Of a DNA stretch of 64,000 bases, positions 1 through 64,000 are shown piece after piece. Source of the DNA: Candidatus Poseidoniaceae archaeon. GTDB lineage: Archaea > Thermoplasmatota > Poseidoniia > Poseidoniales > Poseidoniaceae. Every line of letters starts with the position of its first letter. Position 1 is the first letter of the stretch. Both the position numbers and the translations under genes were made by a program. Location: contig CASIAI010000002.1 of the NCBI GenBank assembly GCA_949372655.1, positions 1 to 64,000 of the forward strand, given 5' to 3'. The notes beneath the pieces are model-generated. The model was given only the letters and a program-made list of their open reading frames with translations. It was not told where the DNA came from and made no database searches.

Positions 1-1560
1 TTTCTGAGTCAAACCTTCCCACTCGTCGCTCGAATAAGAAGCAGGTCGTTCGAAGGCCCCGGTTAAAAATACTCGAACTGCTCGAGATTCTACGCCTTCT
101 TGACTTAAAATAAGAACGAGATTGTGCCTAGAATCGAGTCCTTCAATGTCGTCTTGAGGCTCTAATACAATACGATGAAGGCTCAAAGTTTGTACTTTAC
201 CTTCAATTTCTCGTACAATAACAAAGGGCTCACTTTGCCCCCAAGGGTATGTTAATCCAGCAGGTGAGCGTAGATCTCTAGAAAATACTCCGAATCGAGT
301 ATGTTCAGAAAAAGGTTCGGCAAAGGTATATTCTGTAGCAGAATCATTTTGTATATTATCTAAGAGTCTGTTGTAACGTTGTATTTGTTCTGTGATATCT
401 CCTGTGTCGAACGCAGAAAAGAGGTGGTCTTCCGGCCGAGAGTGTTTTGGTTCAAGATGTTCAATTTTCAATAGTTCAGGAAAATCGTAACGAGATATCG
501 CTTCACTCCGAATTAGACGATGTCCAGAGTCTAAAAATCGAATGTCGTGTTCTTCCAATTCTGGGCACTCAAGCTTAAGATGCGACCATGAACGGTGATC
601 AATTAGGAGTTTGTACTCGGAATCTTGCGGACCAAACCATCCCTTTTCTGTTGGACTTAAACGATGAATAAATGCACGTTCATTTTGGTCAAGATCTATC
701 GTTTCATCTTCAATACCACCGTATGAGGTTTCCATCATGAGTTGAAAACGATCTGTTGTCCCAGTGTCTAAAATCTCATCATCAACCAGTAGTGATTCAA
801 AAGAAGTAAGCAAATTCAGTAATTTGGTGTTTCGTGCTGCAATTCCCTGAGGTGCAACATGCCCCTCTTTTGCATTAATTATTGATTTTGTGAACATAAA
901 TCGATCAAAATCAATCCAGTCTTTCTTCCCGATTTCTACTGCCTCTCCTTGAGTCGGTAATGATCGATAATCCTGGAATATCTTTTGAATGAGGCTTTCT
1001 AATTCTTGAGTTGTAAGAGAGTGTTTTGTGATTCTGAGCGAAGGTGAACCTGCCCCTGCAAATACATGTTGACTCTTTATCAATTGACCTTGTTGCTCTA
1101 TCCGGAAATGCACATTACCCGAGAAGAGAATACGGATTAATTTGGAACTATTTGGTTCGATTTCTAGAGATTTAAACTGTTGACCCTCTTGCGCACCTAA
1201 GTATTCAGTTGACATTCCTTGGAAAGCGGCAATCATTTCTTCTCTTTCGTGGGCCTGTGCTGAACCTATTTCTTGTACTGATAAGCGTATAATTTTTCTT
1301 TCAGGCGAACGGTTATTTAGATATACGAATCTGACCCTTGGTTTTGAAGTAAAAATAGTGCAATCCATCTGCTGCTGCTTGATTATAGGTTCAAGGCCTA
1401 GCCGTCGAGCTTCTTCCTGAAACCAATCGATTACATCTTGGCGATTACCGGGTTGTATTCTGCCACCACGAATAGGGGCCGCAACTGGTCTCCTTCCGTT
1501 TTCACATGCCTTATAGAAATCACCATCTCCAGTAATGGTGAGGGGTTGCTCTTTGTCCAT
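1..1560 (-). CDS. Hypothetical protein, 3' end cut by window edge
   Basis: An open frame of 520 codons runs from an ATG at 1558-1560 to the window edge without a stop, so the C-terminus is missing. The protein begins MDKEQPLTITGDGDF. It is soluble-looking, rich in E, Q, R and S, with no signal peptide, membrane segment or catalytic motif that I recognise. Its start lies 41 bp inside the 3' end of the upstream gene (stop at 1520), so the two are probably translationally coupled. I do not recognise the family. Its place at the head of a run of unknown genes suggests an accessory island, but no function can be assigned. Confidence 0.7.
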   Translation of the reverse strand, partial: MDKEQPLTITGDGDFYKACENGRRPVAAPIRGGRIQPGNRQDVIDWFQEEARRLGLEPIIKQQQMDCTIFTSKPRVRFVYLNNRSPERKIIRLSVQEIGSAQAHEREEMIAAFQGMSTEYLGAQEGQQFKSLEIEPNSSKLIRILFSGNVHFRIEQQGQLIKSQHVFAGAGSPSLRITKHSLTTQELESLIQKIFQDYRSLPTQGEAVEIGKKDWIDFDRFMFTKSIINAKEGHVAPQGIAARNTKLLNLLTSFESLLVDDEILDTGTTDRFQLMMETSYGGIEDETIDLDQNERAFIHRLSPTEKGWFGPQDSEYKLLIDHRSWSHLKLECPELEEHDIRFLDSGHRLIRSEAISRYDFPELLKIEHLEPKHSRPEDHLFSAFDTGDITEQIQRYNRLLDNIQNDSATEYTFAEPFSEHTRFGVFSRDLRSPAGLTYPWGQSEPFVIVREIEGKVQTLSLHRIVLEPQDDIEGLDSRHNLVLILSQEGVESRAVRVFLTGAFERPASYSSDEWEGLTQK

Positions 1561-2272
1561 CTGAAGTAATTTTTAATGGCAACAATTCACTATCGATATT
1601 TTTCTTCCAAAATATGTGGTTAAGGTCATGAAATTTTCGTTGCCCGATGTAATATGAAAGTTTGTCATTCATGGGAATCTCTCGTCGGAGTATAGTGTTG
1701 TTTCTGACAATGCCTCTCCAAAGAATCCCATCAGGCAATTCACCTTCCAGAGATTCAACATTTCCGCCTAATTCTTTATTGATTTCCTTGGCAAGCCAAG
1801 TTATCTCAAAATCAGTTAACTCGTCTGACGGCGTCACCAGTTCAATGACAAGGGGGTGTCTGTATTGGCCGAGATAATCATGTGTGTGCGCAGGAATATA
1901 GAATTTCGATTCAATGATCCGGCGTTTGATTCTCAACCCCGTACTAACGGCTCCATCAGCACATAAACAATCAGTCCCATGATTGTCTTCAAGTGCACTG
2001 TAGTGAGCAAAATGCGAATCCCACTTTCCGGAGCCCTGGTAATCTCTCTCTCCAAGTTTTCTTATCCTCTGTTCTTGACAATCAAGTTCATTGCAATCAA
2101 CGCATAATAGGCTGAATTCCCCGCCATGATTGTTTGCATAGCGATAGTTGTTTCCATTCAAGTGTACAATCTCCCCGTTCACGAGCATTTGAGAGAATAG
2201 ACTTGCCTGGTAATGAGTATCAGAAAAAGTCCCATTTTGGAAAACAACGCGTCCAAGTTTCGGTGCTGCCAT
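1520..2272 (-). CDS. Hypothetical protein, 250 aa, Cys-rich N-terminal half
   Basis: A 250-residue protein starting MAAPKLGRVVF, preceded by a GAGGA motif about 9 bases before the ATG. It has clustered cysteines and histidines in the N-terminal half (CVDCNELDC near residues 57-65, CLC near 102-104, AHTHD near 127-131), which could bind metal, although no standard zinc-finger spacing is complete. It ends in an aromatic-rich tail (HHYWRW). Its 3' end overlaps the next gene by 41 bp in another frame, indicating an operon with it. I do not recognise the family. A plus-strand frame at 1662-1877 is only its shadow. Confidence 0.65.
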   Translation of the reverse strand: MAAPKLGRVVFQNGTFSDTHYQASLFSQMLVNGEIVHLNGNNYRYANNHGGEFSLLCVDCNELDCQEQRIRKLGERDYQGSGKWDSHFAHYSALEDNHGTDCLCADGAVSTGLRIKRRIIESKFYIPAHTHDYLGQYRHPLVIELVTPSDELTDFEITWLAKEINKELGGNVESLEGELPDGILWRGIVRNNTILRREIPMNDKLSYYIGQRKFHDLNHIFWKKNIDSELLPLKITSDGQRATPHHYWRW

Positions 2273-2378
2273 TAAACCAAATCCTCATTTTCTGCAATTG
2301 AAAAATATTTTCCAAGGCAGGATTTATCAAACTCTTCATATGCCCCCCACCATCCAGCTTTGAATTAATTCAATACTT

Positions 2379-3809
2379 TTAAATTTCCCGTTTTTTAATA
2401 AGTACCCCCACTTTACAATTAAAAACGTCGAAGAAATAATTTCTTCCTGTTATTTTTCCTGTGTGCAATTTTATTATTGGGTCTAGTTTTAATGGAATTA
2501 GAGGCGATTTGACTTTTATTCCATTGCAAGTATTTTCGAAGGAGGTTTTATTGCGATATACCTCATATGCTATCCAGCCAGTTTTTGTTTGTCTTCCGAT
2601 AGTTTTCCGGTAACTATTTACACCATTCTTTTTTAGAAAATCAGTCAATACTGAAAGATCTTTATCAGGGGAGTTAGGAATGCTCCATGTTTTTGTTTCA
2701 CTATCACCTGTGGTGAATGGATTACGTGCTAAGAAAGTAAAACGTAAGATTTTAGGGTAGATTTCGTCATCAAAATATATTAATTCTGCATTAGTGATAT
2801 TTTCTGCCATTAACTCACTTTTTAATAGTGTAATGTGGGGGATGAATCCATAATCTGGAGACCCATTCAAAGTAATCTTTCTAAGGAAATCTATTTCGAA
2901 AGCATATTTCTCACGTCTATTCTTTTCTGAAATGTGGACGGCAAATTTAGCAATATCATTTTTTGGCTTATCAATAATAACATACTCTGAATTTTTGTTA
3001 AATTCTTCAACAGCATAGTTAACTTCATCTATAGTTTCGTATGATAAATTTATTCTATCCTCTAACTTTTCTTTTCCCCCGTTTTTTTTATTATTAACTA
3101 AACTAAAAACTAATTCATCTTTGAATTTGATGGTTTGAATCTGTTCTTGGTGGAATGTAGGCTGATATTGCTGATTAACTCTAATTTTCATATCTCCGCT
3201 ATAACCAGATCTAATGTATTGGTAATTTGTAGTAAAAGTCAATATTTTCAAATAATTCTCATATTTACTTGAGTCTACTTCCAATTCAACTATACTATCT
3301 GTAAAGTATTCAACAAATCCCGGTATTTGTTCTATGCCAGCATTGATTCGATCACTGAATTCTTGCGGTGATTCATTTTCATCTAATTTGAAATATTGCT
3401 CTTTGGTATCTTCAACATTATTCATATCACTTATCTGTAGTGATATTATTATTCCATGGTCATGTTTTTTAACGGAAATGGACTTGAGTTCAGAAATGTT
3501 TTTTGAAAAACCTAGACTGAATTCTTTACTCAAACCTTGTGCTTGAATCAATAACTTTAAGTTGTTAGTGATTCTATTATATGTTTCTAATTGTCTCCAA
3601 TCCGATTTATGTATAGACTCTGTTTGTCCTGCTGTAAGTGATACTGTTTGAGGGTGTTGAATATGGTCAAGTTTCCATGTTAATGAACATCGGATTGGAA
3701 TGTTTTGTGAACTAAGTCGTAGCGAAGAATTGGAAATTTTGATCAATTCATCATCAATCTCGGAAATACCTATCGAGGAATGAGAAAAAGCCCGATACTT
3801 AACAGCCAC
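2379..3809 (-). CDS. Hypothetical protein, 476 aa
   Basis: A 476-residue, Lys/Asn/Ile-rich protein from an ATG at 3809. There is no signal peptide, membrane helix or nucleotide-binding loop. The composition is predicted soluble, with alternating hydrophobic and charged stretches typical of beta-rich folds. Its base composition is visibly more AT-rich than the housekeeping genes further right, which supports the idea that this end of the window is an accessory segment. It sits between the 1520-2272 gene (106 bp away) and the HEPN/winged-helix gene (126 bp away), all on the minus strand. I recognise no family. Confidence 0.65.
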   Translation of the reverse strand: MAVKYRAFSHSSIGISEIDDELIKISNSSLRLSSQNIPIRCSLTWKLDHIQHPQTVSLTAGQTESIHKSDWRQLETYNRITNNLKLLIQAQGLSKEFSLGFSKNISELKSISVKKHDHGIIISLQISDMNNVEDTKEQYFKLDENESPQEFSDRINAGIEQIPGFVEYFTDSIVELEVDSSKYENYLKILTFTTNYQYIRSGYSGDMKIRVNQQYQPTFHQEQIQTIKFKDELVFSLVNNKKNGGKEKLEDRINLSYETIDEVNYAVEEFNKNSEYVIIDKPKNDIAKFAVHISEKNRREKYAFEIDFLRKITLNGSPDYGFIPHITLLKSELMAENITNAELIYFDDEIYPKILRFTFLARNPFTTGDSETKTWSIPNSPDKDLSVLTDFLKKNGVNSYRKTIGRQTKTGWIAYEVYRNKTSFENTCNGIKVKSPLIPLKLDPIIKLHTGKITGRNYFFDVFNCKVGVLIKKREI

Positions 3810-3935
3810 ACAAATCCTAATCTACCTAAGCATAAGAATTTTCTCACTACATTAAGGTTTCAATATTGCACTTAAAATTTCAACAATTATAATTCAATTA
3901 ATGGTATGAACGGTATTTTCATTTTTAATTGCTTA

Positions 3936-4940
3936 TTAGTTGATAATGTCTGAGTATTTTAGACCGTTTAGTGATTCTGATAATTCCTCAGCACTTGTGT
4001 GCTCAAGTTTGCTGATATCGATTGAGAAATTATTTCTAATCATTCCACCTTTAGAGTCTTTTACTAATTCAGTATCATATAATTGTCCAATAACTAATGC
4101 CTTTACAGGATAAGTTTCCCAACGTTGCTCAACTTGAACTCGTGCTAGTTCAGTAAGGGTATCTTCGGGAATTTCTTCATCATTTATCCAATCAATAATC
4201 GGTTCTGAGCCTTTTTCACTGACAATTACTTTTCCTAGAATTTCACCTACACACCTAACCGCTTTGTCTTTGTAAAGTCCGATGTATGCGGCTCTGGAAT
4301 ATTTGTAACTGCCTCCAGTATCTGGGCTCAGGTAACATCTAGAATTTTTGACAGGATGGAATGTTCTTGCAGCATTTAACACAAGCAGTCTGGAACTCCA
4401 TTCATGTTCAGGTACATTTTGATGCATAATTGGTTCAGGATCTTCTGCTGGAATATATCGCCTATACATTCCTTTTGAGACTCTAAATAACAAGTCATCT
4501 GAACCATCTTTTTTCGGCTGATGGCTAAGTCTCGATGGTAAATTTGCGCTCATCAAGGTGATATGTCCATGGATTGCATTTGGGCTGTTGTGAGGGTTTG
4601 CTTCACCAAATCTTCTCTTCAAATCTCCAATTTTGAATACTTCTCCAATCTCATAATTAGATTCAACAAATTCTCTCATTCTAACTCTAAGTGTTTTAGT
4701 TGGTTTTGATATTTCAATTTCTACTGGAGTCTCTTGGGGTTTGATATCAGATTTAATGTCGATAGATAAAACAGGTTTAATGCTTAATTCACTCTTGTTG
4801 AATAAAAATTCAGGATATCTCCAACGTAATAACGCCTGAGTTGAAACAATACATGCCTCCATAAACATTCTATCAATTTCCATTTCAGCACCGCCCTGGT
4901 CATGGGCTCCAAAGTTTCCTAATTGCTGCACTAGCCCCAT
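3936..4940 (-). CDS. C-terminal part of a split HEPN (DUF4145-like) / winged-helix protein
   Basis: The first 45 residues (QQLGNFGAHD, then a helix ending ALLRWRYPEF) look like the second half of a DUF4145-type HEPN domain, where the GN-x-x-AH motif is typical. The first half lies in the adjacent short frame at 4973-5182. Residues about 85-165 (start MREFVESNYEIG, end GMYRRYIP) resemble the small winged-helix domain that accompanies restriction-type and other DNA-interacting proteins. The last 160 residues are unrecognised. In-frame sequence continues upstream of the ATG as SYLRVVDAC, so this ATG is probably not a real start but the result of a frameshift. HEPN proteins are often RNases or toxin/defence components; that role here is inference only. 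Confidence 0.6.
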   Translation of the reverse strand: MGLVQQLGNFGAHDQGGAEMEIDRMFMEACIVSTQALLRWRYPEFLFNKSELSIKPVLSIDIKSDIKPQETPVEIEISKPTKTLRVRMREFVESNYEIGEVFKIGDLKRRFGEANPHNSPNAIHGHITLMSANLPSRLSHQPKKDGSDDLLFRVSKGMYRRYIPAEDPEPIMHQNVPEHEWSSRLLVLNAARTFHPVKNSRCYLSPDTGGSYKYSRAAYIGLYKDKAVRCVGEILGKVIVSEKGSEPIIDWINDEEIPEDTLTELARVQVEQRWETYPVKALVIGQLYDTELVKDSKGGMIRNNFSIDISKLEHTSAEELSESLNGLKYSDIIN

Positions 4941-4972
4941 ACAAGCATCAACTACACGTAGGTAACTTGTAC

Positions 4973-5182
4973 TTATTTTGCGCTAAATCTCCACGAATAT
5001 TTTCTATCGTATTCCAGTTTCTTAGGTACCTCATCGACATTCATTTGTTCACAGTAGATATCCTTGAGCATGATTTCCATTATTCTTCGACATTCAAGGA
5101 AGGCCAAATCGGGATAATTATCCGCTAAATCTACAGCCCGAACGAAGTGGTGAAGACTTCTTTCTCCTGAATTAGTAGTCAT
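4973..5182 (-). pseudogene. N-terminal fragment of the split HEPN (DUF4145-like) gene
   Basis: This 69-codon frame starts at an ATG 9 bp after the corrected end of icmF. It encodes the first helices of a DUF4145-like HEPN domain: paired residues before R-x-I-M-E, then LKDIYC. It breaks off at a TAA inside an AAAATAA run. One added base in that A-run joins it to the frame that continues as STSYLRVVDACMG into the 3936-4940 reading frame, rebuilding one protein of about 415 residues. It may be a sequencing deletion or a genuine mutation; I cannot tell which from one sequence. Confidence 0.6.
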
Positions 5183-5191
5183 ATGGTAGCC

Positions 5192-8100
5192 TCACATGTT
5201 ACGTCGGTATTGCCCACCAACTTGGAACAGTGCATCTGTAATTTGACCGAGACTTGCAACTTTGACAGTCTCCATCAATTCTTCAAAGACATTTTCTCCA
5301 GTTCTTGCAACTTCCTGAAGTTGCTTGAGTGCCGCTGCAGTCTTTTCGGCTTCTTAGTTTGTCTCATTGTTACTCTCTCAAGACAAGCAACTTTCTCTTC
5401 AGGAGTTGCTCTTGCTAATTCCATCTCGAAGTCATCAGCAGAAGATTCATCAAAGGCCTGGGCATTTGGATTTTGGAAAGTATTTACTCCAATAATTGGT
5501 AATGTACCATCGTGCTTTAGGTGCTCATAGTACATCGATTCATCTTGGATTTTACCACGTTGATACATTGTCTCCATTGCACCAAGAACTCCGCCTCTAC
5601 GACTGATTGCTTCGAATTCTTCAAGTACAGCAGCTTCTACTAACTCGGTCAATTCGTCAACAATAAACGAACCTTGCATTGGATTCTCAGTCTTGGTCCA
5701 ACCGGATTCTTTGTTGACAATTAATTGAATTGCTAAAGCTCTTCTTACGCTTTCCTCAGTAGGAGTGGTAATCGCCTCATCATATGCATTGGTGTGCAGT
5801 GAGTTTGCATTATCTTGAATCGCTAGTAGTGCTTGAAGAGTAGTTCTAATGTCATTGAAGTCAATCTCTTGAGCGTGAAGACTTCTTCCACTGGTTTGAA
5901 TATGATACTTCAATTTCTGAGAACGCTCATCTGCACCATACATGTCGCGCATAGTTATAGCCCAGATTCGCCTTGCAACACGGCCAATTACCGTGTACTC
6001 AGGGTCAAGTCCATTACTAAAGAAGAAGGAAAGATTCGGAGCGAACTTATTGATATCCATTCCTCTACTTCGATAGTATTCAACATAGGTGAAACCATTG
6101 GCCAGAGTTAGAGCAAGTTGTGTGATTGGATTAGCTCCTGCTTCAGCAATATGATATCCTGAGATAGAAACTGAATAGTGGTTTCTTACTCCCTTATCGA
6201 TGTAGTATTGTTGTACATCGCCCATCAGTTTGAGAGCGAAAGGTGTTGAGAATATACAGGTATTTTGTGCTTGGTCTTCCTTGAGAATATCGGCTTGAAC
6301 AGTACCTCTAACAGTTTGAAGAGTTCTTGCTTTGATCTCTTGGTATGTCTTCTCATCGACTAAATCATCGCCTCTTCGCCCAATACTAGCAAGGCCAAAT
6401 CCATTATGGCCTTCGGGTAAATCTCCTCGATATGCATCCTTATTTGCCTTTGGCAGTTTACCTTGCTTGGCCAAATGTGCTTCGACTTGTTGGTCGATCG
6501 CTGCATTGAGATAGAATGCTAGAATAATTGGTGCAGGTCCATTGATTGTCATGCTCACTGAAGTATTTGGATTACACAAATCAAATCCAGAATACAGTCT
6601 CTTAGCATCATCACATGTAGCGATACTCACTCCAGAGTTTCCTACTTTACCCCATATATCCGGGCGCTTTGCTGGGTCTCTTCCGTACAGAGTTACCGAG
6701 TCAAAAGCAGTCGACAAACGAACATAGTCTTGGCCTTGAGAGAGATAGTGAAACCTCCTGTTAGTTCGTTCTGGCTCACCCTCTCCAGCAAACATTCTTG
6801 CTGATAATTCATCGGTTCGCTTGAATGGGAATACACCAGCAGAATAAGGGAAATGACCAGGAGCATTTTCTTTGGTTATCCAAGAATATAATTCTCCATC
6901 ATCGGCAAATGTTGGTAGAGCAACTCTTGGAATATCAGAGTGTGAGAGGGACTCAGTAGTTGTTTGAACAGTGAATGGCTTTCCTCTGACGTGGTAGGTA
7001 TATTCTCCAGTCGAGTATTGTTTTGCTAAATCTCTAAATTCTGCTAATTCATTACGGGCTTCGGAAATCTCTTCGAGCAGTTCATCGATTTGTATTTGTA
7101 AATCTTCAACCACCGCATTCGCTTTACGAGATTTTGCATTCTTTACCGCAGTTTCAAGGTGCTGACATAGCCTTAGTTTTTCAACCACTTCGCTATTTCT
7201 TCGATGATATTCTCTAACAGTTGCGGCTATTTCCGATAAGTAATACACGCGCTCAGCAGGAATTACTCCTTTGCGCTCGCCCATCAAATCAACAGGTTCG
7301 CTGGCATTAAATCCAACGAGTTTTGCTACTTTACTCCACAGTCTGTCGACTCCACCATCGGCGAATTGGCTAGCGATGGTTGCTACGATTGGAAGTTCTT
7401 CATCTGCAATATCAAACAGATTTCTATTACGCCTAACCTGCTTACGAATCGCTCTTAGTGCATCTTCACTGCCACGCTTCTCATATTTGTTTAGAACGAC
7501 AACATCAGCGACATCTAGCATCTCGATTTTCTCAAGTTGTGTATGAGCACCAAACTCAGCGGTCATAACGTAAAGGGAATGGTCCGCTACAGAAGTAATT
7601 GCATCACTACCTTGGCCAATTCCACTTGTTTCACAGAAAATCATGTCAAATCCGACAGCCTTGGCAACTTCTATTGCACGGTCAAGGTTAGCGGAAATCT
7701 CACTTCCCGAACCTCTACTTGCTAGACTTCGCATGAATAGGTCGTTATTGGAAAGTGAATTCATTCGAATTCTATCGCCGAGTAAAGCTCCACCAGTACG
7801 CTTTCGAGTTGGGTCAACACAAAGTAAGCAGATCTTCTTCCCTGCATTATCTCTAAGAACTCTAAGCATTAATTCATCGAGCAAACTGGATTTTCCGGCT
7901 CCACCAGTTCCGGTGAAACCTATTACTGGAACTTCTTCATTTGAGGAACGGCATGTTTCCAGCGTTGACTTAAATAAATCATCATCAGCGCTTTCAGACA
8001 TGGTCAAAAGTAATCCAACCTTAGCCATATCTTCAGGAGTAACTGGCCCATTTAGAGTGTTAAGGCGTTCTTTGCCTATGATGTCGACCTCACTAGCGAT

Positions 8101-8529
8101 ACTCATCAAATGATGAATCATTCCCATCAAACCCATATTACGCCCATCATCAGGCGAGTAGATTTTTGTAATCCCCGATTCGTGAAGAGTTTTAATTTCT
8201 GGAGGGGTGATAGTTCCACCACCGCCACCAAAGATTCTAACATGCTCGCATCCAGCCTCATCGAGTAATTGTCTGATGTAAGTGAAGTATTCGATATGTC
8301 CTCCTTGATAAGATGTTAGAGCAACACCATGTGCATCTTCTTGAATGGCACAATCAACAACTGCTTTTGCAGATTGGTCGTGACCCAAGTGAATTACTTC
8401 AGCGCCAGATGACTGAATTAGTCTGCGCATGACATTTATTGCCGCATCATGACCGTCAAAAAGCGAGGCTGCAGTGATGATTCTCACTGGACCAGTGCTT
8501 GTTTGGAACACCACCTCTTCATCGGCCAT
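5192..8529 (-). CDS. icmF: Fused B12-dependent acyl-CoA mutase/GTPase (IcmF), with apparent frameshift near 3' end
   Basis: IcmF fuses the B12-binding subunit, a MeaB-like G-protein chaperone and the mutase subunit of isobutyryl-CoA mutase; it interconverts isobutyryl- and butyryl-CoA type substrates. Visible parts, from the ATG at 8529: B12 domain with DGHDAA (residues 25-30, His27 the expected lower axial ligand); P-loop GTGGAGKS (207-214) and ETSGIGQG; the base-specificity loop reads NKYEK. A charged helical linker (about 430-520) leads to the mutase barrel with RTNRRFHYLSQGQ and MTINGPAP. The uncorrected frame stops at 5275 after a scrambled tail, while the -1 frame from about 5355 to the TGA at 5192-5194 encodes the standard IcmF C-terminus (NVFEELMETVKVASLGQIT, ending QVGGQYRRNM). 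So there is a one-base deletion around 5350-5356. Substrate specificity cannot be read from the sequence. Confidence 0.92.
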
Positions 8530-8581
8530 GCCGATGCCAGCAGTTTTTGGTTCATCAATCCAGCCCCTTGGGGGAAATCAT

Positions 8582-10270
8582 TCAAACCGATGAAACTTCA
8601 TCATCAGCAAGAGGGGGAAGACCTTTCTTAGCACGAATATAATCGGTATAGTTTCCATAGTAAACTGTGACAACTCCATCTTGTAATTCCCATATGCGAT
8701 TTACTACTTGGTCAAGGAACCATCTATCGTGAGATACTGTGATTAGTGAGCCTTCATAGTTGATTAGTGCTTCTTCTAAAGTATCTTTAGAGTCCATGTC
8801 CAGGTGATTGGTCGGTTCGTCCATCAGTAGAAGGTTATTCTCTTCAAGAAGTAATTTTAGAAGAGCGACTCTGGCTCTTTCTCCACCAGATAACTGTGAA
8901 AGTTTAGTGGTAACTTGGTCACTAGAAAATTGGAATCTCCCTAGAGCAGCACGAATATCACCATATTGGAAATCAGGGCGTAATCTCTCAATTTGTTCAA
9001 TCGGATTTAGATCGAAGTCTAGTGTGCCGTGGTCTTGATGGAAATATCCGATTTCGCAACCAGGTGCAAGGTCTCTCATTCCACTATCCAACTTTTCATC
9101 ACCATTGATAATTTTTAGAAGAGTTGTCTTACCTTGACCATTACCGCCAACAATTCCGATTCTATCGCCCTTGCGAACTTCTAAGTCTTGGTTGTTTAGA
9201 ATCGGTCTTTCTAATCCTTCAAAACTCTTCGAACCACCTTCGATTTGAATTACATCCATACTGGCTTTATCGGTTGCTTCAAGGTTAAGAATCAAAGGTT
9301 TACGTTTCTTTGGAACTCTTGCTCTAAGAATCTTGAGTTCTTGTTGCATACGTTCGATCATTTTTTGTTTAGCAGAGATTGACTTATCGTATTTATTAGC
9401 CCTCTTCATTTGTTTTAGAGCACCAGTTGTAGCATCAATTTTCTTCTCAACAGTATTAATCATATCACCAAGAGTTGCTTCTTGAGCAGTCTTTTGACGT
9501 AAGAATTTACTGTAATTTCCTTTCCAAGGCCATGCTCTAAGATTATCCACTTCCACAATTCGAGTACATACTTGGTCGAGGAAATATCTGTCGTGAGAGA
9601 CGATTAACTGAGCACCTTTGAAATCTCTAAGGAATGCTTCTAACCATTCAGTGGTTTGAATATCTAAGTGATTGGTCGGCTCGTCAAGGAACATTACATC
9701 GACTCCAGCGAGTCCAACAAGTTGACGTGCAAGGGCGAGTTTTGCTTTCTCTCCACCAGATAGTTTGTTCACTTTCATTTCCATTGGATGCTTATCCAGT
9801 CCTAGTTTAGTAAGTGTCGCCTTAGCAATACTTGCCACATTAGACCCACCGCTTTCTCCAAGGGTTTGTTGTAATTGACTGTACTTTTCGATGACAGCTT
9901 CCCAATCTCCATCATAAAAATTAGGGTCAACCATCTGTGCTTCAATAGCAGCGATTTCTTCTTCCAACTCTTGGAATTGCCGTCCTTTTCGGCTAAGCTC
10001 TTCTTCAATAGTTGAATCAGCGTCTATATCTCGAATCTGTGTCAGGTAAGCAAGTCTAATTCCAGGTGCGAAATCGACATCGCCAACATCCTGGGATTGC
10101 TCACTTATTGTGTTTAGGAGAGTGGTCTTTCCAGCACCATTATGCCCCACAATTCCAATGCGGTCTCCGTCTTGAACCAAGAGGTTGATATCGACTAGAA
10201 CATCGACAGGCCCGAAACTTCGGTCAACTCCTTCAACGGTGATTAGGTCACGTACCATACTATCCCTCAA
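8582..10270 (-). CDS. ABC-F family ATPase (ribosome-associated type)
   Basis: A soluble protein of 562 residues with two ABC domains and no membrane segment, the ABC-F layout. Domain 1 has Walker A GHNGAGKT (about 42-49), signature LSGGE and Walker B with DEPTNHLD. A basic, helical inter-domain linker (about 245-330) is the ribosome-contacting element in known ABC-F proteins. Domain 2 has Walker A GGNGQGKT, signature LSGGERAR and DEPTNHLD again, each followed by a VSHDR switch. Family members act on translation (EttA-like) or antibiotic protection rather than transport; which applies here is not decidable. It ends 52 bp upstream of icmF. A second ATG at 10255 is a possible start. Confidence 0.9.
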   Translation of the reverse strand: MRDSMVRDLITVEGVDRSFGPVDVLVDINLLVQDGDRIGIVGHNGAGKTTLLNTISEQSQDVGDVDFAPGIRLAYLTQIRDIDADSTIEEELSRKGRQFQELEEEIAAIEAQMVDPNFYDGDWEAVIEKYSQLQQTLGESGGSNVASIAKATLTKLGLDKHPMEMKVNKLSGGEKAKLALARQLVGLAGVDVMFLDEPTNHLDIQTTEWLEAFLRDFKGAQLIVSHDRYFLDQVCTRIVEVDNLRAWPWKGNYSKFLRQKTAQEATLGDMINTVEKKIDATTGALKQMKRANKYDKSISAKQKMIERMQQELKILRARVPKKRKPLILNLEATDKASMDVIQIEGGSKSFEGLERPILNNQDLEVRKGDRIGIVGGNGQGKTTLLKIINGDEKLDSGMRDLAPGCEIGYFHQDHGTLDFDLNPIEQIERLRPDFQYGDIRAALGRFQFSSDQVTTKLSQLSGGERARVALLKLLLEENNLLLMDEPTNHLDMDSKDTLEEALINYEGSLITVSHDRWFLDQVVNRIWELQDGVVTVYYGNYTDYIRAKKGLPPLADDEVSSV

Positions 10271-10326
10271 ACCGCCGGCTTGCTGCTCATTGATAAACCG
10301 ACTCCAAAGAATCGCTTGCTAGAAAT

Positions 10327-10662
10327 TCAATCTAATGATGTAAAAGCGCTAATAATCCTAGTCCGACGAGCAAGAGCTGCCTTTCTGGTCTTTTCTAATT
10401 CTCTTCGCTCGATTATTTGCTTAACCATTGCAGGGCACCCAATCAAACATACTATCAACCCGATTATGATTCCGGAGGAAACTGAAAATAACAAAGGTAA
10501 GCCTAAGATGAAAGAGTTGCTCAAACCTGAGATTAGTCCGACAATAAATCCTACGCCTAATGGCCTGTCATATATTGGGAAAAAGGGAGATAGAATTGAT
10601 CTTTTAATAGCCCTTTTTTTGTCTTGGGCTGATGAAATCATTTCAATACTATCTATAGTCAT
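10327..10662 (-). CDS. Small membrane protein, two predicted TM segments
   Basis: A 111-residue protein with a charged N-terminus, two hydrophobic segments (around residues 35-52 and 57-76, rich in G, L, I and F) and a basic C-terminal helix (RRELEKTRKAALARR). I do not recognise a family. The gene is supported by a good archaeal TATA-like box (TTTATAAA, 10686-10693) about 27 bp before the ATG, which fits a leaderless transcript. A long plus-strand frame over the same bases (10280-10666) has no such support and a composition that looks like an antisense shadow. Confidence 0.6.
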   Translation of the reverse strand: MTIDSIEMISSAQDKKRAIKRSILSPFFPIYDRPLGVGFIVGLISGLSNSFILGLPLLFSVSSGIIIGLIVCLIGCPAMVKQIIERRELEKTRKAALARRTRIISAFTSLD

Positions 10663-10685
10663 TTGATAACAGTCAGTTGTGACGG

Positions 10686-10693
10686 TTTATAAA
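10686..10693 (-). promoter_or_regulatory. TATA-like box for the small membrane protein gene
   Basis: TTTATAAA on the minus strand is centred about 28 bases upstream of the ATG at 10662. Archaeal TATA boxes lie roughly 25-28 bp before the transcription start, so transcription would begin at or next to the ATG, giving a leaderless mRNA. The call rests on motif and spacing only. Confidence 0.5.
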
Positions 10694-10763
10694 CTAAAAG
10701 CCGGCATGTTCCCAAATCTACTCTAAAAGTCCCGTTTAACGGTAAAACGGGATGGTTTTACGT

Positions 10764-12662
10764 CTAACTGAATTCTGTAATTGCACCATCGTGATGCTTC
10801 AGGAGATTTCGTAATTTGACCTTCATTGACGGAGTAAGCATATCGTTATCGGTAGTCCACTCTTCATGATCAAGGATTAGATTTGCTGCAACTTCATAGC
10901 CTTTCCAAACTGGAGACTTCATATTATTTGCCTTAAGTTCAGATAATAACCAATCATTAGTTGTCTTACGAGCACAAATTTCAGCATTACTTCCAGAAGC
11001 ATCAACACCAGCAGCGGACATAGCAGACTTTAGCGCATCCATGTTAGGATGTACAATCAAGTAGGTTCTCAACATGTTTCTACCATCAAGTACTGCTTGT
11101 TCTACAAGTGGCGATAATTTCAGGTTTTCTTCTAGTGGGGCAGGAGATACATACTTTCCATTTTCCAACTTGAATTGACTCTTAACACGGCCAGTGATGG
11201 ACAAGTATCCATCTTCGGTTAGTTTACCAAGGTCACCAGTTCTAAACACGCCTGGTTCAATAATTACTTCCTTAGTAGCCGCATCATTATTCCAGTATCC
11301 TTGCATAACATTTGGACCATGGACAATAATTTCACCTTCATCTGGTCGGTCTGGGTCGTCCCATGCACTGGTATCGATTGTTACTTTGACACCATTTGCT
11401 ACTTTCCCTACGCAACGTAGTTTTGAGGTTCCAGGGCCTGACCATCCATTAGCAGAAACCAATGGAGATGTTTCAGTTAATCCATATCCTTCATAACAAC
11501 TAAATCCAACCATTTGAATAAACTCAGCAACATCAGGAGATAGTGCAGCAGCACCGGACATACAGAAACGGATATTTCCTCCGAAACGAGCTCTAACCTT
11601 AGACCAAACTAACTTATCATAGAATTTATCAAAGAATCCCATAGCAGGGACTGCATCACATTCTACATTAGCCTTGGCGATTCTCTTGGTAGCCGTTTTC
11701 TTGGCTTTTCCAATCAGGAATTTCTTAACTCCAGTAGCTGCTTCAAATTGGCTATTTACACGGTCATAGAACTTATTCCATACACGAGGAACTGCTAATA
11801 GAACAGCAGGCTTAATTTCAATACACTCATCAGCAATCTTTGTCAAGTCAGATATTAGATTGATATGTACTCCACATCTAATCATCCAATGAAGGTCAAA
11901 GGTACTTCCAAAGGAGTGAGCCCAAGGAAGGAAAGCAGCGTTCTTGTCACCAACATATATCTTGAATGCTGATTGGACACAAAGGATATTGGAAAGAGTA
12001 TTCCAATTGGTCAACATGACTCCCTTAGGGTTTCCAGTAGTTCCAGAGGTGTAGATTAGAGTGTTTAGCGCAAATGGGTCATCTGCAATATCAAAATCAT
12101 TTTCACTTGCTCGACCGTTTGCTACAAATTCAGTCCAAGAGTGAACTTCAATACCCTCTGGAGGGATCTTATTTGCTTGGTCATCGCCCATTAGTATTAC
12201 ACCACACTTAGGCCAAGCGGATGCTTCAGCAGGCAAGTTGTCAACAAGTTTGTCTAACACTTTTGTATTTGCAACTGCAATAAGAGATGGAGTAGAATCT
12301 CCAAGGATATAAGCCCATTCTGAACCGTGTTGGTGTGTATACATTGCAGTATATGCTGCGCCGATTGCATTTGCACCATATGAAAGAGCCGCCCATTGAA
12401 CGCTGTTATCTAGAATCAATGCGACACGATCGCCCTTTTCGACTCCAAGGTCATTCAATCTCTTGGCAACCGATGTGGATAATTCTCCAAATGTATTGTA
12501 ATCTAAATGTGTTCTTGGCATGCCTTCGCCAGGGATAAATCCGAAGCAAGGTTCTGTTCCAAATCTACTGACGCTAGTCATTAGCATCTGGTAAAGAGTA
12601 CGCGGGTCTTCCCCCTCTGGTCCCTTCCATTGCCTGTCGTTCGGTTGCCTTTCCCATGCCAT
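10764..12662 (-). CDS. Long-chain acyl-CoA synthetase (AMP-forming)
   Basis: Activates fatty acids to acyl-CoA through an acyl-adenylate. The protein shows the adenylate-forming hallmark YTSGTTGNPKG about 200 residues from the start, the A5 motif GYGLTETSP, and the hinge region FRTGDLGKLTEDGYL followed by GRVKSQFKLENGKYVSP. Length (about 632 residues) is that of eukaryote-like long-chain ACSL/FadD enzymes. The frame is open up to 12713, but the first residues from there (CLILHLVYM) look untranslated; MAWERQPND at 12662 or MAELK at 12677 are likelier starts. An 11-bp palindrome, ACACTAAGTGT, lies at 12680-12690. Together with icmF and the ETF-linked oxidoreductase it points to acyl-CoA catabolism. 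Confidence 0.9.
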   Translation of the reverse strand: MAWERQPNDRQWKGPEGEDPRTLYQMLMTSVSRFGTEPCFGFIPGEGMPRTHLDYNTFGELSTSVAKRLNDLGVEKGDRVALILDNSVQWAALSYGANAIGAAYTAMYTHQHGSEWAYILGDSTPSLIAVANTKVLDKLVDNLPAEASAWPKCGVILMGDDQANKIPPEGIEVHSWTEFVANGRASENDFDIADDPFALNTLIYTSGTTGNPKGVMLTNWNTLSNILCVQSAFKIYVGDKNAAFLPWAHSFGSTFDLHWMIRCGVHINLISDLTKIADECIEIKPAVLLAVPRVWNKFYDRVNSQFEAATGVKKFLIGKAKKTATKRIAKANVECDAVPAMGFFDKFYDKLVWSKVRARFGGNIRFCMSGAAALSPDVAEFIQMVGFSCYEGYGLTETSPLVSANGWSGPGTSKLRCVGKVANGVKVTIDTSAWDDPDRPDEGEIIVHGPNVMQGYWNNDAATKEVIIEPGVFRTGDLGKLTEDGYLSITGRVKSQFKLENGKYVSPAPLEENLKLSPLVEQAVLDGRNMLRTYLIVHPNMDALKSAMSAAGVDASGSNAEICARKTTNDWLLSELKANNMKSPVWKGYEVAANLILDHEEWTTDNDMLTPSMKVKLRNLLKHHDGAITEFS

Positions 12663-12734
12663 CTTAAGTTCTGCCATGTACACTAAGTGTAGTATCAAGC
12701 ACTTGAACTTCACGCCTACCGAATTATGTCAATT

Positions 12735-13505
12735 TTACATATTATCGAGGCAGTTAGTGACATTATCTCGCCAATCAGCCCCACCATTACGATTGGATAG
12801 AGGGCTTGCAGGACTTGGGTGCCAGCATGATGTAATTTGAATTTTTCTTCCTGACTTTGTTTGTCCCGAGCCAGTTTTTTCCGCTCCAAGCGCGATTCTT
12901 GCTCTTTTTTCAGCATATTTCCCAACACCTATGATTCGTTCGATTCCTAAGACTTCAAGAATCTCCAAGAGATGATTATCACATGCTTCTAGGATTGGTT
13001 TCATCACAGTTGCCGGCAAGGTATCAGGTGTCAGGTTTTTACCAGTCTCACCTAGCAGGAGTAGGGGGCAATGATTTACGACAAATACATTGGAAAAAAC
13101 AGAATTAGCATCGCCATAATGTTGAAACAGCAAATCCCACAAGCGTTGACCCGATACTTCTTGACGTTCCATGTCAAGTCCAATTATCGGCCGTTTTGGA
13201 TGCGCATTATCTGGTGTTTGTAATTGGTGTGGCACAATCTGTAGGTTTATCCTGGCGACGCCGGATGAACCGAATGGAATCCCTGTTTGAGCCATTCCCC
13301 AAGGTCCTGGATTCATTCCTAATAGTAATGTCTTGGCGCCATAGCCTCCCCATTTACTCAAATATTGTTCATGATGGACCCAAGCATAATCCAATGGGTT
13401 AGTTGCATGTTGGACTATAGTTTTCTTTTCGATCACAGTAATTGCCTTGTCACAGATATTGGAAAGCCGCTTTGCTGCTTCAATTAAGCGCTTTTCGACC
13501 CCCAT
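12735..13505 (-). CDS. smug1: SMUG1-type uracil-DNA glycosylase
   Basis: Removes uracil (and in characterised SMUG1 enzymes 5-hydroxymethyluracil) from DNA, starting base-excision repair. Motif 1 is GMNPGPWGMAQTG (residues 63-75), almost identical to the animal SMUG1 signature, with Asn65 in the place of the catalytic Asn. Motif 2 is HPSPASP, with His229 as the expected transition-state residue. Intervening blocks HPKRPIIGLDMER, EVSGQRLWD and NLTPDTLPA also follow the SMUG1 pattern, so this is SMUG1 rather than UDG family 4 or 5. The length of 256 residues is normal. A 70-codon frame at 12716-12928 is a shadow of its 3' end. Confidence 0.9.
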   Translation of the reverse strand: MGVEKRLIEAAKRLSNICDKAITVIEKKTIVQHATNPLDYAWVHHEQYLSKWGGYGAKTLLLGMNPGPWGMAQTGIPFGSSGVARINLQIVPHQLQTPDNAHPKRPIIGLDMERQEVSGQRLWDLLFQHYGDANSVFSNVFVVNHCPLLLLGETGKNLTPDTLPATVMKPILEACDNHLLEILEVLGIERIIGVGKYAEKRARIALGAEKTGSGQTKSGRKIQITSCWHPSPASPLSNRNGGADWRDNVTNCLDNM

Positions 13506-13608
13506 GGTTACTCTAGGCTATGGAGATACATGATAATTACTATCCTCTTAATTATCTAATTATGCATCATGGGTATTAGTTTACCCGCTATGAGGGCAGA
13601 TGGCTATA

Positions 13609-15384
13609 TCACTTGAAGAACCCTTTAAATGAGGTGCTCCAATCGATTTTACTTTGTTCAAACCATTGTTCAGGACTTTCATAGGAAGATTCATTTCCAT
13701 TTTTACGTTTCATTTTAACTCGATGGCTAATTAGCTTCCAAGCTGTTTTCTCTCCGATTCCAGGAATTGATTGTAATTGCTTTTGAGAAATTAGATCGTG
13801 ATCCAAATTGACTTCGACACCAGTTATTGACCTTGCACCATGTCCAGTAATTATGATGTCAGATTGCGTTTCTAAAGGAATAAGGTACTCAGCGCCTATT
13901 AGTATTGGGTAGGCGCCAATTTGCCTACCGAAAGTAATCCCTGCTTTTCCACGGCAAATTTCCGATGTATGATTCTCACCTAGGTGCTTAGGTAATCTTG
14001 TTCTACCATCATGAGATTCCCAATGCACATCGCATAACTTGCCACCCAGTGGGAATAATTCTCGGAGTAAAGGTTTATCGATAGTCTCACGTACATTACT
14101 TTTGAAGTTCTTGAAGGACTCTTGAGGTATCTCTTGGAAACCTTCTCCTTCCACTTGTCGAATATTTATTCGACGTAGTAGTAGATTCTCTTTGCGTATT
14201 TCGTGCAATAGGTCAAGATTTAATTGATAGGTTTCTTCTGACTCACCATTCAAACCTGCAATGAAATTGAGCCCCGGTAGGAGTTTAGGTAAGCCTCTTT
14301 CGCCACGTTCTTTGCCATATTTATTTATCAGCCTAATGGCATCCTTGAGTTGTCCTGAATCACAATTGAGCCAATTTGCTTCATGGACATTAGGGTCGGC
14401 GGATTCAAGTCCAAAAGAGAGTACTGCTCCATCAGACAATGTTTCCACTAACGTCTTAGTAATCTCTTCTGAGGGCTCCATATTTTCAGCTATGATCGAA
14501 GGATTACCATTATCTGTATGAAGAATCCCGAGCCTTTCATCATCTCGAAGTCCATGAAGTAGTTTTGCAATAGGTTCTGGATTTGGTATTGGATATTCCA
14601 AATCCTTGACACCTTCAGCCATATAGGTATAGGTATCAGTCATACCCCCAAGTCGAACATGCTTTACACCCATATCATGGGCGATTTGAACCTCTTCAAT
14701 AATATCTTCAGGAGTTCGCCAAATTGGTATTCCTTTCTTTGGCTCAATACAGAACTTACATCCTCGTTTGAATCGAACACAGCCTTGGTAAACTTCAACT
14801 TCATATGTCAAAGGACCAGGCTTTTGATCATCTCCAAGGTCGGGGTGGAATTCTACAGCCTTACTTTTCGCCCCAAGGTGGGCCCATCTTGTCCATTGCT
14901 CTGAGTTTCTTCGACTATGCTTCCACTGATTAGTTTCAAGATAAGTGTTCAATGTGGCATCAGTATCTTGCAAAGCCAAAAATAAATTTCTCCTCAAGGG
15001 GTTCCAACCCTTCTGTCGCCATCCACGTATTGCCCAGCCTCCGAGTATGGCTGGAACTTCTGAAGGTAGTTGTCGAACAACTGTTTGCATTTCCTTCAGT
15101 GAAATTGGAGCACCTCTAAGGTATCTGCCAGGTACTACTGCGCCAGCAATACAAGCAAAACCTTCTATCTGAGACATTAACTTCTGAACACCAGCTTCGC
15201 CTTTTTGTTCAACAAAACTACGCCATTGGTCAATTGTCATATATCGATAATCTATTTTTGCATCTTCTAAAACTCCACAAAGATATCGGATATGGAAGCC
15301 GACATATGGTGGAACACCAAATGCAGCAGGTTCATCTTCATAGCCATCGAGAACTAACCACTTAGGGTCACTATGCTCGGCCAT
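13609..15384 (-). CDS. Radical SAM Fe-S oxidoreductase with C-terminal helix-hairpin-helix (COG1031 type)
   Basis: A 591-residue protein with a radical SAM core. The cluster-binding cysteines lie near residues 201-212 in the unusual arrangement C-x6-C-x2-C (CVRFKRGCKFC), followed by IEPKKGIP and a strongly conserved VRLGGMTDTYTYM block. This matches the archaeal COG1031 family, in which a CPR-x-GGC-x-FC-TEP version is usual. The C-terminal part carries a helix-hairpin-helix (SIPGIGEKTAWKLI, about residues 540-555), suggesting nucleic-acid binding. The true substrate of this family is unknown to me. It lies 24 bp downstream of the Csl4-RRM gene, so RNA modification or processing is a plausible theme. 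Confidence 0.8.
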   Translation of the reverse strand: MAEHSDPKWLVLDGYEDEPAAFGVPPYVGFHIRYLCGVLEDAKIDYRYMTIDQWRSFVEQKGEAGVQKLMSQIEGFACIAGAVVPGRYLRGAPISLKEMQTVVRQLPSEVPAILGGWAIRGWRQKGWNPLRRNLFLALQDTDATLNTYLETNQWKHSRRNSEQWTRWAHLGAKSKAVEFHPDLGDDQKPGPLTYEVEVYQGCVRFKRGCKFCIEPKKGIPIWRTPEDIIEEVQIAHDMGVKHVRLGGMTDTYTYMAEGVKDLEYPIPNPEPIAKLLHGLRDDERLGILHTDNGNPSIIAENMEPSEEITKTLVETLSDGAVLSFGLESADPNVHEANWLNCDSGQLKDAIRLINKYGKERGERGLPKLLPGLNFIAGLNGESEETYQLNLDLLHEIRKENLLLRRINIRQVEGEGFQEIPQESFKNFKSNVRETIDKPLLRELFPLGGKLCDVHWESHDGRTRLPKHLGENHTSEICRGKAGITFGRQIGAYPILIGAEYLIPLETQSDIIITGHGARSITGVEVNLDHDLISQKQLQSIPGIGEKTAWKLISHRVKMKRKNGNESSYESPEQWFEQSKIDWSTSFKGFFK

Positions 15385-15408
15385 GTTGTTGTCTTGTGCT
15401 CTTAGGCT

Positions 15409-16836
15409 TCAATCCTTCTTAGACTGAGGACTTCGCTTACGCTTTTTCGAATCTTCTTCTTCTTCACGCATTGCTCGCATTTCTCTTGAAGATTTTTCAG
15501 GCTTACCACCACTATTATTGGAATTGTTGTTACTACGCTTCTTTTGTTGAGCAACATCCACTCGAATCTTTCTTCCTAGTAATTCACTACCATTTACCGA
15601 CTTAACAATCTCTTCAGCCTTGTCTTTTTCTTTAACAAATGCAAAAGCAAAACCTTTCGGTTTTCCAGCGTTATCGGTAATTATGTTTAGCCCAGTAATG
15701 GTTGCAACACCTTTGAAAACTTGCTTTAACTGCTCTTCAGTGGCTTTGAATGGTAGATTGCCAATATATAATTTAGCACCTTCAGGATCCTTTCTCTTAT
15801 CCTTCTTACCTTTCTTATCATCGCTATCGGCGTCTCTTACTCCGATTCTCCGACCGTTTACTTTGTGACCATCTAGTTCAGCAGCAGCAGCGTCGGCTTC
15901 AGATTTATCGCTATATGTCACAAACCCAAATCCACGGTTAGCACCGTTCTCATCTGTAGGAACTACACAATCGCTCATATCGCCGAACTTACCAAACATT
16001 TCACGTAACTCTTCAGTTCCAACCTCTCTAGGTAGTCCACCAATGAATAGTTTACATCCAGGGCTGTGCCTAGGTCTTTGCGGGCCACGTCCACTGCCAC
16101 CTTCGCCTTCGAATTTGAAATATGTTCTTTCACGACCATCTTCTCTAACATCTTCAGCGATGAATGTAGCACGTCCTGAAGGTCCTTTGCCAAACATAGA
16201 TTCTGCCGCTGAGCCCCATCTCTTACCAGAGTTATTCAGAGCGCTAGCACCTTGATCTAATTCAGCCCAACCCGCACCGTAATTATCTGCAAGTGCTCGA
16301 TATGCTTGATATCCACATGATTCACATTTAACATTCCAATCACCATCTTGTTCAGCGATTAGAATTTCTCCACAAGGTGGACAAATAGCATGAAGCACTC
16401 CACAATCATCTCGTTCACGGAAATCGATACGTACTACAGGTTCAACCTCTTTTATTAGGGCACGGCAAACATCACGTCTCCTTACAGCATCAGCTGTTTG
16501 ATGCATATACCTATCAACAATCCCAGTAACAAAGAACTGTCCATAAAGATGATTTGGCTGAATACTTCCTTGCTTTCCTTCTACAGCAAGTATCATTGCT
16601 TCTCCATTCTTTTCATTGAGTTTAACTATTTCACAAATCACAGTGTCGCCAATAGACGGGCTAACTAGTTCTTTTTTAGGAACTACCATTCCAAATCCTT
16701 CCTCGATAGAAAACATACCGATTGTAGTTGCAACAATCTTTCCATCGACTTCAATAGTTCCTTCACCAGCTGCACATTTGGCAGAGGTTGATACTTGCAT
16801 TCCAGGGGTGACGAGGCTCGCCGTCATGTTATTCAT
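15409..16836 (-). CDS. csl4: Exosome subunit Csl4 fused to two RRM domains
   Basis: The first 180 residues are an archaeal Csl4: N-terminal domain (LVTPGMQV, GEGTIEVDGK), an S1-like barrel (about 60-137) and a zinc ribbon (CPPC 152-155, CESC 171-174, within CGVLHAICPPC). Csl4 caps the archaeal RNA exosome and recruits substrates. After a linker follow two RNA recognition motifs: RRM1 about 262-336 (RNP2 LFIGGL, RNP1 RGFGFVTY) and RRM2 about 355-428 (RNP2 LYIGNL, RNP1 KGFAFAFV). A Lys/Ser/Glu-rich disordered tail ends the protein. Archaeal Csl4 is normally about 180-200 residues; this one has 475. The frame is continuous with no frameshift sign. An ATG at 16827 is an alternative start. The RRMs probably widen RNA capture by the exosome (inference). 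Confidence 0.88.
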   Translation of the reverse strand: MNNMTASLVTPGMQVSTSAKCAAGEGTIEVDGKIVATTIGMFSIEEGFGMVVPKKELVSPSIGDTVICEIVKLNEKNGEAMILAVEGKQGSIQPNHLYGQFFVTGIVDRYMHQTADAVRRRDVCRALIKEVEPVVRIDFRERDDCGVLHAICPPCGEILIAEQDGDWNVKCESCGYQAYRALADNYGAGWAELDQGASALNNSGKRWGSAAESMFGKGPSGRATFIAEDVREDGRERTYFKFEGEGGSGRGPQRPRHSPGCKLFIGGLPREVGTEELREMFGKFGDMSDCVVPTDENGANRGFGFVTYSDKSEADAAAAELDGHKVNGRRIGVRDADSDDKKGKKDKRKDPEGAKLYIGNLPFKATEEQLKQVFKGVATITGLNIITDNAGKPKGFAFAFVKEKDKAEEIVKSVNGSELLGRKIRVDVAQQKKRSNNNSNNSGGKPEKSSREMRAMREEEEDSKKRKRSPQSKKD

Positions 16837-16948
16837 TTCCTAAGCTGACATGGCCTGTTATGGAGCACATGTGTTTCGCTTGTTCTAGCGGGCGGGCTTT
16901 TCCCTTTTGAATGCATCATACAGAAGAGATGTAATTTCGAGAGTAAAT

Positions 16949-17584
16949 TTACTCACTTTCGATAATTTTTTTGTCACCAGGTTTGTAAAACCTCCAACAT
17001 CTTGCATCAGTTGTTGTTTTCTTCTTCGAATGATGAGAATAAATTGGAGGTAAACGGAAATCAGTTTCAAAAACGATTTCTCCTTCATAACCAAAATCCT
17101 TGGCTATCGCTTGTAGATGTTTGGCTTTGGTAGAATGAAGGACATAGATAGCAGTAGCATCCAGTGAGAAAGCAAATTCCAGCAAAGGTCTATCCGCTCT
17201 TTCCGTTTGAAATCCCCATGGTGGATTCATAACAACAATATCGCTTTGAATAGGAATTTGAATCTCTTGATTACCGATTAAAGCATGTATAGTTTTAATT
17301 TCAGTGACTAATTTAAGATTTACTTTCTCAGCATTTTGCTTGGAAATTAGGCTAGCCTCTTCATCTGCTTCGATTAAAAATACTTTACTGGCTCCTAGAT
17401 AAGCGGTACCTAATCCAAGTATTCCATTGCCAGAACCAAGGTCCACTACTGTTTTATTTTCAAGATTATCTAGTTGGTCTATGGCTAAAATCCAGAATGC
17501 AGCTAAGTCACCTTCTGTAGAATATTGTTCAAGTTCGACAGAATTATGAGGATGTGGTTTGAGTTTTGATAACTCGATGGCCAA
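16949..17584 (-). CDS. METTL5-like N6-adenine RNA methyltransferase
   Basis: A Rossmann-fold methyltransferase of 211 residues. The SAM loop is DLGSGNG (48-54), the acidic residue after strand 2 lies in IEADE, and the catalytic motif is NPPW (120-123), placing it among N6-adenine methyltransferases. The N-terminal LEQYSTEG and the FQTERADRPLLE block downstream of NPPW match the COG2263/METTL5 family, which methylates one adenine in small-subunit rRNA. Family members usually have NPPF, so Trp123 is a mild departure. It lies 112 bp upstream of the Csl4-RRM gene on the same strand, within an RNA-related block. Confidence 0.82.
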   Translation of the reverse strand: MAIELSKLKPHPHNSVELEQYSTEGDLAAFWILAIDQLDNLENKTVVDLGSGNGILGLGTAYLGASKVFLIEADEEASLISKQNAEKVNLKLVTEIKTIHALIGNQEIQIPIQSDIVVMNPPWGFQTERADRPLLEFAFSLDATAIYVLHSTKAKHLQAIAKDFGYEGEIVFETDFRLPPIYSHHSKKKTTTDARCWRFYKPGDKKIIESE

Positions 17585-17603
17585 ATGTTTAGGCCTCAGT
17601 CCA

Positions 17604-17864
17604 TCACCACCCAGGTGGATAATTTTGGTTTTGTTGATTATTTAATCTTGCAGCATCTTCAGCTTGTTGACGCATTACTTCTAGTCTTGCATATGCATTA
17701 TCTTGGACATTACCTTGCTGCATCTGCATTCTTAGGAGTCTGATTTGTTCAGCCTCTGCACGCAGTCGTGCTAGAAGTTGTTCACTGGGTTGTTGTGTGC
17801 CACAGAACCTACAGAATCTAACGCCGTCATGGTGCTGATGACCGCAGTTAACACAGAATCCCAT
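17604..17864 (-). CDS. Small zinc-ribbon / coiled-coil protein
   Basis: An 86-residue protein: a double-CxxC zinc ribbon at the N-terminus (FCVNCG, then FCRFCG, residues 4-22), then a helical Arg/Glu/Gln-rich segment (about 30-72) and an Asn/Gln-rich tail ending PPGW. The frame is open back to 17948, but ATG 17864 is chosen because it has a strong Shine-Dalgarno sequence (GAGGAGG, 7 bases upstream) and begins directly with the zinc ribbon; the longer version would overlap the upstream gene. No specific function can be given; such ribbons serve in protein or nucleic-acid contacts. Confidence 0.7.
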   Translation of the reverse strand: MGFCVNCGHQHHDGVRFCRFCGTQQPSEQLLARLRAEAEQIRLLRMQMQQGNVQDNAYARLEVMRQQAEDAARLNNQQNQNYPPGW

Positions 17865-17904
17865 ATTGCTTCCTCCTCGTCGTGGTATATGATATAATCG
17901 AATC

Positions 17905-18996
17905 TTATTCCATTGCAGCAAGTTGCAAAAATACCGGCCAAGTTTCAAATCCTACTGCAGTTGCTCGCTCGGAAATATCTTCCCATCGTGGGTCATCCAT
18001 CATTTCGGATGGATTAACACCTGCAGCCAAGAGCCCTGTTACCAATTCTCTAAATTCTATTTCAATTTCAGACATTACCGGTACTTCGACTTCCTTTTGA
18101 ACTTCTGGTAATTGAACATCATTAGCAAAGGAATCTTCCATATTGGTTTCAGGAGTCTCAACCACAGTAGGTGGTGTAGGAGATACAGAACTCTTAGCAG
18201 AAGGAGGTAATGGTACAAATGCAGTGCCAGCCGATATTTCTTCTGGTGATGGAGATGATTTTGGCAATTGAACATCTCCCATTTCTTCTGTTTCTGCCAT
18301 ATTCTCTAACATCTCATTAGAAAAATTATCCATCATAGCATTCATCGTTGCTTCATTTTGGTTCATGACCAGAGGTGGTGAACTTGCTTCCTGAGCGATT
18401 TCTTGAGTGGTTATCTTAGATTTCTTGACCAGTCTTCCAACTCCAAGAACTTCTGCTTGTTGCCTTGCTAATTCTGCGGCTTGTCTTCGAGGCAAAGATA
18501 CAAAGCATTTCCCTGGGATTGAACTTGATGGGAATGGTAAGTAATAACGCTCTATTGCAGGTAATGATGGATGTCGGAAGCAGATTACTTGCTCTGTTTC
18601 AAAAGAACGTTGTGTAGGGAGACCCAATGAGAACGGCACTGACATTATGTCAACCATATTACGCATCCACTTTTCATTATTGATCAACTGTTGCATCCAT
18701 GGCCCAAGGTCCGAACTTGCAATATCCACGAACTGGAAAGAAGCAGCACGAGGGTCAAATCCTTGCTCTTCTAGTAAGGAGGCCTCATCTCTAGGTCTAT
18801 GGAAGATTGTTAAAACTGGTTGTCCATGTTCAATCATGTCTCCATGAAGTTCCATCATCTTTCGTTCTTTGCGAGGGAATATTAGCAAAATTCGTAGTCT
18901 TGCAGCGTCTTCATCCCAAATTTCACCCCATCGGGATTCCGCTTCAGAATACAATTGACCGATGGTCATATCGGGAATCATCGCCGTTATTCCCAT
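17905..18996 (-). CDS. Hypothetical protein with Pro/Ser-rich middle region
   Basis: 363 residues with three parts: an N-terminal folded region (about 1-190) containing a repeated pattern of acidic helices and a RHPSLPAIERYYLPFP block; a Pro/Ser/Glu/Met-rich low-complexity middle (about 200-310); and a short C-terminal helical domain (FRELVTGLLAAGVNPSEMM, then DDPRWEDISERA). There is no signal peptide or TM segment. I do not recognise it; it may be lineage-specific. The zinc-ribbon gene starts 40 bp downstream on the same strand, so they are likely cotranscribed. ATG 18981 (MIPDMTIGQL) is an alternative start. Confidence 0.65.
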   Translation of the reverse strand: MGITAMIPDMTIGQLYSEAESRWGEIWDEDAARLRILLIFPRKERKMMELHGDMIEHGQPVLTIFHRPRDEASLLEEQGFDPRAASFQFVDIASSDLGPWMQQLINNEKWMRNMVDIMSVPFSLGLPTQRSFETEQVICFRHPSLPAIERYYLPFPSSSIPGKCFVSLPRRQAAELARQQAEVLGVGRLVKKSKITTQEIAQEASSPPLVMNQNEATMNAMMDNFSNEMLENMAETEEMGDVQLPKSSPSPEEISAGTAFVPLPPSAKSSVSPTPPTVVETPETNMEDSFANDVQLPEVQKEVEVPVMSEIEIEFRELVTGLLAAGVNPSEMMDDPRWEDISERATAVGFETWPVFLQLAAME

Positions 18997-19051
18997 ACTC
19001 GCACCGAAGATAGGGGTGTGGTATCTTCATTTATGGCTACCGTCTAAATAA

Positions 19052-20128
19052 TCAAATCAAGGACTTCATTAGTGCTAATTCTGCAAGTAATATTACTCCT
19101 CCAGCAGCCCCTCGAATAGTATTATGCGAGTAAGCATTGAATCGAATAGTTTTGCCTTCAATGACTTCAATATCCCCAACAATAATTGACATTCCAGTTT
19201 TCAAATTATCGCTTGGGTCAGGATTGCTAGTGAAATCATTACCATCGCTCCACAGATGAAGTTCGGTATCGATTGACTCGACAAGATGTATTGAACTCAG
19301 AGGGGAGCTGGGACTCGAATCATAATTAATTTCTTTACTGTAGTTGGTGAAAATATCATGAACCTCTTCGATAGTAATACTTTCATCACTTGAAACTTCA
19401 ACCGATACAAGATGCCCATCTTTTCTTGATACACGTTGACATCTAATATCTGTTGTGAAAGAAGAGTTAGCAGTGTTTTCATTTTCTGCTTGTCTAAAAA
19501 TATGCAATAATTCTGTAGTAATCTTTTCTGCCTCACCCGGAATCTCCTTGTCATGATTTCCATCAATGGCTTCTTTATCAAATAATAGTCGCCATCCAGC
19601 CCCTGACAGTGCCTGTTTACTGCGCATTTGTACATGATTGATGCTGATTTTTTGAGATATTGCAGATAGCGGAATTGCAACAGGTAGAAGCGTACAATTA
19701 GTAGCACAAAATATCCCATTAGATGAATGCGCTAATTGAGATAAATTAATTTCAGGAATCACTAGAGGGACTTCCGGTTTTCTTCTATAAGCGCTAGAAT
19801 TAGAGAAAACCACAATTCCCGATTTTGCAAGTTTATTTTCGCTAACAAGAGCAATATCTTCGGGCAAGGCACTAAAAGCAATTTCAATATTTAGGGATTT
19901 TAGAGTAGAGATGAAATTTTCAGAATTTAAATCTAATACTTCGATATCAGGTAAATTTGGTCTTTCTTGTTCGAGCCGCCACTCTAATTCACTGAGAGGT
20001 TTACCTGCAGTCTGCTCACTTCCAGAAACTGCTTTTAGTTCGAACATTGGATGATTTATCAGCCGCTGTTGAAGTCTTTGTCCGACTAAACCACTGGCAC
20101 CAAGAACGATGCAGGGTCGACGGCTCAT
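19052..20128 (-). CDS. asd: Aspartate-semialdehyde dehydrogenase
   Basis: Reduces aspartyl phosphate to aspartate semialdehyde with NADPH, the branch point for lysine, threonine and methionine. NADP-binding loop GASGLVGQ at residues 10-17; catalytic cysteine Cys145 in ATNCTLLP; substrate-binding stretch ALSGAGW around 190; and IPGEAEKI, typical of the archaeal/fungal subtype. The length of 358 residues matches that subtype. It lies in the same orientation as the following glycosyltransferase (37 bp upstream) but has no obvious functional link with it. Confidence 0.9.
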   Translation of the reverse strand: MSRRPCIVLGASGLVGQRLQQRLINHPMFELKAVSGSEQTAGKPLSELEWRLEQERPNLPDIEVLDLNSENFISTLKSLNIEIAFSALPEDIALVSENKLAKSGIVVFSNSSAYRRKPEVPLVIPEINLSQLAHSSNGIFCATNCTLLPVAIPLSAISQKISINHVQMRSKQALSGAGWRLLFDKEAIDGNHDKEIPGEAEKITTELLHIFRQAENENTANSSFTTDIRCQRVSRKDGHLVSVEVSSDESITIEEVHDIFTNYSKEINYDSSPSSPLSSIHLVESIDTELHLWSDGNDFTSNPDPSDNLKTGMSIIVGDIEVIEGKTIRFNAYSHNTIRGAAGGVILLAELALMKSLI

Positions 20129-20164
20129 GATTAGTCGAAAAGGTATTTTGTTTTGAGTTCTTGG

Positions 20165-20941
20165 TTATTCGATATCTAAATTACCTTTACCAATTTTGGC
20201 TTCAATGGGGGTTCCAAATATACGTCTAACAATCAGTTTACGGAAAATCCTCCAACCATCAGATACAGAACCGAGTTTAGCATGACCTATTCTTGCAGAA
20301 TACCTAATTGGAATATTTTTTATTTCTAATTTTTCTTTTACACAAGAGGTATACATTTCTGCTTCGATTTCAAATTTCATAGAATTCAATTTTAGTCTCG
20401 AGATGGCTTTTTTACTAAACGCCCAGTAACCTGAACATAAGTCGTTGATAGTAATTCCATACATTCCAGTTGCCAACCATGTCAGGACGTGATTACCAAA
20501 GTAATTCATCCGAGTCATTGCATCAGGCTCAATCTCTCCATTTAATCGGTCACCTACCACTACGTCAAAAGTAGAGAGTTTTTCTAGGAAGCGTGGAATC
20601 TCTCTTGCATCATAGGTTCCATCAGAATCTAACATTATCAACGCATCCTTGCCTGATTCAAGGAACTTTGAAAACCCTAGTCTTATTGCTGCTCCTTTGC
20701 CTTTACCTTGTTGAGGTATGAATTGAAATTGATTTTTCCGAGCGACTGCTTTTGTATCATCATTACTACCTCCATCAACAACCCAAACTTGACAATTCCA
20801 TCCCATCTCTTTCATTTTTTCATGAGGGATATTTTCTGCTACTGCTTCCAAACCCTTGGCTTCATCCAAGGTTGGGAGCATGATTATAACATTCCTCATT
20901 GGGTGGCATAATGAGAAATCATTTTTCATGGCTTCTATCAT
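20165..20941 (-). CDS. Family 2 glycosyltransferase (dolichyl-phosphate sugar synthase-like)
   Basis: A GT-A fold glycosyltransferase: VVDGGSNDDT (NDP-sugar binding, about residues 53-62), KGKGAAIRLG, then the metal-binding acidic motif LDSDGTYD, and DLCSGYWAFSKKA in the acceptor region. The 258-residue length and lack of membrane helices suit a polyprenyl-phosphate mannosyl- or glucosyltransferase such as those supplying archaeal N-glycosylation. The donor sugar is unknown. It starts 11 bp after the stop of the large membrane protein gene, suggesting a joint role in cell-surface glycosylation. MRNVIIMLPT at 20899 is a possible alternative start. Confidence 0.82.
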   Translation of the reverse strand: MIEAMKNDFSLCHPMRNVIIMLPTLDEAKGLEAVAENIPHEKMKEMGWNCQVWVVDGGSNDDTKAVARKNQFQFIPQQGKGKGAAIRLGFSKFLESGKDALIMLDSDGTYDAREIPRFLEKLSTFDVVVGDRLNGEIEPDAMTRMNYFGNHVLTWLATGMYGITINDLCSGYWAFSKKAISRLKLNSMKFEIEAEMYTSCVKEKLEIKNIPIRYSARIGHAKLGSVSDGWRIFRKLIVRRIFGTPIEAKIGKGNLDIE

Positions 20942-20952
20942 TTACAGTCTAT

Positions 20953-23265
20953 TCAGCGTATTTCCAGCCAATGTAGGCGAATTCCAGTGGTGTCAATAAT
21001 TCTATCACCTCTGCCTGATAACCCTGTAGGATTAAACCAATTATTCGAACTTGAACTATCATCCCAAGAAAGTTGGAAATTCATATTTGACTTGGTATAA
21101 TTCATACTCCAACATTGCTGGTTCCAACCTGAGGAACTATCAATTTCTATTGTTAGTAAATCCGAATAAGAGAGCGTCAAGTCGTCAATACTACCGATCG
21201 CTTCAAACATCAAACAAGCAGTGATATTTTGTTTAGCTTCACCTTGATAGATAAATTGAATTTCTGAGTTAACTCCTTGTTCGATGAAGGCTCTGTAGTC
21301 TGAAAGGTTATCTAGAGTTCTAAAGCGATGTTCATTCCAAGGCTCTATTCTCATATCACAGCCATCATTACAACTCTGCTCATCAACAACGACAAACTGT
21401 GATGTTTCGGCATCTTTTGCTGGTGCGAATTGCCATAATTTACTACCTCTAATATTTTCGATTTCTACCCAATACGGGGACATTGCAAAAACCCAACCCA
21501 TTGCTCCAATGGGCGATGTAATTGCATAGTTCACTCCTAATTCCTTAATGGCGGTACCGTTGTCTAAGTATATCGCAGTGGTTACTTTAGAATGGATGCT
21601 AGAATCTATTTGTATCAAACCTAATGTTGGAATACTTGTCAATTTGACATTCGATGGAGGGTCGAAAACATGTCCCCAATGGGCATTTTCCGAGTATACA
21701 ATACTTCCTTCGGGAAGCATTGAGAGTTTTTCGCGAATTTCCAAATCTCCTTGAGTTATAGGCCTTAATTCTTCATGTTTGGCAATTTCCCATACAATGG
21801 TATTAGCGAAAACAACTCCTAATAGAACAAAAACGGTCATTATAGTTGAGACTTTTTGAGGCATTACTGGATCCCAACCAATACTCATCAATCCTCGCTC
21901 TTCTTCGAGTGAAGTGAGTCCAGTTGTGGGACTCCACCACAGTGCTACTAAAGCCGCTAAAGGGATATGAAAAGCATGAAGTCCCATCGAATAAAGAGTA
22001 TATGAAAGTAGAGATAGAACCGGAATGCTTTCTAATCCATCGATGAGATGAATAGAGGTTAAAAGCCATAATCCAGCAAACCATGTCATCAGCAAACGTC
22101 CCTCAACAGTTGAACGCAATTTCCATCCAGCAATTCCACCTAAGACTAGTAGGAAAGAATTGAACGTCAAAAGAGGCCGCCCACCTTGCCATCCATATTC
22201 CGCAAATACAGCAGAATCCAACATCCTCGGGGCTAATATCAGTACTGATATTGCACCTGCAATTGTTAATAAAATCGAACAAGCAAGAATCAATTTTTGC
22301 ATATTTTCACTATATTGTTTATTCAAACTTATTCCAATAAATATGTGGGCAGCCATCAACATTCCAAGATATATTGCACCTGTAGGGTGAATCAAGGTGA
22401 CACAAATCACTGCAATGATAAATCCTCTAGTATGATGAGTTCCTCTAGTCGAAGATGGCCTGAGTAGTACTAGTAGGCCTATGACAAGTCCAAGTTGGCT
22501 GGCTACTGTTGGATATCCTGAATCATATACTTTAGCAAATAGCCCAAAGCCGAGTGATAAAGCTAGAAGTCCGTGTGCTCCACTTCCATGATGGTCTAGT
22601 GCACCTGCAAGGCCAATAAGAATCACGACTAAACTATAGTGGCCTAATTCAAAAACGGCACGTCCAGTATCTAGTCCTAGAACATTCTGAATCCAAGCAG
22701 CTAATGCCGGGAATGCAGGTGGATAAGTCCAAAACCCTTCATTGGTTCCAGACAAAGATAATTCACCGACAGAGGAAATCTGTCCAGTTAGCATTGAAAA
22801 ACCGATCCAATCAACACCAAATGGGAGAGTTTGGAAAAAAGGAAGTAGAAATACTCCCACTATAGTAATTGAGCCAATAGCAAATAATAACGGGGAACGT
22901 CGACTTTGAAACCATTGTTGAGCCGATGCTTCTTCAGTTATTTGTTGGTCTTCTGATTCGAGAATATAGCCATGCATCACAGCTTCCAATTTCTGCCAAG
23001 GAGTGAACTTCCTTTCAATGTTAACTCTTCTTTTTATGTGAGCAAAAGATAAGGTGTTGAGAAGAAGAATTACAGCACTCATGAGCATTGTAGTCCATAA
23101 GCCTGTAAGTACCAATAGTCCAGATAGTCCGTAAATCAAAAGTAATCCGAGTGCTGGACTTAGTAATATCTTTCTCCATAAATCTGCACTACCATCCAAT
23201 ACTTTGCATAGAGCATAACCGGGTATACAACTCACGAGTAGGATAAGCATACTCGTAAGAATCAT
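20953..23265 (-). CDS. Large polytopic membrane protein, possible GT-C-type glycosyltransferase
   Basis: 770 residues with about 13 hydrophobic segments in the first 530, then a soluble, presumably extracellular C-terminal domain of about 240 residues. After the fourth or fifth helix comes a loop with EGFWTYPPAFPALAAWI, resembling the acidic, aromatic first external loop of GT-C enzymes and DUF6541-type proteins. The C-terminal domain contains CNDGCDMRIEP and ends in a beta-rich region. Location next to a family 2 glycosyltransferase supports a role in surface glycan assembly; this is inference, and no catalytic residue can be assigned with certainty. Confidence 0.65.
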   Translation of the reverse strand: MILTSMLILLVSCIPGYALCKVLDGSADLWRKILLSPALGLLLIYGLSGLLVLTGLWTTMLMSAVILLLNTLSFAHIKRRVNIERKFTPWQKLEAVMHGYILESEDQQITEEASAQQWFQSRRSPLLFAIGSITIVGVFLLPFFQTLPFGVDWIGFSMLTGQISSVGELSLSGTNEGFWTYPPAFPALAAWIQNVLGLDTGRAVFELGHYSLVVILIGLAGALDHHGSGAHGLLALSLGFGLFAKVYDSGYPTVASQLGLVIGLLVLLRPSSTRGTHHTRGFIIAVICVTLIHPTGAIYLGMLMAAHIFIGISLNKQYSENMQKLILACSILLTIAGAISVLILAPRMLDSAVFAEYGWQGGRPLLTFNSFLLVLGGIAGWKLRSTVEGRLLMTWFAGLWLLTSIHLIDGLESIPVLSLLSYTLYSMGLHAFHIPLAALVALWWSPTTGLTSLEEERGLMSIGWDPVMPQKVSTIMTVFVLLGVVFANTIVWEIAKHEELRPITQGDLEIREKLSMLPEGSIVYSENAHWGHVFDPPSNVKLTSIPTLGLIQIDSSIHSKVTTAIYLDNGTAIKELGVNYAITSPIGAMGWVFAMSPYWVEIENIRGSKLWQFAPAKDAETSQFVVVDEQSCNDGCDMRIEPWNEHRFRTLDNLSDYRAFIEQGVNSEIQFIYQGEAKQNITACLMFEAIGSIDDLTLSYSDLLTIEIDSSSGWNQQCWSMNYTKSNMNFQLSWDDSSSSNNWFNPTGLSGRGDRIIDTTGIRLHWLEIR

Positions 23266-23337
23266 GACTAAACCCGAGCGCCCTTAGGTATTGATTGTTC
23301 GGCTAAGAATCAAAAGAAAACACCCTTTCATCGCGTC

Positions 23338-23958
23338 ATGGTCGCAGGAGCGGAAGCATTTCATCCGGTGATAAATCTACCAGAGGAATACTGGGTTTTT
23401 GATTTCACTCGAGGCGAGGATAAAACCTGGGTCTGTCCTTATGAATATCAAATTGGAAGGTATGATGAATATCGGCCTGGAATGTATACAAGCGATTTAT
23501 TTGGTGGAGTGAGAGATGTTCATATTGGGTTGGATATTGGTGCTCCTGTTGACACTCCAATCTATGCTTTTAGTGATGGAATCATACATAGTTTTGGTAA
23601 TAACCTCGAAGATGGCTCCTATGGTCCAACATTAATCACCGAACATTTTTTATCACTTCCAGAACAAGTAGGTTCACAAATTTTAGGTCAAAAGAGGAAA
23701 GTATGGGCCTTACATGGTCACCTTTCTTTAGACAGTATCACGGGTATTACTGTAGGTTCACAAATCAAGGCAGGGGATAAAATTGCAAAAGTCGGGAGTG
23801 AAGAGGTCAATGGTGGATGGCCTCCACATGTTCACTTTCAACTATCTTTGAAAGAGCCTGAAACACACGATATGCCTGGAGTCGTAGAGCAAGAAGCAAG
23901 AGAATCCGCACTAGAGATTTATCCTGACCCAAGACTGGTATTAGGATTATTATACTAA
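23338..23958 (+). CDS. M23 (LytM-like) metallopeptidase-domain protein
   Basis: 206 residues with the zinc-site pattern of the M23/LytM fold: HIGLDIGAPVDTPIYA (around residues 63-78; His and Asp as first ligands), then LHGHLS (about 129-134) and HVHFQLS (about 164-170). In bacteria such enzymes cut peptidoglycan cross-links, but this genome lacks peptidoglycan by lineage, so another substrate or a non-peptidase role is likely. There is no obvious signal peptide, so it may be cytoplasmic. It is the only plus-strand gene in this part and ends 5 bp before the stop of the convergent PGI/PMI gene. Confidence 0.75.
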   Translation: MVAGAEAFHPVINLPEEYWVFDFTRGEDKTWVCPYEYQIGRYDEYRPGMYTSDLFGGVRDVHIGLDIGAPVDTPIYAFSDGIIHSFGNNLEDGSYGPTLITEHFLSLPEQVGSQILGQKRKVWALHGHLSLDSITGITVGSQIKAGDKIAKVGSEEVNGGWPPHVHFQLSLKEPETHDMPGVVEQEARESALEIYPDPRLVLGLLY

Positions 23959-23963
23959 TTTTA

Positions 23964-25064
23964 TTAGTTCTTTGAATTGAGGTAATCCTTCAATGCTGAG
24001 ATCGGACCGATTGCACCTGGGTCTTTTCCATGTAGTAATGCTAGTGCAATCGATACCCAATCCGTTACTATACAGAGGTGTAATAATGCTTCAAGAAGAG
24101 TTGAACCTTCACCTTGCATTTTCCATGCGAAGTCAGTGGTCGTATGTGCAATCATCCAATCAATACGATGAGATACCCGCTTATGCATCCCATCCCAAGT
24201 AAGGAATAACAATACTTGTTGGTCCGCTGATGGGTCTCTATCTTTACCAATTCCTCCCCATGCAACACTTTCATTGTGATTCATTTCAGGAATTATTCCT
24301 ACTCTAGTAAACCTAGCAGAATTTTCATTCAATTGGTTTTTGAACCGATTTAATGCAGGCATTAATTCAGTAGGGCCTACAATCGCGATAGGATGAGACT
24401 CCATGAATGATGCGAGTTCTACTAAATCACCACTAGGGTCATTGATTATATCAAACCCAGAGCAGGCGGCTTCTAATCGCTCTAACATCTGTACGTCTTC
24501 ATTTTTGCTAGGCATATCTAGTACACCAAGGTGCCTCAATAGACCCAATTGTCTACTAAATATATGGCCGAATGCTGAACGTGGGGGTTGACCGCCTACC
24601 GATGGAATTAGATAGCATCTAGAATAGATTTCAGGCATACCGGCTAGAATTCCTCCAGTAGAAATGACAACAACAGTTGCTCCTGCTTCTAATGCTATTT
24701 CAGTCGCTGAAAGAGCTTCTTCCGTATTTCCACTATGTGAAGTGGCCAAAACCAACCATGACTCATTCCACCAAGACGGTACAAAGTAATCACGTTGTAT
24801 GTGCACTGGTAATTTGCCATTCTGATTGGTTAAGGCTGCTAAGAAGTCCCCTCCTGCAGCAGAGCCGCCCATTCCTAAACATATTATCCCAGCCCATTTT
24901 TTCTTTGAGATATCTTCAATCCATGGGAACCTTTCTAAATTGACATGCTCAAAACCTTTCTTGAGGTCATCAACAAACGAACGAGTAAAACCAATAATAT
25001 CTCCAGTATCTAGAATTTTAGCCAACTCAACGATATCGGGCTTTGAATTACTTTCATCACTCAC
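23964..25064 (-). CDS. Bifunctional phosphoglucose/phosphomannose isomerase
   Basis: Interconverts glucose-6-P or mannose-6-P with fructose-6-P. The SIS fold is marked by GMGGSAAGGD (about residues 59-68) and SHSGNTEE (about 109-116); GGQPPRSAFGH and EMNHNESVAW are diagnostic of the archaeal bifunctional PGI/PMI family, with the Glu and His of the latter at the active site. The length of 366 residues is slightly above the usual 300-350. The start codon overlaps the stop of the nmd3-like gene by 4 bp, so the two are translationally coupled. With glmS nearby it feeds amino-sugar synthesis. Confidence 0.88.
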   Translation of the reverse strand: MSDESNSKPDIVELAKILDTGDIIGFTRSFVDDLKKGFEHVNLERFPWIEDISKKKWAGIICLGMGGSAAGGDFLAALTNQNGKLPVHIQRDYFVPSWWNESWLVLATSHSGNTEEALSATEIALEAGATVVVISTGGILAGMPEIYSRCYLIPSVGGQPPRSAFGHIFSRQLGLLRHLGVLDMPSKNEDVQMLERLEAACSGFDIINDPSGDLVELASFMESHPIAIVGPTELMPALNRFKNQLNENSARFTRVGIIPEMNHNESVAWGGIGKDRDPSADQQVLLFLTWDGMHKRVSHRIDWMIAHTTTDFAWKMQGEGSTLLEALLHLCIVTDWVSIALALLHGKDPGAIGPISALKDYLNSKN

Positions 25065-26170
25065 TCGTTCACCCCCATTGAATTATTATCTAGCGATAAG
25101 TACTGTAATGCCAACCATTCACCATCTATTCGTGATAATCGAGCTTTCTTTTTCCCTTCGTGATCCCATGGAAGGCGGACAGAGGCCATAATCCAAGATT
25201 GTGGGTCAAGGAATTCTCCGACTGAGGAGTCTTGAGTGATTAAATCTACAACTATCTGTTCAGACATTCGTGAAACCACATTAGCAGATTCAAGGTCTCT
25301 CCATGATGCTCCAGTTCGTTCTTGTCTATCTGTACGTTCAACGATCGCTCCATCCTTAGTCCATGATGAAGGACGCCAAAAGTTATCTCTCCAGCGTATT
25401 ACATCACCTAAGTCGTATCCAGGTTTTCTGTAAAGTAGTGTTAGTCTTGTGACATCTACACCATCTTTACGACCAACAGTTGACTTAGTTTCTACGGTTT
25501 GACCTCCATATTCTTTGACTAAATGGCGCCCCCATGAACGTGCTAAACCTTTACTTCCCAATACAACATCATATCCTCCAGTAACTTGGCCTTCACTGGT
25601 GATAAAGAACATAGGGTCATCTGAAAGAGACTCTAATACATCATCTAAAGTTGCTCTGAGTTTTACATATTCATCTTCGGAGAGTTTTCTACCGCTGGAA
25701 CGTAATTGGACAGTAGCCTCAAAATAATTACCTGCTCTACGAGTACATGTCAAGCAAACTCCATTCGCCATCCTGGCCCGCATTGTGTGTTCTTCTTTGA
25801 ATAATAATCCTTCAATAACTCCTTCGAGTTGTAAATAAATCAATGTGTGACGATCAGATACGGTCCTGGTTTCCATTCCAAGTTGTACCTCTTCAGCACC
25901 ACTGTGAAATTTAAGATGTCTTTGAACTAGTTCATCCCAAATTACTTCTTCTTCTATGTGAACCCATTTCCCTTGAATTTCAACGATGCTACACCTAGCG
26001 CACCTAACCCATGGGACATTTTCTGGAACTTCGGCTAATTTTATTCTTTTTCTCAAACAAGACTCACACATACGCTCTCCAAAAAGAGGCGGTGGCGAGC
26101 CACAAACCAAACAAAAATCATCTCCAAGATTCGAAGAAATTTGACTCACCATACCGGGGGAGTAAAACAT
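25061..26170 (-). CDS. nmd3: NMD3 homologue
   Basis: Archaeal relative of the eukaryotic 60S export adaptor NMD3, expected to bind the large ribosomal subunit. The N-terminal third carries the expected zinc-binding cysteine pairs (CLVC about 20-23, CESC about 35-38, CARC about 57-60, CLTC about 138-141). The centre has the family block VVLGSKGLARSWGRHL followed by LLYRKPGYDLGDVI. The length of 369 residues is typical. It overlaps the PGI/PMI start by 4 bp and lies 18 bp after ccmD, so it is cotranscribed with cytochrome c maturation genes, an odd pairing. ATG 26152 is an alternative start. Confidence 0.87.
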   Translation of the reverse strand: MFYSPGMVSQISSNLGDDFCLVCGSPPPLFGERMCESCLRKRIKLAEVPENVPWVRCARCSIVEIQGKWVHIEEEVIWDELVQRHLKFHSGAEEVQLGMETRTVSDRHTLIYLQLEGVIEGLLFKEEHTMRARMANGVCLTCTRRAGNYFEATVQLRSSGRKLSEDEYVKLRATLDDVLESLSDDPMFFITSEGQVTGGYDVVLGSKGLARSWGRHLVKEYGGQTVETKSTVGRKDGVDVTRLTLLYRKPGYDLGDVIRWRDNFWRPSSWTKDGAIVERTDRQERTGASWRDLESANVVSRMSEQIVVDLITQDSSVGEFLDPQSWIMASVRLPWDHEGKKKARLSRIDGEWLALQYLSLDNNSMGVNE

Positions 26171-26188
26171 TGGCCTTGAACCTGTGGC

Positions 26189-26395
26189 TTAATTTTCCTC
26201 ACCATCGTTGACTTCCGAGGCTAGAATATCAGATTCAAAACCCTCTAGTCCAAGACTATCTTCTAATGCTTTGATACGTGACTGTAGGTTTATACTTCTC
26301 GATACTACTGTCCAGGTCCAAATCCCAAGACCTAGAATCATACCTAGGTATGCGATTGCTAAATATGTCATTCCTTCCATTTCAAATCCTTCCAT
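26189..26395 (-). CDS. ccmD: CcmD-like haem exporter accessory protein
   Basis: A 68-residue single-pass protein: hydrophobic segment YLAIAYLGMILGLGIWTWTV (about residues 11-30), then a charged helix (SRIKALEDSLGLEGFE) and an acidic tail. CcmD subunits are exactly such small one-helix proteins that release holo-CcmE from CcmABC. The identification depends on its position immediately after ccmC, whose 3' end it overlaps by 14 bp. A second ATG at 26380 has a better Shine-Dalgarno sequence (GGAAGGA) and would remove the overlap. Confidence 0.7.
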   Translation of the reverse strand: MEGFEMEGMTYLAIAYLGMILGLGIWTWTVVSRSINLQSRIKALEDSLGLEGFESDILASEVNDGEEN

Positions 26396-27083
26396 CTACT
26401 TTGTTCTGTAGTCTTTCTAATCGTTGCTCATACTCGGTAATTCTAATAGACATTATCATATGTCCGGCGATTAGAATCGTGAACGAAATAGCTCCTAGAA
26501 GTAGTACTAGTCCCATGTCAGAGGAAAGTGAACTTTCTTCCCCTCCACCAATTACCGGGCCTGGGTGACGTATTTGCCATATCCTGGTGGCAACGTAAGT
26601 GATTGGAACTAGTACAAATCCATACAATCCAAAAGTCGAAAAGGTATCTCTTGATTCTATACCATCGGGTTGACTTTGCCTACCTAGAACCAAGAATAAT
26701 GCAAGCAATGTAAGTAATCCAAACGTGTTTAATCTTACATCTGTCCAATCCCAAGGAGTACCCCACTCTGCAGCGCCCCATACACAACCAGACCAAACAG
26801 CCATCAATCCACATGCTAAACTTGCTTCTGAGCCCGCAACATGTAGCCTCCAACCTACTGGACTTCTCTTGAATACCCAAAGTGCTGAACCGATAAATAG
26901 TACACTAAAAGCAATGAATGCTGCCCACGCAGCAGGTACATGCCAGTAGAATATTCTCTGGGCTTCTGGAGATTCAAATGCATCTATTGAAACACTTGGA
27001 GCCCACTCCCAAGCCAAAAAAAGGGTAACCATAATGCCAGTAAAACCCATCACGAGTAATAGTTCGCCGTGACGTACTCGCAT
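26382..27083 (-). CDS. ccmC: Haem exporter membrane subunit CcmC
   Basis: A six-helix membrane protein of the haem-handling family. It has the tryptophan-rich WWD-type signature WGTPWDWTDVRL (about residues 110-121 from the chosen start), flanked by HVPAAWAA and, further on, IRHPGPVIGG, supplying the two conserved external histidines that hold haem for CcmE. The open frame extends to 27125, but that would need a TTG start; ATG 27083 (MRVRHGELLLV) is more natural. It lies between the ccmA-ccmB fusion and ccmD, the usual ccm order. Confidence 0.88.
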   Translation of the reverse strand: MRVRHGELLLVMGFTGIMVTLFLAWEWAPSVSIDAFESPEAQRIFYWHVPAAWAAFIAFSVLFIGSALWVFKRSPVGWRLHVAGSEASLACGLMAVWSGCVWGAAEWGTPWDWTDVRLNTFGLLTLLALFLVLGRQSQPDGIESRDTFSTFGLYGFVLVPITYVATRIWQIRHPGPVIGGGEESSLSSDMGLVLLLGAISFTILIAGHMIMSIRITEYEQRLERLQNKVDGRI

Positions 27084-27137
27084 ATGCTTACGTCTAAGGC
27101 ATACTTTTTGAACTTGCACCTTCAACTTATATCAAAA

Positions 27138-28355
27138 TCAAAGTCTTGCACAGTATTCTACAATTACTGCCCATGGAAGAATAAGAATAGGGGTCAATAG
27201 TCTGATAAATACTGCATTTGAGCGAGCAAGTCTCAATGTACTTTGTTGTAGGAATCTAAGGCAAAAAGTAGTCGAGAATCCGATAATTCCACCGATTAAA
27301 ATTATTCTCCAATCAAATATTTGTAAGAAAATTTGCATTGAAAATATAGTTAGAATACAACCGCTTAGAAAAGACTCAATACTTGAATTAGGAATAGTCT
27401 GTACTTGTGCTCTCCACCAATCAATCGCCCTTTGCTCGTGAAGCATTGAAGTCACTGAGTCTCCAACTAAACCGATTGTGAAAGCCGGAGCAAGAGCAAA
27501 CCCCATCAATAAAACATCTTGGTCATTAATTGAAAGAGGTTCCACGAGAGCTAGTAGTGACCCGATTACCAGTAAAGATGCTAGCCAGTTTTTTTGAATT
27601 GAGTTCAATGTGGATGCATTATATTTCCAGCCCATTTTAAGAGATAAAAACGAATTCTTCTTTGGTATTCCAAAATCACTCCATGGCTCACATTTATCAG
27701 GTTCTTGTAATGATTCTTTTTCGAGATCATGTAGAGTCGTTGCACACTCAAATAATCGCTCATCATGTGTTGCAATCAATATCCCATGGCCAGCACTTCT
27801 AAGTTGATTTATATGGGTCTTTAGAACTTCGATAGATGAATCATCAAGTCCAGAATCCGGTTCATCTAGTAATACCAGTCTAGGCTGCTTGCTTAACATT
27901 GCAGGAATTAATCCAGAGATTACCGATACCTTGCGTTGTTGACCACCGGATAGATGAGCAATTTTATCATGGCGACGGTGAGAAAGGCCATAGGTTTCTA
28001 GAATTGAAGTTAGATCATATTCAGACTGAGACAAAGTACAAACCATTTGCAAATGCTGCTGTATTGTTTGACTTGGTACCAGACCATTTGATTGGAGTGT
28101 GAGTCCGAATGAAAAGTTTGGACTTTTCCTCCTCCCTTCGCTATCATGAACCATACTTGAATGGTGACGGACTTCGCCTTTCTCCATCGGTAAGAGCCGT
28201 GCTGCAGCTTCGATTACAGTAGATTTCCCCGAACCATTTTCTCCGTGCAGAATGGTACACTGACCACTCTTGAGAGCGAGACTGAAATTAGATAGGACAA
28301 TTTCGATACCACGGCGTATTGTTACTCCTTCGAGTTCAAGCAGGGTATTTGCCAT
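27138..28355 (-). CDS. ccmA: Haem exporter ATPase fused to membrane subunit (CcmA-CcmB fusion)
   Basis: The first 205 residues are an ABC ATPase: Walker A GENGSGKS (about 38-45), signature LSGGQQRK (about 138-145), Walker B LVLLDEPDSGLDD (about 165-177) and an ATHDER switch. This is the size of free-standing CcmA. After a linker (about 205-245) come five or six hydrophobic helices (about 250-400) in the size range of CcmB (about 220 residues). The CcmB assignment rests mainly on context, with ccmC and ccmD next, because CcmB sequences diverge strongly. If correct, haem-export subunits A and B are one polypeptide. The gene heads a five-gene minus-strand operon. Confidence 0.78.
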   Translation of the reverse strand: MANTLLELEGVTIRRGIEIVLSNFSLALKSGQCTILHGENGSGKSTVIEAAARLLPMEKGEVRHHSSMVHDSEGRRKSPNFSFGLTLQSNGLVPSQTIQQHLQMVCTLSQSEYDLTSILETYGLSHRRHDKIAHLSGGQQRKVSVISGLIPAMLSKQPRLVLLDEPDSGLDDSSIEVLKTHINQLRSAGHGILIATHDERLFECATTLHDLEKESLQEPDKCEPWSDFGIPKKNSFLSLKMGWKYNASTLNSIQKNWLASLLVIGSLLALVEPLSINDQDVLLMGFALAPAFTIGLVGDSVTSMLHEQRAIDWWRAQVQTIPNSSIESFLSGCILTIFSMQIFLQIFDWRIILIGGIIGFSTTFCLRFLQQSTLRLARSNAVFIRLLTPILILPWAVIVEYCARL

Positions 28356-28437
28356 GTCTTGCCGAAGAGAGGGCTGGCAATGAATGCTTTCCCAATGTGC
28401 AATTTTTGCGGTAATTCAAAAGTGAAGGCCTCGAAGC

Positions 28438-29484
28438 ATGGACATGGCCGCCCAGTTCAACTCATTCGGAAGTGTTGAATGGGCACTTTTCCTAGTATGG
28501 GTTGGAGTCATAGTTTGGCCTTTGCTATATTCGATTAGAAATAAAACTTCTATTGCTTTATCTATAACAGTTGGTTTACTACTCGGTTATCTAGTTCAAG
28601 TGGTTTGGACTCTGTTTGCAAATCAAGGATGGGTTGATATGTGGTTATGGAACGACCTTTGGATGATTCCATCAAGAGCAGCAGAACCCTCTGGCTGGAT
28701 TACCTTTTTTTCTGCAGGATTTCTCCATAGTCAATTCGATGCAACCCATGTTTTGGGTAATATACTAGTTATTTCCCTTGTTGGAATTCCATTAGAACAG
28801 CGCTTAGGAATGAAACGGTTTTCAGCAATATATCTAATCGGATTATTTGGAGGTTCTTTTGCATGGTTCTTGTTTAATATTGAATCTACCACTCCAGCAC
28901 TAGGTGCATCAGGCGCAGCATTCGGATTATTTGGAGCATACCTTGCAGGTTGGCCGAGGGATGAGATACCATTTCCACTAATCCTAATAAGAAAATGGCC
29001 TGTGATTTATCTAGCCCTTTTCTACTTTGCAATAGAGGTATTTAGAGCCTATTCCAGTTATGGCTTATCTAGGCCAAGTGATGTTGCTCACATGGCGCAT
29101 TTAGGTGGCTTTGTATTGTCTTATGTCATGCTACCATTAATCGCAAAGGGTGGGCCGACACCTTTGGGTGTCGAAGATGGAGGACCATCCTCTTCTCCTG
29201 AAGTTTTTGCTAAGCAAAGAAGAATGAAGAAATCTATGAAGAAACTAGATTCTATTGAAGACCCTTGGTCATCAAGAGGTTTTGAAATTCCAAGAAAACT
29301 CAGGGAGTCTATGCAGAGCCTAATCGAGTCTAGCGATGAGCCAGAAACTCGACTTGCATGGATGGAGCATATAGCCGATCAAGCAATTTGTCCAGTGTGT
29401 GATAATAAGTTATGTGTTGTCGAACGTTTTGATGGCCCTCATATGCAATGTTCAGATGAACCCGAACATTTCAACTGGCCTTAA
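28438..29484 (+). CDS. Rhomboid intramembrane serine protease with C-terminal Cys motif
   Basis: Six or more TM helices with the rhomboid catalytic dyad: Ser158 in GASGAAFG and His221 in AHMAHLGGF. The loop-1 HVLGNILV helix (about 104-111) supplies the conserved His-x3-Asn pair. After the membrane core comes a 115-residue cytoplasmic tail, basic and helical, ending in CPVC-x4-C and a further Cys (about residues 320-340), a possible zinc site. Rhomboids cut substrates inside or next to TM helices, releasing membrane-anchored proteins. The downstream genes, a TM-anchored subtilase and others, could include substrates; that is speculation. Confidence 0.87.
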   Translation: MDMAAQFNSFGSVEWALFLVWVGVIVWPLLYSIRNKTSIALSITVGLLLGYLVQVVWTLFANQGWVDMWLWNDLWMIPSRAAEPSGWITFFSAGFLHSQFDATHVLGNILVISLVGIPLEQRLGMKRFSAIYLIGLFGGSFAWFLFNIESTTPALGASGAAFGLFGAYLAGWPRDEIPFPLILIRKWPVIYLALFYFAIEVFRAYSSYGLSRPSDVAHMAHLGGFVLSYVMLPLIAKGGPTPLGVEDGGPSSSPEVFAKQRRMKKSMKKLDSIEDPWSSRGFEIPRKLRESMQSLIESSDEPETRLAWMEHIADQAICPVCDNKLCVVERFDGPHMQCSDEPEHFNWP

Positions 29485-29501
29485 TTCGATATATCTTCCC
29501 A

Positions 29502-29517
29502 AGCCCCTAAAGGGGCT
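29502..29517. repeat. Short inverted repeat between rhomboid and subtilase genes
   Basis: AGCCCC and GGGGCT flank a four-base loop (TAAA), 18 bp after the rhomboid stop. A G-rich stretch rather than a U-run follows, so a classical intrinsic terminator is unlikely; it may be an mRNA-processing or stabilising hairpin. Supported by sequence symmetry only. Confidence 0.4.
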
Positions 29518-29557
29518 GGGGGATAAACATTCAAAGGATACCCTCAAAGCATAAACC

Positions 29558-32500
29558 ATGCTCCACGCTACGGGGAAGGGAATGGCTCGTACATTAGTAG
29601 GCGCGAAAATGCAACGCACTGCATTGCTAATCGTAATGATTTTTTTGATTTCTGACCTTTCTTCTTTAGGGGTACATGCATCTTCAGATAATTTAGATAT
29701 TAAAGAAGAGAAAAACACTCATGAGGGCGCTATTCTGGTCGAAGGTCTCCCTCCTTTAATGTGCGGCGAAGAACTTTGTGAAAGACCCCTTAGAACCGAT
29801 TTAAGAACCTCTCAGCCAGCATCAGAGAAGAACGAATGGTGGCTTTCGTATGGGCCTGATTTAGATTGGAACGGCATGGATGACCGATTACAGAGAGTTT
29901 TAGCTGGTCAAGAATCAATTTCTCCAACTGCAATTATCGGTGAAGATGGTAGAAAGACCGTTGCGATAGTTGTCGACTATGCTTGGCATCCGAGTCAGCA
30001 AGAGGCGGATGAATTAGTGCAGGTGCTGCGTGACCATTCGTGGATTGGACAAGAGAATAATGCTTGGTTTCAAATTTTAGAAAGTGTAGATTCGATAGTA
30101 GTTGACAAAGTTCCAGTCAGTGCTTTAATGGATATTTACCATCTCGAAGGAGTGGTAGTTATTGAAATGCAAAATGTCATGATTCCTTTCAATAATGTGG
30201 CCTCTAAAGCAACTAGATCTATGCCTTCTGATGTATATACTGCTTCAGCATATGAGCGTGATTATACTGGAGATGGAGTTGTAATAGCAATCTTAGATAC
30301 CGGTGTGGATAATGAACACCGTTCCTTGAATGACTTTGACGATATTGATGATGAACCGGATGCGGGCAACCCAACATCTTACGACGACCACAAATGGGTT
30401 GGTGGATATGATGCTACTTCCACAGCATCTAATCCCGATGGAACCCAAGACCCTGATGATGGACAAGGTCATGGCACTCACGTCGCCGGTTCCGCCTTAG
30501 GGACCGGAGATTCTTCTAGACTTCACTCTGGAACTGCGCCGGGGGCGTATCTTGTCGATATCAAAGTTTTAACAGATGCCGGTGGCACAAACTCTCAATA
30601 CTCTTTGAACGGTATCCAGTGGATGGTAAATAATGCAAATAAAGACTGGGGTCACAATTCTTCAGTTCAAGGTATACAAATAGGCTCCATGTCATTTGGT
30701 TCAGTGTCTTCACCTCTCAATCCGGGGGACGAAGGCGATAATGGGACTGGGACAGAAGCAAGATTGGTTAACAACGCTACACTTGAAGAGAACATAGTTT
30801 GTGTTATTGCTATGGGCAATGATGGAACTAAGAGAGTTCCATCTCCTGCAAGTGCTGACTATGGATTATCTGTTGCTGCAGCTAGCGATTTTGGAACAGT
30901 AAATAGGACTGATGATGGAATTGCAAGTTACTCAAACTATGGGCCGCGTCTCAGTGATGGTGATGATGACGATTGGGATGAATTGAAGCCCGATATCGCT
31001 TCTTTTGGCTCCAATATAATATCAGCAACCGCAGCTACCGGGACTTCGATTCCTGGCGCTCCACGCCCTGAAGCAGATTCTGAATATGATGAGAAAGATG
31101 GAACAAGTATGGCTACACCAATTGCCTCGGGAGTTGTTGCTACTGTAATTGAAGCCAATCCATCTTTGGATGCTTTAGAAATAAGAGATATAATTAGAAA
31201 CTCTTCTGAGATTCAACAAGATAAAGCATCTGAAACATCGGTTTCAAATCGTTGGAATGATAAATGGGGATTTGGTTTGATAGATGCTTCATGTGCAATA
31301 GACTTAGCCTTGAATAAGCCTTGTACGCCGCTAGAAGGTGGTATAATTGCTCCACCTCCATCTGGAAATGGCTCAGGGGATCACGTAGATATTTCGCAAC
31401 CAAATAACGGCTCATGGTGGATGGAAGGCAGTAGAGTTAAAATTTCAGGAACAACAAATATACCCCAAGGAGTAGATTACGACCAAATTCAAGTTAATAT
31501 TATTCAGTATTTGGAATCTGGTAATACCAAGGAACTCAAACCATGGACTATCGCTGGAGGAGACATTGACGATTGGTCTCTCGATGTGACAATAAAATCA
31601 GATTGGATAGAACTCGATGAAGACTATGTTTTGGTAAGCGTTAGAGCCTTTGACTCTGAAACCGAGGCTGAATCTGCAGTGGATTTCCGTGTAATAAATC
31701 TAGCAAGAATGGGTATTACTCTTGCAAGTCCGGTTGTAGGAACTTCTCTCCAAGGTAATGTAGATTTCTCAGGGACTGTAGAAGGAGTCGAACATGACTA
31801 TATTGAATTCAAGGTAGATAGTGGTGGATGGCAATTTGGCATGAACCTACCTGATTTGGAAGTAGGGAATCAAGATTGGTCTTTCAGTTGGGATTCAAGA
31901 GATGTACCGGATGGTTCTACTCGTCTGAGTTTTAGAATGGTCAATGAAAGTGGCCTCAAGACCGATGATGTCAGAAGAACTTTCAATATCGACAATCAAC
32001 CTGCAGCACCTGATTTCATATTCATAGGAGTTGTTGAAATTAAGGATGAGGTTGGCCTACCAATGCTTTCAGCCGTAGCAGGTTCCGCTCTAACGGTTGA
32101 CTTCACAATAAAAAATGTTGGAGACCTAGACGTAAATGATGTATTTGTTAGGCTGGACGCACCAGGTAGTGATTCGGAAATATATCCTTCTGAAGCGACA
32201 ATCGGCTCATTGAACGAGGGAGACTCGCGTGAGATAACGTTGTACTGGTGGGCTACCGAAGTAGGAACTCATGAGGTTAAAATCAATATAGACCCTTCAA
32301 ATATACATTCTGATTTAGAGAGGGATGATAATGTCTACTCATTTGACTTTGAAATTACTGAAAGACCTATTGAGCCGACATTAAGGTTCATGCCAGGTGC
32401 AATTAAAACATTCCCAGAAATACCAGCCCCTGGTGCCTCATATAATGTCAATGTAAGAGTTGATAATTTAGGTCAAAGTGATGCTACGAACTTGATGATG

Positions 32501-34552
32501 AAACTATACATGAGAGGGGAAGGTAATATTGGTTGGAACTTAGTGAGCCAAGAGATGATATTAGAAATTGCTGGATCCCAATCAAGTTCTGGATATGAAG
32601 AAGTATCTTTCCAAATTAATAAATCTAGTTCAGTACTTGGAAGTACCCAATTTAGAGCCGAACTTCAAGGGGACGGAGTCGAGACAGAATTTAGTGAATC
32701 AATGTTCAATGTTGTAGTTGATAATGTGAATATTGGTTCCCCAGTAAGATTAAATTTGATTTCTAATGAAATAATCTTAGATTTTATTGGTTTAGATGAT
32801 GGTGGTTTATTGTTCACTACTCTTGATGGAGAATTACATGTTCGAACAATTACAGATTCTTTATCAGTTCCAGGTGAAGTTAAACTGGCAGACTCATGGG
32901 CTGGAGAACTAACCGTTTTGAAGCGCGAAGATGGACTTGTTCAAGCGGCTTGGACCGAGAATAAGTTAAGCCAATCAGGATATTTAATGACCGATATTGC
33001 TATGACTTCGATAACTAGTTCTGGAGAAACGACATCAATTCAAAATCATATGACTCCTCTCAAACTCTCAGAAGGAACATACTGGGGGCTTGCCTTAACT
33101 CAAAATGGAGATAGAATGGTTCTTGGTGGTTATCATCGAGATATAGCTACAGGAGGCTCTTGGCAAGATTCGACTTCGATATTTGTCATGATTTCTGATA
33201 CGCCACAAGTTGAAAGTTCTTGGAGTCTGAGTAAAGTTCTCTATAATATTGATATCAAACCCTCAGAAGGGGACTCGCTAGCAATCTCACTAGGTACTGA
33301 AAATCTACATATTCTATATCAAGAGATGAGGGATGATGTATCTGGTATTGAAAGAGTTGGATTGATGTATGCTCATGGAAAAGAATCTCAGCCTTCCTGG
33401 TCATTCCAGTATTCTGTAGGGGATGACGCCAGTAATGCCCAGTTGATTACGGTTGAACAGAATGATCGAGATGTTCTGATTGCTTCTTGGATTGAAGGCA
33501 GTGGCTCATTGTCTAAGATTGCATACGTAGTAACCGATAATTCTTGGTCGATAGATGAAGCCTCTTACTATGATGCGCAAGGCGCTAATAACTTAGAACT
33601 TAATTTAGATGGAGACTATATCCGAGTATTTTTTGATGAAATCAATGTATATGGACCTATGACTCGATATGGTACAGTGCTGGATGAAGGAAATGGAATG
33701 GAATTTGCAATGACAAATATGATTGCTGAAGGGTTCATTCTAGGTTATGCAGGTTTGGGCCAAGATGGAATCATTGTTTTATCTTCGAGTAGTGGAGTTC
33801 TTTCACTTCGAAGCGTGGTATCTCTAGAAGCAGAAACGGCTCCCGATTCCTCTAAATCGTTTATCGATTCATTACTAGCACCATTGCCGGGAGATAGACA
33901 AACTCAGCAAATAATTCTGAGCGCTTCACTACTTGTCATGGTAGTATTACTGGTTGGTTTGGTAGTATCTGTTCGCTCCCTTCGTCGAGAGAAAGAGGAA
34001 GAAATTATCGTACAGAGCCAAGTTGATGACGATGGTATTGATATCATGGTTGATATTGAAGAAGATGATGTTGATATGGCTATAAATTTAGATTCCGATG
34101 AATTAGTTGTCCAATCAACTATTGAGGTTAGCAAAGAGAATGAACCTAAGGAAGAAAAGGAAATCACTCTGGCTGAAACACTTGAATCTAAAGCCGAAAC
34201 AGGACAAGGAAATAGCAGACTTGACCGAAGGATGAAACGTAAGCAACAAAGAGAGATAGCTGAGATAACTGAAAAAATGTTGGCAACTCCTCCTTTAATT
34301 AATCCTCTTCCACCATTAGAGGCTACACTTCCTGTTTTAGATGCAGAACTCTCACTTCCATCTCTCCCACCACTTCCACCGATTGGAAGTGATGGTACAT
34401 TGCCTCCTCTAGGTAATCTGCCACCTATTGCTGGGATGCCAACTCCACAAAGAGAAGTTAGTTGTGCCGAGTGTTCGGCTAAATTTACAGTCAAAGATAT
34501 GATGCTGAAGAAAACAAATTGTCCTATTTGTTCTGCAGTTGTAAAATTATAG
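29558..34552 (+). CDS. Giant membrane-anchored subtilisin-like (S8) protease
   Basis: 1664 residues. An N-terminal hydrophobic signal (the segment beginning LLIVMIFLIS) is followed by a propeptide-like region to about 200. The S8 domain follows, with Asp247 (ILDTGVD), His305 (GHGTHVAG) and Ser517 (DGTSMATP) as catalytic triad. Next come bacterial Ig/CARDB-like beta domains (about 590-1060), a beta-propeller-like region, a TM helix near 1452-1475 and a cytoplasmic tail. The tail is acidic, then Lys/Arg-rich, then Pro/Leu-rich, and ends in a CAEC...CPIC zinc ribbon. So the protease faces outward while a zinc ribbon sits inside. ATG 29582 (with GGGGAAGGG just upstream) and 29609 are alternative starts. 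glmS follows after 9 bp. Likely degrades external protein for uptake. Confidence 0.88.
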   Translation: MLHATGKGMARTLVGAKMQRTALLIVMIFLISDLSSLGVHASSDNLDIKEEKNTHEGAILVEGLPPLMCGEELCERPLRTDLRTSQPASEKNEWWLSYGPDLDWNGMDDRLQRVLAGQESISPTAIIGEDGRKTVAIVVDYAWHPSQQEADELVQVLRDHSWIGQENNAWFQILESVDSIVVDKVPVSALMDIYHLEGVVVIEMQNVMIPFNNVASKATRSMPSDVYTASAYERDYTGDGVVIAILDTGVDNEHRSLNDFDDIDDEPDAGNPTSYDDHKWVGGYDATSTASNPDGTQDPDDGQGHGTHVAGSALGTGDSSRLHSGTAPGAYLVDIKVLTDAGGTNSQYSLNGIQWMVNNANKDWGHNSSVQGIQIGSMSFGSVSSPLNPGDEGDNGTGTEARLVNNATLEENIVCVIAMGNDGTKRVPSPASADYGLSVAAASDFGTVNRTDDGIASYSNYGPRLSDGDDDDWDELKPDIASFGSNIISATAATGTSIPGAPRPEADSEYDEKDGTSMATPIASGVVATVIEANPSLDALEIRDIIRNSSEIQQDKASETSVSNRWNDKWGFGLIDASCAIDLALNKPCTPLEGGIIAPPPSGNGSGDHVDISQPNNGSWWMEGSRVKISGTTNIPQGVDYDQIQVNIIQYLESGNTKELKPWTIAGGDIDDWSLDVTIKSDWIELDEDYVLVSVRAFDSETEAESAVDFRVINLARMGITLASPVVGTSLQGNVDFSGTVEGVEHDYIEFKVDSGGWQFGMNLPDLEVGNQDWSFSWDSRDVPDGSTRLSFRMVNESGLKTDDVRRTFNIDNQPAAPDFIFIGVVEIKDEVGLPMLSAVAGSALTVDFTIKNVGDLDVNDVFVRLDAPGSDSEIYPSEATIGSLNEGDSREITLYWWATEVGTHEVKINIDPSNIHSDLERDDNVYSFDFEITERPIEPTLRFMPGAIKTFPEIPAPGASYNVNVRVDNLGQSDATNLMMKLYMRGEGNIGWNLVSQEMILEIAGSQSSSGYEEVSFQINKSSSVLGSTQFRAELQGDGVETEFSESMFNVVVDNVNIGSPVRLNLISNEIILDFIGLDDGGLLFTTLDGELHVRTITDSLSVPGEVKLADSWAGELTVLKREDGLVQAAWTENKLSQSGYLMTDIAMTSITSSGETTSIQNHMTPLKLSEGTYWGLALTQNGDRMVLGGYHRDIATGGSWQDSTSIFVMISDTPQVESSWSLSKVLYNIDIKPSEGDSLAISLGTENLHILYQEMRDDVSGIERVGLMYAHGKESQPSWSFQYSVGDDASNAQLITVEQNDRDVLIASWIEGSGSLSKIAYVVTDNSWSIDEASYYDAQGANNLELNLDGDYIRVFFDEINVYGPMTRYGTVLDEGNGMEFAMTNMIAEGFILGYAGLGQDGIIVLSSSSGVLSLRSVVSLEAETAPDSSKSFIDSLLAPLPGDRQTQQIILSASLLVMVVLLVGLVVSVRSLRREKEEEIIVQSQVDDDGIDIMVDIEEDDVDMAINLDSDELVVQSTIEVSKENEPKEEKEITLAETLESKAETGQGNSRLDRRMKRKQQREIAEITEKMLATPPLINPLPPLEATLPVLDAELSLPSLPPLPPIGSDGTLPPLGNLPPIAGMPTPQREVSCAECSAKFTVKDMMLKKTNCPICSAVVKL

Positions 34553-34561
34553 GTGAATTAA

Positions 34562-36382
34562 ATGTGTGGAATTTTTGCTTACATGGGTGCTAAAGTTGCA
34601 ACCCCGATTTTAGTTGAAGGTCTGAGACGGCTAGAATATAGAGGCTATGATTCAGCAGGAATCGCAGTTAAGGATGAATCCTTTACAGTCTATAAGAAAA
34701 TTGGGAAGGTGGCTGAGTTACAATCAATTTTACCGGACAACGTCCCTGGTAATGTTGGTATTGCTCACACAAGATGGGCTACGCATGGAGTTGTTTCAGA
34801 TGAGAATGCTCACCCACATGCATCGGTTTCAGGAGATGTAATTATTGTCCATAATGGAATTATTGAAAATTCTCGAACACTCAGAACTTTACTTGAAAAG
34901 AAAGGAATTTCTTTGAGTAGTGAAACCGATTCAGAGACGATTGCACATATTCTAGACTATGAATTATCTAGAGATAACAATCCTACTGCTGCAATGCACA
35001 GAACAGTCTCTAAATTACATGGAACTTGGGGAATATGTGCAATTTTCCAGAATCATGATGTTATGGTGTGTGCAAGAAATGGTTCTCCATTAATCATCGG
35101 TAAAGGCGATAATGAGATGTTTATTTCTAGCGACCCGCATGCTTTGACAACTCACACACAAAGAGTTGTTTTCATGGAGGATGGCGATATAGCAACATTA
35201 ACCTCTGATTCAATATCTATGAGCCCACTAAATGGAATTAACAAAGAGGCTAATATTACCGTTCTTGAAGATGAATGGGGCGAAGCGGAATTAGGAGATT
35301 TCCCTCATTTTATGCTCAAAGAAATCTTTGAACAACCCGATGCTCTTCGCCATTGCATTAGCGGTAGACTGGACCGAGTAAGAGGAAATGGACGGCTTGG
35401 TGGATTGAAATTATCTCCTCTTGAACTATCTAAACTCCCTCATGTTCGTTTGTTGGGATGTGGAACTGCTAGGAATGCCGCTGAAATCGGTCAGATATTG
35501 ATTGAATCCCTGGCCAGAGTACCGGCAGTAGCCCATATTTCAAGTGAATTTAGAACCAATGACCCAGTGATAGATCCACAAGCTCTTCACTTTGCTGTTT
35601 CACAATCGGGGGAAACAGCAGATACGTTATCAGCGGTTAAGGAGATTCAAATTAAAGGTGGCCAAGTACATGGGATTGTCAATGTAGTAGGTTCAACAAT
35701 CGCAAGACAATGTGGCCAAGGAGTATACATTCATTCAGGGCCTGAACAAGCCGTTGCATCAACCAAAGCATTTTCCAATATGGTTGCAGCCCTTGCCATG
35801 TTTGCAATACAAGTCGGTCGTTCTCGTTCGATAAGTAAAGAGCGAGGTCAAAAATTAATTCAAGGACTTCAACAAATCCCTCACTTAATCGAAGAATATC
35901 TCGAAAACCAAGGACCGATTATGGAAGCGGTTAACGCTGTTAAGAACGCAAAAAGCGTACTATTTTTGGGACGAGGGATTTCAGCGCCAGTTGCTAAAGA
36001 AGGGGCATTGAAGTTGATGGAAGTAGCATATATTCCTTGTTTGGCATATCCAGCGGGGGAAATGAAACACGGTCCTATCGCTTTACTCGAAGAAGGAAGT
36101 CCTGTTATTTTCATTGCCCCAAATGACCATGTCAAGCAAAAGACAGTTTCTGCAATACATGAATGTAGGGCGCGTGGTGCTAAGATTATACTAATTCATG
36201 AAAAAGGAGATAGTATCAGTGAAGAAGGGGACATAAATATCGAAGTTCCAAATGTTCATTCGGATTTATCTCCAATTTTAACAGTAGTTCCACTCCAATT
36301 AATTGCTTATCATACAGCTTTAGAACTCGATTGCGATGTCGATAGACCACGTAATCTGGCAAAATCAGTAACCGTTGAATAA
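34562..36382 (+). CDS. glmS: Glutamine:fructose-6-phosphate aminotransferase (isomerising)
   Basis: Makes glucosamine-6-phosphate from fructose-6-phosphate and glutamine, the first step to UDP-GlcNAc. N-terminal glutaminase begins MCGIF, with Cys2 as nucleophile, and EYRGYDSAGI follows. The C-terminal half has two SIS domains (SQSGETADT; the second begins about residue 470, with LGRGISAPVAKEGALKL), and the protein ends DVDRPRNLAKSVTVE as expected. The 606-residue length is normal. A GGTGA Shine-Dalgarno lies 6 bases before the ATG, 9 bp after the subtilase stop. The stop codon abuts the stop of the convergent KaiC-like gene with no space between. Confidence 0.95.
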   Translation: MCGIFAYMGAKVATPILVEGLRRLEYRGYDSAGIAVKDESFTVYKKIGKVAELQSILPDNVPGNVGIAHTRWATHGVVSDENAHPHASVSGDVIIVHNGIIENSRTLRTLLEKKGISLSSETDSETIAHILDYELSRDNNPTAAMHRTVSKLHGTWGICAIFQNHDVMVCARNGSPLIIGKGDNEMFISSDPHALTTHTQRVVFMEDGDIATLTSDSISMSPLNGINKEANITVLEDEWGEAELGDFPHFMLKEIFEQPDALRHCISGRLDRVRGNGRLGGLKLSPLELSKLPHVRLLGCGTARNAAEIGQILIESLARVPAVAHISSEFRTNDPVIDPQALHFAVSQSGETADTLSAVKEIQIKGGQVHGIVNVVGSTIARQCGQGVYIHSGPEQAVASTKAFSNMVAALAMFAIQVGRSRSISKERGQKLIQGLQQIPHLIEEYLENQGPIMEAVNAVKNAKSVLFLGRGISAPVAKEGALKLMEVAYIPCLAYPAGEMKHGPIALLEEGSPVIFIAPNDHVKQKTVSAIHECRARGAKIILIHEKGDSISEEGDINIEVPNVHSDLSPILTVVPLQLIAYHTALELDCDVDRPRNLAKSVTVE

Positions 36383-37102
36383 TCACAGAATTGTGAATCG
36401 TTGTTCGTCAGGTTTCCAAGAGAATGGTTTGTAACCAAGCATATGGTTTGTGTGACGCATTTTGATAATACTCACTTTTCTTTTAACATCGTCTCCACTT
36501 CTTTCCATGACTAGATGAACTACACCATCAGCTAGATAATCTTCAATTCCATACTCTCCAAATTGCTTGTGGTCTTCACCGGTCATTTCACAGATGAAGA
36601 AGGAGGTCAACTCAAGTCTTCTAACCGCTTCGAATAATCTAAAGATTTCATCACGTGGGTTTTCCATCTTAGTTAAAGTAAAGAATGCCCCTAGGGAGTC
36701 GAATACAAGAAGTTCAAAACCGATTGATTGTCGATAAGAGGTTAGTTGCTTGATAAGTTGCCCCATCCAATCAACTCTATTGCTCATTCCCTGCTCATCA
36801 AGTTGAACACGCAAGTCGACTAAATCTATGATTGCGATTCTATTTCTTACTCGTGGGTCATCAACATTCATCCCCATATTACTCATGTGAGCACGAAGAG
36901 AATCTTTGCCTTGTTCAAGTGTTACATATATTCCACTTGTTTCTCCATAAAGTACAGCATTGTATAGCATTGAGAATGTTAGGCTGGATTTCATTGCACC
37001 TGATGCACCAGCAACCAAGCAGATATGTCCTTTCGGAATTCCACCTTGCATATTCTCGTCTAAACCTTCAATGTGGGTCGGGATTCTTTGGATATCGCTC
37101 AT
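36383..37102 (-). CDS. KaiC-like RecA-family ATPase, single domain
   Basis: About 239 residues. It opens RIPTHIEGLDENMQGGIPKG, the N-terminal signature of single-domain KaiC/RadA-like archaeal proteins. Walker A is GASGAMKSS, with Met in place of a usual Gly/Thr. The Walker B strand is LLVFDSLGAF, and VTLEQGKDSLRAHM lies between them. Archaeal KaiC-like ATPases are linked to signal transduction; no partner is identifiable here. ATG 37102 is preferred over 37150 because the family homology begins there. It is convergent with glmS (adjacent stop codons) and divergent from the maf-like gene, with which it may share a promoter region. Confidence 0.8.
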   Translation of the reverse strand: MSDIQRIPTHIEGLDENMQGGIPKGHICLVAGASGAMKSSLTFSMLYNAVLYGETSGIYVTLEQGKDSLRAHMSNMGMNVDDPRVRNRIAIIDLVDLRVQLDEQGMSNRVDWMGQLIKQLTSYRQSIGFELLVFDSLGAFFTLTKMENPRDEIFRLFEAVRRLELTSFFICEMTGEDHKQFGEYGIEDYLADGVVHLVMERSGDDVKRKVSIIKMRHTNHMLGYKPFSWKPDEQRFTIL

Positions 37103-37181
37103 GCTAGCACCAGTTAATCCAATACTATCTATCACTTGAATATGTCTCATTTAATTTTACTATTTGGAGGAAAGAAACATA

Positions 37182-37778
37182 ATGGCGACTCTATTGCGAT
37201 TCATGCTTAGAGTGTGGCTTGCCTCTGCTTCTACTCGTCGTCAACAAATATTGACGGAATTATTTCCTGAGATTATATGCAAAGCATTGACTGGAATTAA
37301 CGAAACTGCAGACAATGTAGAAGTCAATGAACAGGTTCTTCAGATATGTAAGAAAAAAGCATATGCCATCCAAAACTTAGACCAACAGGAATTGATTATA
37401 GTCAGCGATACAATGTTGGAAGACCCTGATTTTGAAAATGTAGCCCTTGGCAAGCCTAACGATGAAGTGGAAGCGGCCATGATGTTACACAGACTTTCTG
37501 GTAGAAGGCATAGAGTCTGGAGTTCAACAGGGATTTATTTCTCAGGTGCATGGTCTTTTTTTACTGACTCCTCTATAGTTGAATTCCAAGAATTATCTGA
37601 TGAGAACCTGGTTAAACTAGTATTGAATGGCTCATGGAAGGGGAAAGCCGGCGGTTATGATTTGGCTGGAGAAATGTCCAAATTTGCATCGCTTATCGAT
37701 GGCCATGAAACAACAGTTCTTGGAATTGCAGAGAGTGCGATGCAAGTACTTATCGAACTTTCAAAAGAGTCTTCATGA
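37182..37778 (+). CDS. maf: Maf-like nucleotide pyrophosphatase
   Basis: Maf proteins hydrolyse non-canonical or excess nucleoside triphosphates (house-cleaning). Family marks: LASASTRRQQIL near the start, VSDTML (with acidic residues following), LGKPNDEVEAAMML, LSGRRHRVW and GKAGGYDL. ATG 37182 is chosen because GGAGG lies 12 bases upstream; the frame is open to a TTG at 37164. The length of about 198 residues is typical. The last 6 bp overlap the 3' end of the convergent membrane protein gene. Confidence 0.85.
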   Translation: MATLLRFMLRVWLASASTRRQQILTELFPEIICKALTGINETADNVEVNEQVLQICKKKAYAIQNLDQQELIIVSDTMLEDPDFENVALGKPNDEVEAAMMLHRLSGRRHRVWSSTGIYFSGAWSFFTDSSIVEFQELSDENLVKLVLNGSWKGKAGGYDLAGEMSKFASLIDGHETTVLGIAESAMQVLIELSKESS

Positions 37779-39065
37779 AATATATTTATCCAAGGACATG
37801 GGCATTCTATGCCAAGTATCCATTGTAAAGAATAAGTCTCGAACCAATAAAATGAATATGAAAATAATCATCAGTCCTAGTGCTATACTTCTCATGAAAA
37901 AGTATACTAAGTCTGAACTTTCTCCAAATATTGTCACCTCAAAACCAATGAGGAATAATGAGAGCATTCCTATAGCATTTACAGTAATAACCGACCATAA
38001 ACTAGGACGGTTGTGGATGGACTTGTGCAAATGGTCTTGGTGAAGATAAATTCCAGATCCCCAGGCTGCGAGTACAGCACAAGAGAAAATAAAACCAACA
38101 TATGTAATATTGGTAAATTTACCAGGATAAAAGTCTGGAATGATAGCCATCACCCCTGTTGCCAAGAAAAACCATTGTGCCGTTCCAATAAGTCTTGAAT
38201 GAGGTTTTTGTGAATGGCCTATCGCACTTTTGATGGTCCTAATAGGCCTTGTTGAGAGAAATCCCCAAAATAGTGGCGCTGCTAAAGAGTATTCAAAGAT
38301 AGTATGACTTACATCTCCTCGAGCATACCATAATGATGCAAATGAGTGTAAGATTGCAAGTACTAGATAGATAGTAATAACTGGTCTAATATTAATTGAT
38401 TTTATTACTTCCCAACCCAATCTTCTATTGAAATGGGCGAGGATTAGTGTTAGAGAAATCGTACCCATCATCACAATAACATTGAATGCTAGTCCAAATT
38501 CTAAGAATCCAGTATTTTTCCTAAAAATCCAGCAACTTAGGACTACTAAAGATGCCAAAGGGATAAAGACAGAGGGAATTAATGCAACCTTGCCACAATT
38601 TATATTTTCCTCTACTGAGTTTCTATGTAATTTCCAACTTGGCCATGCAATACTAATTACCCCCCAGCAAAGAAGTACCATTCCAATAGTACTCATTTCA
38701 AATAAGAGCTGAAGGTTATTTGAGAATATACCTCCTATTATCACCAATTGTCCAACTAAATTGATAAATAGATAATGCGTTGAATGAGTTTGGTTATATG
38801 CATCTAGGTTATGAGTTAATGGTAATAAGTCAAATGAGATTCCAACAATCATCGACATCATCCAGCCGAGAGAAATTAGAGCAGTTAAAATATATGCTAT
38901 TTCTAATTGGTAATTTTCTTGTCTAAAAGAGTAATCCGAAGTGGAGTATGATAACCAAGAAACTGCTAGAAGGAAAAGTAAAACCATCATCCCAGAGGAC
39001 ATGAAATGGAGAATATAATTTCCACTCATTTTACTGAGAAGCGCTTTACCCCTATTCTCCCCCAT
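37773..39065 (-). CDS. Polytopic membrane protein, about 12 TM, His-rich loops
   Basis: 430 residues with about 12 hydrophobic helices. Histidines are frequent at membrane borders (LPLTHN, THSTHYL, ILHSF, then LHQDHLHKSIHN about residue 340-351), reminiscent of haem-copper oxidase-like or NnrS-like proteins, but the defining histidine pairs are not clearly present. I do not assign a family. A TATA-like run at 39088-39098 lies about 28 bp upstream of the ATG, suggesting leaderless transcription. It overlaps maf by 6 bp at the 3' end. Confidence 0.65.
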   Translation of the reverse strand: MGENRGKALLSKMSGNYILHFMSSGMMVLLFLLAVSWLSYSTSDYSFRQENYQLEIAYILTALISLGWMMSMIVGISFDLLPLTHNLDAYNQTHSTHYLFINLVGQLVIIGGIFSNNLQLLFEMSTIGMVLLCWGVISIAWPSWKLHRNSVEENINCGKVALIPSVFIPLASLVVLSCWIFRKNTGFLEFGLAFNVIVMMGTISLTLILAHFNRRLGWEVIKSINIRPVITIYLVLAILHSFASLWYARGDVSHTIFEYSLAAPLFWGFLSTRPIRTIKSAIGHSQKPHSRLIGTAQWFFLATGVMAIIPDFYPGKFTNITYVGFIFSCAVLAAWGSGIYLHQDHLHKSIHNRPSLWSVITVNAIGMLSLFLIGFEVTIFGESSDLVYFFMRSIALGLMIIFIFILLVRDLFFTMDTWHRMPMSLDKYIS

Positions 39066-39087
39066 AAACTACGATAAACGGTATGGC

Positions 39088-39098
39088 TTTTAAAAAAA
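39088..39098 (-). promoter_or_regulatory. TATA-like box for the 12-TM membrane protein gene
   Basis: On the minus strand the bases read TTTTTTTAAAA, centred about 28 bp before the ATG at 39065. The spacing fits an archaeal TATA box with transcription starting at the ATG. A T/A run is a weak motif, so this is tentative. Confidence 0.35.
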
Positions 39099-39115
39099 TG
39101 GCCGAAAGAGTGAAA

Positions 39116-39712
39116 TCACATCAATGGGTTTAGACCCAAATGATTGCTTCCTCTATCGACAATAACGTCACATCCTGGAATCATTAACAGTTTATCTTCT
39201 GCATCTAGTGCAAAAACCTCAGCTCCAACCTCTTCGCACACCATTTTCAGTTCTCTTCTACAAGCATTTTGATGGGCATCCATATGGACAAGGCTGCGTA
39301 AGTCTACAATCACAGTATCCCCAGTAGAGATTCTTTGTCCTATTTTACGCGTGGGTATTCGTTTCATCTCATCAGGGGCGACATAACGTAATGCTCGAGA
39401 AGGAAAAGAGCGTCGAACTAAACTACTAATTCCAAGGTCATGAAATGGTTCTCCATCTGCAGAAACCGGGCCTTTCCAACCGATTGGTACTGCGATAAGG
39501 TTACTCTTATTTGCTATGTTTGTTGTTTCAGGTATCACTATATTATTTGGTGCTAATTCTTCGGCTATAGATTCAGATATTGGCATTAAGGTTTGTTGAT
39601 TAACATCATCTTCTGGTTTAGTTAATTTAGACCTACCTGGATTAGCCTTTCTTCTAGAATCATTAGGTCCTTCCGGGTCGGGTAGTCCAAAAAACTGCCA
39701 AAGATTTGCCAT
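39116..39712 (-). CDS. sepF: SepF-like cell-division protein
   Basis: 198 residues. The C-terminal 90 carry the SepF core: strand GDTVIVDLRSLV, helix with DAHQNACRRELKMVCEE, then GAEVFALDAEDKLLMIPG and DVIVDR. Archaeal SepF anchors FtsZ to the membrane through an N-terminal amphipathic helix; the start here, MANLWQFFGL, could play that part. Residues about 12-85 form a disordered linker. No FtsZ gene is in the window. The assignment rests on pattern recognition of the core. Confidence 0.65.
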   Translation of the reverse strand: MANLWQFFGLPDPEGPNDSRRKANPGRSKLTKPEDDVNQQTLMPISESIAEELAPNNIVIPETTNIANKSNLIAVPIGWKGPVSADGEPFHDLGISSLVRRSFPSRALRYVAPDEMKRIPTRKIGQRISTGDTVIVDLRSLVHMDAHQNACRRELKMVCEEVGAEVFALDAEDKLLMIPGCDVIVDRGSNHLGLNPLM

Positions 39713-39723
39713 TAATTCTCACT

Positions 39724-42700
39724 TCACAAGTCCAAATCATCAAGTAAATCTGTCAGATTTGAATTTGCAGTTGCGGGTCTAGTATCTGTAATTGTTGGTT
39801 GAACCGGTGCTGGAGCAGCGTTTTGTGAGGCTAGGTATTGTGCGCCATAATGTTGCCATTGTTCCATAGTCCAACCTTGGGGAAGTCCAGTTGCAGGAAT
39901 TGGTGGTGTTTGCGGTGTAGCAGGCTGAACTGCAACAGGCTGAACTGCAACAGGCTGTGCTACAACAGGTTGAGTTTGTACTGGGCTGTAAGCAGCGTAT
40001 GGATCTTGAGCCGGAGGTTGCGTAGTCTGTTGTTCATAAGAACCATAATCCACTTGTTGATATGTTTGAGTAGGAATCGGTTCACTGAATTGACTAATTT
40101 GAGATTGTACTCCCATATTCAAATCCGAATACTTATCTTCAATAGGGCCTGAATTTCTGGTAAGTAAGAGGAATGCAGCTAAACCTATAACGACAATCAG
40201 GAGAATTGCGATAACCAAAGTTCCAACTCCTCCAACCGTGTCAGTGATTGACTCAAGGAAATTCTCAGATGGCTTATCTGCAACGCTTAGTTCGATAGTT
40301 GTAGAAGTGCTTTCTCCATCATCATCAGTAACAGTTAGCGTTACTATCCAATTACCAGCGGGTAAATCATCGATGGTATATTCAACACCATAGAAATCCA
40401 CTTCACCAGTATTTGTACCATCTAAATTAGAATCCAAGTGGTCACTATCCCATGCGTAAATTAGATTCAATTTATCGCTTGGAGTTTCGGTCGATGTTAT
40501 TCCAGATAGGGTGACATTATTTCCCTCTTTCAAGGCAAATACATCAGTTTCATTGGTGATCTTAGCCTTAGGAGAAATATTTAGAACACTCACATTTACT
40601 GATGTAGAAGCGGTTGACCCATCATCGTCAGTGACAGTAGCAGTGATTTGTCGAATACCCATATTTGGCCATGAAGCGGTTAATTCTAATCCTGTTTCAT
40701 CACAATCATTGTCAGTTATACCATCACTATTGGTGTCAACCATAGGGCTCAAGTCCCAGCAGACAATAAGTGAATCAATATCTGATGCAGTATCGCTTAC
40801 TACAGCGGTAAAAGTGAGATCATCATCTTCAAAGATTGGTTGAGTTGAACCTAGACTTTCAATAGTTGGCGGTACGTTTGTAATATTCACTATACCAGTT
40901 CTAATCAATGATTGTGAGTTGTCATTATCGTAAGCAACAACTGAGATATTGTGTAGTCCTGAGTCCGGCCAAGATACAGTTGCAGTTGAAGAAGGTCCAA
41001 CAGTACTTTCTGTCCAATTCAAATCCCTATCAGATGGCATCCATTCAATGATTAAACTATCTTTATCCAGTGGTGTATCATCTGCTACAATACGTAATAG
41101 GGCGGTTTGGTCTTCGTATAAATTCCAGTAGCCGATAGAATCGGTAGACTGATTTTGTCCTCCATACCATAATTCAGGTTGTGCCAAAGTTGGTGCTACG
41201 TTTAGAACATCTAGAGTTGTAGATACAGTGGTAGTTGCTCCATCATCATCTTCTGCAACAGCGGTGATATCCAACATTCCTTCTTGACTTGCCAAGAATG
41301 TACATGTGGGTTGAGTAGTTCCTTCTAGACAATTTAGTCCTGGCCAAGTGATGGTAACTTGTTGACCGGAGGGAGAAATAGTATCTATATCACCACTATC
41401 TGTGGCATCAGCCTTAACGAATTGGTCAACTCCAATACTATTTATTTCATTAGCAAAACTATCGACTATTGTGATATTCATGTAAGGTGCTCGATTTAGT
41501 ATCTCTGCAGTAATATCTATCTCATCGGTATCAAGTTCATCATCTGTTACGATTAGTGTGACACTCCAAATCCCACCATCACTCCAATTGTACTGAGTCC
41601 AACAATCCTCTGAGTCAATATTTTCTATTAATCCGAGTTTCTTTTCAATAGCAAACCTACACTCAACATCTCCACTATCTTCATCAAAACTTGCACTAGC
41701 ATCCAGTGTCACATTTTCAAAGGTATATACAGAATCAGAGACTGTAATTTGAGCAGTTGGGGCTCTACCGATCAAAATATCTACACTAGCGTAATTATTA
41801 CTTCGATTTCCATCTTCAGTAACGGTTTCATCAGGGTCTACTGTAATCGACATCGTTTGGATACCAATTGAAGCCGCTGCTGGAACAGTCCAATTAACGA
41901 CAACTCTTGCTTCACCATATGATGGAATTGAAGGAACAGGTTCTCGAATAGAAGTTCCATCAGGAGTTATGATTTCAACTTCTGTAGCCGGTGAACTGAG
42001 TAAACCTCGATTCTGGGTCGGAATTGAGAATGATAATAGGTCGCCAGGAAGTGAATTATAACCTATTGATTTGGTCAATATCTGAGAATTACCATCACGG
42101 ATCCGAGTGACAATAATTGCGTCAGCTTGGGCTATCAAGTCAACAGGGGTCAATGATAAATCGATAACAATTGTTGTAGCACCGATAATTTCAGTTGCTG
42201 GGTCCCAAACAATCAGTCCATTACTTGTATAATCGTCACTGGAATTTGTTGTATCTCGAACGTTGGATGAATTTAGTATTTCAGTTGCTTGTCCATTAGA
42301 ATCGGTTGTTGGATTGAGTAAGGTTCCAGCCATTTCATATCTCATCTGCAGATTTGTATTTGCTTGAGGATTATTTTGTTGCCCTCCATAGTCGATCGTA
42401 ATCGCTTGCTCAACATCAGGAAGTGTTGCAATACCTTGTAGTCCAATTTCAATTTCTAAATCACGTGTGCCGGGGTTAGAACCTGCAACGTCTCCGGATG
42501 ATTGGGCAGGTTGGTAACTCTTCAATAGCCAATCGATAGTAAATCCGGCAGCATTACTAACTCTCATCCAAGAATTATATCTTACTGCAGGACAATACCA
42601 ATTAAATCCTTGAGATACTCCTGTAGCATTCCATTCATTGATTTTATATGAATCATCACAACCAGTATATATGATATTTTTTCCATCTTCAGTAGGAACT

Positions 42701-43431
42701 CCATTTGATGTAATTTGCCAACTATTATTTTCTGGCCCAGCAGTATCAAAATCTGTCGGATCAAAGTAGCTAGAACTTCCTCCTGCTACTGTGGATGAAA
42801 AGAATTCCATATACCATTGGTCGCCAGTGTGTAATGGGAAATCATATTTTTCTTTAGGCGGGTCATATGAAGTATCAAAACTTACAGTTCCTACTTCAAG
42901 AGGGAAAAGGTTAGCGATTCTAAAGAGTACATCAAGTTCAAATTCAGAATTTATTACTGCTAAATCACGTACTCGAACTAAATCTTCACCAGAATAGTCA
43001 ATTTCTAATTTACCACCGGCACCTTCAAGTGTGGCTCCCCAATTTGGAGTGTCAAACTCTCCTTCAATTTCCATTTTATATGCTAAAGTTTGAATACCAT
43101 CTACATTAATGAATAAGATGTCTACCACTTCATAAACAGTATCTCCGGTAAGAGTGGTTATAGAAGCAGAAACATTGGCTTGTTGAATCAATTGCTGTAC
43201 ATCGAATTGTGTTTCATAGGTATACTTGTCTCCAATCCTCCAAGTAGGTACATCAGGCCATCCATTCAATGTGCCACTGCTTTGGATATTAGTCTCTTTC
43301 AACTCATCTTCTTCAGATTCTAACATTGCCATCCAAGGCATTGTTAACAATAATAAAATTAGAATAAAAGCCAAACTACGTTGTTTAAGCATGACTCTGC
43401 GATGAAGTTCTCCTACTTGAGAGCCTCGCAT
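39724..43431 (-). CDS. Large PKD-type cell-surface protein, tail motif GWT-x-EQW (paralogue 1)
   Basis: 1235 residues: signal peptide (hydrophobic core LAFILILLLL); a paralogue-specific N-terminal domain starting VPTWRIGDKYTYE (about 58-310); a CARDB-like region (about 440-550); five or six PKD-like repeats with SFDEDSGDVECRF and DDDG motifs (about 555-1090); a TM helix (VGTLVIAILLIVVIGLAAFL, about 1098-1117); and a Gln/Pro/Ala-rich cytoplasmic tail with GWTMEQWQHYGAQYL near its end. Calcium-type loops such as DTNSDGITDND occur between repeats. It is anchored in the membrane and faces outward. ATG 43392 is an alternative start. It follows its paralogue by 23 bp on the same strand, evidence of tandem duplication. 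Its ligand is unknown. Confidence 0.8.
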   Translation of the reverse strand: MRGSQVGELHRRVMLKQRSLAFILILLLLTMPWMAMLESEEDELKETNIQSSGTLNGWPDVPTWRIGDKYTYETQFDVQQLIQQANVSASITTLTGDTVYEVVDILFINVDGIQTLAYKMEIEGEFDTPNWGATLEGAGGKLEIDYSGEDLVRVRDLAVINSEFELDVLFRIANLFPLEVGTVSFDTSYDPPKEKYDFPLHTGDQWYMEFFSSTVAGGSSSYFDPTDFDTAGPENNSWQITSNGVPTEDGKNIIYTGCDDSYKINEWNATGVSQGFNWYCPAVRYNSWMRVSNAAGFTIDWLLKSYQPAQSSGDVAGSNPGTRDLEIEIGLQGIATLPDVEQAITIDYGGQQNNPQANTNLQMRYEMAGTLLNPTTDSNGQATEILNSSNVRDTTNSSDDYTSNGLIVWDPATEIIGATTIVIDLSLTPVDLIAQADAIIVTRIRDGNSQILTKSIGYNSLPGDLLSFSIPTQNRGLLSSPATEVEIITPDGTSIREPVPSIPSYGEARVVVNWTVPAAASIGIQTMSITVDPDETVTEDGNRSNNYASVDILIGRAPTAQITVSDSVYTFENVTLDASASFDEDSGDVECRFAIEKKLGLIENIDSEDCWTQYNWSDGGIWSVTLIVTDDELDTDEIDITAEILNRAPYMNITIVDSFANEINSIGVDQFVKADATDSGDIDTISPSGQQVTITWPGLNCLEGTTQPTCTFLASQEGMLDITAVAEDDDGATTTVSTTLDVLNVAPTLAQPELWYGGQNQSTDSIGYWNLYEDQTALLRIVADDTPLDKDSLIIEWMPSDRDLNWTESTVGPSSTATVSWPDSGLHNISVVAYDNDNSQSLIRTGIVNITNVPPTIESLGSTQPIFEDDDLTFTAVVSDTASDIDSLIVCWDLSPMVDTNSDGITDNDCDETGLELTASWPNMGIRQITATVTDDDGSTASTSVNVSVLNISPKAKITNETDVFALKEGNNVTLSGITSTETPSDKLNLIYAWDSDHLDSNLDGTNTGEVDFYGVEYTIDDLPAGNWIVTLTVTDDDGESTSTTIELSVADKPSENFLESITDTVGGVGTLVIAILLIVVIGLAAFLLLTRNSGPIEDKYSDLNMGVQSQISQFSEPIPTQTYQQVDYGSYEQQTTQPPAQDPYAAYSPVQTQPVVAQPVAVQPVAVQPATPQTPPIPATGLPQGWTMEQWQHYGAQYLASQNAAPAPVQPTITDTRPATANSNLTDLLDDLDL
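39921..39980 (-). repeat. 15-bp tandem repeat coding for the Gln/Pro/Val tail
   Basis: Four head-to-tail copies of a 15-bp unit (plus-strand CAGGCTGAACTGCAA; the first two exact, the next two degenerate) lie inside the cytoplasmic tail of paralogue 1. Each encodes a pentapeptide of the Q-P-V-A-V kind. The unit length is a multiple of three, so copy number can change without breaking the frame. Confidence 0.8.
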
Positions 43432-43454
43432 TCTTGTAAATAATTAGTATACGC

Positions 43455-46400
43455 TTATTGGCCCTTAAGCCATTCATGGCCATAATATTGCCATTGTTCA
43501 GCAGTCCACCCAGCAGGTAGACCTTCTTCTGGAATAGGTGGGCCTTCAAGTAACTCATCAAATGAAATATCTCCTGTTTGTTCTAAATCATTAGGGACTT
43601 GTTGCATAGCTTGGTCAAAGATAAAACCTGGAGGCGGAGCAGTTGGTCTCTTAGCCTGAGACTTCTGAATTTGTGCTTCAGTATCAAACTCATCATCAAG
43701 TCCATCGCGCTGCCAATTCTTTGTTTGTGAAGAGGAACTTCTTCTTTTAGCAACAACCACCAATAGCAATATCAGTACGATGATTAGACCAACTTGGGCA
43801 AGAGGATTTGACTCTTCACCAGCAAGTAGTGAACTTACCGTTTCCATAGCATTCCTATCTGGTGGAGAGACTTCGATGGTAATCTTAGCCATGCCAGGTC
43901 TTTCAGGGTCCTCATCCCAAGCCATTGCCTTGATTGTTATTTTTCCTTCTTGCTTGAAAATATGTTCTACTCTACTACCGATTAGGTCAGCATCATTATC
44001 CTTAATTCCATCACCATTACTATCGGTGGATATATCTAAGTCCCATGCAATTGTTAGACCTTCGATATCATTTAGGGAATCAATAGTTGCTCTAGCATCA
44101 AGGATACAGATTTGATATGCTATACAACTTGACTTTTGGAGCCTAACGATCGGCGGGATGTTTATCACTTCAATAGTCAAAACTTCACTACTGGTTGCAC
44201 CGTCATCATCGGTTACATGATAGACAATTGTATGAGAACCACTTCTGTTCCAAGCATAATTCAATTCATCTCCAATAATATCGCAGTCATCGCTTGCTCC
44301 TCCTTGTGAATCGCTATCGATTCCAGGGTCGATATCCCAACATTTGACCAGTGAAGGGATATCACTGATAGTATCAGTAGAGTTTCCAATAATTGTAATT
44401 GATTGCCCCTCTGCAAGTGGCAAAACTGTATCAAGCGGTTGAATCACAGGAGGAACATTTCTGATATTGACCCAACGTTCGTTAGTATTACTAGTAGCTC
44501 CATCTGAGTCAGTTACGTCTAATCTGATAGTATGAAGTCCAGAACTTTGCCAACTCATTTCATATTGAGTGACTCTACCTTCTAGGAAATAAATCAGTGA
44601 GCCTTGTTTGTCGTCAGGCCACCAAGTATGCGATAATGTATCAATGTCATCGATTGAGTCCTCGGCTTGACCTTTGACTAATACAACTTGATCCTCATCT
44701 AATTGCCAAATCTTTTGTTCATCACTTAGAATGGTTCCAGAATTATTGTAAAGATTGATTATTGTACTATGTGGGGCGATATTAGTGAATTTAATATCGA
44801 TATTGGCAGTAGTAGAGGAACTATCATCATCCGTCCCAATAGCAGTAAAGGTATGCCATCCTTCTGTTGGGGCAGTAGTTGTGCATACACGAGTATAGTA
44901 TCCTTCTTGACATTGGGCATTAGGCCAGAATACGTCTACTACACCAGGCCATGTATCTTCAGAATCCGAATCATTGGCAAAAGCATACAGAGTGATTGGA
45001 TGCTCTACCATTGCTTCGTTTCTTAGGCTCTGCAACTCAATCTTAGGTGCCCGATTTTCAATCTCGGCAAATAGAGTGACTTGAGTTTCATCTCTTTCTT
45101 CATCGGTAATCGTGACAATAATTGGATATGAGCCATCATCAGTCCATGTCCAATTTGTCATACAACTATCTGAAGCGATCTTTTCCCATGCCCATGTCCT
45201 AGTTCCATCATCATATGGAATTTCAAACAAACAAGTTACTTCTCCACCATCTTCATCGAAACTTGAACTAGCATTGATGAAGACTTCTTCGAGAGTTTTG
45301 GCAGTTGCATCAACTACCACGGGGGTCGGCAATCTACCGACAAATAAGCCAATTATCGCATAGTCATTATCACTATTGACATCTGCAGAATTTATCTCTT
45401 CTGGGTCTGCTTCCCAAGAAACAGGCACTACTCCAATAGCCTGTGTTTCAGGGACAGTCCAAGTAAAATTAGTCTTAAATGTCTCATAAGTATTCAGTGA
45501 AGGTAATGGTAAATCGAAACTCTGTCCACTAGGGGGATATATTCTAAGGTCTGTTGGCTGACTTGAGGAGATCCCCTTGTTTTGGATTGTTACTTCAATT
45601 TCCAAATCATCTCCGGGGAGTACATTATATCCCGAGAGGGTGTTCAATTCTTTGTCTACTCCATCCCTTGTCCTAGTAATTACGGCTCTTTCGAAATCAG
45701 CAAATAAGTCCAATACTACTAATTCTTCATCCAAAGTAATTGTATTAGAGCCGACCAAAGTAGTTCCAGAGGTACTCCTTGCAACTATTCCATGACTAGC
45801 CCAATCGATAGATGTTGATGATCCATCCACATCGCTTCCAATATCGAATTGAGTCCATGCACTACCATTACTGGCAGTGGTTATTTGTTGAGCGAAACCA
45901 GTTGCTTCATGACGAACTTCCAGTACATTTCCATTTGGACTCGAGAAGCAACCCTGAGATGAAGAGGCATTTACCCATACATCGGTTGGAGTATCAAGGG
46001 CAGTAATATCATTGACGAAATCTATCGTAATACATTCATCACGAGTTCCTGGATTTGAGTATATGTCTACGCCAATAGAATCCTTTGGAATATATTCTTT
46101 CAATTTGAAATCGATTGTCAATCCCACATCGTCTTCTGTATGTTTCCAAGCAAAGTTCTTTGCTGCAGGGCAGTACCAAGTATATCCTTCTTCATCACCA
46201 GCTGAATTAAAAGATGTGATTTCATAAGAATCTCCACATCCTGCATAATTTATTCCTTGACCATAATCATTGACTGGTATTCCAGTATTTGTGACTTCAT
46301 AGATTGTAGAGTTTGTATCTGATGAAGGTACTGGGAAGGGTGTGATATAATCGCTAGAACCAGACCACTGTGAAGATGATGTGACTATAGTAGTCCATCT

Positions 46401-46976
46401 TTCATCCGCTCGAATCGGGAAATCATAATCTTCACTCGAAGGACTGTAAGTATTAGATATTGTAATATCTCCCAGAACCATCTTTAGAAAACTAATGCCA
46501 CTAGGTGTGAATTCAATGAATAGGTCAAGGTCACTCGAGATGAGCGATAAATCACTAACTCTTCGAACTTCTGTTTGTGAAAATTCAATTTCAGCAGTAC
46601 CGGTATATCCGTCTAGAGATACCCCCGACTTATCGAAGTTCGCTGAAGTTCTAAGGGTGTAAACTAGAACACTTTGACCATCCACATTTTGTTCGGAAAT
46701 CGCTAATACTTCTGAGATAGCATCTCCATTTATTTCTCCTACTGTAGCAGAAACTCCTGCATCAACGACTAATTTAGTTGGATCAAAAGTTCCAGCATAC
46801 TTCCATTTATCTCCAACACGCCAGGTCGGAACATCGGCAACACTGGTTGAGTTCTTACTAGAATTCAAGTTCTCAGAGTCATATTCAAGCGAAGTGATGG
46901 TAGGTGACTGAGTGGTCAGTAGCAGGAACACAACAAGTGACAACGCGACCAAATGGCGCGTAATGGATTCCCGCAT
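43455..46976 (-). CDS. Large PKD-type cell-surface protein, tail motif GWT-x-EQW (paralogue 2)
   Basis: 1173 residues with the same order as its neighbour: signal peptide (hydrophobic core LVALSLVVFLLLTT), N-terminal domain starting VPTWRVGDKWKYA (about 48-310), CARDB-like region, PKD-like repeats (SFDEDGGEVTCLF; DDDG motifs), a TM helix near 1057-1077 (VGLIIVLILLLVVVAKRR), and a cytoplasmic tail ending GWTAEQWQYYGHEWLKGQ. Calcium-type loop DSNGDGIKDND is present. The tail is shorter and lacks the Gln/Pro/Ala repeats of paralogue 1. The two are 23 bp apart and share architecture throughout, so one arose by duplication of the other. Function is probably adhesion or polymer binding at the surface (inference). 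Confidence 0.8.
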   Translation of the reverse strand: MRESITRHLVALSLVVFLLLTTQSPTITSLEYDSENLNSSKNSTSVADVPTWRVGDKWKYAGTFDPTKLVVDAGVSATVGEINGDAISEVLAISEQNVDGQSVLVYTLRTSANFDKSGVSLDGYTGTAEIEFSQTEVRRVSDLSLISSDLDLFIEFTPSGISFLKMVLGDITISNTYSPSSEDYDFPIRADERWTTIVTSSSQWSGSSDYITPFPVPSSDTNSTIYEVTNTGIPVNDYGQGINYAGCGDSYEITSFNSAGDEEGYTWYCPAAKNFAWKHTEDDVGLTIDFKLKEYIPKDSIGVDIYSNPGTRDECITIDFVNDITALDTPTDVWVNASSSQGCFSSPNGNVLEVRHEATGFAQQITTASNGSAWTQFDIGSDVDGSSTSIDWASHGIVARSTSGTTLVGSNTITLDEELVVLDLFADFERAVITRTRDGVDKELNTLSGYNVLPGDDLEIEVTIQNKGISSSQPTDLRIYPPSGQSFDLPLPSLNTYETFKTNFTWTVPETQAIGVVPVSWEADPEEINSADVNSDNDYAIIGLFVGRLPTPVVVDATAKTLEEVFINASSSFDEDGGEVTCLFEIPYDDGTRTWAWEKIASDSCMTNWTWTDDGSYPIIVTITDEERDETQVTLFAEIENRAPKIELQSLRNEAMVEHPITLYAFANDSDSEDTWPGVVDVFWPNAQCQEGYYTRVCTTTAPTEGWHTFTAIGTDDDSSSTTANIDIKFTNIAPHSTIINLYNNSGTILSDEQKIWQLDEDQVVLVKGQAEDSIDDIDTLSHTWWPDDKQGSLIYFLEGRVTQYEMSWQSSGLHTIRLDVTDSDGATSNTNERWVNIRNVPPVIQPLDTVLPLAEGQSITIIGNSTDTISDIPSLVKCWDIDPGIDSDSQGGASDDCDIIGDELNYAWNRSGSHTIVYHVTDDDGATSSEVLTIEVINIPPIVRLQKSSCIAYQICILDARATIDSLNDIEGLTIAWDLDISTDSNGDGIKDNDADLIGSRVEHIFKQEGKITIKAMAWDEDPERPGMAKITIEVSPPDRNAMETVSSLLAGEESNPLAQVGLIIVLILLLVVVAKRRSSSSQTKNWQRDGLDDEFDTEAQIQKSQAKRPTAPPPGFIFDQAMQQVPNDLEQTGDISFDELLEGPPIPEEGLPAGWTAEQWQYYGHEWLKGQ

Positions 46977-47046
46977 GAATGAGCGAGGCTATAACTAGAA
47001 CATGAACACTTCTCTCATGCATAGCATGTTAGAGGCGCTATTATAC

Positions 47047-47661
47047 TCACAGAAGGTCTGCAAGTTCGTCCTTGATAATTTCTACAGCTTCCAAGATTTC
47101 ATCCTTGGCTCGAGCGCCAGTAATAACCATCTTTCCACTGCCGAAAATCAAACATACGACCTTAGGATAGTCTAATCGGTAAATCAGACCAGGGAATTGC
47201 TCTGGTTCGTATTCAACCTTGTCGAAAGGTAGGTGGAATGTTAGATTGTTTAGGTTCAATTTACGTGGAACTCCAGCCTGTGGCTCTCCAGTGAATTTAT
47301 CATTTCCATCATAGTCTTCAGGGTAGTGAAGAGCATAGGTTGCAACCATGTTCTGAACTTCAATCTCGACATCCTTTACATCCCATGTTGAGATTCCAGC
47401 ACCTCTAAGGTCGGAAATCATTCTTTCGATACCAGTATGGATATTATCTTCATTTTTACCACCGGTACAAACTGCACGGCCTGAGCGGAACATAAGAATT
47501 GCCAGTTTAGGGTCGGTTACACGGTAAACTACACCTGGAAATTGTTCAGGTTCATATTCACAATTCAATTGAATTGCTATATCCGGGAGGTCAAGTTCTT
47601 CGGCGACACGAGTGCTCGCTACTACATTCACTACAGTTAGACGTTCTTCATCTGTTGTCAT
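47047..47661 (-). CDS. tbp: TATA-box-binding protein
   Basis: General transcription factor that binds the promoter TATA box and recruits TFB and RNA polymerase. The saddle is formed by two imperfect repeats: one with CEYEPEQFPGVVYRV and FRSGRAVCTGGK, the second with VEYEPEQFPGLIYRL and FGSGKMVITGA. The length of 204 residues is slightly above the usual 180-190, with a short insertion before repeat 2 (residues about 113-130). It is a single TBP gene in this window, with a clear TATA box of its own directly upstream, so self-regulation is possible. Confidence 0.96.
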   Translation of the reverse strand: MTTDEERLTVVNVVASTRVAEELDLPDIAIQLNCEYEPEQFPGVVYRVTDPKLAILMFRSGRAVCTGGKNEDNIHTGIERMISDLRGAGISTWDVKDVEIEVQNMVATYALHYPEDYDGNDKFTGEPQAGVPRKLNLNNLTFHLPFDKVEYEPEQFPGLIYRLDYPKVVCLIFGSGKMVITGARAKDEILEAVEIIKDELADLL

Positions 47662-47683
47662 ATTATAAGCGACTTATAAGAGG

Positions 47684-47691
47684 TATATAAA
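47684..47691 (-). promoter_or_regulatory. TATA box of tbp, implying a leaderless transcript
   Basis: TTTATATA on the minus strand, a perfect match to the archaeal consensus, is centred about 26 bp before the tbp ATG at 47661. Transcription should start at or within a base or two of the ATG, and there is no Shine-Dalgarno sequence between, consistent with leaderless translation. Confidence 0.7.
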
Positions 47692-47721
47692 TAGAAGGAT
47701 AGATAAAAATACAATTCCTCT

Positions 47722-48897
47722 TCACTCCACAATCCAAAATGGCGACTCAGCGGCCTCTTCAATGGCCAAACCTTGTGCGCCAAAAGTTGAAATTATTGTT
47801 ATACCGCCAGCAAGTTCGATTGCTTCACTTGTGGCTTTTGGATTTGTGGTTAGAGCCACCATACATCCACCACCTCCTGCGCCAGTTAATTTAGCTCCCA
47901 GTGATGAAGGAGCAGCAGCCCGAATCAAATCTTCTAATTCCGGGCTGGAAACACCGATACTTTGGAGCATTAACTGATTTTCCGACATTGCACGACCAAC
48001 TGATTCATAATCGCCGCTTAATAGTGATTTTATACCCCTTTTTGCGATCATCCCGATGGTTTCAATCTCTTTTATCCGTTCAGGTTGTTGCTTCAACATT
48101 TCTGCAACTTTCTCTACTTGCTTCGAAGTAGGAGCATGAACTCCGGTATTCCCGATGACTAGATAGACATCTTCTATCGGAGGCTTTACAGTATGTATTT
48201 GCCATTCTCGGTCACCTTCAGGTGTCTTTAATCTTCTAGAATATTGCCATTCTAATCCTTCTTCGATACAGTCACTTAGAACAACTACATCGCCATGACT
48301 ACATGTAGATGAGTCCATTGGTGAGGCTCTTCCACCCTGAGCGATTGCTTCAACAGCATGTGCAATTAAGGCGCATTCATCAGCATCAACTGCTTCGCTT
48401 CCACCAATGAATTCTACCTTATTTCCTAATTCTCCTTTGCGCATCGAATCATCGGGCTGGTTGCTGGAATGCACGTCGGTATCATCTAATGCGCTGGAGA
48501 ACCCTTCAGCCCAGTCTTCAGGCTGATTTTTACTATTGGAATTATTCAGCCAACGACCCCTTGCAACACGAAGGGCGGCACTAGCGGCCACTGAAAGAGC
48601 AGCGGATGAGCCAAGACCTGAGGCGGCTGGAATCTGGCCACCGATTTGAATTGAAAGTGGCGGTGCCCCAAGGCTATTTGGCCATAATCTATGCTTTATC
48701 GCTTCGATGTGGGGGTGCCTTTTAGGATCGAAAGTCAAACCATCTAATTTCCAATCATGAGAGTCCGACTCGGTCATTTCAATTCGAACATTTATTCTTT
48801 GGTCAATTGCTACAGCGACAGCGGGATGTCCGTAAACTACTGCATGTTCGCCAAATAGAATACATTTGCCAGGAGCACTTGCTGTGATATGTTGCAT
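47722..48897 (-). CDS. mvk: Mevalonate kinase
   Basis: Phosphorylates mevalonate for isoprenoid (archaeal lipid) synthesis. GHMP kinase marks: SAPGKCILFGEHAVVYG at the start, the ATP loop PAASGLGSSAA (about 90-100) and the C-terminal GAKLTGAGGGGCM (about 334-346); QGGRASPMDSST fits the catalytic Asp region of mevalonate kinases. The length of 391 residues is about 70 above typical archaeal enzymes, explained by a polar insert (about residues 115-170, Asn/Ser/Asp-rich). A GAGGGGG Shine-Dalgarno lies directly before the ATG. It is cotranscribed in direction with tbp downstream. Confidence 0.87.
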   Translation of the reverse strand: MQHITASAPGKCILFGEHAVVYGHPAVAVAIDQRINVRIEMTESDSHDWKLDGLTFDPKRHPHIEAIKHRLWPNSLGAPPLSIQIGGQIPAASGLGSSAALSVAASAALRVARGRWLNNSNSKNQPEDWAEGFSSALDDTDVHSSNQPDDSMRKGELGNKVEFIGGSEAVDADECALIAHAVEAIAQGGRASPMDSSTCSHGDVVVLSDCIEEGLEWQYSRRLKTPEGDREWQIHTVKPPIEDVYLVIGNTGVHAPTSKQVEKVAEMLKQQPERIKEIETIGMIAKRGIKSLLSGDYESVGRAMSENQLMLQSIGVSSPELEDLIRAAAPSSLGAKLTGAGGGGCMVALTTNPKATSEAIELAGGITIISTFGAQGLAIEEAAESPFWIVE

Positions 48898-49029
48898 CTC
48901 TCCCCCTCATGCAGACCATGAGTCAATGCTTCATATCCCTTGTCGTTTTTTATCAATAATATTGAATTTCGACGGTGCTTTCAATACTATGTGACCAGTG
49001 GGCAGGTTAGGCACAGCCTAGGTGATAAT

Positions 49030-51081
49030 ATGGAACACCCGCTATTGATGGACTATGGACCATTACCCGGATGGGTACTATTAGCGCTACTTGGTTTGAT
49101 TTCTGGAAGCTTTTTTGGATATCAAGTATACAAGGCTACACGCTTGGTAATGAAAGGTTCACCAGACAATAGATTTGATAATTGGGGCAAGAGAATACTT
49201 GAGGTAATTACCGGATGGCTAGGTCAAAAGAGAGTGTTAGAGGACAAGATTGCAGGTGGAATTCACGTCCTCATGTTCTGGGGATTTTTGATGTTGTCAA
49301 CCGATATGTTTGACCTTGCTACTGCGAATTGGTTTTCACACAACGTACTGCCTGACTTTTTACGTGGGCCATGGAACTTAATTGTTGAAACAGGATATAC
49401 AATCGCACTTATTGGATGTATGGCTGCATTATTTAGAAGAGTTGTTTTCACTCCTGATAAACTCAAAGGAAAATCTCAACTTGAAGGCAATGCAATCCTT
49501 TTACTAATCATGACGATCACAGTAACTTCATTCTTTGTCGAAGCAGGAGAAGAGGGAGTTTCCTCTACTTGGGAACCGATTGGTGCATGGGTTGCTAATA
49601 CAATCGTACCAACATCTGCTTTGGTTGTTAGTGCTTACTGGTTGCACATGTTGGCAATATCGACATTCTTATTTTTGATACCAGTTTCAAAGCACATGCA
49701 CTTAGTAATGGCTTTCCCTAACGTATTCTTCCATGATATGAGGCCTATGGCTACTATGGAGCCTTTACAGATGGGAGACAATGGTAAGGCAGTACTTCTA
49801 GATGAACTGGATATCGAGTCATTTGGTTCTGCAAATTATACTGACTTTTCTTGGCGAAGTCTGATCGATGGATGGGCTTGTACCTCTTGTGCTAGATGCC
49901 AAGATGTATGTCCTGCACATGCCTCAGGTAAAGCATTGAATCCGATGGAAATTATTCATGATGTACGTAATTATGCTAATGAAAACTATTCTACTTTGAT
50001 GGCTGGTGAAACACCTGAAGAAGATATGATTGCTCGTTTTGGAGAAGATGCAATTTGGGCTTGCACTACTTGCCATGCCTGTGTCGAAGCCTGTCCAATT
50101 TACATTGATCACGTGCCTAAACTTACTGATGCACGTAGACATTTAATGATGGAAAGAATGGAATTTGATGAAAAGGTAGAAGACACTATCATGCCATTAA
50201 TGGCTACAATTGAAAATCTAGAATCCGACTCTAATCCATATGGATTACCTTCGCACGAGAGAGGTGATTGGGCAGCCGACCTTGATATTAAAGTTGGAGA
50301 GCCTGCTGAGTACATCTATTTCGCAGGATGTGCAGCATCCTTTGATGAACGTAACAAGAAGGTTGCTAGAGATACCATCAGCGTCATGAAAGAAGCAGGT
50401 CTCGACGTAGGAATTCTTGGAATGCAAGAAGGATGTAGTGGAGATGCTGCAAGAAGAGCAGGTAATGAATACCTCTTCCAGATGCTTGCAGAAACCAACT
50501 TGGCAACGTTCGAAGAGATAGGGGTTAAGAAAATTGTAGCCTCATGTCCACATTGTTTCCATACACTTGGAAAAGAGTACAAGGATTACGGTGGAGAAGA
50601 TATCGAAGTAATGCATCATTCACAATTGATTAATCACTTACAATTAGAAGGGAAACTTCCAGACCCTTCTCATGATGGTAAAGTCACCTATCACGACCCA
50701 TGTTACCTAGGTCGTATCGGTGGAGAGTTAGATGCTCCAAGAAATGCTATTGGTGGAGTTGATATCGAAACTGAGAGAACAGGTAAAAACTCGTTCTGTT
50801 GTGGCGCTGGTGGCGCTCAAATGTGGATGGAGGAACATGTTGATGATGGATATGACAGAGTCAATGTAATTCGTTCCAAAGAACTAGCACAAACCGGTGC
50901 AGATACAGTTGCAGTCGGTTGTCCATTCTGTTCCACTATGATTACTGATGGACTCTCTGCTATCGGTTCGGAAATGGAAGTCAAGGATATCGCTGAATTG
51001 GTTTGGGAGCAGATCAAAGCCAATGATATGGTAATAGAGGCTAAGAAAACAAAACCTGCTGAGGCTTCTGAAGCGGCCTGA
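49030..51081 (+). CDS. Membrane-bound Fe-S oxidoreductase (EtfD/Emo-like, HdrD-related)
   Basis: 683 residues from ATG 49030, chosen for the GGTGAT Shine-Dalgarno four bases ahead; the frame is open to 48940. The N-terminal 240 residues form a NarI-like membrane domain (about six helices with His residues for haem b). Two [4Fe-4S] motifs follow: CTSCARCQDVCP (Cys 284/287/290/294) and CTTCHACVEACP (345/348/351/355). Then come two CCG cysteine domains (YFAGCAAS ... CPHCFHTLG; HDPCYLGR ... CCGAGG). This order is that of EtfD (mycobacterial Rv0338c type), which passes electrons from ETF to menaquinone in fatty-acid oxidation. The electron donor here is inferred from that similarity and from the acyl-CoA genes in the window. 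Confidence 0.8.
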   Translation: MEHPLLMDYGPLPGWVLLALLGLISGSFFGYQVYKATRLVMKGSPDNRFDNWGKRILEVITGWLGQKRVLEDKIAGGIHVLMFWGFLMLSTDMFDLATANWFSHNVLPDFLRGPWNLIVETGYTIALIGCMAALFRRVVFTPDKLKGKSQLEGNAILLLIMTITVTSFFVEAGEEGVSSTWEPIGAWVANTIVPTSALVVSAYWLHMLAISTFLFLIPVSKHMHLVMAFPNVFFHDMRPMATMEPLQMGDNGKAVLLDELDIESFGSANYTDFSWRSLIDGWACTSCARCQDVCPAHASGKALNPMEIIHDVRNYANENYSTLMAGETPEEDMIARFGEDAIWACTTCHACVEACPIYIDHVPKLTDARRHLMMERMEFDEKVEDTIMPLMATIENLESDSNPYGLPSHERGDWAADLDIKVGEPAEYIYFAGCAASFDERNKKVARDTISVMKEAGLDVGILGMQEGCSGDAARRAGNEYLFQMLAETNLATFEEIGVKKIVASCPHCFHTLGKEYKDYGGEDIEVMHHSQLINHLQLEGKLPDPSHDGKVTYHDPCYLGRIGGELDAPRNAIGGVDIETERTGKNSFCCGAGGAQMWMEEHVDDGYDRVNVIRSKELAQTGADTVAVGCPFCSTMITDGLSAIGSEMEVKDIAELVWEQIKANDMVIEAKKTKPAEASEAA

Positions 51082-51089
51082 GTGATAAG

Positions 51090-51725
51090 ATGAAACTTCT
51101 AATCGTTGACCTTTTGGCTGAAAGGAAAGCATTTGGGCAAGAAGGAGTTAGAGAGATAGTTTCTCATTTTGACAATCCGGAAGTCTATCTTTGGTCACCT
51201 CATACAGAAGATAGAGTCGAGTATGATTTTGGTAAAGTAGTCGATAGTCCGATAGATGCGGATTTCATTGTAATTACTGGCTCAAGACGTAATGTTAGCC
51301 AATGGGAACCTTGGATGGATGAGGTTTCTAAATTGATTCAAGAAGTTGAAGTGCCATTGGTTGGTATTTGTTTTGGACATCAAATAATTGCTGCATCATT
51401 AGGTGGTGAAGTAATCAGAGCAGAAAAACAGAGTCAACTTGTGACTACAGTTGACTATGCTGATGGAAGTCAAATCAATGCGCTATTTACTCACCAAGAT
51501 CATGTTATTGACTCTGGTGAGATGGATGTTATTGCAACATCAGAGCATTGTAGAATAGTTGCTTGTAAACATCCAACGAGAAATATTCAAACGGTTCAAT
51601 ATCATCCTGAAGCAACAGCTGAGGTGATAGCCAAGGCTATCCAGTATGGGGATATGAGCGTTGAAGAGTCAAAGATGTTTGACCTAAGTAAAAACCTCAT
51701 TTCACTTAAGCAAGCCTTACTCTGA
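51090..51725 (+). CDS. Class I glutamine amidotransferase-like protein
   Basis: A 211-residue protein with the amidotransferase triad: nucleophile Cys94 in GICFGHQ and the His-Glu pair in QYHPEA near residue 170. The fold matches the GuaA N-terminal/GMP-synthase-like stand-alone GATase family (ITGSRRNVSQWEPW, FTHQDHV). No synthetase partner lies beside it, so its acceptor reaction is unknown. It starts 8 bp after the oxidoreductase stop, with GTGAT before the ATG, so the two are one operon. Its end overlaps the convergent membrane gene by 9 bp. Confidence 0.82.
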   Translation: MKLLIVDLLAERKAFGQEGVREIVSHFDNPEVYLWSPHTEDRVEYDFGKVVDSPIDADFIVITGSRRNVSQWEPWMDEVSKLIQEVEVPLVGICFGHQIIAASLGGEVIRAEKQSQLVTTVDYADGSQINALFTHQDHVIDSGEMDVIATSEHCRIVACKHPTRNIQTVQYHPEATAEVIAKAIQYGDMSVEESKMFDLSKNLISLKQALL

Positions 51726-52427
51726 ATCGGCCAACTTGTCTCTAAAGTCTACTTCAAATGAATACAAGGCTAAAATCAAACCAATGAATAAACCATATTC
51801 TGCATAAACCGCTAAATCTACAACCGACTGTATTGAATGCAAAGTGAAAATTGTATCTCCTTCGAGTCCAAACTCCTCAACTTCATCGACTGCTTTAATT
51901 ATACTCTGAGTCATAATAATAAAGGAAATAAAAGCAATCATCATTCCAGAGATTCTAATCTTTCGCCCCGATGAGTTAGCCTTGGGGAGAGAAAGGTGTG
52001 CTAAAAGTGCCCATAGTATTCCAAATTGGAATACATTGGATGCTGTAAGAACATGAAGCGATAAGTAATCATACATATTAGCAAAAGACATTATTATCAA
52101 ATTGAGGCCAGTAAATAATCCACAACCAAGTGCCCAATGCATCAATTTTCGTCTTCCATCACCTCGCATTGTATACCACATACGGTAAGCAAATAGCATC
52201 TGAATGATACCTGCACATGATAATCCAATTGTAAATATCCATCTTTCAATACCTGGATAATCAGACTCTGAAATAAAAATAGGGAAGTCTCTTGAATGTC
52301 CCGAAATTAAGTGTATTAGCATTGACAGGGGTGCAATTATTGATGGTAATAACCAACCCATTCGAGCAATGGTTACATCTTGGAACTCTCTTGAACCAAT
52401 CTTGATTCCATTCTCGAGATTCTCCAT
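51717..52427 (-). CDS. Six-TM membrane protein, Frag1/DRAM-like
   Basis: From ATG 52427 this is about 236 residues with six hydrophobic helices, a first loop with FPIFISESDYPGIERWIFTIG, and short polar loops. The loop resembles the F-P-x-ISE region of the Frag1/DRAM/Sfk1 family, but I would not call this firm. The frame is open to 52559, which would overlap the divergent cysS start by 62 bp; ATG 52427, with AAGGGG six bases upstream, or ATG 52433 is more likely. It shares the 70-bp divergent promoter region with cysS. Confidence 0.65.
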   Translation of the reverse strand: MENLENGIKIGSREFQDVTIARMGWLLPSIIAPLSMLIHLISGHSRDFPIFISESDYPGIERWIFTIGLSCAGIIQMLFAYRMWYTMRGDGRRKLMHWALGCGLFTGLNLIIMSFANMYDYLSLHVLTASNVFQFGILWALLAHLSLPKANSSGRKIRISGMMIAFISFIIMTQSIIKAVDEVEEFGLEGDTIFTLHSIQSVVDLAVYAEYGLFIGLILALYSFEVDFRDKLADSE

Positions 52428-52497
52428 AACCATCCCCTTAGGGCATTCCAAGGTGCGCTCATGTATAACATTCAAGTGAGGCAACCAACACCGCGGA

Positions 52498-53994
52498 ATG
52501 AGTCCCATGCCGTTACGCTTACACGATACTCGTCGTAGAGACAAGGTTGCTTTCACCACTATGCAACCGGGAAAAGTCTCTATGTATGTTTGTGGAGTTA
52601 CAGTTTATGATAGGTGCCATTTGGGTCACGCACGTTGTTATCTTGCATTTGATTTAATTCACCGATGGTTAGAATTTTCAGGATTTGATGTTCATTATGT
52701 TCAAAACTTCACTGATATCGATGATAAAATCATCAATCGAGCCAATGAGATTGGTGGAGATTGGCGTGCATTGGTAGAAGAAAATATTGCTACCTATTAT
52801 GAGGACATGGATGCGCTAAATATTCTACGTGCTGATGATTATCCAAGATGTACAGATTATGTCGATGATATGATTAGAATTACACAAGACCTAATCGATA
52901 AGGGTAATGCATATCAAGCAGATGATGGAGTTTACTTTGATATTGAATCTGCGCCAGAAAAGTATGGAGCGTTAACCGGCCAAAGTATTGAGGCAGTTCG
53001 CTCCGGTGCAGGAGGCAGAGTAGAAGGTACTGGTTCCACTAAGAAAGACCACAAGGATTTCGCCCTATGGAAAGCCGCTAAACCGGGCGAGCCAACATGG
53101 GAATCTCCTTGGGGCCCTGGAAGGCCAGGCTGGCATATCGAATGTACCGCTATGTCGATGGATTACTTTGGAGCACAATTCGATATTCATGGAGGCGGTC
53201 ACGACCTTAGGTTCCCGCATCATGAAGCAGAAATTTTCCAAGGGGAATGTCATACTGGATGTAGCCCAGTTGTTCATCATTGGTTACACAATGGTTTTGT
53301 CAATATCGATGGAGAGAAAATGAGTAAATCATTAGGAAACTTCTGGACGATAAGTGAAATTCTCAAATCTGTAGATGCTATGGTGCTTCGTTTTGCTCTA
53401 ATAAATGCCCATTATCGTTCACCGATTGATATGAATGAATCTCTTCTAAAAGATGCAGAAAGAAATTATAATCGTGTTTTAGAATGTTATGTCAATTCTC
53501 TAAAATCTATGACCTCAAACTCTCCTATCTCGTTACCAAATCCAGATATTACCTCTAAACAACCATTGTCTAAGTCGCTTGGAATGCTTGAAAAGATGGG
53601 TGAAGGATTTGCTAAAGCCATGGATGATGACTTCAACTCTAGAGAGGCAGTCGCCAAAGTACTTGGAGCAGTACGAGAAATGTCCAAGACACTTTCAAGC
53701 GGTCTTGACGAAATAGATAAAGATGCATTTGCCCACTATAGCGTAGACTGGTTAGAAGAAACCGCAGGCTTGGTTCTTGGAATACTTCCAACTCGAGAGT
53801 TTGCTTTACTGGAGCCTGAAGAAGACCCTCGCAAAGAACAGATTTCCTCGGAGGTCGAAGAACTACTGATTCTAAGGACAGAGGCCAGAGATTCCAAGGA
53901 CTGGGATAAAGCAGACAAGATAAGAGATCAACTCACTCAATTGGGTGTCGTTATCGTTGACTCCGCTGATGGCCCAACTTGGGACTTAATCTGA
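52498..53994 (+). CDS. cysS: Cysteinyl-tRNA synthetase
   Basis: Class I synthetase charging tRNA-Cys. HIGH motif as HLGH (residues 41-44) after CGVTVYDRC, whose Cys32 is a zinc ligand; WHIECTAMS and GGGHDLRFPHHE supply further zinc and cysteine-binding residues; KMSKS at 274-278. A helical C-terminal domain with DWDKADKIRD ends the protein. 498 residues is a normal length. It is divergent from the 51717-52427 membrane gene and convergent with the lamin-tail amidohydrolase, 6 bp apart. Confidence 0.95.
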   Translation: MSPMPLRLHDTRRRDKVAFTTMQPGKVSMYVCGVTVYDRCHLGHARCYLAFDLIHRWLEFSGFDVHYVQNFTDIDDKIINRANEIGGDWRALVEENIATYYEDMDALNILRADDYPRCTDYVDDMIRITQDLIDKGNAYQADDGVYFDIESAPEKYGALTGQSIEAVRSGAGGRVEGTGSTKKDHKDFALWKAAKPGEPTWESPWGPGRPGWHIECTAMSMDYFGAQFDIHGGGHDLRFPHHEAEIFQGECHTGCSPVVHHWLHNGFVNIDGEKMSKSLGNFWTISEILKSVDAMVLRFALINAHYRSPIDMNESLLKDAERNYNRVLECYVNSLKSMTSNSPISLPNPDITSKQPLSKSLGMLEKMGEGFAKAMDDDFNSREAVAKVLGAVREMSKTLSSGLDEIDKDAFAHYSVDWLEETAGLVLGILPTREFALLEPEEDPRKEQISSEVEELLILRTEARDSKDWDKADKIRDQLTQLGVVIVDSADGPTWDLI

Positions 53995-54000
53995 TTAGAC

Positions 54001-56988
54001 CTACTTTTTCTTAGGAGGCGGGGCTAAATCCGGAAGTTTAGGAACAAAGGTTTCCGATTGCTTTTCTTCCATTTCAGCTAGGAATTCATCAAGGCTGATA
54101 ACACCATCACCATTAGAATCAAATGTAGTCATCATTGAATCAATATCCTTCACTTTGACATTCCCTTTTAAGATTCCAGAGATCGCAGTTCTAAGTTCAC
54201 GTCTTGAGACAAATCCATCAGAGGTTTGGTCGATTTTAGCAAACATTCGTACTGCTGATAATCCAGCGCTCTTCATTGCATTAGCAACCTTTTGCTTGGT
54301 TTCATCACTTTGACTAGCATCTTCACTTTCATTACTAGATGTATCCTCTACAATCGACTCACTTGAATCATTAACATTCTCTTCAGCCTCCTCATCTGGG
54401 TTTTCATCGTCCCACATTTTCTCAATGAGGGCTTCTCCCGATTCGAGTAAATCATCACCACTGGTTTTACTGATGATAAATAGTCCAAATAGCATAGCGA
54501 TTACTATGATTGCCAAAATTAGAGTTAGTTGGCGTTTAGTGTCATCATCCGCTTTTGTTTCCTCGGTAAATTCATCATCATCTTGACCACTAGGTGCTGT
54601 AGGTTCTTGGTCAGAACCGGAATTGTCGATACTATCAGTATTATCGGTACTGCCAGTATTATCAGTATCGTCATTACTACCTGAATTATCACCAGGGCCT
54701 GGGAGTATGGTTGTTCCTCCACCATTATTATTATTGGATGATGAATCATCTGGAAGTTGGACATTGATATTTACTCTATCACCATCAACCATTTCAATAT
54801 CATAGTAATTTTCGTATAATAATTTACCCAAGTCGATATGGAAATTAGCATGTGATGAGCGATTGATTACATCGAAGTAACGGTCATCGCCAGTCGTGAA
54901 TATGGGGTCTAGGGTCAAATTCTTCAAGTGGTTTACTTCATCACGGTAATCACCATCAAAAGTAGTTCCAAGCCACGAGTTAATCTCAGTATCAGTCATA
55001 CCTGTAACATCAACCCAGTTTGCTTTTATGTCCTCGAATTCATTACGCATTGCCATAGCAAGTCCGGATTCAATTTCTTGGAAGGTTTGAGTGCCATCAA
55101 CTTCAGTGAGGGAAGTTACATCGACGGCCTTCTGGAAATTGGTTCCATTGAGATATTCCCAGTCATCACCTTGCAATTCTTGCATAAGATCTACATCACC
55201 AAATACAGCCTTTCCTTGAATAACAGTCAAACGAACATCGGCATCTATCGCTTCAATCAAGTTCCTGTAAGGGTCTTCATGGAATGTGTCAAGAACTACC
55301 AAATCAGCATATAAATCTGCTTTTACTTGACCAACAAAGTTACCCCATCCAGTTGCTGCAGCAGGATTAGAAGTAACCATTTGTGCCAACTCATAGTTTG
55401 TGAAGTGATTGTTTAGGGATTCTGTATTCCACAAATCTGCAGTCTTAAGCTCATGTAGGTTACTCTTAGAACCACTAGGGCCCCAGTCAGGAGCAAGTGA
55501 AATTCTAACGCCTGCATTATCTGCTTCTACAACATCAGTGGTATCTCCGTAAAGAAGTAGGTTGGATAATGGAGACCAAATCAAGTCAGCATTTACTGCT
55601 GCCATCTTATCAAATTGACTTCTGTCTAGTCCAGTTCCATGGATAACCATAGTCTGTTCTTTGACTAGACCCTTGGCGAATAAATCATCGAATTCTTGCT
55701 TACTTGAGGAATCTACTCCTTCAGATAGGTGAATAAACCAAGCCTCGAGGTCGCCATCAGCCATATCATTGAGTTTGCCTTGTGAATTGTATGAGTTTTC
55801 ATTCCAAGAACAAACAGCACAGGTCTGTACATTATCTTGACCGAAATTATACAACTCTACATTTCGTGCAAGAATACTATCCCATGATTGTGTACCAGAA
55901 CTTGGAGAGCCTTGCACAGCGGTAACTCCACCAGCAACAAGTTGAACTTCAGCATATTTCATTTGTTCACTTGCCATATCCCATCGGTCTCTATCTTGGA
56001 TATTGTTTTTCATCCATGTGATACTTGGTCCATAGTCCCAGTTGTCTCCCCACTGATATCTATTGGTATATCCACCTTCATCAGAGCGTTGATTCTCATT
56101 GAGATGGACATTGAAATCCCACAAAGGAATATGGTTGTAATGCATATGATTGTGTAAGTCGATCAGACCAGGATAGATCGTACCATCTGTTTGCACTATT
56201 GGTACATTTGTGAAATCTACACCTGCTGGCGGTTGGTCTGCAGATGACCAAACTCCGGTTATTTTTCCATCTCTAACCATCACGTTTCCTTGGTTGATTA
56301 CGCCAGTTTCGCTTTCCATGGTAACTACTCTTCCTTGAAGAAGGAATGCACGAGAAGAATCAGTATTGGAAATTTTATAGCATTTAACGATATTTTGTGC
56401 GACTGTATATGTTCCTGTATCACTAGGTCCCCATCCAGGAGTTGGAGTGACTTTTACTAATTCGCCATTGGAGTTTTCTACATATGATTTACCATAATAC
56501 GAATCCACGGCGGGGAATGTCATGGTATCGATAATACCTGCAGAGTCATCGCTAATAGTTACGGTTTCACCATCAAAATAACTCAATGATAAATCTGAAT
56601 CTGCTCTAAACACAACAATTCTTCCATCAGCAGGAATTGAGGTATTCCATGCTAATTGACAAGCAGGGCTACCGCTGGTAATCGAAAGAACCCAATCAGA
56701 AACATCAATTGTAGCATCACCATCATTCCATATTTCAATAAATTGATCGCTGTACTTACCAAAGTCACCATCTCCATTCCAATCAGTTGCATTGTAGACA
56801 TTCATATTTCCTGAAGTAGAATTGGAGACTAGATTATTCGGACTTATCAAAAGTTCAGAAATAACAACATTTGCTGCTCTTCCGTTTGCTTGGTCATGAT
56901 TACTCTCTTCAAGTGATGAAGTGGTAATTGACCAAGGGGCTAGAATCATAATTGCCAAGATTGCAATGGTCAAAACTGGTCTGCGCAT
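54001..56988 (-). CDS. Surface protein: lamin-tail domain + amidohydrolase + TM + EF-hands
   Basis: Numbering here is from the first ATG of the frame (57051); ATG 56988 begins the signal peptide (MRRPVLTIAILAIMI) and is preferred. Order: signal; lamin-tail-like domain (about 60-200, VVISELLISP, FIEIWNDGDATIDVSDW, with a DWNGDGDFG insert); amidohydrolase (about 230-620; HNHMH near 300 as the metal site, GVTAVQGSP, VIHGTGLD, SLAPDWGPSGS, TSNPAAATGWG); a disordered Asn/Ser/Asp/Gly linker; TM helix (about 845-865); cytoplasmic acidic tail with two EF-hands (DQTSDGFVSRREL and DSNGDGVISLDEF, about 950-1000). The enzyme faces outward while the EF-hands face the cytoplasm. The substrate is unknown; amidohydrolases of this subtype include imidazolonepropionase- and prolidase-like enzymes. 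Confidence 0.82.
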   Translation of the reverse strand: MRRPVLTIAILAIMILAPWSITTSSLEESNHDQANGRAANVVISELLISPNNLVSNSTSGNMNVYNATDWNGDGDFGKYSDQFIEIWNDGDATIDVSDWVLSITSGSPACQLAWNTSIPADGRIVVFRADSDLSLSYFDGETVTISDDSAGIIDTMTFPAVDSYYGKSYVENSNGELVKVTPTPGWGPSDTGTYTVAQNIVKCYKISNTDSSRAFLLQGRVVTMESETGVINQGNVMVRDGKITGVWSSADQPPAGVDFTNVPIVQTDGTIYPGLIDLHNHMHYNHIPLWDFNVHLNENQRSDEGGYTNRYQWGDNWDYGPSITWMKNNIQDRDRWDMASEQMKYAEVQLVAGGVTAVQGSPSSGTQSWDSILARNVELYNFGQDNVQTCAVCSWNENSYNSQGKLNDMADGDLEAWFIHLSEGVDSSSKQEFDDLFAKGLVKEQTMVIHGTGLDRSQFDKMAAVNADLIWSPLSNLLLYGDTTDVVEADNAGVRISLAPDWGPSGSKSNLHELKTADLWNTESLNNHFTNYELAQMVTSNPAAATGWGNFVGQVKADLYADLVVLDTFHEDPYRNLIEAIDADVRLTVIQGKAVFGDVDLMQELQGDDWEYLNGTNFQKAVDVTSLTEVDGTQTFQEIESGLAMAMRNEFEDIKANWVDVTGMTDTEINSWLGTTFDGDYRDEVNHLKNLTLDPIFTTGDDRYFDVINRSSHANFHIDLGKLLYENYYDIEMVDGDRVNINVQLPDDSSSNNNNGGGTTILPGPGDNSGSNDDTDNTGSTDNTDSIDNSGSDQEPTAPSGQDDDEFTEETKADDDTKRQLTLILAIIVIAMLFGLFIISKTSGDDLLESGEALIEKMWDDENPDEEAEENVNDSSESIVEDTSSNESEDASQSDETKQKVANAMKSAGLSAVRMFAKIDQTSDGFVSRRELRTAISGILKGNVKVKDIDSMMTTFDSNGDGVISLDEFLAEMEEKQSETFVPKLPDLAPPPKKK

Positions 56989-57080
56989 TATATGGCCTCG
57001 CTGGTATAGCACATGAATTAAACGGCTCATCGTTTTTTGTAGCGATGACATGATAGACTCTATTCAAAGAGGCAGGATTC

Positions 57081-57455
57081 ATGGCAACTTTAGAGATATC
57101 AGAACCCATGTTTGCTGAAACAATTGAATCAAATAAGTTGGTAATTCTTGACTTTTGGGCTGAATGGTGTGGGCCTTGCAAAGCATATGGTCCAGTTTAT
57201 GAGAAAATCTCCGAAGAGTTCCCTGATGTCGTATTTGGGAAAGTTGATACTGAGGCTGAACCCGAACTTGGCAGATTATTCAATATCAAGTCAATTCCTA
57301 CAACTATCGCTTTCAAAGAGGAAATTGGCGTTTTTATGCAACCCGGTGCTTTGCCAGAAGATGCTCTACGTGACTTGGTAAATATGCTGAAAGGCTTAGA
57401 TATGGATGAAGTACGTGAAGAGTTAGCCAAGCGTGAACAAGAAAAAACGGAATGA
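57081..57455 (+). CDS. trxA: Thioredoxin
   Basis: 124-residue thioredoxin with the active-site motif WCGPC (Cys30, Cys33) inside DFWAEWCGPCKAYGPV, the cis-proline region KSIPTTIAF, and a charged C-terminal helix extension beyond the usual 105-110 residues. It reduces protein disulphides in the cytoplasm. It is divergent from the lamin-tail amidohydrolase gene, with about 92 bp between the two starts. Its reductase is not in the window. Confidence 0.92.
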   Translation: MATLEISEPMFAETIESNKLVILDFWAEWCGPCKAYGPVYEKISEEFPDVVFGKVDTEAEPELGRLFNIKSIPTTIAFKEEIGVFMQPGALPEDALRDLVNMLKGLDMDEVREELAKREQEKTE

Positions 57456-57511
57456 AATATATTGTTCATCAATGCGATGAGTTCAAGAATTAACGATGTT
57501 GGCGTTGTAGT

Positions 57512-59320
57512 ATGGACTTCCGCCCATGGCTGATTCTTTTGGTTATGCTGAGTGCTAGCCTTTCGGGTTGTTTGGGTGAAGATGATGCTATTGATTCTAT
57601 GTTAGATGAGATGGATATTTACCCAGAACCCTGGGATAGAGCAGACCTTCAATACGAAGATAATGAAACATTTAGCCGTGTAACAATGGCAGGGCTTTAT
57701 GAGATTGGCGAAGTTCAATCAATTTATGTTCCAGTTCCATCAATAACCGCGTCTGATGGAGGTTCTGGCGTTACTGGTGGTGCCGAAGTTCACCTTGGAT
57801 TATGGCTTCCAGTTATCGAAGGATGTGATTTCACTGCCAGCAATGTTTCCGAAGAATGTAAAGTACCAATAATTTCGGAAGTTGGACCATATTATGATGA
57901 TGGAGATGTTTCTGCTACAACTCCTGCAGACCGTCTAGGGCGTTTCTTAATTGAGAATTATGTCCCCCATGGATATGGTGTGGCTCAAGTTTCAGTATTT
58001 GGTACAGGTAACTCTAATCATTGTATGGACTTGATGGGAACGGATGAGCAAAGAGGAATTGATGCCGCTGTTTCTTGGCTTGGAGAACAACCTTGGTCAA
58101 GTGGTAAGGTTGGTATGATCGGTAAGTCATATGATGGTAGTACTCCTTGGCAAGCAGCAACATTCGGTAATCCCTATCTTTCAACTATTGTACCTATGTC
58201 TGGTCTAATTGGTGTTCATGAATTGATGTGGAGAAATGGAAGTATGGAGGCTCGTGGTATGATTATGCACAATGGAGTTTACGGTTCATTTGGTATCGAT
58301 GGAGATGCTGGAGATACTGGGAATCTATGTGAAGGATACGTAGAAGGCTATGTTAACGGGCCACTTGCTTACCAAACCGGAGGAATGGTTGACTATGCTG
58401 GAAATTCATATTGGACGGAGCGTTCATTCTTGGGCCGAGTCGTTCAAAATTATCAAGGCTCAGTTTACATAATTCAAGGTATGCAAGATTGGAACGTAGA
58501 TCCTCATATGGCTTTCCCGACCCACCAAATAATGGAAGAGGCTGGAATTGATGTAAAAACATTAGCAGGGCAATGGGCTCACGATTACCCGGATAGAGAT
58601 TCTGGTCACAGTTCTCAAGGTACTGGTGAAGGTGCTGAGGCATATCCTTACACACTTAGATGGGATTGGGCTGATGAAATGCTTTACTGGTTCGATTGGT
58701 ATCTCAAAGGAGAAGGTAGAGAACCTACTCTAGGAGTTGAGATGCAAGATAATCGTGGGGGATGGAGATATGAAACAACATACCCTGCTTTGGACACTGA
58801 ATACTTGGAAATTAGTGGCGCAGCAATGATGCCTGATGGGCAAGCGATTTCGGCAAACTCAGAGATCACGATGACCTATGGTCCATTCGAGCAAGATATC
58901 TACATCGCAGGAATGCCAACATTCCATATTCCAATCACTCCAAGTACTCTTAATGGCGCTCATGGATATATCGAAATGACCGATGAAAGTGGAATGAGAT
59001 TAGGACATGCTGTAATGGATTACAGATTCCATGCTGGTGGCCGTGATGGTCAGTTGTCATTGATTCCTTATGTGGAAGTTACTGGACTGATGGAGTTTAT
59101 GCCGATGGATGTTTTCCTTTCTGCAGGTGAATCTATTACAATAAAAATGACTCAAACAGGCCAGGATTATGTACCTTCAACCTCCTCGATTGGCGGTTAT
59201 TCAATCGATTGGGAACAATCGATGTTAACTCTCCCTATTGTGACCAGAACATGTGATGATTTATTCCAAGCACCAATGCAAGATTATGGTAATCCTGAAG
59301 ACGGCCTTAGAACTTGCTGA
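57512..59320 (+). CDS. Lipoprotein CocE/NonD-family (S15-like) hydrolase
   Basis: 602 residues. Signal peptide with a lipobox (LSGC, Cys20) indicates lipid anchoring on the outer face. The alpha/beta-hydrolase domain has nucleophile Ser206 in GKSYDG, Asp in [11 protein letters not shown] and His in GQWAHDYPD, the triad layout of X-Pro dipeptidyl-peptidase/CocE enzymes. A C-terminal jelly-roll (about 430-590) is also typical. It could release dipeptides with proline or cleave ester substrates; the exact activity is not readable. It starts 56 bp after trxA. Confidence 0.85.
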
Positions 59321-59372
59321 AACCAACTTTTCAAGCACTATTCTCTTAAGCCGATGACAAACAATCGGTCAT

Positions 59373-61361
59373 ATGGTGCTAAGTTTATTACCAGGCGTTG
59401 GAGAAAGATTAGCCAAGAAGATCACAGATCATTTTGGTTCAGAACAGGTCGCTATTGACCATCTTAAAGCAGGCGATATAGGTAGAATCGCAGAGGTTGA
59501 TGGTCTATCACCCAAGCGAGCACTCGCTTTAGCTAGAAGTGTCGCTGGAGACGATGGTCAATTTCTAGCAACTAAAGAGTCGGTGAAATTACACCAAAAG
59601 TTAATTCAACAAATTTCAGGGTTTGCTGCTTGTGCTGCAACACGAGATAGGATGCAATTACTTACACCAATAAGAGATATTACAACAAGACGAGATAAGA
59701 TAAATCTAGCCGTAGATTTCTTGAAGATACATCCTCAGATAGAAAAGGTAATTCAAAAATCATTTAGAAGCCTTGGGGCTACTAGAAATACAATCGAAAG
59801 ATATGAGCGTGTAGTTGTTAGTCACGAACCAAGAGAGCATCTTAAGAAATACTGTAGAGTAATCACACCTTCAGATAAAGAAACATGGAAAGACTACACT
59901 GTGTTCAAATCTGTTACATGGATAGGAAGTGGCGCTCCAAATCAGGTTCCAGATGGTTGGATAGTTCTAGGTAGTTCCCCGAATGATGGAGTTATATTAC
60001 CAGAGAGAACACTGGATTGGTTTACTAATAATAAGAGAATATTAGAATGTCTCTCAAGCACTATCAATCTGATTAGATCAGATTCCTTCGAACATTCCTT
60101 CCTTGGATTGCTCAATGATTCGATCACTGGATTATCAAATCTACCAGAATTACTTCAAATGCTGTATGATGAAGGAGATATTGCAAAGGCGGAACAAGTT
60201 AAAGACCAATTATGGCCATTCACTAAGAATTTACAAAAACAAGTTCATCAAGAAGTAGAGCAAGCAATGAATGACGCAAAATTAGCGCTTAGTGGTTCGG
60301 AATTACTCGAAGCACTTTCAGATGGAGCAGGCTTTCAGCGTAAACTGAAAGAGGTTACAGGGCATGTGATAGATGAAGCAATGCAAGAAGCTACAAATCA
60401 GTTTTCTGAATTACTCCAAGGAACTGGTATTCGTAGTCCTCCAGTCATCTTTACTTCGGACTGGCCAGCAAAAATTGACCGACAAGTGATAGATAGAATC
60501 GATACTGCTCTGGAAGAAAAACTCAAGGCACAACAAGCAGACCATATTTACAATATGGCGAGAAAACTCGGACCACTCAAAAGTCTGTGTGAAGATGCTA
60601 TTAGAAGTCTGATAGAGTGCGAACAATGGTTGGCTATCGCAAGATGGTCACAACACTATAATTGTACAATGCCAGAAATAGTATCTCATGGAATCTGGGT
60701 GGAAAATGGCAGACACATTATGCTAGGTGTAAATCCAGATCCAGTGACTTATGGTCTTGGCGAGGCAGCAGAAAAAGGCGACCAACAGAATCTATCCTTG
60801 TTAACAGGAGCTAATTCTGGTGGTAAAACTACTCTACTCGAGTTACTTGCTCATACTTGTATTCTAGCACATATGGGTCTTCCTGTTCCAGCTGATAATG
60901 CTAAAGTGGGTGGAGTTGAATCTCTACATATATTGGCTAAAGCAGGTGGAACTCAAAGTGCAGGTGCACTTGAGCAGACTCTTGTCGAACTGGCTGATGT
61001 AGTTAGTGACCCAACTCCAAAATTGATTCTTGCGGATGAATTGGAAGCAATAACAGAACCTGGTGCTGGTGCTAGAATTATTGCTGGAATGTTACTAGCA
61101 GCACGTTCTCAACCCGATACATGTATGATGCTAGTGACTCACCTTGCACCTGCTATTATCAAGGCATCTCAATGTGATGATTTCAGGGTTGACGGAATTG
61201 AAGCAAGTGGTCTTGATGCTGACCTTGAACTAATAGTGGATAGAACTCCAAAGAGAAATCACCTCGCTCGTTCGACCCCTGAATTAATTGTTAAACGATT
61301 AGTTGAGCGTAGCAGTGGCCACGCAAAGGAGTTATTCGGTGAAATCTTACAGATGTTTTAG
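59373..61361 (+). CDS. MutS-family ATPase with N-terminal helix-hairpin-helix
   Basis: 662 residues. The N-terminus is a helix-hairpin-helix pair (LLPGVGERLAKKI, EVDGLSPKRALAL) for DNA binding; the C-terminus is a MutS-type ATPase with P-loop TGANSGGKTT (about residues 477-486), ILADELEAITEPG as Walker B region and LVTHLAP as the switch. A central helical lever region (about 240-420) fits MutS domains. The mismatch-binding domain I of MutS1 is absent, so canonical mismatch repair is unlikely; it belongs with archaeal COG1193-like MutS relatives. Its stop codon abuts the stop of the convergent lipoprotein gene. Confidence 0.8.
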   Translation: MVLSLLPGVGERLAKKITDHFGSEQVAIDHLKAGDIGRIAEVDGLSPKRALALARSVAGDDGQFLATKESVKLHQKLIQQISGFAACAATRDRMQLLTPIRDITTRRDKINLAVDFLKIHPQIEKVIQKSFRSLGATRNTIERYERVVVSHEPREHLKKYCRVITPSDKETWKDYTVFKSVTWIGSGAPNQVPDGWIVLGSSPNDGVILPERTLDWFTNNKRILECLSSTINLIRSDSFEHSFLGLLNDSITGLSNLPELLQMLYDEGDIAKAEQVKDQLWPFTKNLQKQVHQEVEQAMNDAKLALSGSELLEALSDGAGFQRKLKEVTGHVIDEAMQEATNQFSELLQGTGIRSPPVIFTSDWPAKIDRQVIDRIDTALEEKLKAQQADHIYNMARKLGPLKSLCEDAIRSLIECEQWLAIARWSQHYNCTMPEIVSHGIWVENGRHIMLGVNPDPVTYGLGEAAEKGDQQNLSLLTGANSGGKTTLLELLAHTCILAHMGLPVPADNAKVGGVESLHILAKAGGTQSAGALEQTLVELADVVSDPTPKLILADELEAITEPGAGARIIAGMLLAARSQPDTCMMLVTHLAPAIIKASQCDDFRVDGIEASGLDADLELIVDRTPKRNHLARSTPELIVKRLVERSSGHAKELFGEILQMF

Positions 61362-62759
61362 TCAGTAAGGTAGATTCAACTCAACCGCAAATAGTGGGTC
61401 AGGGTCAGTTGAATCATGGTAAGCTACAACAACTCCACCATCAGGAAGAATTGCTAGTGACGCAAAGTCAAAACGAATATCATTACCTGCTCCAGAAGTA
61501 GAATCTAAATCTCCTTGCCCAATGTAGGTGAATGTATCAGGCGATAAATCTTCAGAGTATCCTCTTACATGGTAAACTGTATCGACATCAGGACCAGCAG
61601 CACTTTGGTATCGAACATTCAATACAAAGAGATCCAGTTCGCCATTTGCTTGAAATTCCCATTCCTCAATCTGTGAAGCCATATCTGACATGTCATAGGT
61701 ATTGTTTAGCCATGTAATTGCCCCATCAGTAGATACGTAATGAGTAAAGGTATTTCCAGCATTTACAACACAATGAATCGCTCCGGAGGAATCTATTTGA
61801 CAATACTCAGAAGGGAATTGTACAGCTAATTCATTCCATGAAAGGGATGTATCCATGAAAGCAGCATTTCCGTTATCATAGTAATTAGGGAATACAAGTC
61901 CTCCACTTGGCATTGGGAATGCACGCATTTCTTTATGCGGTTTATTGACATCATAATATTCTGGAAGTGAAGAATTTGTGAAGTCTAAATCTAATTCAAT
62001 TTCAGGCTCTCCACCATCTCTTCCTGGAAATTGGAATGGATAATAATTCAGTCCATCAACACTTATCTGCCCACCAGCATTTAGGCTTTGATGCCAAAAG
62101 TTGGATACAACTATACTCGCCCAATCCCCGTTGCCAAGAGTAGACTGAATCGGCCCGACCACTTCTACTTGCCAAGAACGGTCATAGAATGGTTCGGTAA
62201 TTCTGTTGTAGCACCACTTCCATTGGTCTTCTGATTGGTCATATAGTAGAGCATAGAATTTGTCAATTTTTAAATCTCCACCAGCATAAGGGAACCATGA
62301 CATTGAGATGATATCGCCATTTGTTGCTTGTACAATACTTCCTTCACCAAGGCCTTCTTGACCAGGGTTTGTTGGTACTGCGGTCACACATTGACCTAAT
62401 GCAGGTAAAACTCCTGGGATGAATGTGTCCCATTCATGTCCTCTGTCTGCACTCCAAACCGGATATTCTCCACCAATATTGAGAATCTGCCCTTCGATAG
62501 AGGTAGCTAGGTAATGCTCACAACAATTTCCACCGTAAGAGGCATCAAAAATCGCCCATGAAAGATTAGTGGTTTCATTAGTTTTCAAATCAATACTAGC
62601 AAACATTCTCTCAGTCTCATGACTCTGTTGGTCAACTAAGTAATAAGAATCCCAAAGAGGAGTTATCTCTTCAACTTCAACCAGTGATTCACCTTCACCA
62701 AAGCAACCTGCAGTAAGCATGGAAACAACCATCGCTATACTTAGCAGTACTCGGCGCAT
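61362..62759 (-). CDS. Exported lipoprotein, beta-propeller-like
   Basis: 465 residues. The N-terminus (MRRVLLSIAMVVSMLTAGC) is a lipoprotein signal with Cys19 as the lipidation site. The body is rich in Asp, Gly, Trp and Tyr, with recurring short blocks (YPVWSADRGHEWDTF, THYVSTDGAITWL) that recall sialidase/BNR Asp-box repeats, i.e. a beta-propeller. There are several Cys residues (NCCEH, QCV, WCYN). No enzymatic residues are assignable. It lies between the MutS-like gene and ileS and may be lineage-specific. Confidence 0.65.
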   Translation of the reverse strand: MRRVLLSIAMVVSMLTAGCFGEGESLVEVEEITPLWDSYYLVDQQSHETERMFASIDLKTNETTNLSWAIFDASYGGNCCEHYLATSIEGQILNIGGEYPVWSADRGHEWDTFIPGVLPALGQCVTAVPTNPGQEGLGEGSIVQATNGDIISMSWFPYAGGDLKIDKFYALLYDQSEDQWKWCYNRITEPFYDRSWQVEVVGPIQSTLGNGDWASIVVSNFWHQSLNAGGQISVDGLNYYPFQFPGRDGGEPEIELDLDFTNSSLPEYYDVNKPHKEMRAFPMPSGGLVFPNYYDNGNAAFMDTSLSWNELAVQFPSEYCQIDSSGAIHCVVNAGNTFTHYVSTDGAITWLNNTYDMSDMASQIEEWEFQANGELDLFVLNVRYQSAAGPDVDTVYHVRGYSEDLSPDTFTYIGQGDLDSTSGAGNDIRFDFASLAILPDGGVVVAYHDSTDPDPLFAVELNLPY

Positions 62760-62808
62760 GAAATCCCCTACACTCTATCTCGTTTGAATGCGTCGATATT
62801 CAGCGCTA

Positions 62809-64000
62809 TTAATTCACAGTGAAACTAACAGTTGTTCCATCAACTTCGAAAGTGTCTGCATTTGTAGAGACATCCTCTCCTTCTGAATGAAATATAACTC
62901 CCGATGTTCTAGTTTCATTGATTATCCATTGGCGGTCATCATCAAATAATTCGGGAGCATTTGACATCCAAACCTCTAGATCAATATTTGCTTCAATCTC
63001 TAAATTTAAATCCTTACGCTTGGCTTGAATTCTTCGGGTAATATCTCTAGCCAATCCTTTGGAAAGTAGTTCTGGTGTGTCATTCATATCTAGTACTAAA
63101 CTGATTTGACTTGCATCATCACCATGTCCGATTTGAACAGTTGAAGCAGCAAATCCTGAACGTTCAACTCTTTTGACCTCGACATCCGACTCTTCGATTT
63201 TAACGCCCATAATTTCACAGTTGCCTGATTTAATCATTTCAAGCATTGAAACTGGGTCTTCAGAATTCTTGATCTCACCAGCAATTGCATTGACCTCGCT
63301 TCTAGCCTTAGGCGCAAGTGCTCTAAAGTTTGGAGCCAGTTCAATTTGTTGGAAACGGTCTAAGTCTTGTTCAATGGCGATATTTTCCACATTCAATTCT
63401 TCAGCTAAGATATCATGGAATAAAGAAAGGTCGGGACCTGAAACAATCCAACCCTCTCCACATGGTAGCCTTTGCCTTCTTCCTGCTTCGACTCTTATTC
63501 TTCGTCCAGTTTCGGCTAATTCTCTAACCAATTCCATATTCAGTTCAAGGGTTTGGTCTTGTGGAGGTAATTGTGCTGTTGCTTCAGCGGCTTTTTCATC
63601 CCAATTATCAGCAGTAGCACCTTCAAGCGTTCCAGGAGTTCCGAGTGGCCATGCTGCTTGGTGAACCGAGTTACCGTTCAAGTTTCGATGAATTACGTCG
63701 ACCATGAAAGGACTGACTGGAGCGACCAGCCGACATACAGTAGTCAAAACCTCATGTAGCGTGTTTTGACAAGCCAGTTTGTCGTTGTTTTCTGCTTCAT
63801 CCCAAAGTCTTCTTCTACTTCTACGAACATACCAATTGGAGAGATCGTTAACTATGAATTCTTCCAACTCTCTACATGCCTTATGAAAGTTCCATGATTT
63901 GAAATCACTGTGATAACTCTTAGCGACTGTGGCTAGTCTTGATAGAATCCATCTATCTAGAACAGGCCTCTCTGATACATCCATTGTATCAGTTTCAGGA
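62809..64000 (-). CDS. ileS: Isoleucyl-tRNA synthetase, C-terminal part (cut by window edge)
   Basis: The frame is open to the window edge (reading PETDTMDVSERP), so only the last 397 residues are present. They cover the anticodon-binding helical domain (LDRWILSRL, FHKACRELEEFIVNDLSNWYVRRSRRRLW) and the C-terminal region typical of archaeal/eukaryal IleRS. The catalytic HIGH and KMSKS motifs lie outside the window. Upstream sequence would be needed to confirm length. Confidence 0.9.
   Translation of the reverse strand, partial: PETDTMDVSERPVLDRWILSRLATVAKSYHSDFKSWNFHKACRELEEFIVNDLSNWYVRRSRRRLWDEAENNDKLACQNTLHEVLTTVCRLVAPVSPFMVDVIHRNLNGNSVHQAAWPLGTPGTLEGATADNWDEKAAEATAQLPPQDQTLELNMELVRELAETGRRIRVEAGRRQRLPCGEGWIVSGPDLSLFHDILAEELNVENIAIEQDLDRFQQIELAPNFRALAPKARSEVNAIAGEIKNSEDPVSMLEMIKSGNCEIMGVKIEESDVEVKRVERSGFAASTVQIGHGDDASQISLVLDMNDTPELLSKGLARDITRRIQAKRKDLNLEIEANIDLEVWMSNAPELFDDDRQWIINETRTSGVIFHSEGEDVSTNADTFEVDGTTVSFTVN

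Follow-up and report, generated by a model that had tools for sequence, protein, structure and literature searches.

The minus strand of the window (the whole 64,000-nucleotide stretch of DNA analysed) carries a gene in which an archaeal exosome cap protein, Csl4, is continued in the same reading frame by two RNA recognition motifs (RRMs). Sequence comparisons confirm that its 475-aa product consists of an archaeal Csl4 joined by a conserved linker to two canonical RRMs, with a charged tail at the end. The single-frame fusion proposed in the initial annotation is thus supported, and it is conserved across relatives. We consider it likely, at roughly three chances in four, that this protein serves as the Csl4 subunit of the exosome cap and that its tethered RRMs would take up single-stranded RNA and feed it to the pore. 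The frame is open from the ATG at position 16836 to the stop codon ending at 15409, and its parts are as follows:

15409..16836, minus strand: whole gene, Csl4-linker-RRM1-RRM2-tail fusion of 475 aa (coordinates include the stop codon)
16276..16815, minus strand: Csl4 module, aa 8-187 (NF034126, 2.3e-24; PDB 2ba1, 4.5e-12)
16714..16815, minus strand: ECR1_N exosome-cap N-terminal domain, aa 8-41 (Pfam PF14382, below the gathering score)
16306..16383, minus strand: zinc ribbon CPPC...CESC, aa 152-177 (Pfam PF02150, RPB9-type, 0.0049, below the cut-off)
16063..16266, minus strand: conserved linker, aa 191-258 (from the alignment; counterpart in both families of the order)
15844..16050, minus strand: RRM1, aa 263-331, RNP2 LFIGGL, RNP1 RGFGFVTY (RRM_1, 1.9e-22)
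15562..15771, minus strand: RRM2, aa 356-425 (from genome coordinates), RNP2 LYIGNL, RNP1 KGFAFAFV (RRM_1, 1.0e-17)
15412..15537, minus strand: charged Lys/Arg/Ser/Glu-rich tail, aa 434-475 (conserved RE..A..EE motif; dN/dS 0.20)

The Csl4 module aligns with positions 2-179 of the 180 positions of the NCBIfam Csl4 model (NF034126) and comprises the N-terminal domain, the S1 region (by alignment) and the zinc ribbon. Its score of 86.2 bits is just under the curated cut-off of 90 bits, which was passed in 11 of the 17 genomes of the window's order that were scanned. In the PDB search, the Csl4 of the A. fulgidus exosome (2ba1) matched aa 8-189. The ECR1_N match (2e-5) reaches 24.7 bits against a cut-off of 27, and the Pfam S1 model finds no match in the window protein; therefore, the S1 barrel is placed from the full-length Csl4 alignment. 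The four cysteines of the zinc ribbon are present in 28 of 29 aligned fusion proteins; the exception (L099, from the window's family) stands with three proteins from the third group of the class (L129, L130 and L131) among the Csl4 proteins that have lost zinc-ribbon cysteines. Since several relatives align from M-T-x-S-L-V-T-P-G, the true start of the fusion protein may be Met4 rather than Met1. AlphaFold2, run on the window protein as a single sequence without an alignment, gave a mean pLDDT of 37. For the RRM part, Pfam RRM_1 (PF00076) matches the whole window protein at 2.5e-40 with two domains, which score 79.8 and 64.7 bits in the genome scan against a Pfam cut-off of 20.7, far beyond chance.

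The spread of the fusion was followed in a phylum sample of 389 Thermoplasmatota genomes scanned with RRM_1. The window's family gave matches in 71 of its 72 genomes and the sister family in 54 of 55; the third group of the class had them in all seven genomes, and the other Thermoplasmatota in 21 of 255. Exactly two matches were counted in 68 of the 71 genomes of the window's family (three in G288 and G161, four in G255), and a single one in 53 of the 54 of the sister family. The reading was taken to the sequence level in 49 of the 127 order genomes of the sample and in 14 same-genus genomes, 63 altogether; for the remaining order genomes the evidence is the RRM tally alone. In all 63, Csl4 and RRM lie in one frame, with two RRMs each in 43 genomes of the window's family and one each in 20 of the sister family; three of these frames (L030, L031 and L102) are cut at the 5' end by the end of a contig and a few contain N. 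An assembly join or an indel between the two parts, or an absence of the fusion from all relatives, either of which would have undone the initial annotation, is ruled out by these 63 one-frame genomes.

A search for relatives matched 54 of 59 genomes and covered 10 of 10 genera, while no relatives of the fusion were found on viral contigs. Contig breaks fall within the fusion gene in G010, G288 and G161, which explains the three RRM matches of the latter two. No match to the fusion gene was obtained in G042, G358, G012, G014, G017 and G033; in the first two the RRM scan is empty and the Csl4 scan gives 1.7e-9 or no match, so that the gene probably falls in an assembly gap. In one sister-family genome (G355) the Csl4 and RRM parts are in different frames across an N-rich stretch. 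Two of the four RRM_1 matches of G255, from the window's family, lie outside the fusion gene. RRMs are thus not always confined to the fusion, and additional RRM genes may exist in a few of the order's genomes. A second, partial Csl4-RRM copy was seen on another contig of a sister-family genome with 3% contamination (G046:C27:23-997) and possibly comes from a contaminating strain.

The proteins of the sister family follow a different design: Csl4, a linker of the same kind as in the window's family, a CxxC-x17-CxxC module, a spacer and one RRM. The cysteines of this module are present in 15 of 15 aligned proteins, and in the two proteins scanned it matches TIGR04272 with 40.4 and 50.8 bits against a cut-off of 36. 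At the sister-family loci (e.g., L036 and L108) the zinc module sits where the window's family has RRM1, as if modules had been swapped on one Csl4 scaffold.

The genome of the window encodes the other components of an archaeal exosome, with Rrp4, Rrp41 and Rrp42 in one operon (G000:C3). Rrp41 is over its curated cut-off; Rrp42 and Rrp4 are under theirs, by a wider margin than Csl4. Given that Csl4, ECR1_N, Rrp42 and Rrp4 all score under curated cut-offs, docking could have changed in the window's protein. An Rrp41/Rrp42-like pair is present in 21 of the 22 genomes scanned, the exception being G046. The Csl4 matches fall on the fused gene only in all 17 order genomes scanned. Sixteen also show a single additional match the size of Rrp4, G046 carries the second, partial fused copy mentioned above, and in none of the 17 did a plain Csl4 turn up beside the fused one.

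These counts bear on the possibility that the fusion protein has left the exosome and acts as a free RRM protein, for instance in translation or mRNA stability, with Csl4 kept as an S1/zinc module. The lower Csl4 scores of the order (76.6-128.1 bits for near-full-length matches in 17 genomes, vs. up to 205.7 in other Thermoplasmatota) would agree with such a change, as would the finding that the two RRM_1 matches of the fusion gene are the only ones in the window's genome (75% complete), making it the sole RRM_1 gene there. However, the fused protein is the only Csl4 in genomes where Rrp41/Rrp42 and the Rrp4-sized matches persist, and its Csl4 part is full length and under strong selection, with a dN/dS of 0.055 estimated from 19 close same-genus pairs that leave out the gene of the window itself. 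We therefore regard a departure from the exosome as unlikely.

A second alternative is that the RRMs substitute for DnaG, the usual RNA-binding partner in archaea, which is bound via Csl4. The exosome-binding C-terminal domain (CTD) of DnaG does score very weakly in the order (at best 1.2e-6, in some cases without a separate hit), whereas the NTD and TOPRIM are strong. Nevertheless, DnaG was found in 21 of the 22 genomes scanned and in 13 of the 14 of the order; it is missing only from the window genome, which is 75% complete. The CTD in the order is still alignable and keeps part of the core motif. Furthermore, its divergence outpaces that of the remaining DnaG in each comparison made: identities of CTD and NTD + TOPRIM are 0.25 and 0.48 for one family of the order against other Thermoplasmatota, 0.25 and 0.47 for the other, 0.30 and 0.61 for the third group, and 0.43 and 0.71 among the others. 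Because this domain diverges fast everywhere, its weak scores are no special sign, and since the order retains DnaG, there is no evident gap for the RRMs to fill. The replacement of DnaG was therefore dropped as a very improbable explanation.

Within the fusion protein, constraint is highest on the RRMs. In the same-genus pairs, dN/dS is 0.026 for RRM1 and 0.032 for RRM2, indicating the strongest purifying selection, vs. 0.046 for the linker, 0.060 for the stretch between the RRMs and, as listed above, the higher value of the tail. Position 2 of RNP2 and positions 1, 3 and 5 of RNP1, aromatic and basic positions which we take to be RNA-contact residues, are kept in all 36 distinct RRM1, all 41 distinct RRM2 and all 20 distinct sister-family RRMs. 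The linker, 68 residues with conserved positions in both families, has no Pfam match at 0.01 and is perhaps a docking site. All 14 aligned proteins from the window's family have the RE..A..EE motif in the tail, which is otherwise variable. UHM-type RRMs bind proteins, and the linker and the tail motif could serve as docking sites; nonetheless, no copy deviates at the four RNP positions examined, a pattern that RNA-binding RRMs would show, so it is hardly probable that the RRMs act mainly in this fashion by recruiting helpers to the exosome.

The reading that we prefer is that of an exosome cap subunit with its own RNA-capturing domains. The Csl4 part would dock on the Rrp41/Rrp42 ring, and the conserved linker would keep the RRMs above the entry pore. 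There, the RRMs would bind single-stranded RNA and deliver the 3' end of this RNA to the ring for phosphorolysis (or tail addition). As a cap can contain up to three Csl4 subunits, several RRMs could be present per exosome, which could add affinity and some sequence preference.

Passages of a study on S. solfataricus (PMC4227792) describe an exosome in which Rrp4 and Csl4 cap the Rrp41/Rrp42 ring, Csl4 being anchored mainly by its N-terminal domain. In these passages Csl4 does not bind poly(A) strongly, DnaG joins the complex via Csl4, and the RNA-binding subunits described for the archaeal exosome are Rrp4, Csl4 and DnaG. An artificial fusion reported there, in which the NTD of DnaG was placed on the C-terminus of Csl4 (Csl4-NT; PMC4227792, Hou et al. 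2014), bound poly(A) and gave faster decay. The protein of the window resembles this construct, as far as those passages describe it, in having an additional RNA-binding domain on the C-terminus of Csl4; it differs in that the construct is laboratory-made, with a DnaG domain and from Sulfolobus, whereas the fusion described here is natural and based on RRMs. It is from a natural fusion built like the artificial one that RRM capture above the pore and a biased entry of RNA would follow, and by this analogy we infer that the RRMs may alter the substrate choice of the exosome.

A functional parallel exists in RBM7 of the mammalian NEXT complex, an RRM protein that, according to parts of two papers (PMC4417160, PMC5146272), helps the exosome to choose its RNAs. 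The likeness lies in the RRM-aided choice, and homology is claimed for the RRM only; as presented there, RBM7 is a separate eukaryotic adaptor working with ZCCHC8 and hMTR4 (SKIV2L2) and not a subunit of the cap. Compared with known archaeal Csl4 (2ba1, NF034126), the fusion shares the full-length match from the N-terminal domain through the zinc ribbon, but adds about 285 residues (linker, two RRMs and tail) where plain Csl4 proteins end at around residue 190-200. No description of a Csl4-RRM fusion was found in a literature search of titles and abstract starts of open-licence papers.

The origin of the fusion was approached with an RRM tree of 83 rows, 54 from fusion proteins and 29 from standalone archaeal RRMs, over an alignment of 82 columns; same-genus near-copies and RRM1 or single-RRM rows containing X were left out. 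All 54 fusion RRMs lie on one side of a branch with support of 99/93, and this shared position is consistent with a single fusion in an ancestor common to the window's order. Constrained trees gave p-AU values, with 82 columns only, of 0.156 for RRM2 grouped with the sister-family RRM, 0.519 for RRM1 grouped with the sister-family RRM, 0.252 for RRM1 with RRM2 and 0.166 for RRM2 alone. The standalone archaeal RRM proteins have the same domain with IY[VI]GNL and [RK]GFGF motifs; unlike the fusion RRMs, which hold their own side of the tree, they are encoded by separate genes.

Two neighbours on the same strand flank the gene:

16949..17584, minus strand: upstream neighbour, METTL5-like methyltransferase (PDB 6h2u, human METTL5, 7.6e-25)
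13609..15384, minus strand: downstream neighbour, radical SAM protein with a weak C-terminal HhH match (Pfam)

The match to human METTL5 confirms the identity proposed earlier for the first of them. The second had been called an HhH radical SAM protein, of which the radical SAM part holds (45.7 bits, over the cut-off) and the HhH part stays below its cut-off (18.2 of 24 bits). A METTL5-like gene lies upstream on the same strand at 58 of the 63 fusion loci, and also at 5 of 5 loci with a full Csl4 in the third group and at 12 of 30 other plain Csl4 loci. Since METTL5 adjoins plain Csl4 genes too, this arrangement is old, and the fusion gene occupies the old csl4 locus beside METTL5; in genomic place, as in sequence, it is like an archaeal Csl4. 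The radical SAM neighbour follows downstream on the same strand at 60 of the 63 fusion loci and was seen at none of the 30 plain Csl4 loci, whose flanks cover only about 1.5 kb.

Outside the order, Csl4 and RRM were found as separate proteins in the two archaeal phyla scanned, the Thermoplasmatota and the Archaeoglobus phylum. In the third group of the class Csl4 is plain, with 185-214 aa (full match in 5 of 7 genomes), and the RRM is a separate gene with a frame of 85-105 aa; the five genomes with a full match carry the two genes on different contigs. In the 21 RRM-bearing Thermoplasmatota genomes from beyond the class, the RRM frames measure 81-158 aa. Csl4 frames outside the order are mostly of about 185-220 aa among the matches listed, and none of seven longer plain Csl4 frames that were fetched (263-511 aa) has an RRM match. 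The remark that RRMs are rare in archaea has to be softened for the standalone form, which is not very rare: it occurs in 28 of 262 Thermoplasmatota genomes outside the window's order, and RRM_1 matches are present in 50 of 392 genomes of the Archaeoglobus phylum, nine of these by weak partial hits.

In the latter phylum, the longest frames with a strong RRM have 293, 268, 239, 227 and 225 aa. These five were opened together with nine of the shorter frames and all nine weak partial hits; no Csl4 part was found in any of them, including every RRM_1 frame over 200 aa. The nine weak hits (frames of 268-373 aa, E 4.7e-5 to 9.4e-4) do not match a purpose-built RRM model at 1e-3. The plain 186-aa Csl4 of three Archaeoglobi was recovered, these sequences being also among the 46 rows of the Csl4 model; a scan of genome contigs with an Archaeoglobus Csl4 query returned three Archaeoglobi loci.

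The natural fusion suggests a single complex for both the capture and the destruction of RNA in an order of probably marine archaea. The Marine Group II placement implied in the initial annotation is not at odds with the way in which the genomes divide into order and families. A wider reading, which we put forward tentatively and hold to be somewhat doubtful, is that of a self-selecting exosome: the RRM-cap fusion would have arisen once in the ancestor of the order, nearly all RRM recognition in these archaea would feed decay or tailing, and the cap would be a built-in counterpart of the eukaryotic adaptors, with the sister family presenting a second design in which a zinc module stands for RRM1. 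The principle of RRM adaptors known from eukaryotes, RBM7 for example, would then arise here in a form covalently joined to the cap. A natural, order-wide Csl4-RRM fusion offers a clean handle on how RNAs are selected by the exosome of archaea: the RRM pair could be expressed alone to define its RNA motif, and its swap or deletion in a reconstituted exosome would show the role of the cap.

Finally, besides Rrp41 and Rrp42, the window's genome encodes a bacterial-type ribonuclease PH (G000:C1:388804-389628, plus strand; locus L175:2305-3129). It scores 246.8 bits with TIGR01966 against a cut-off of 141.5 and is the sole copy that was typed. Thirteen of 14 order genomes show a third RNase PH-domain gene, as against none of eight outside the order, and in G046 the gene of this third type is the only RNase PH-domain gene found.
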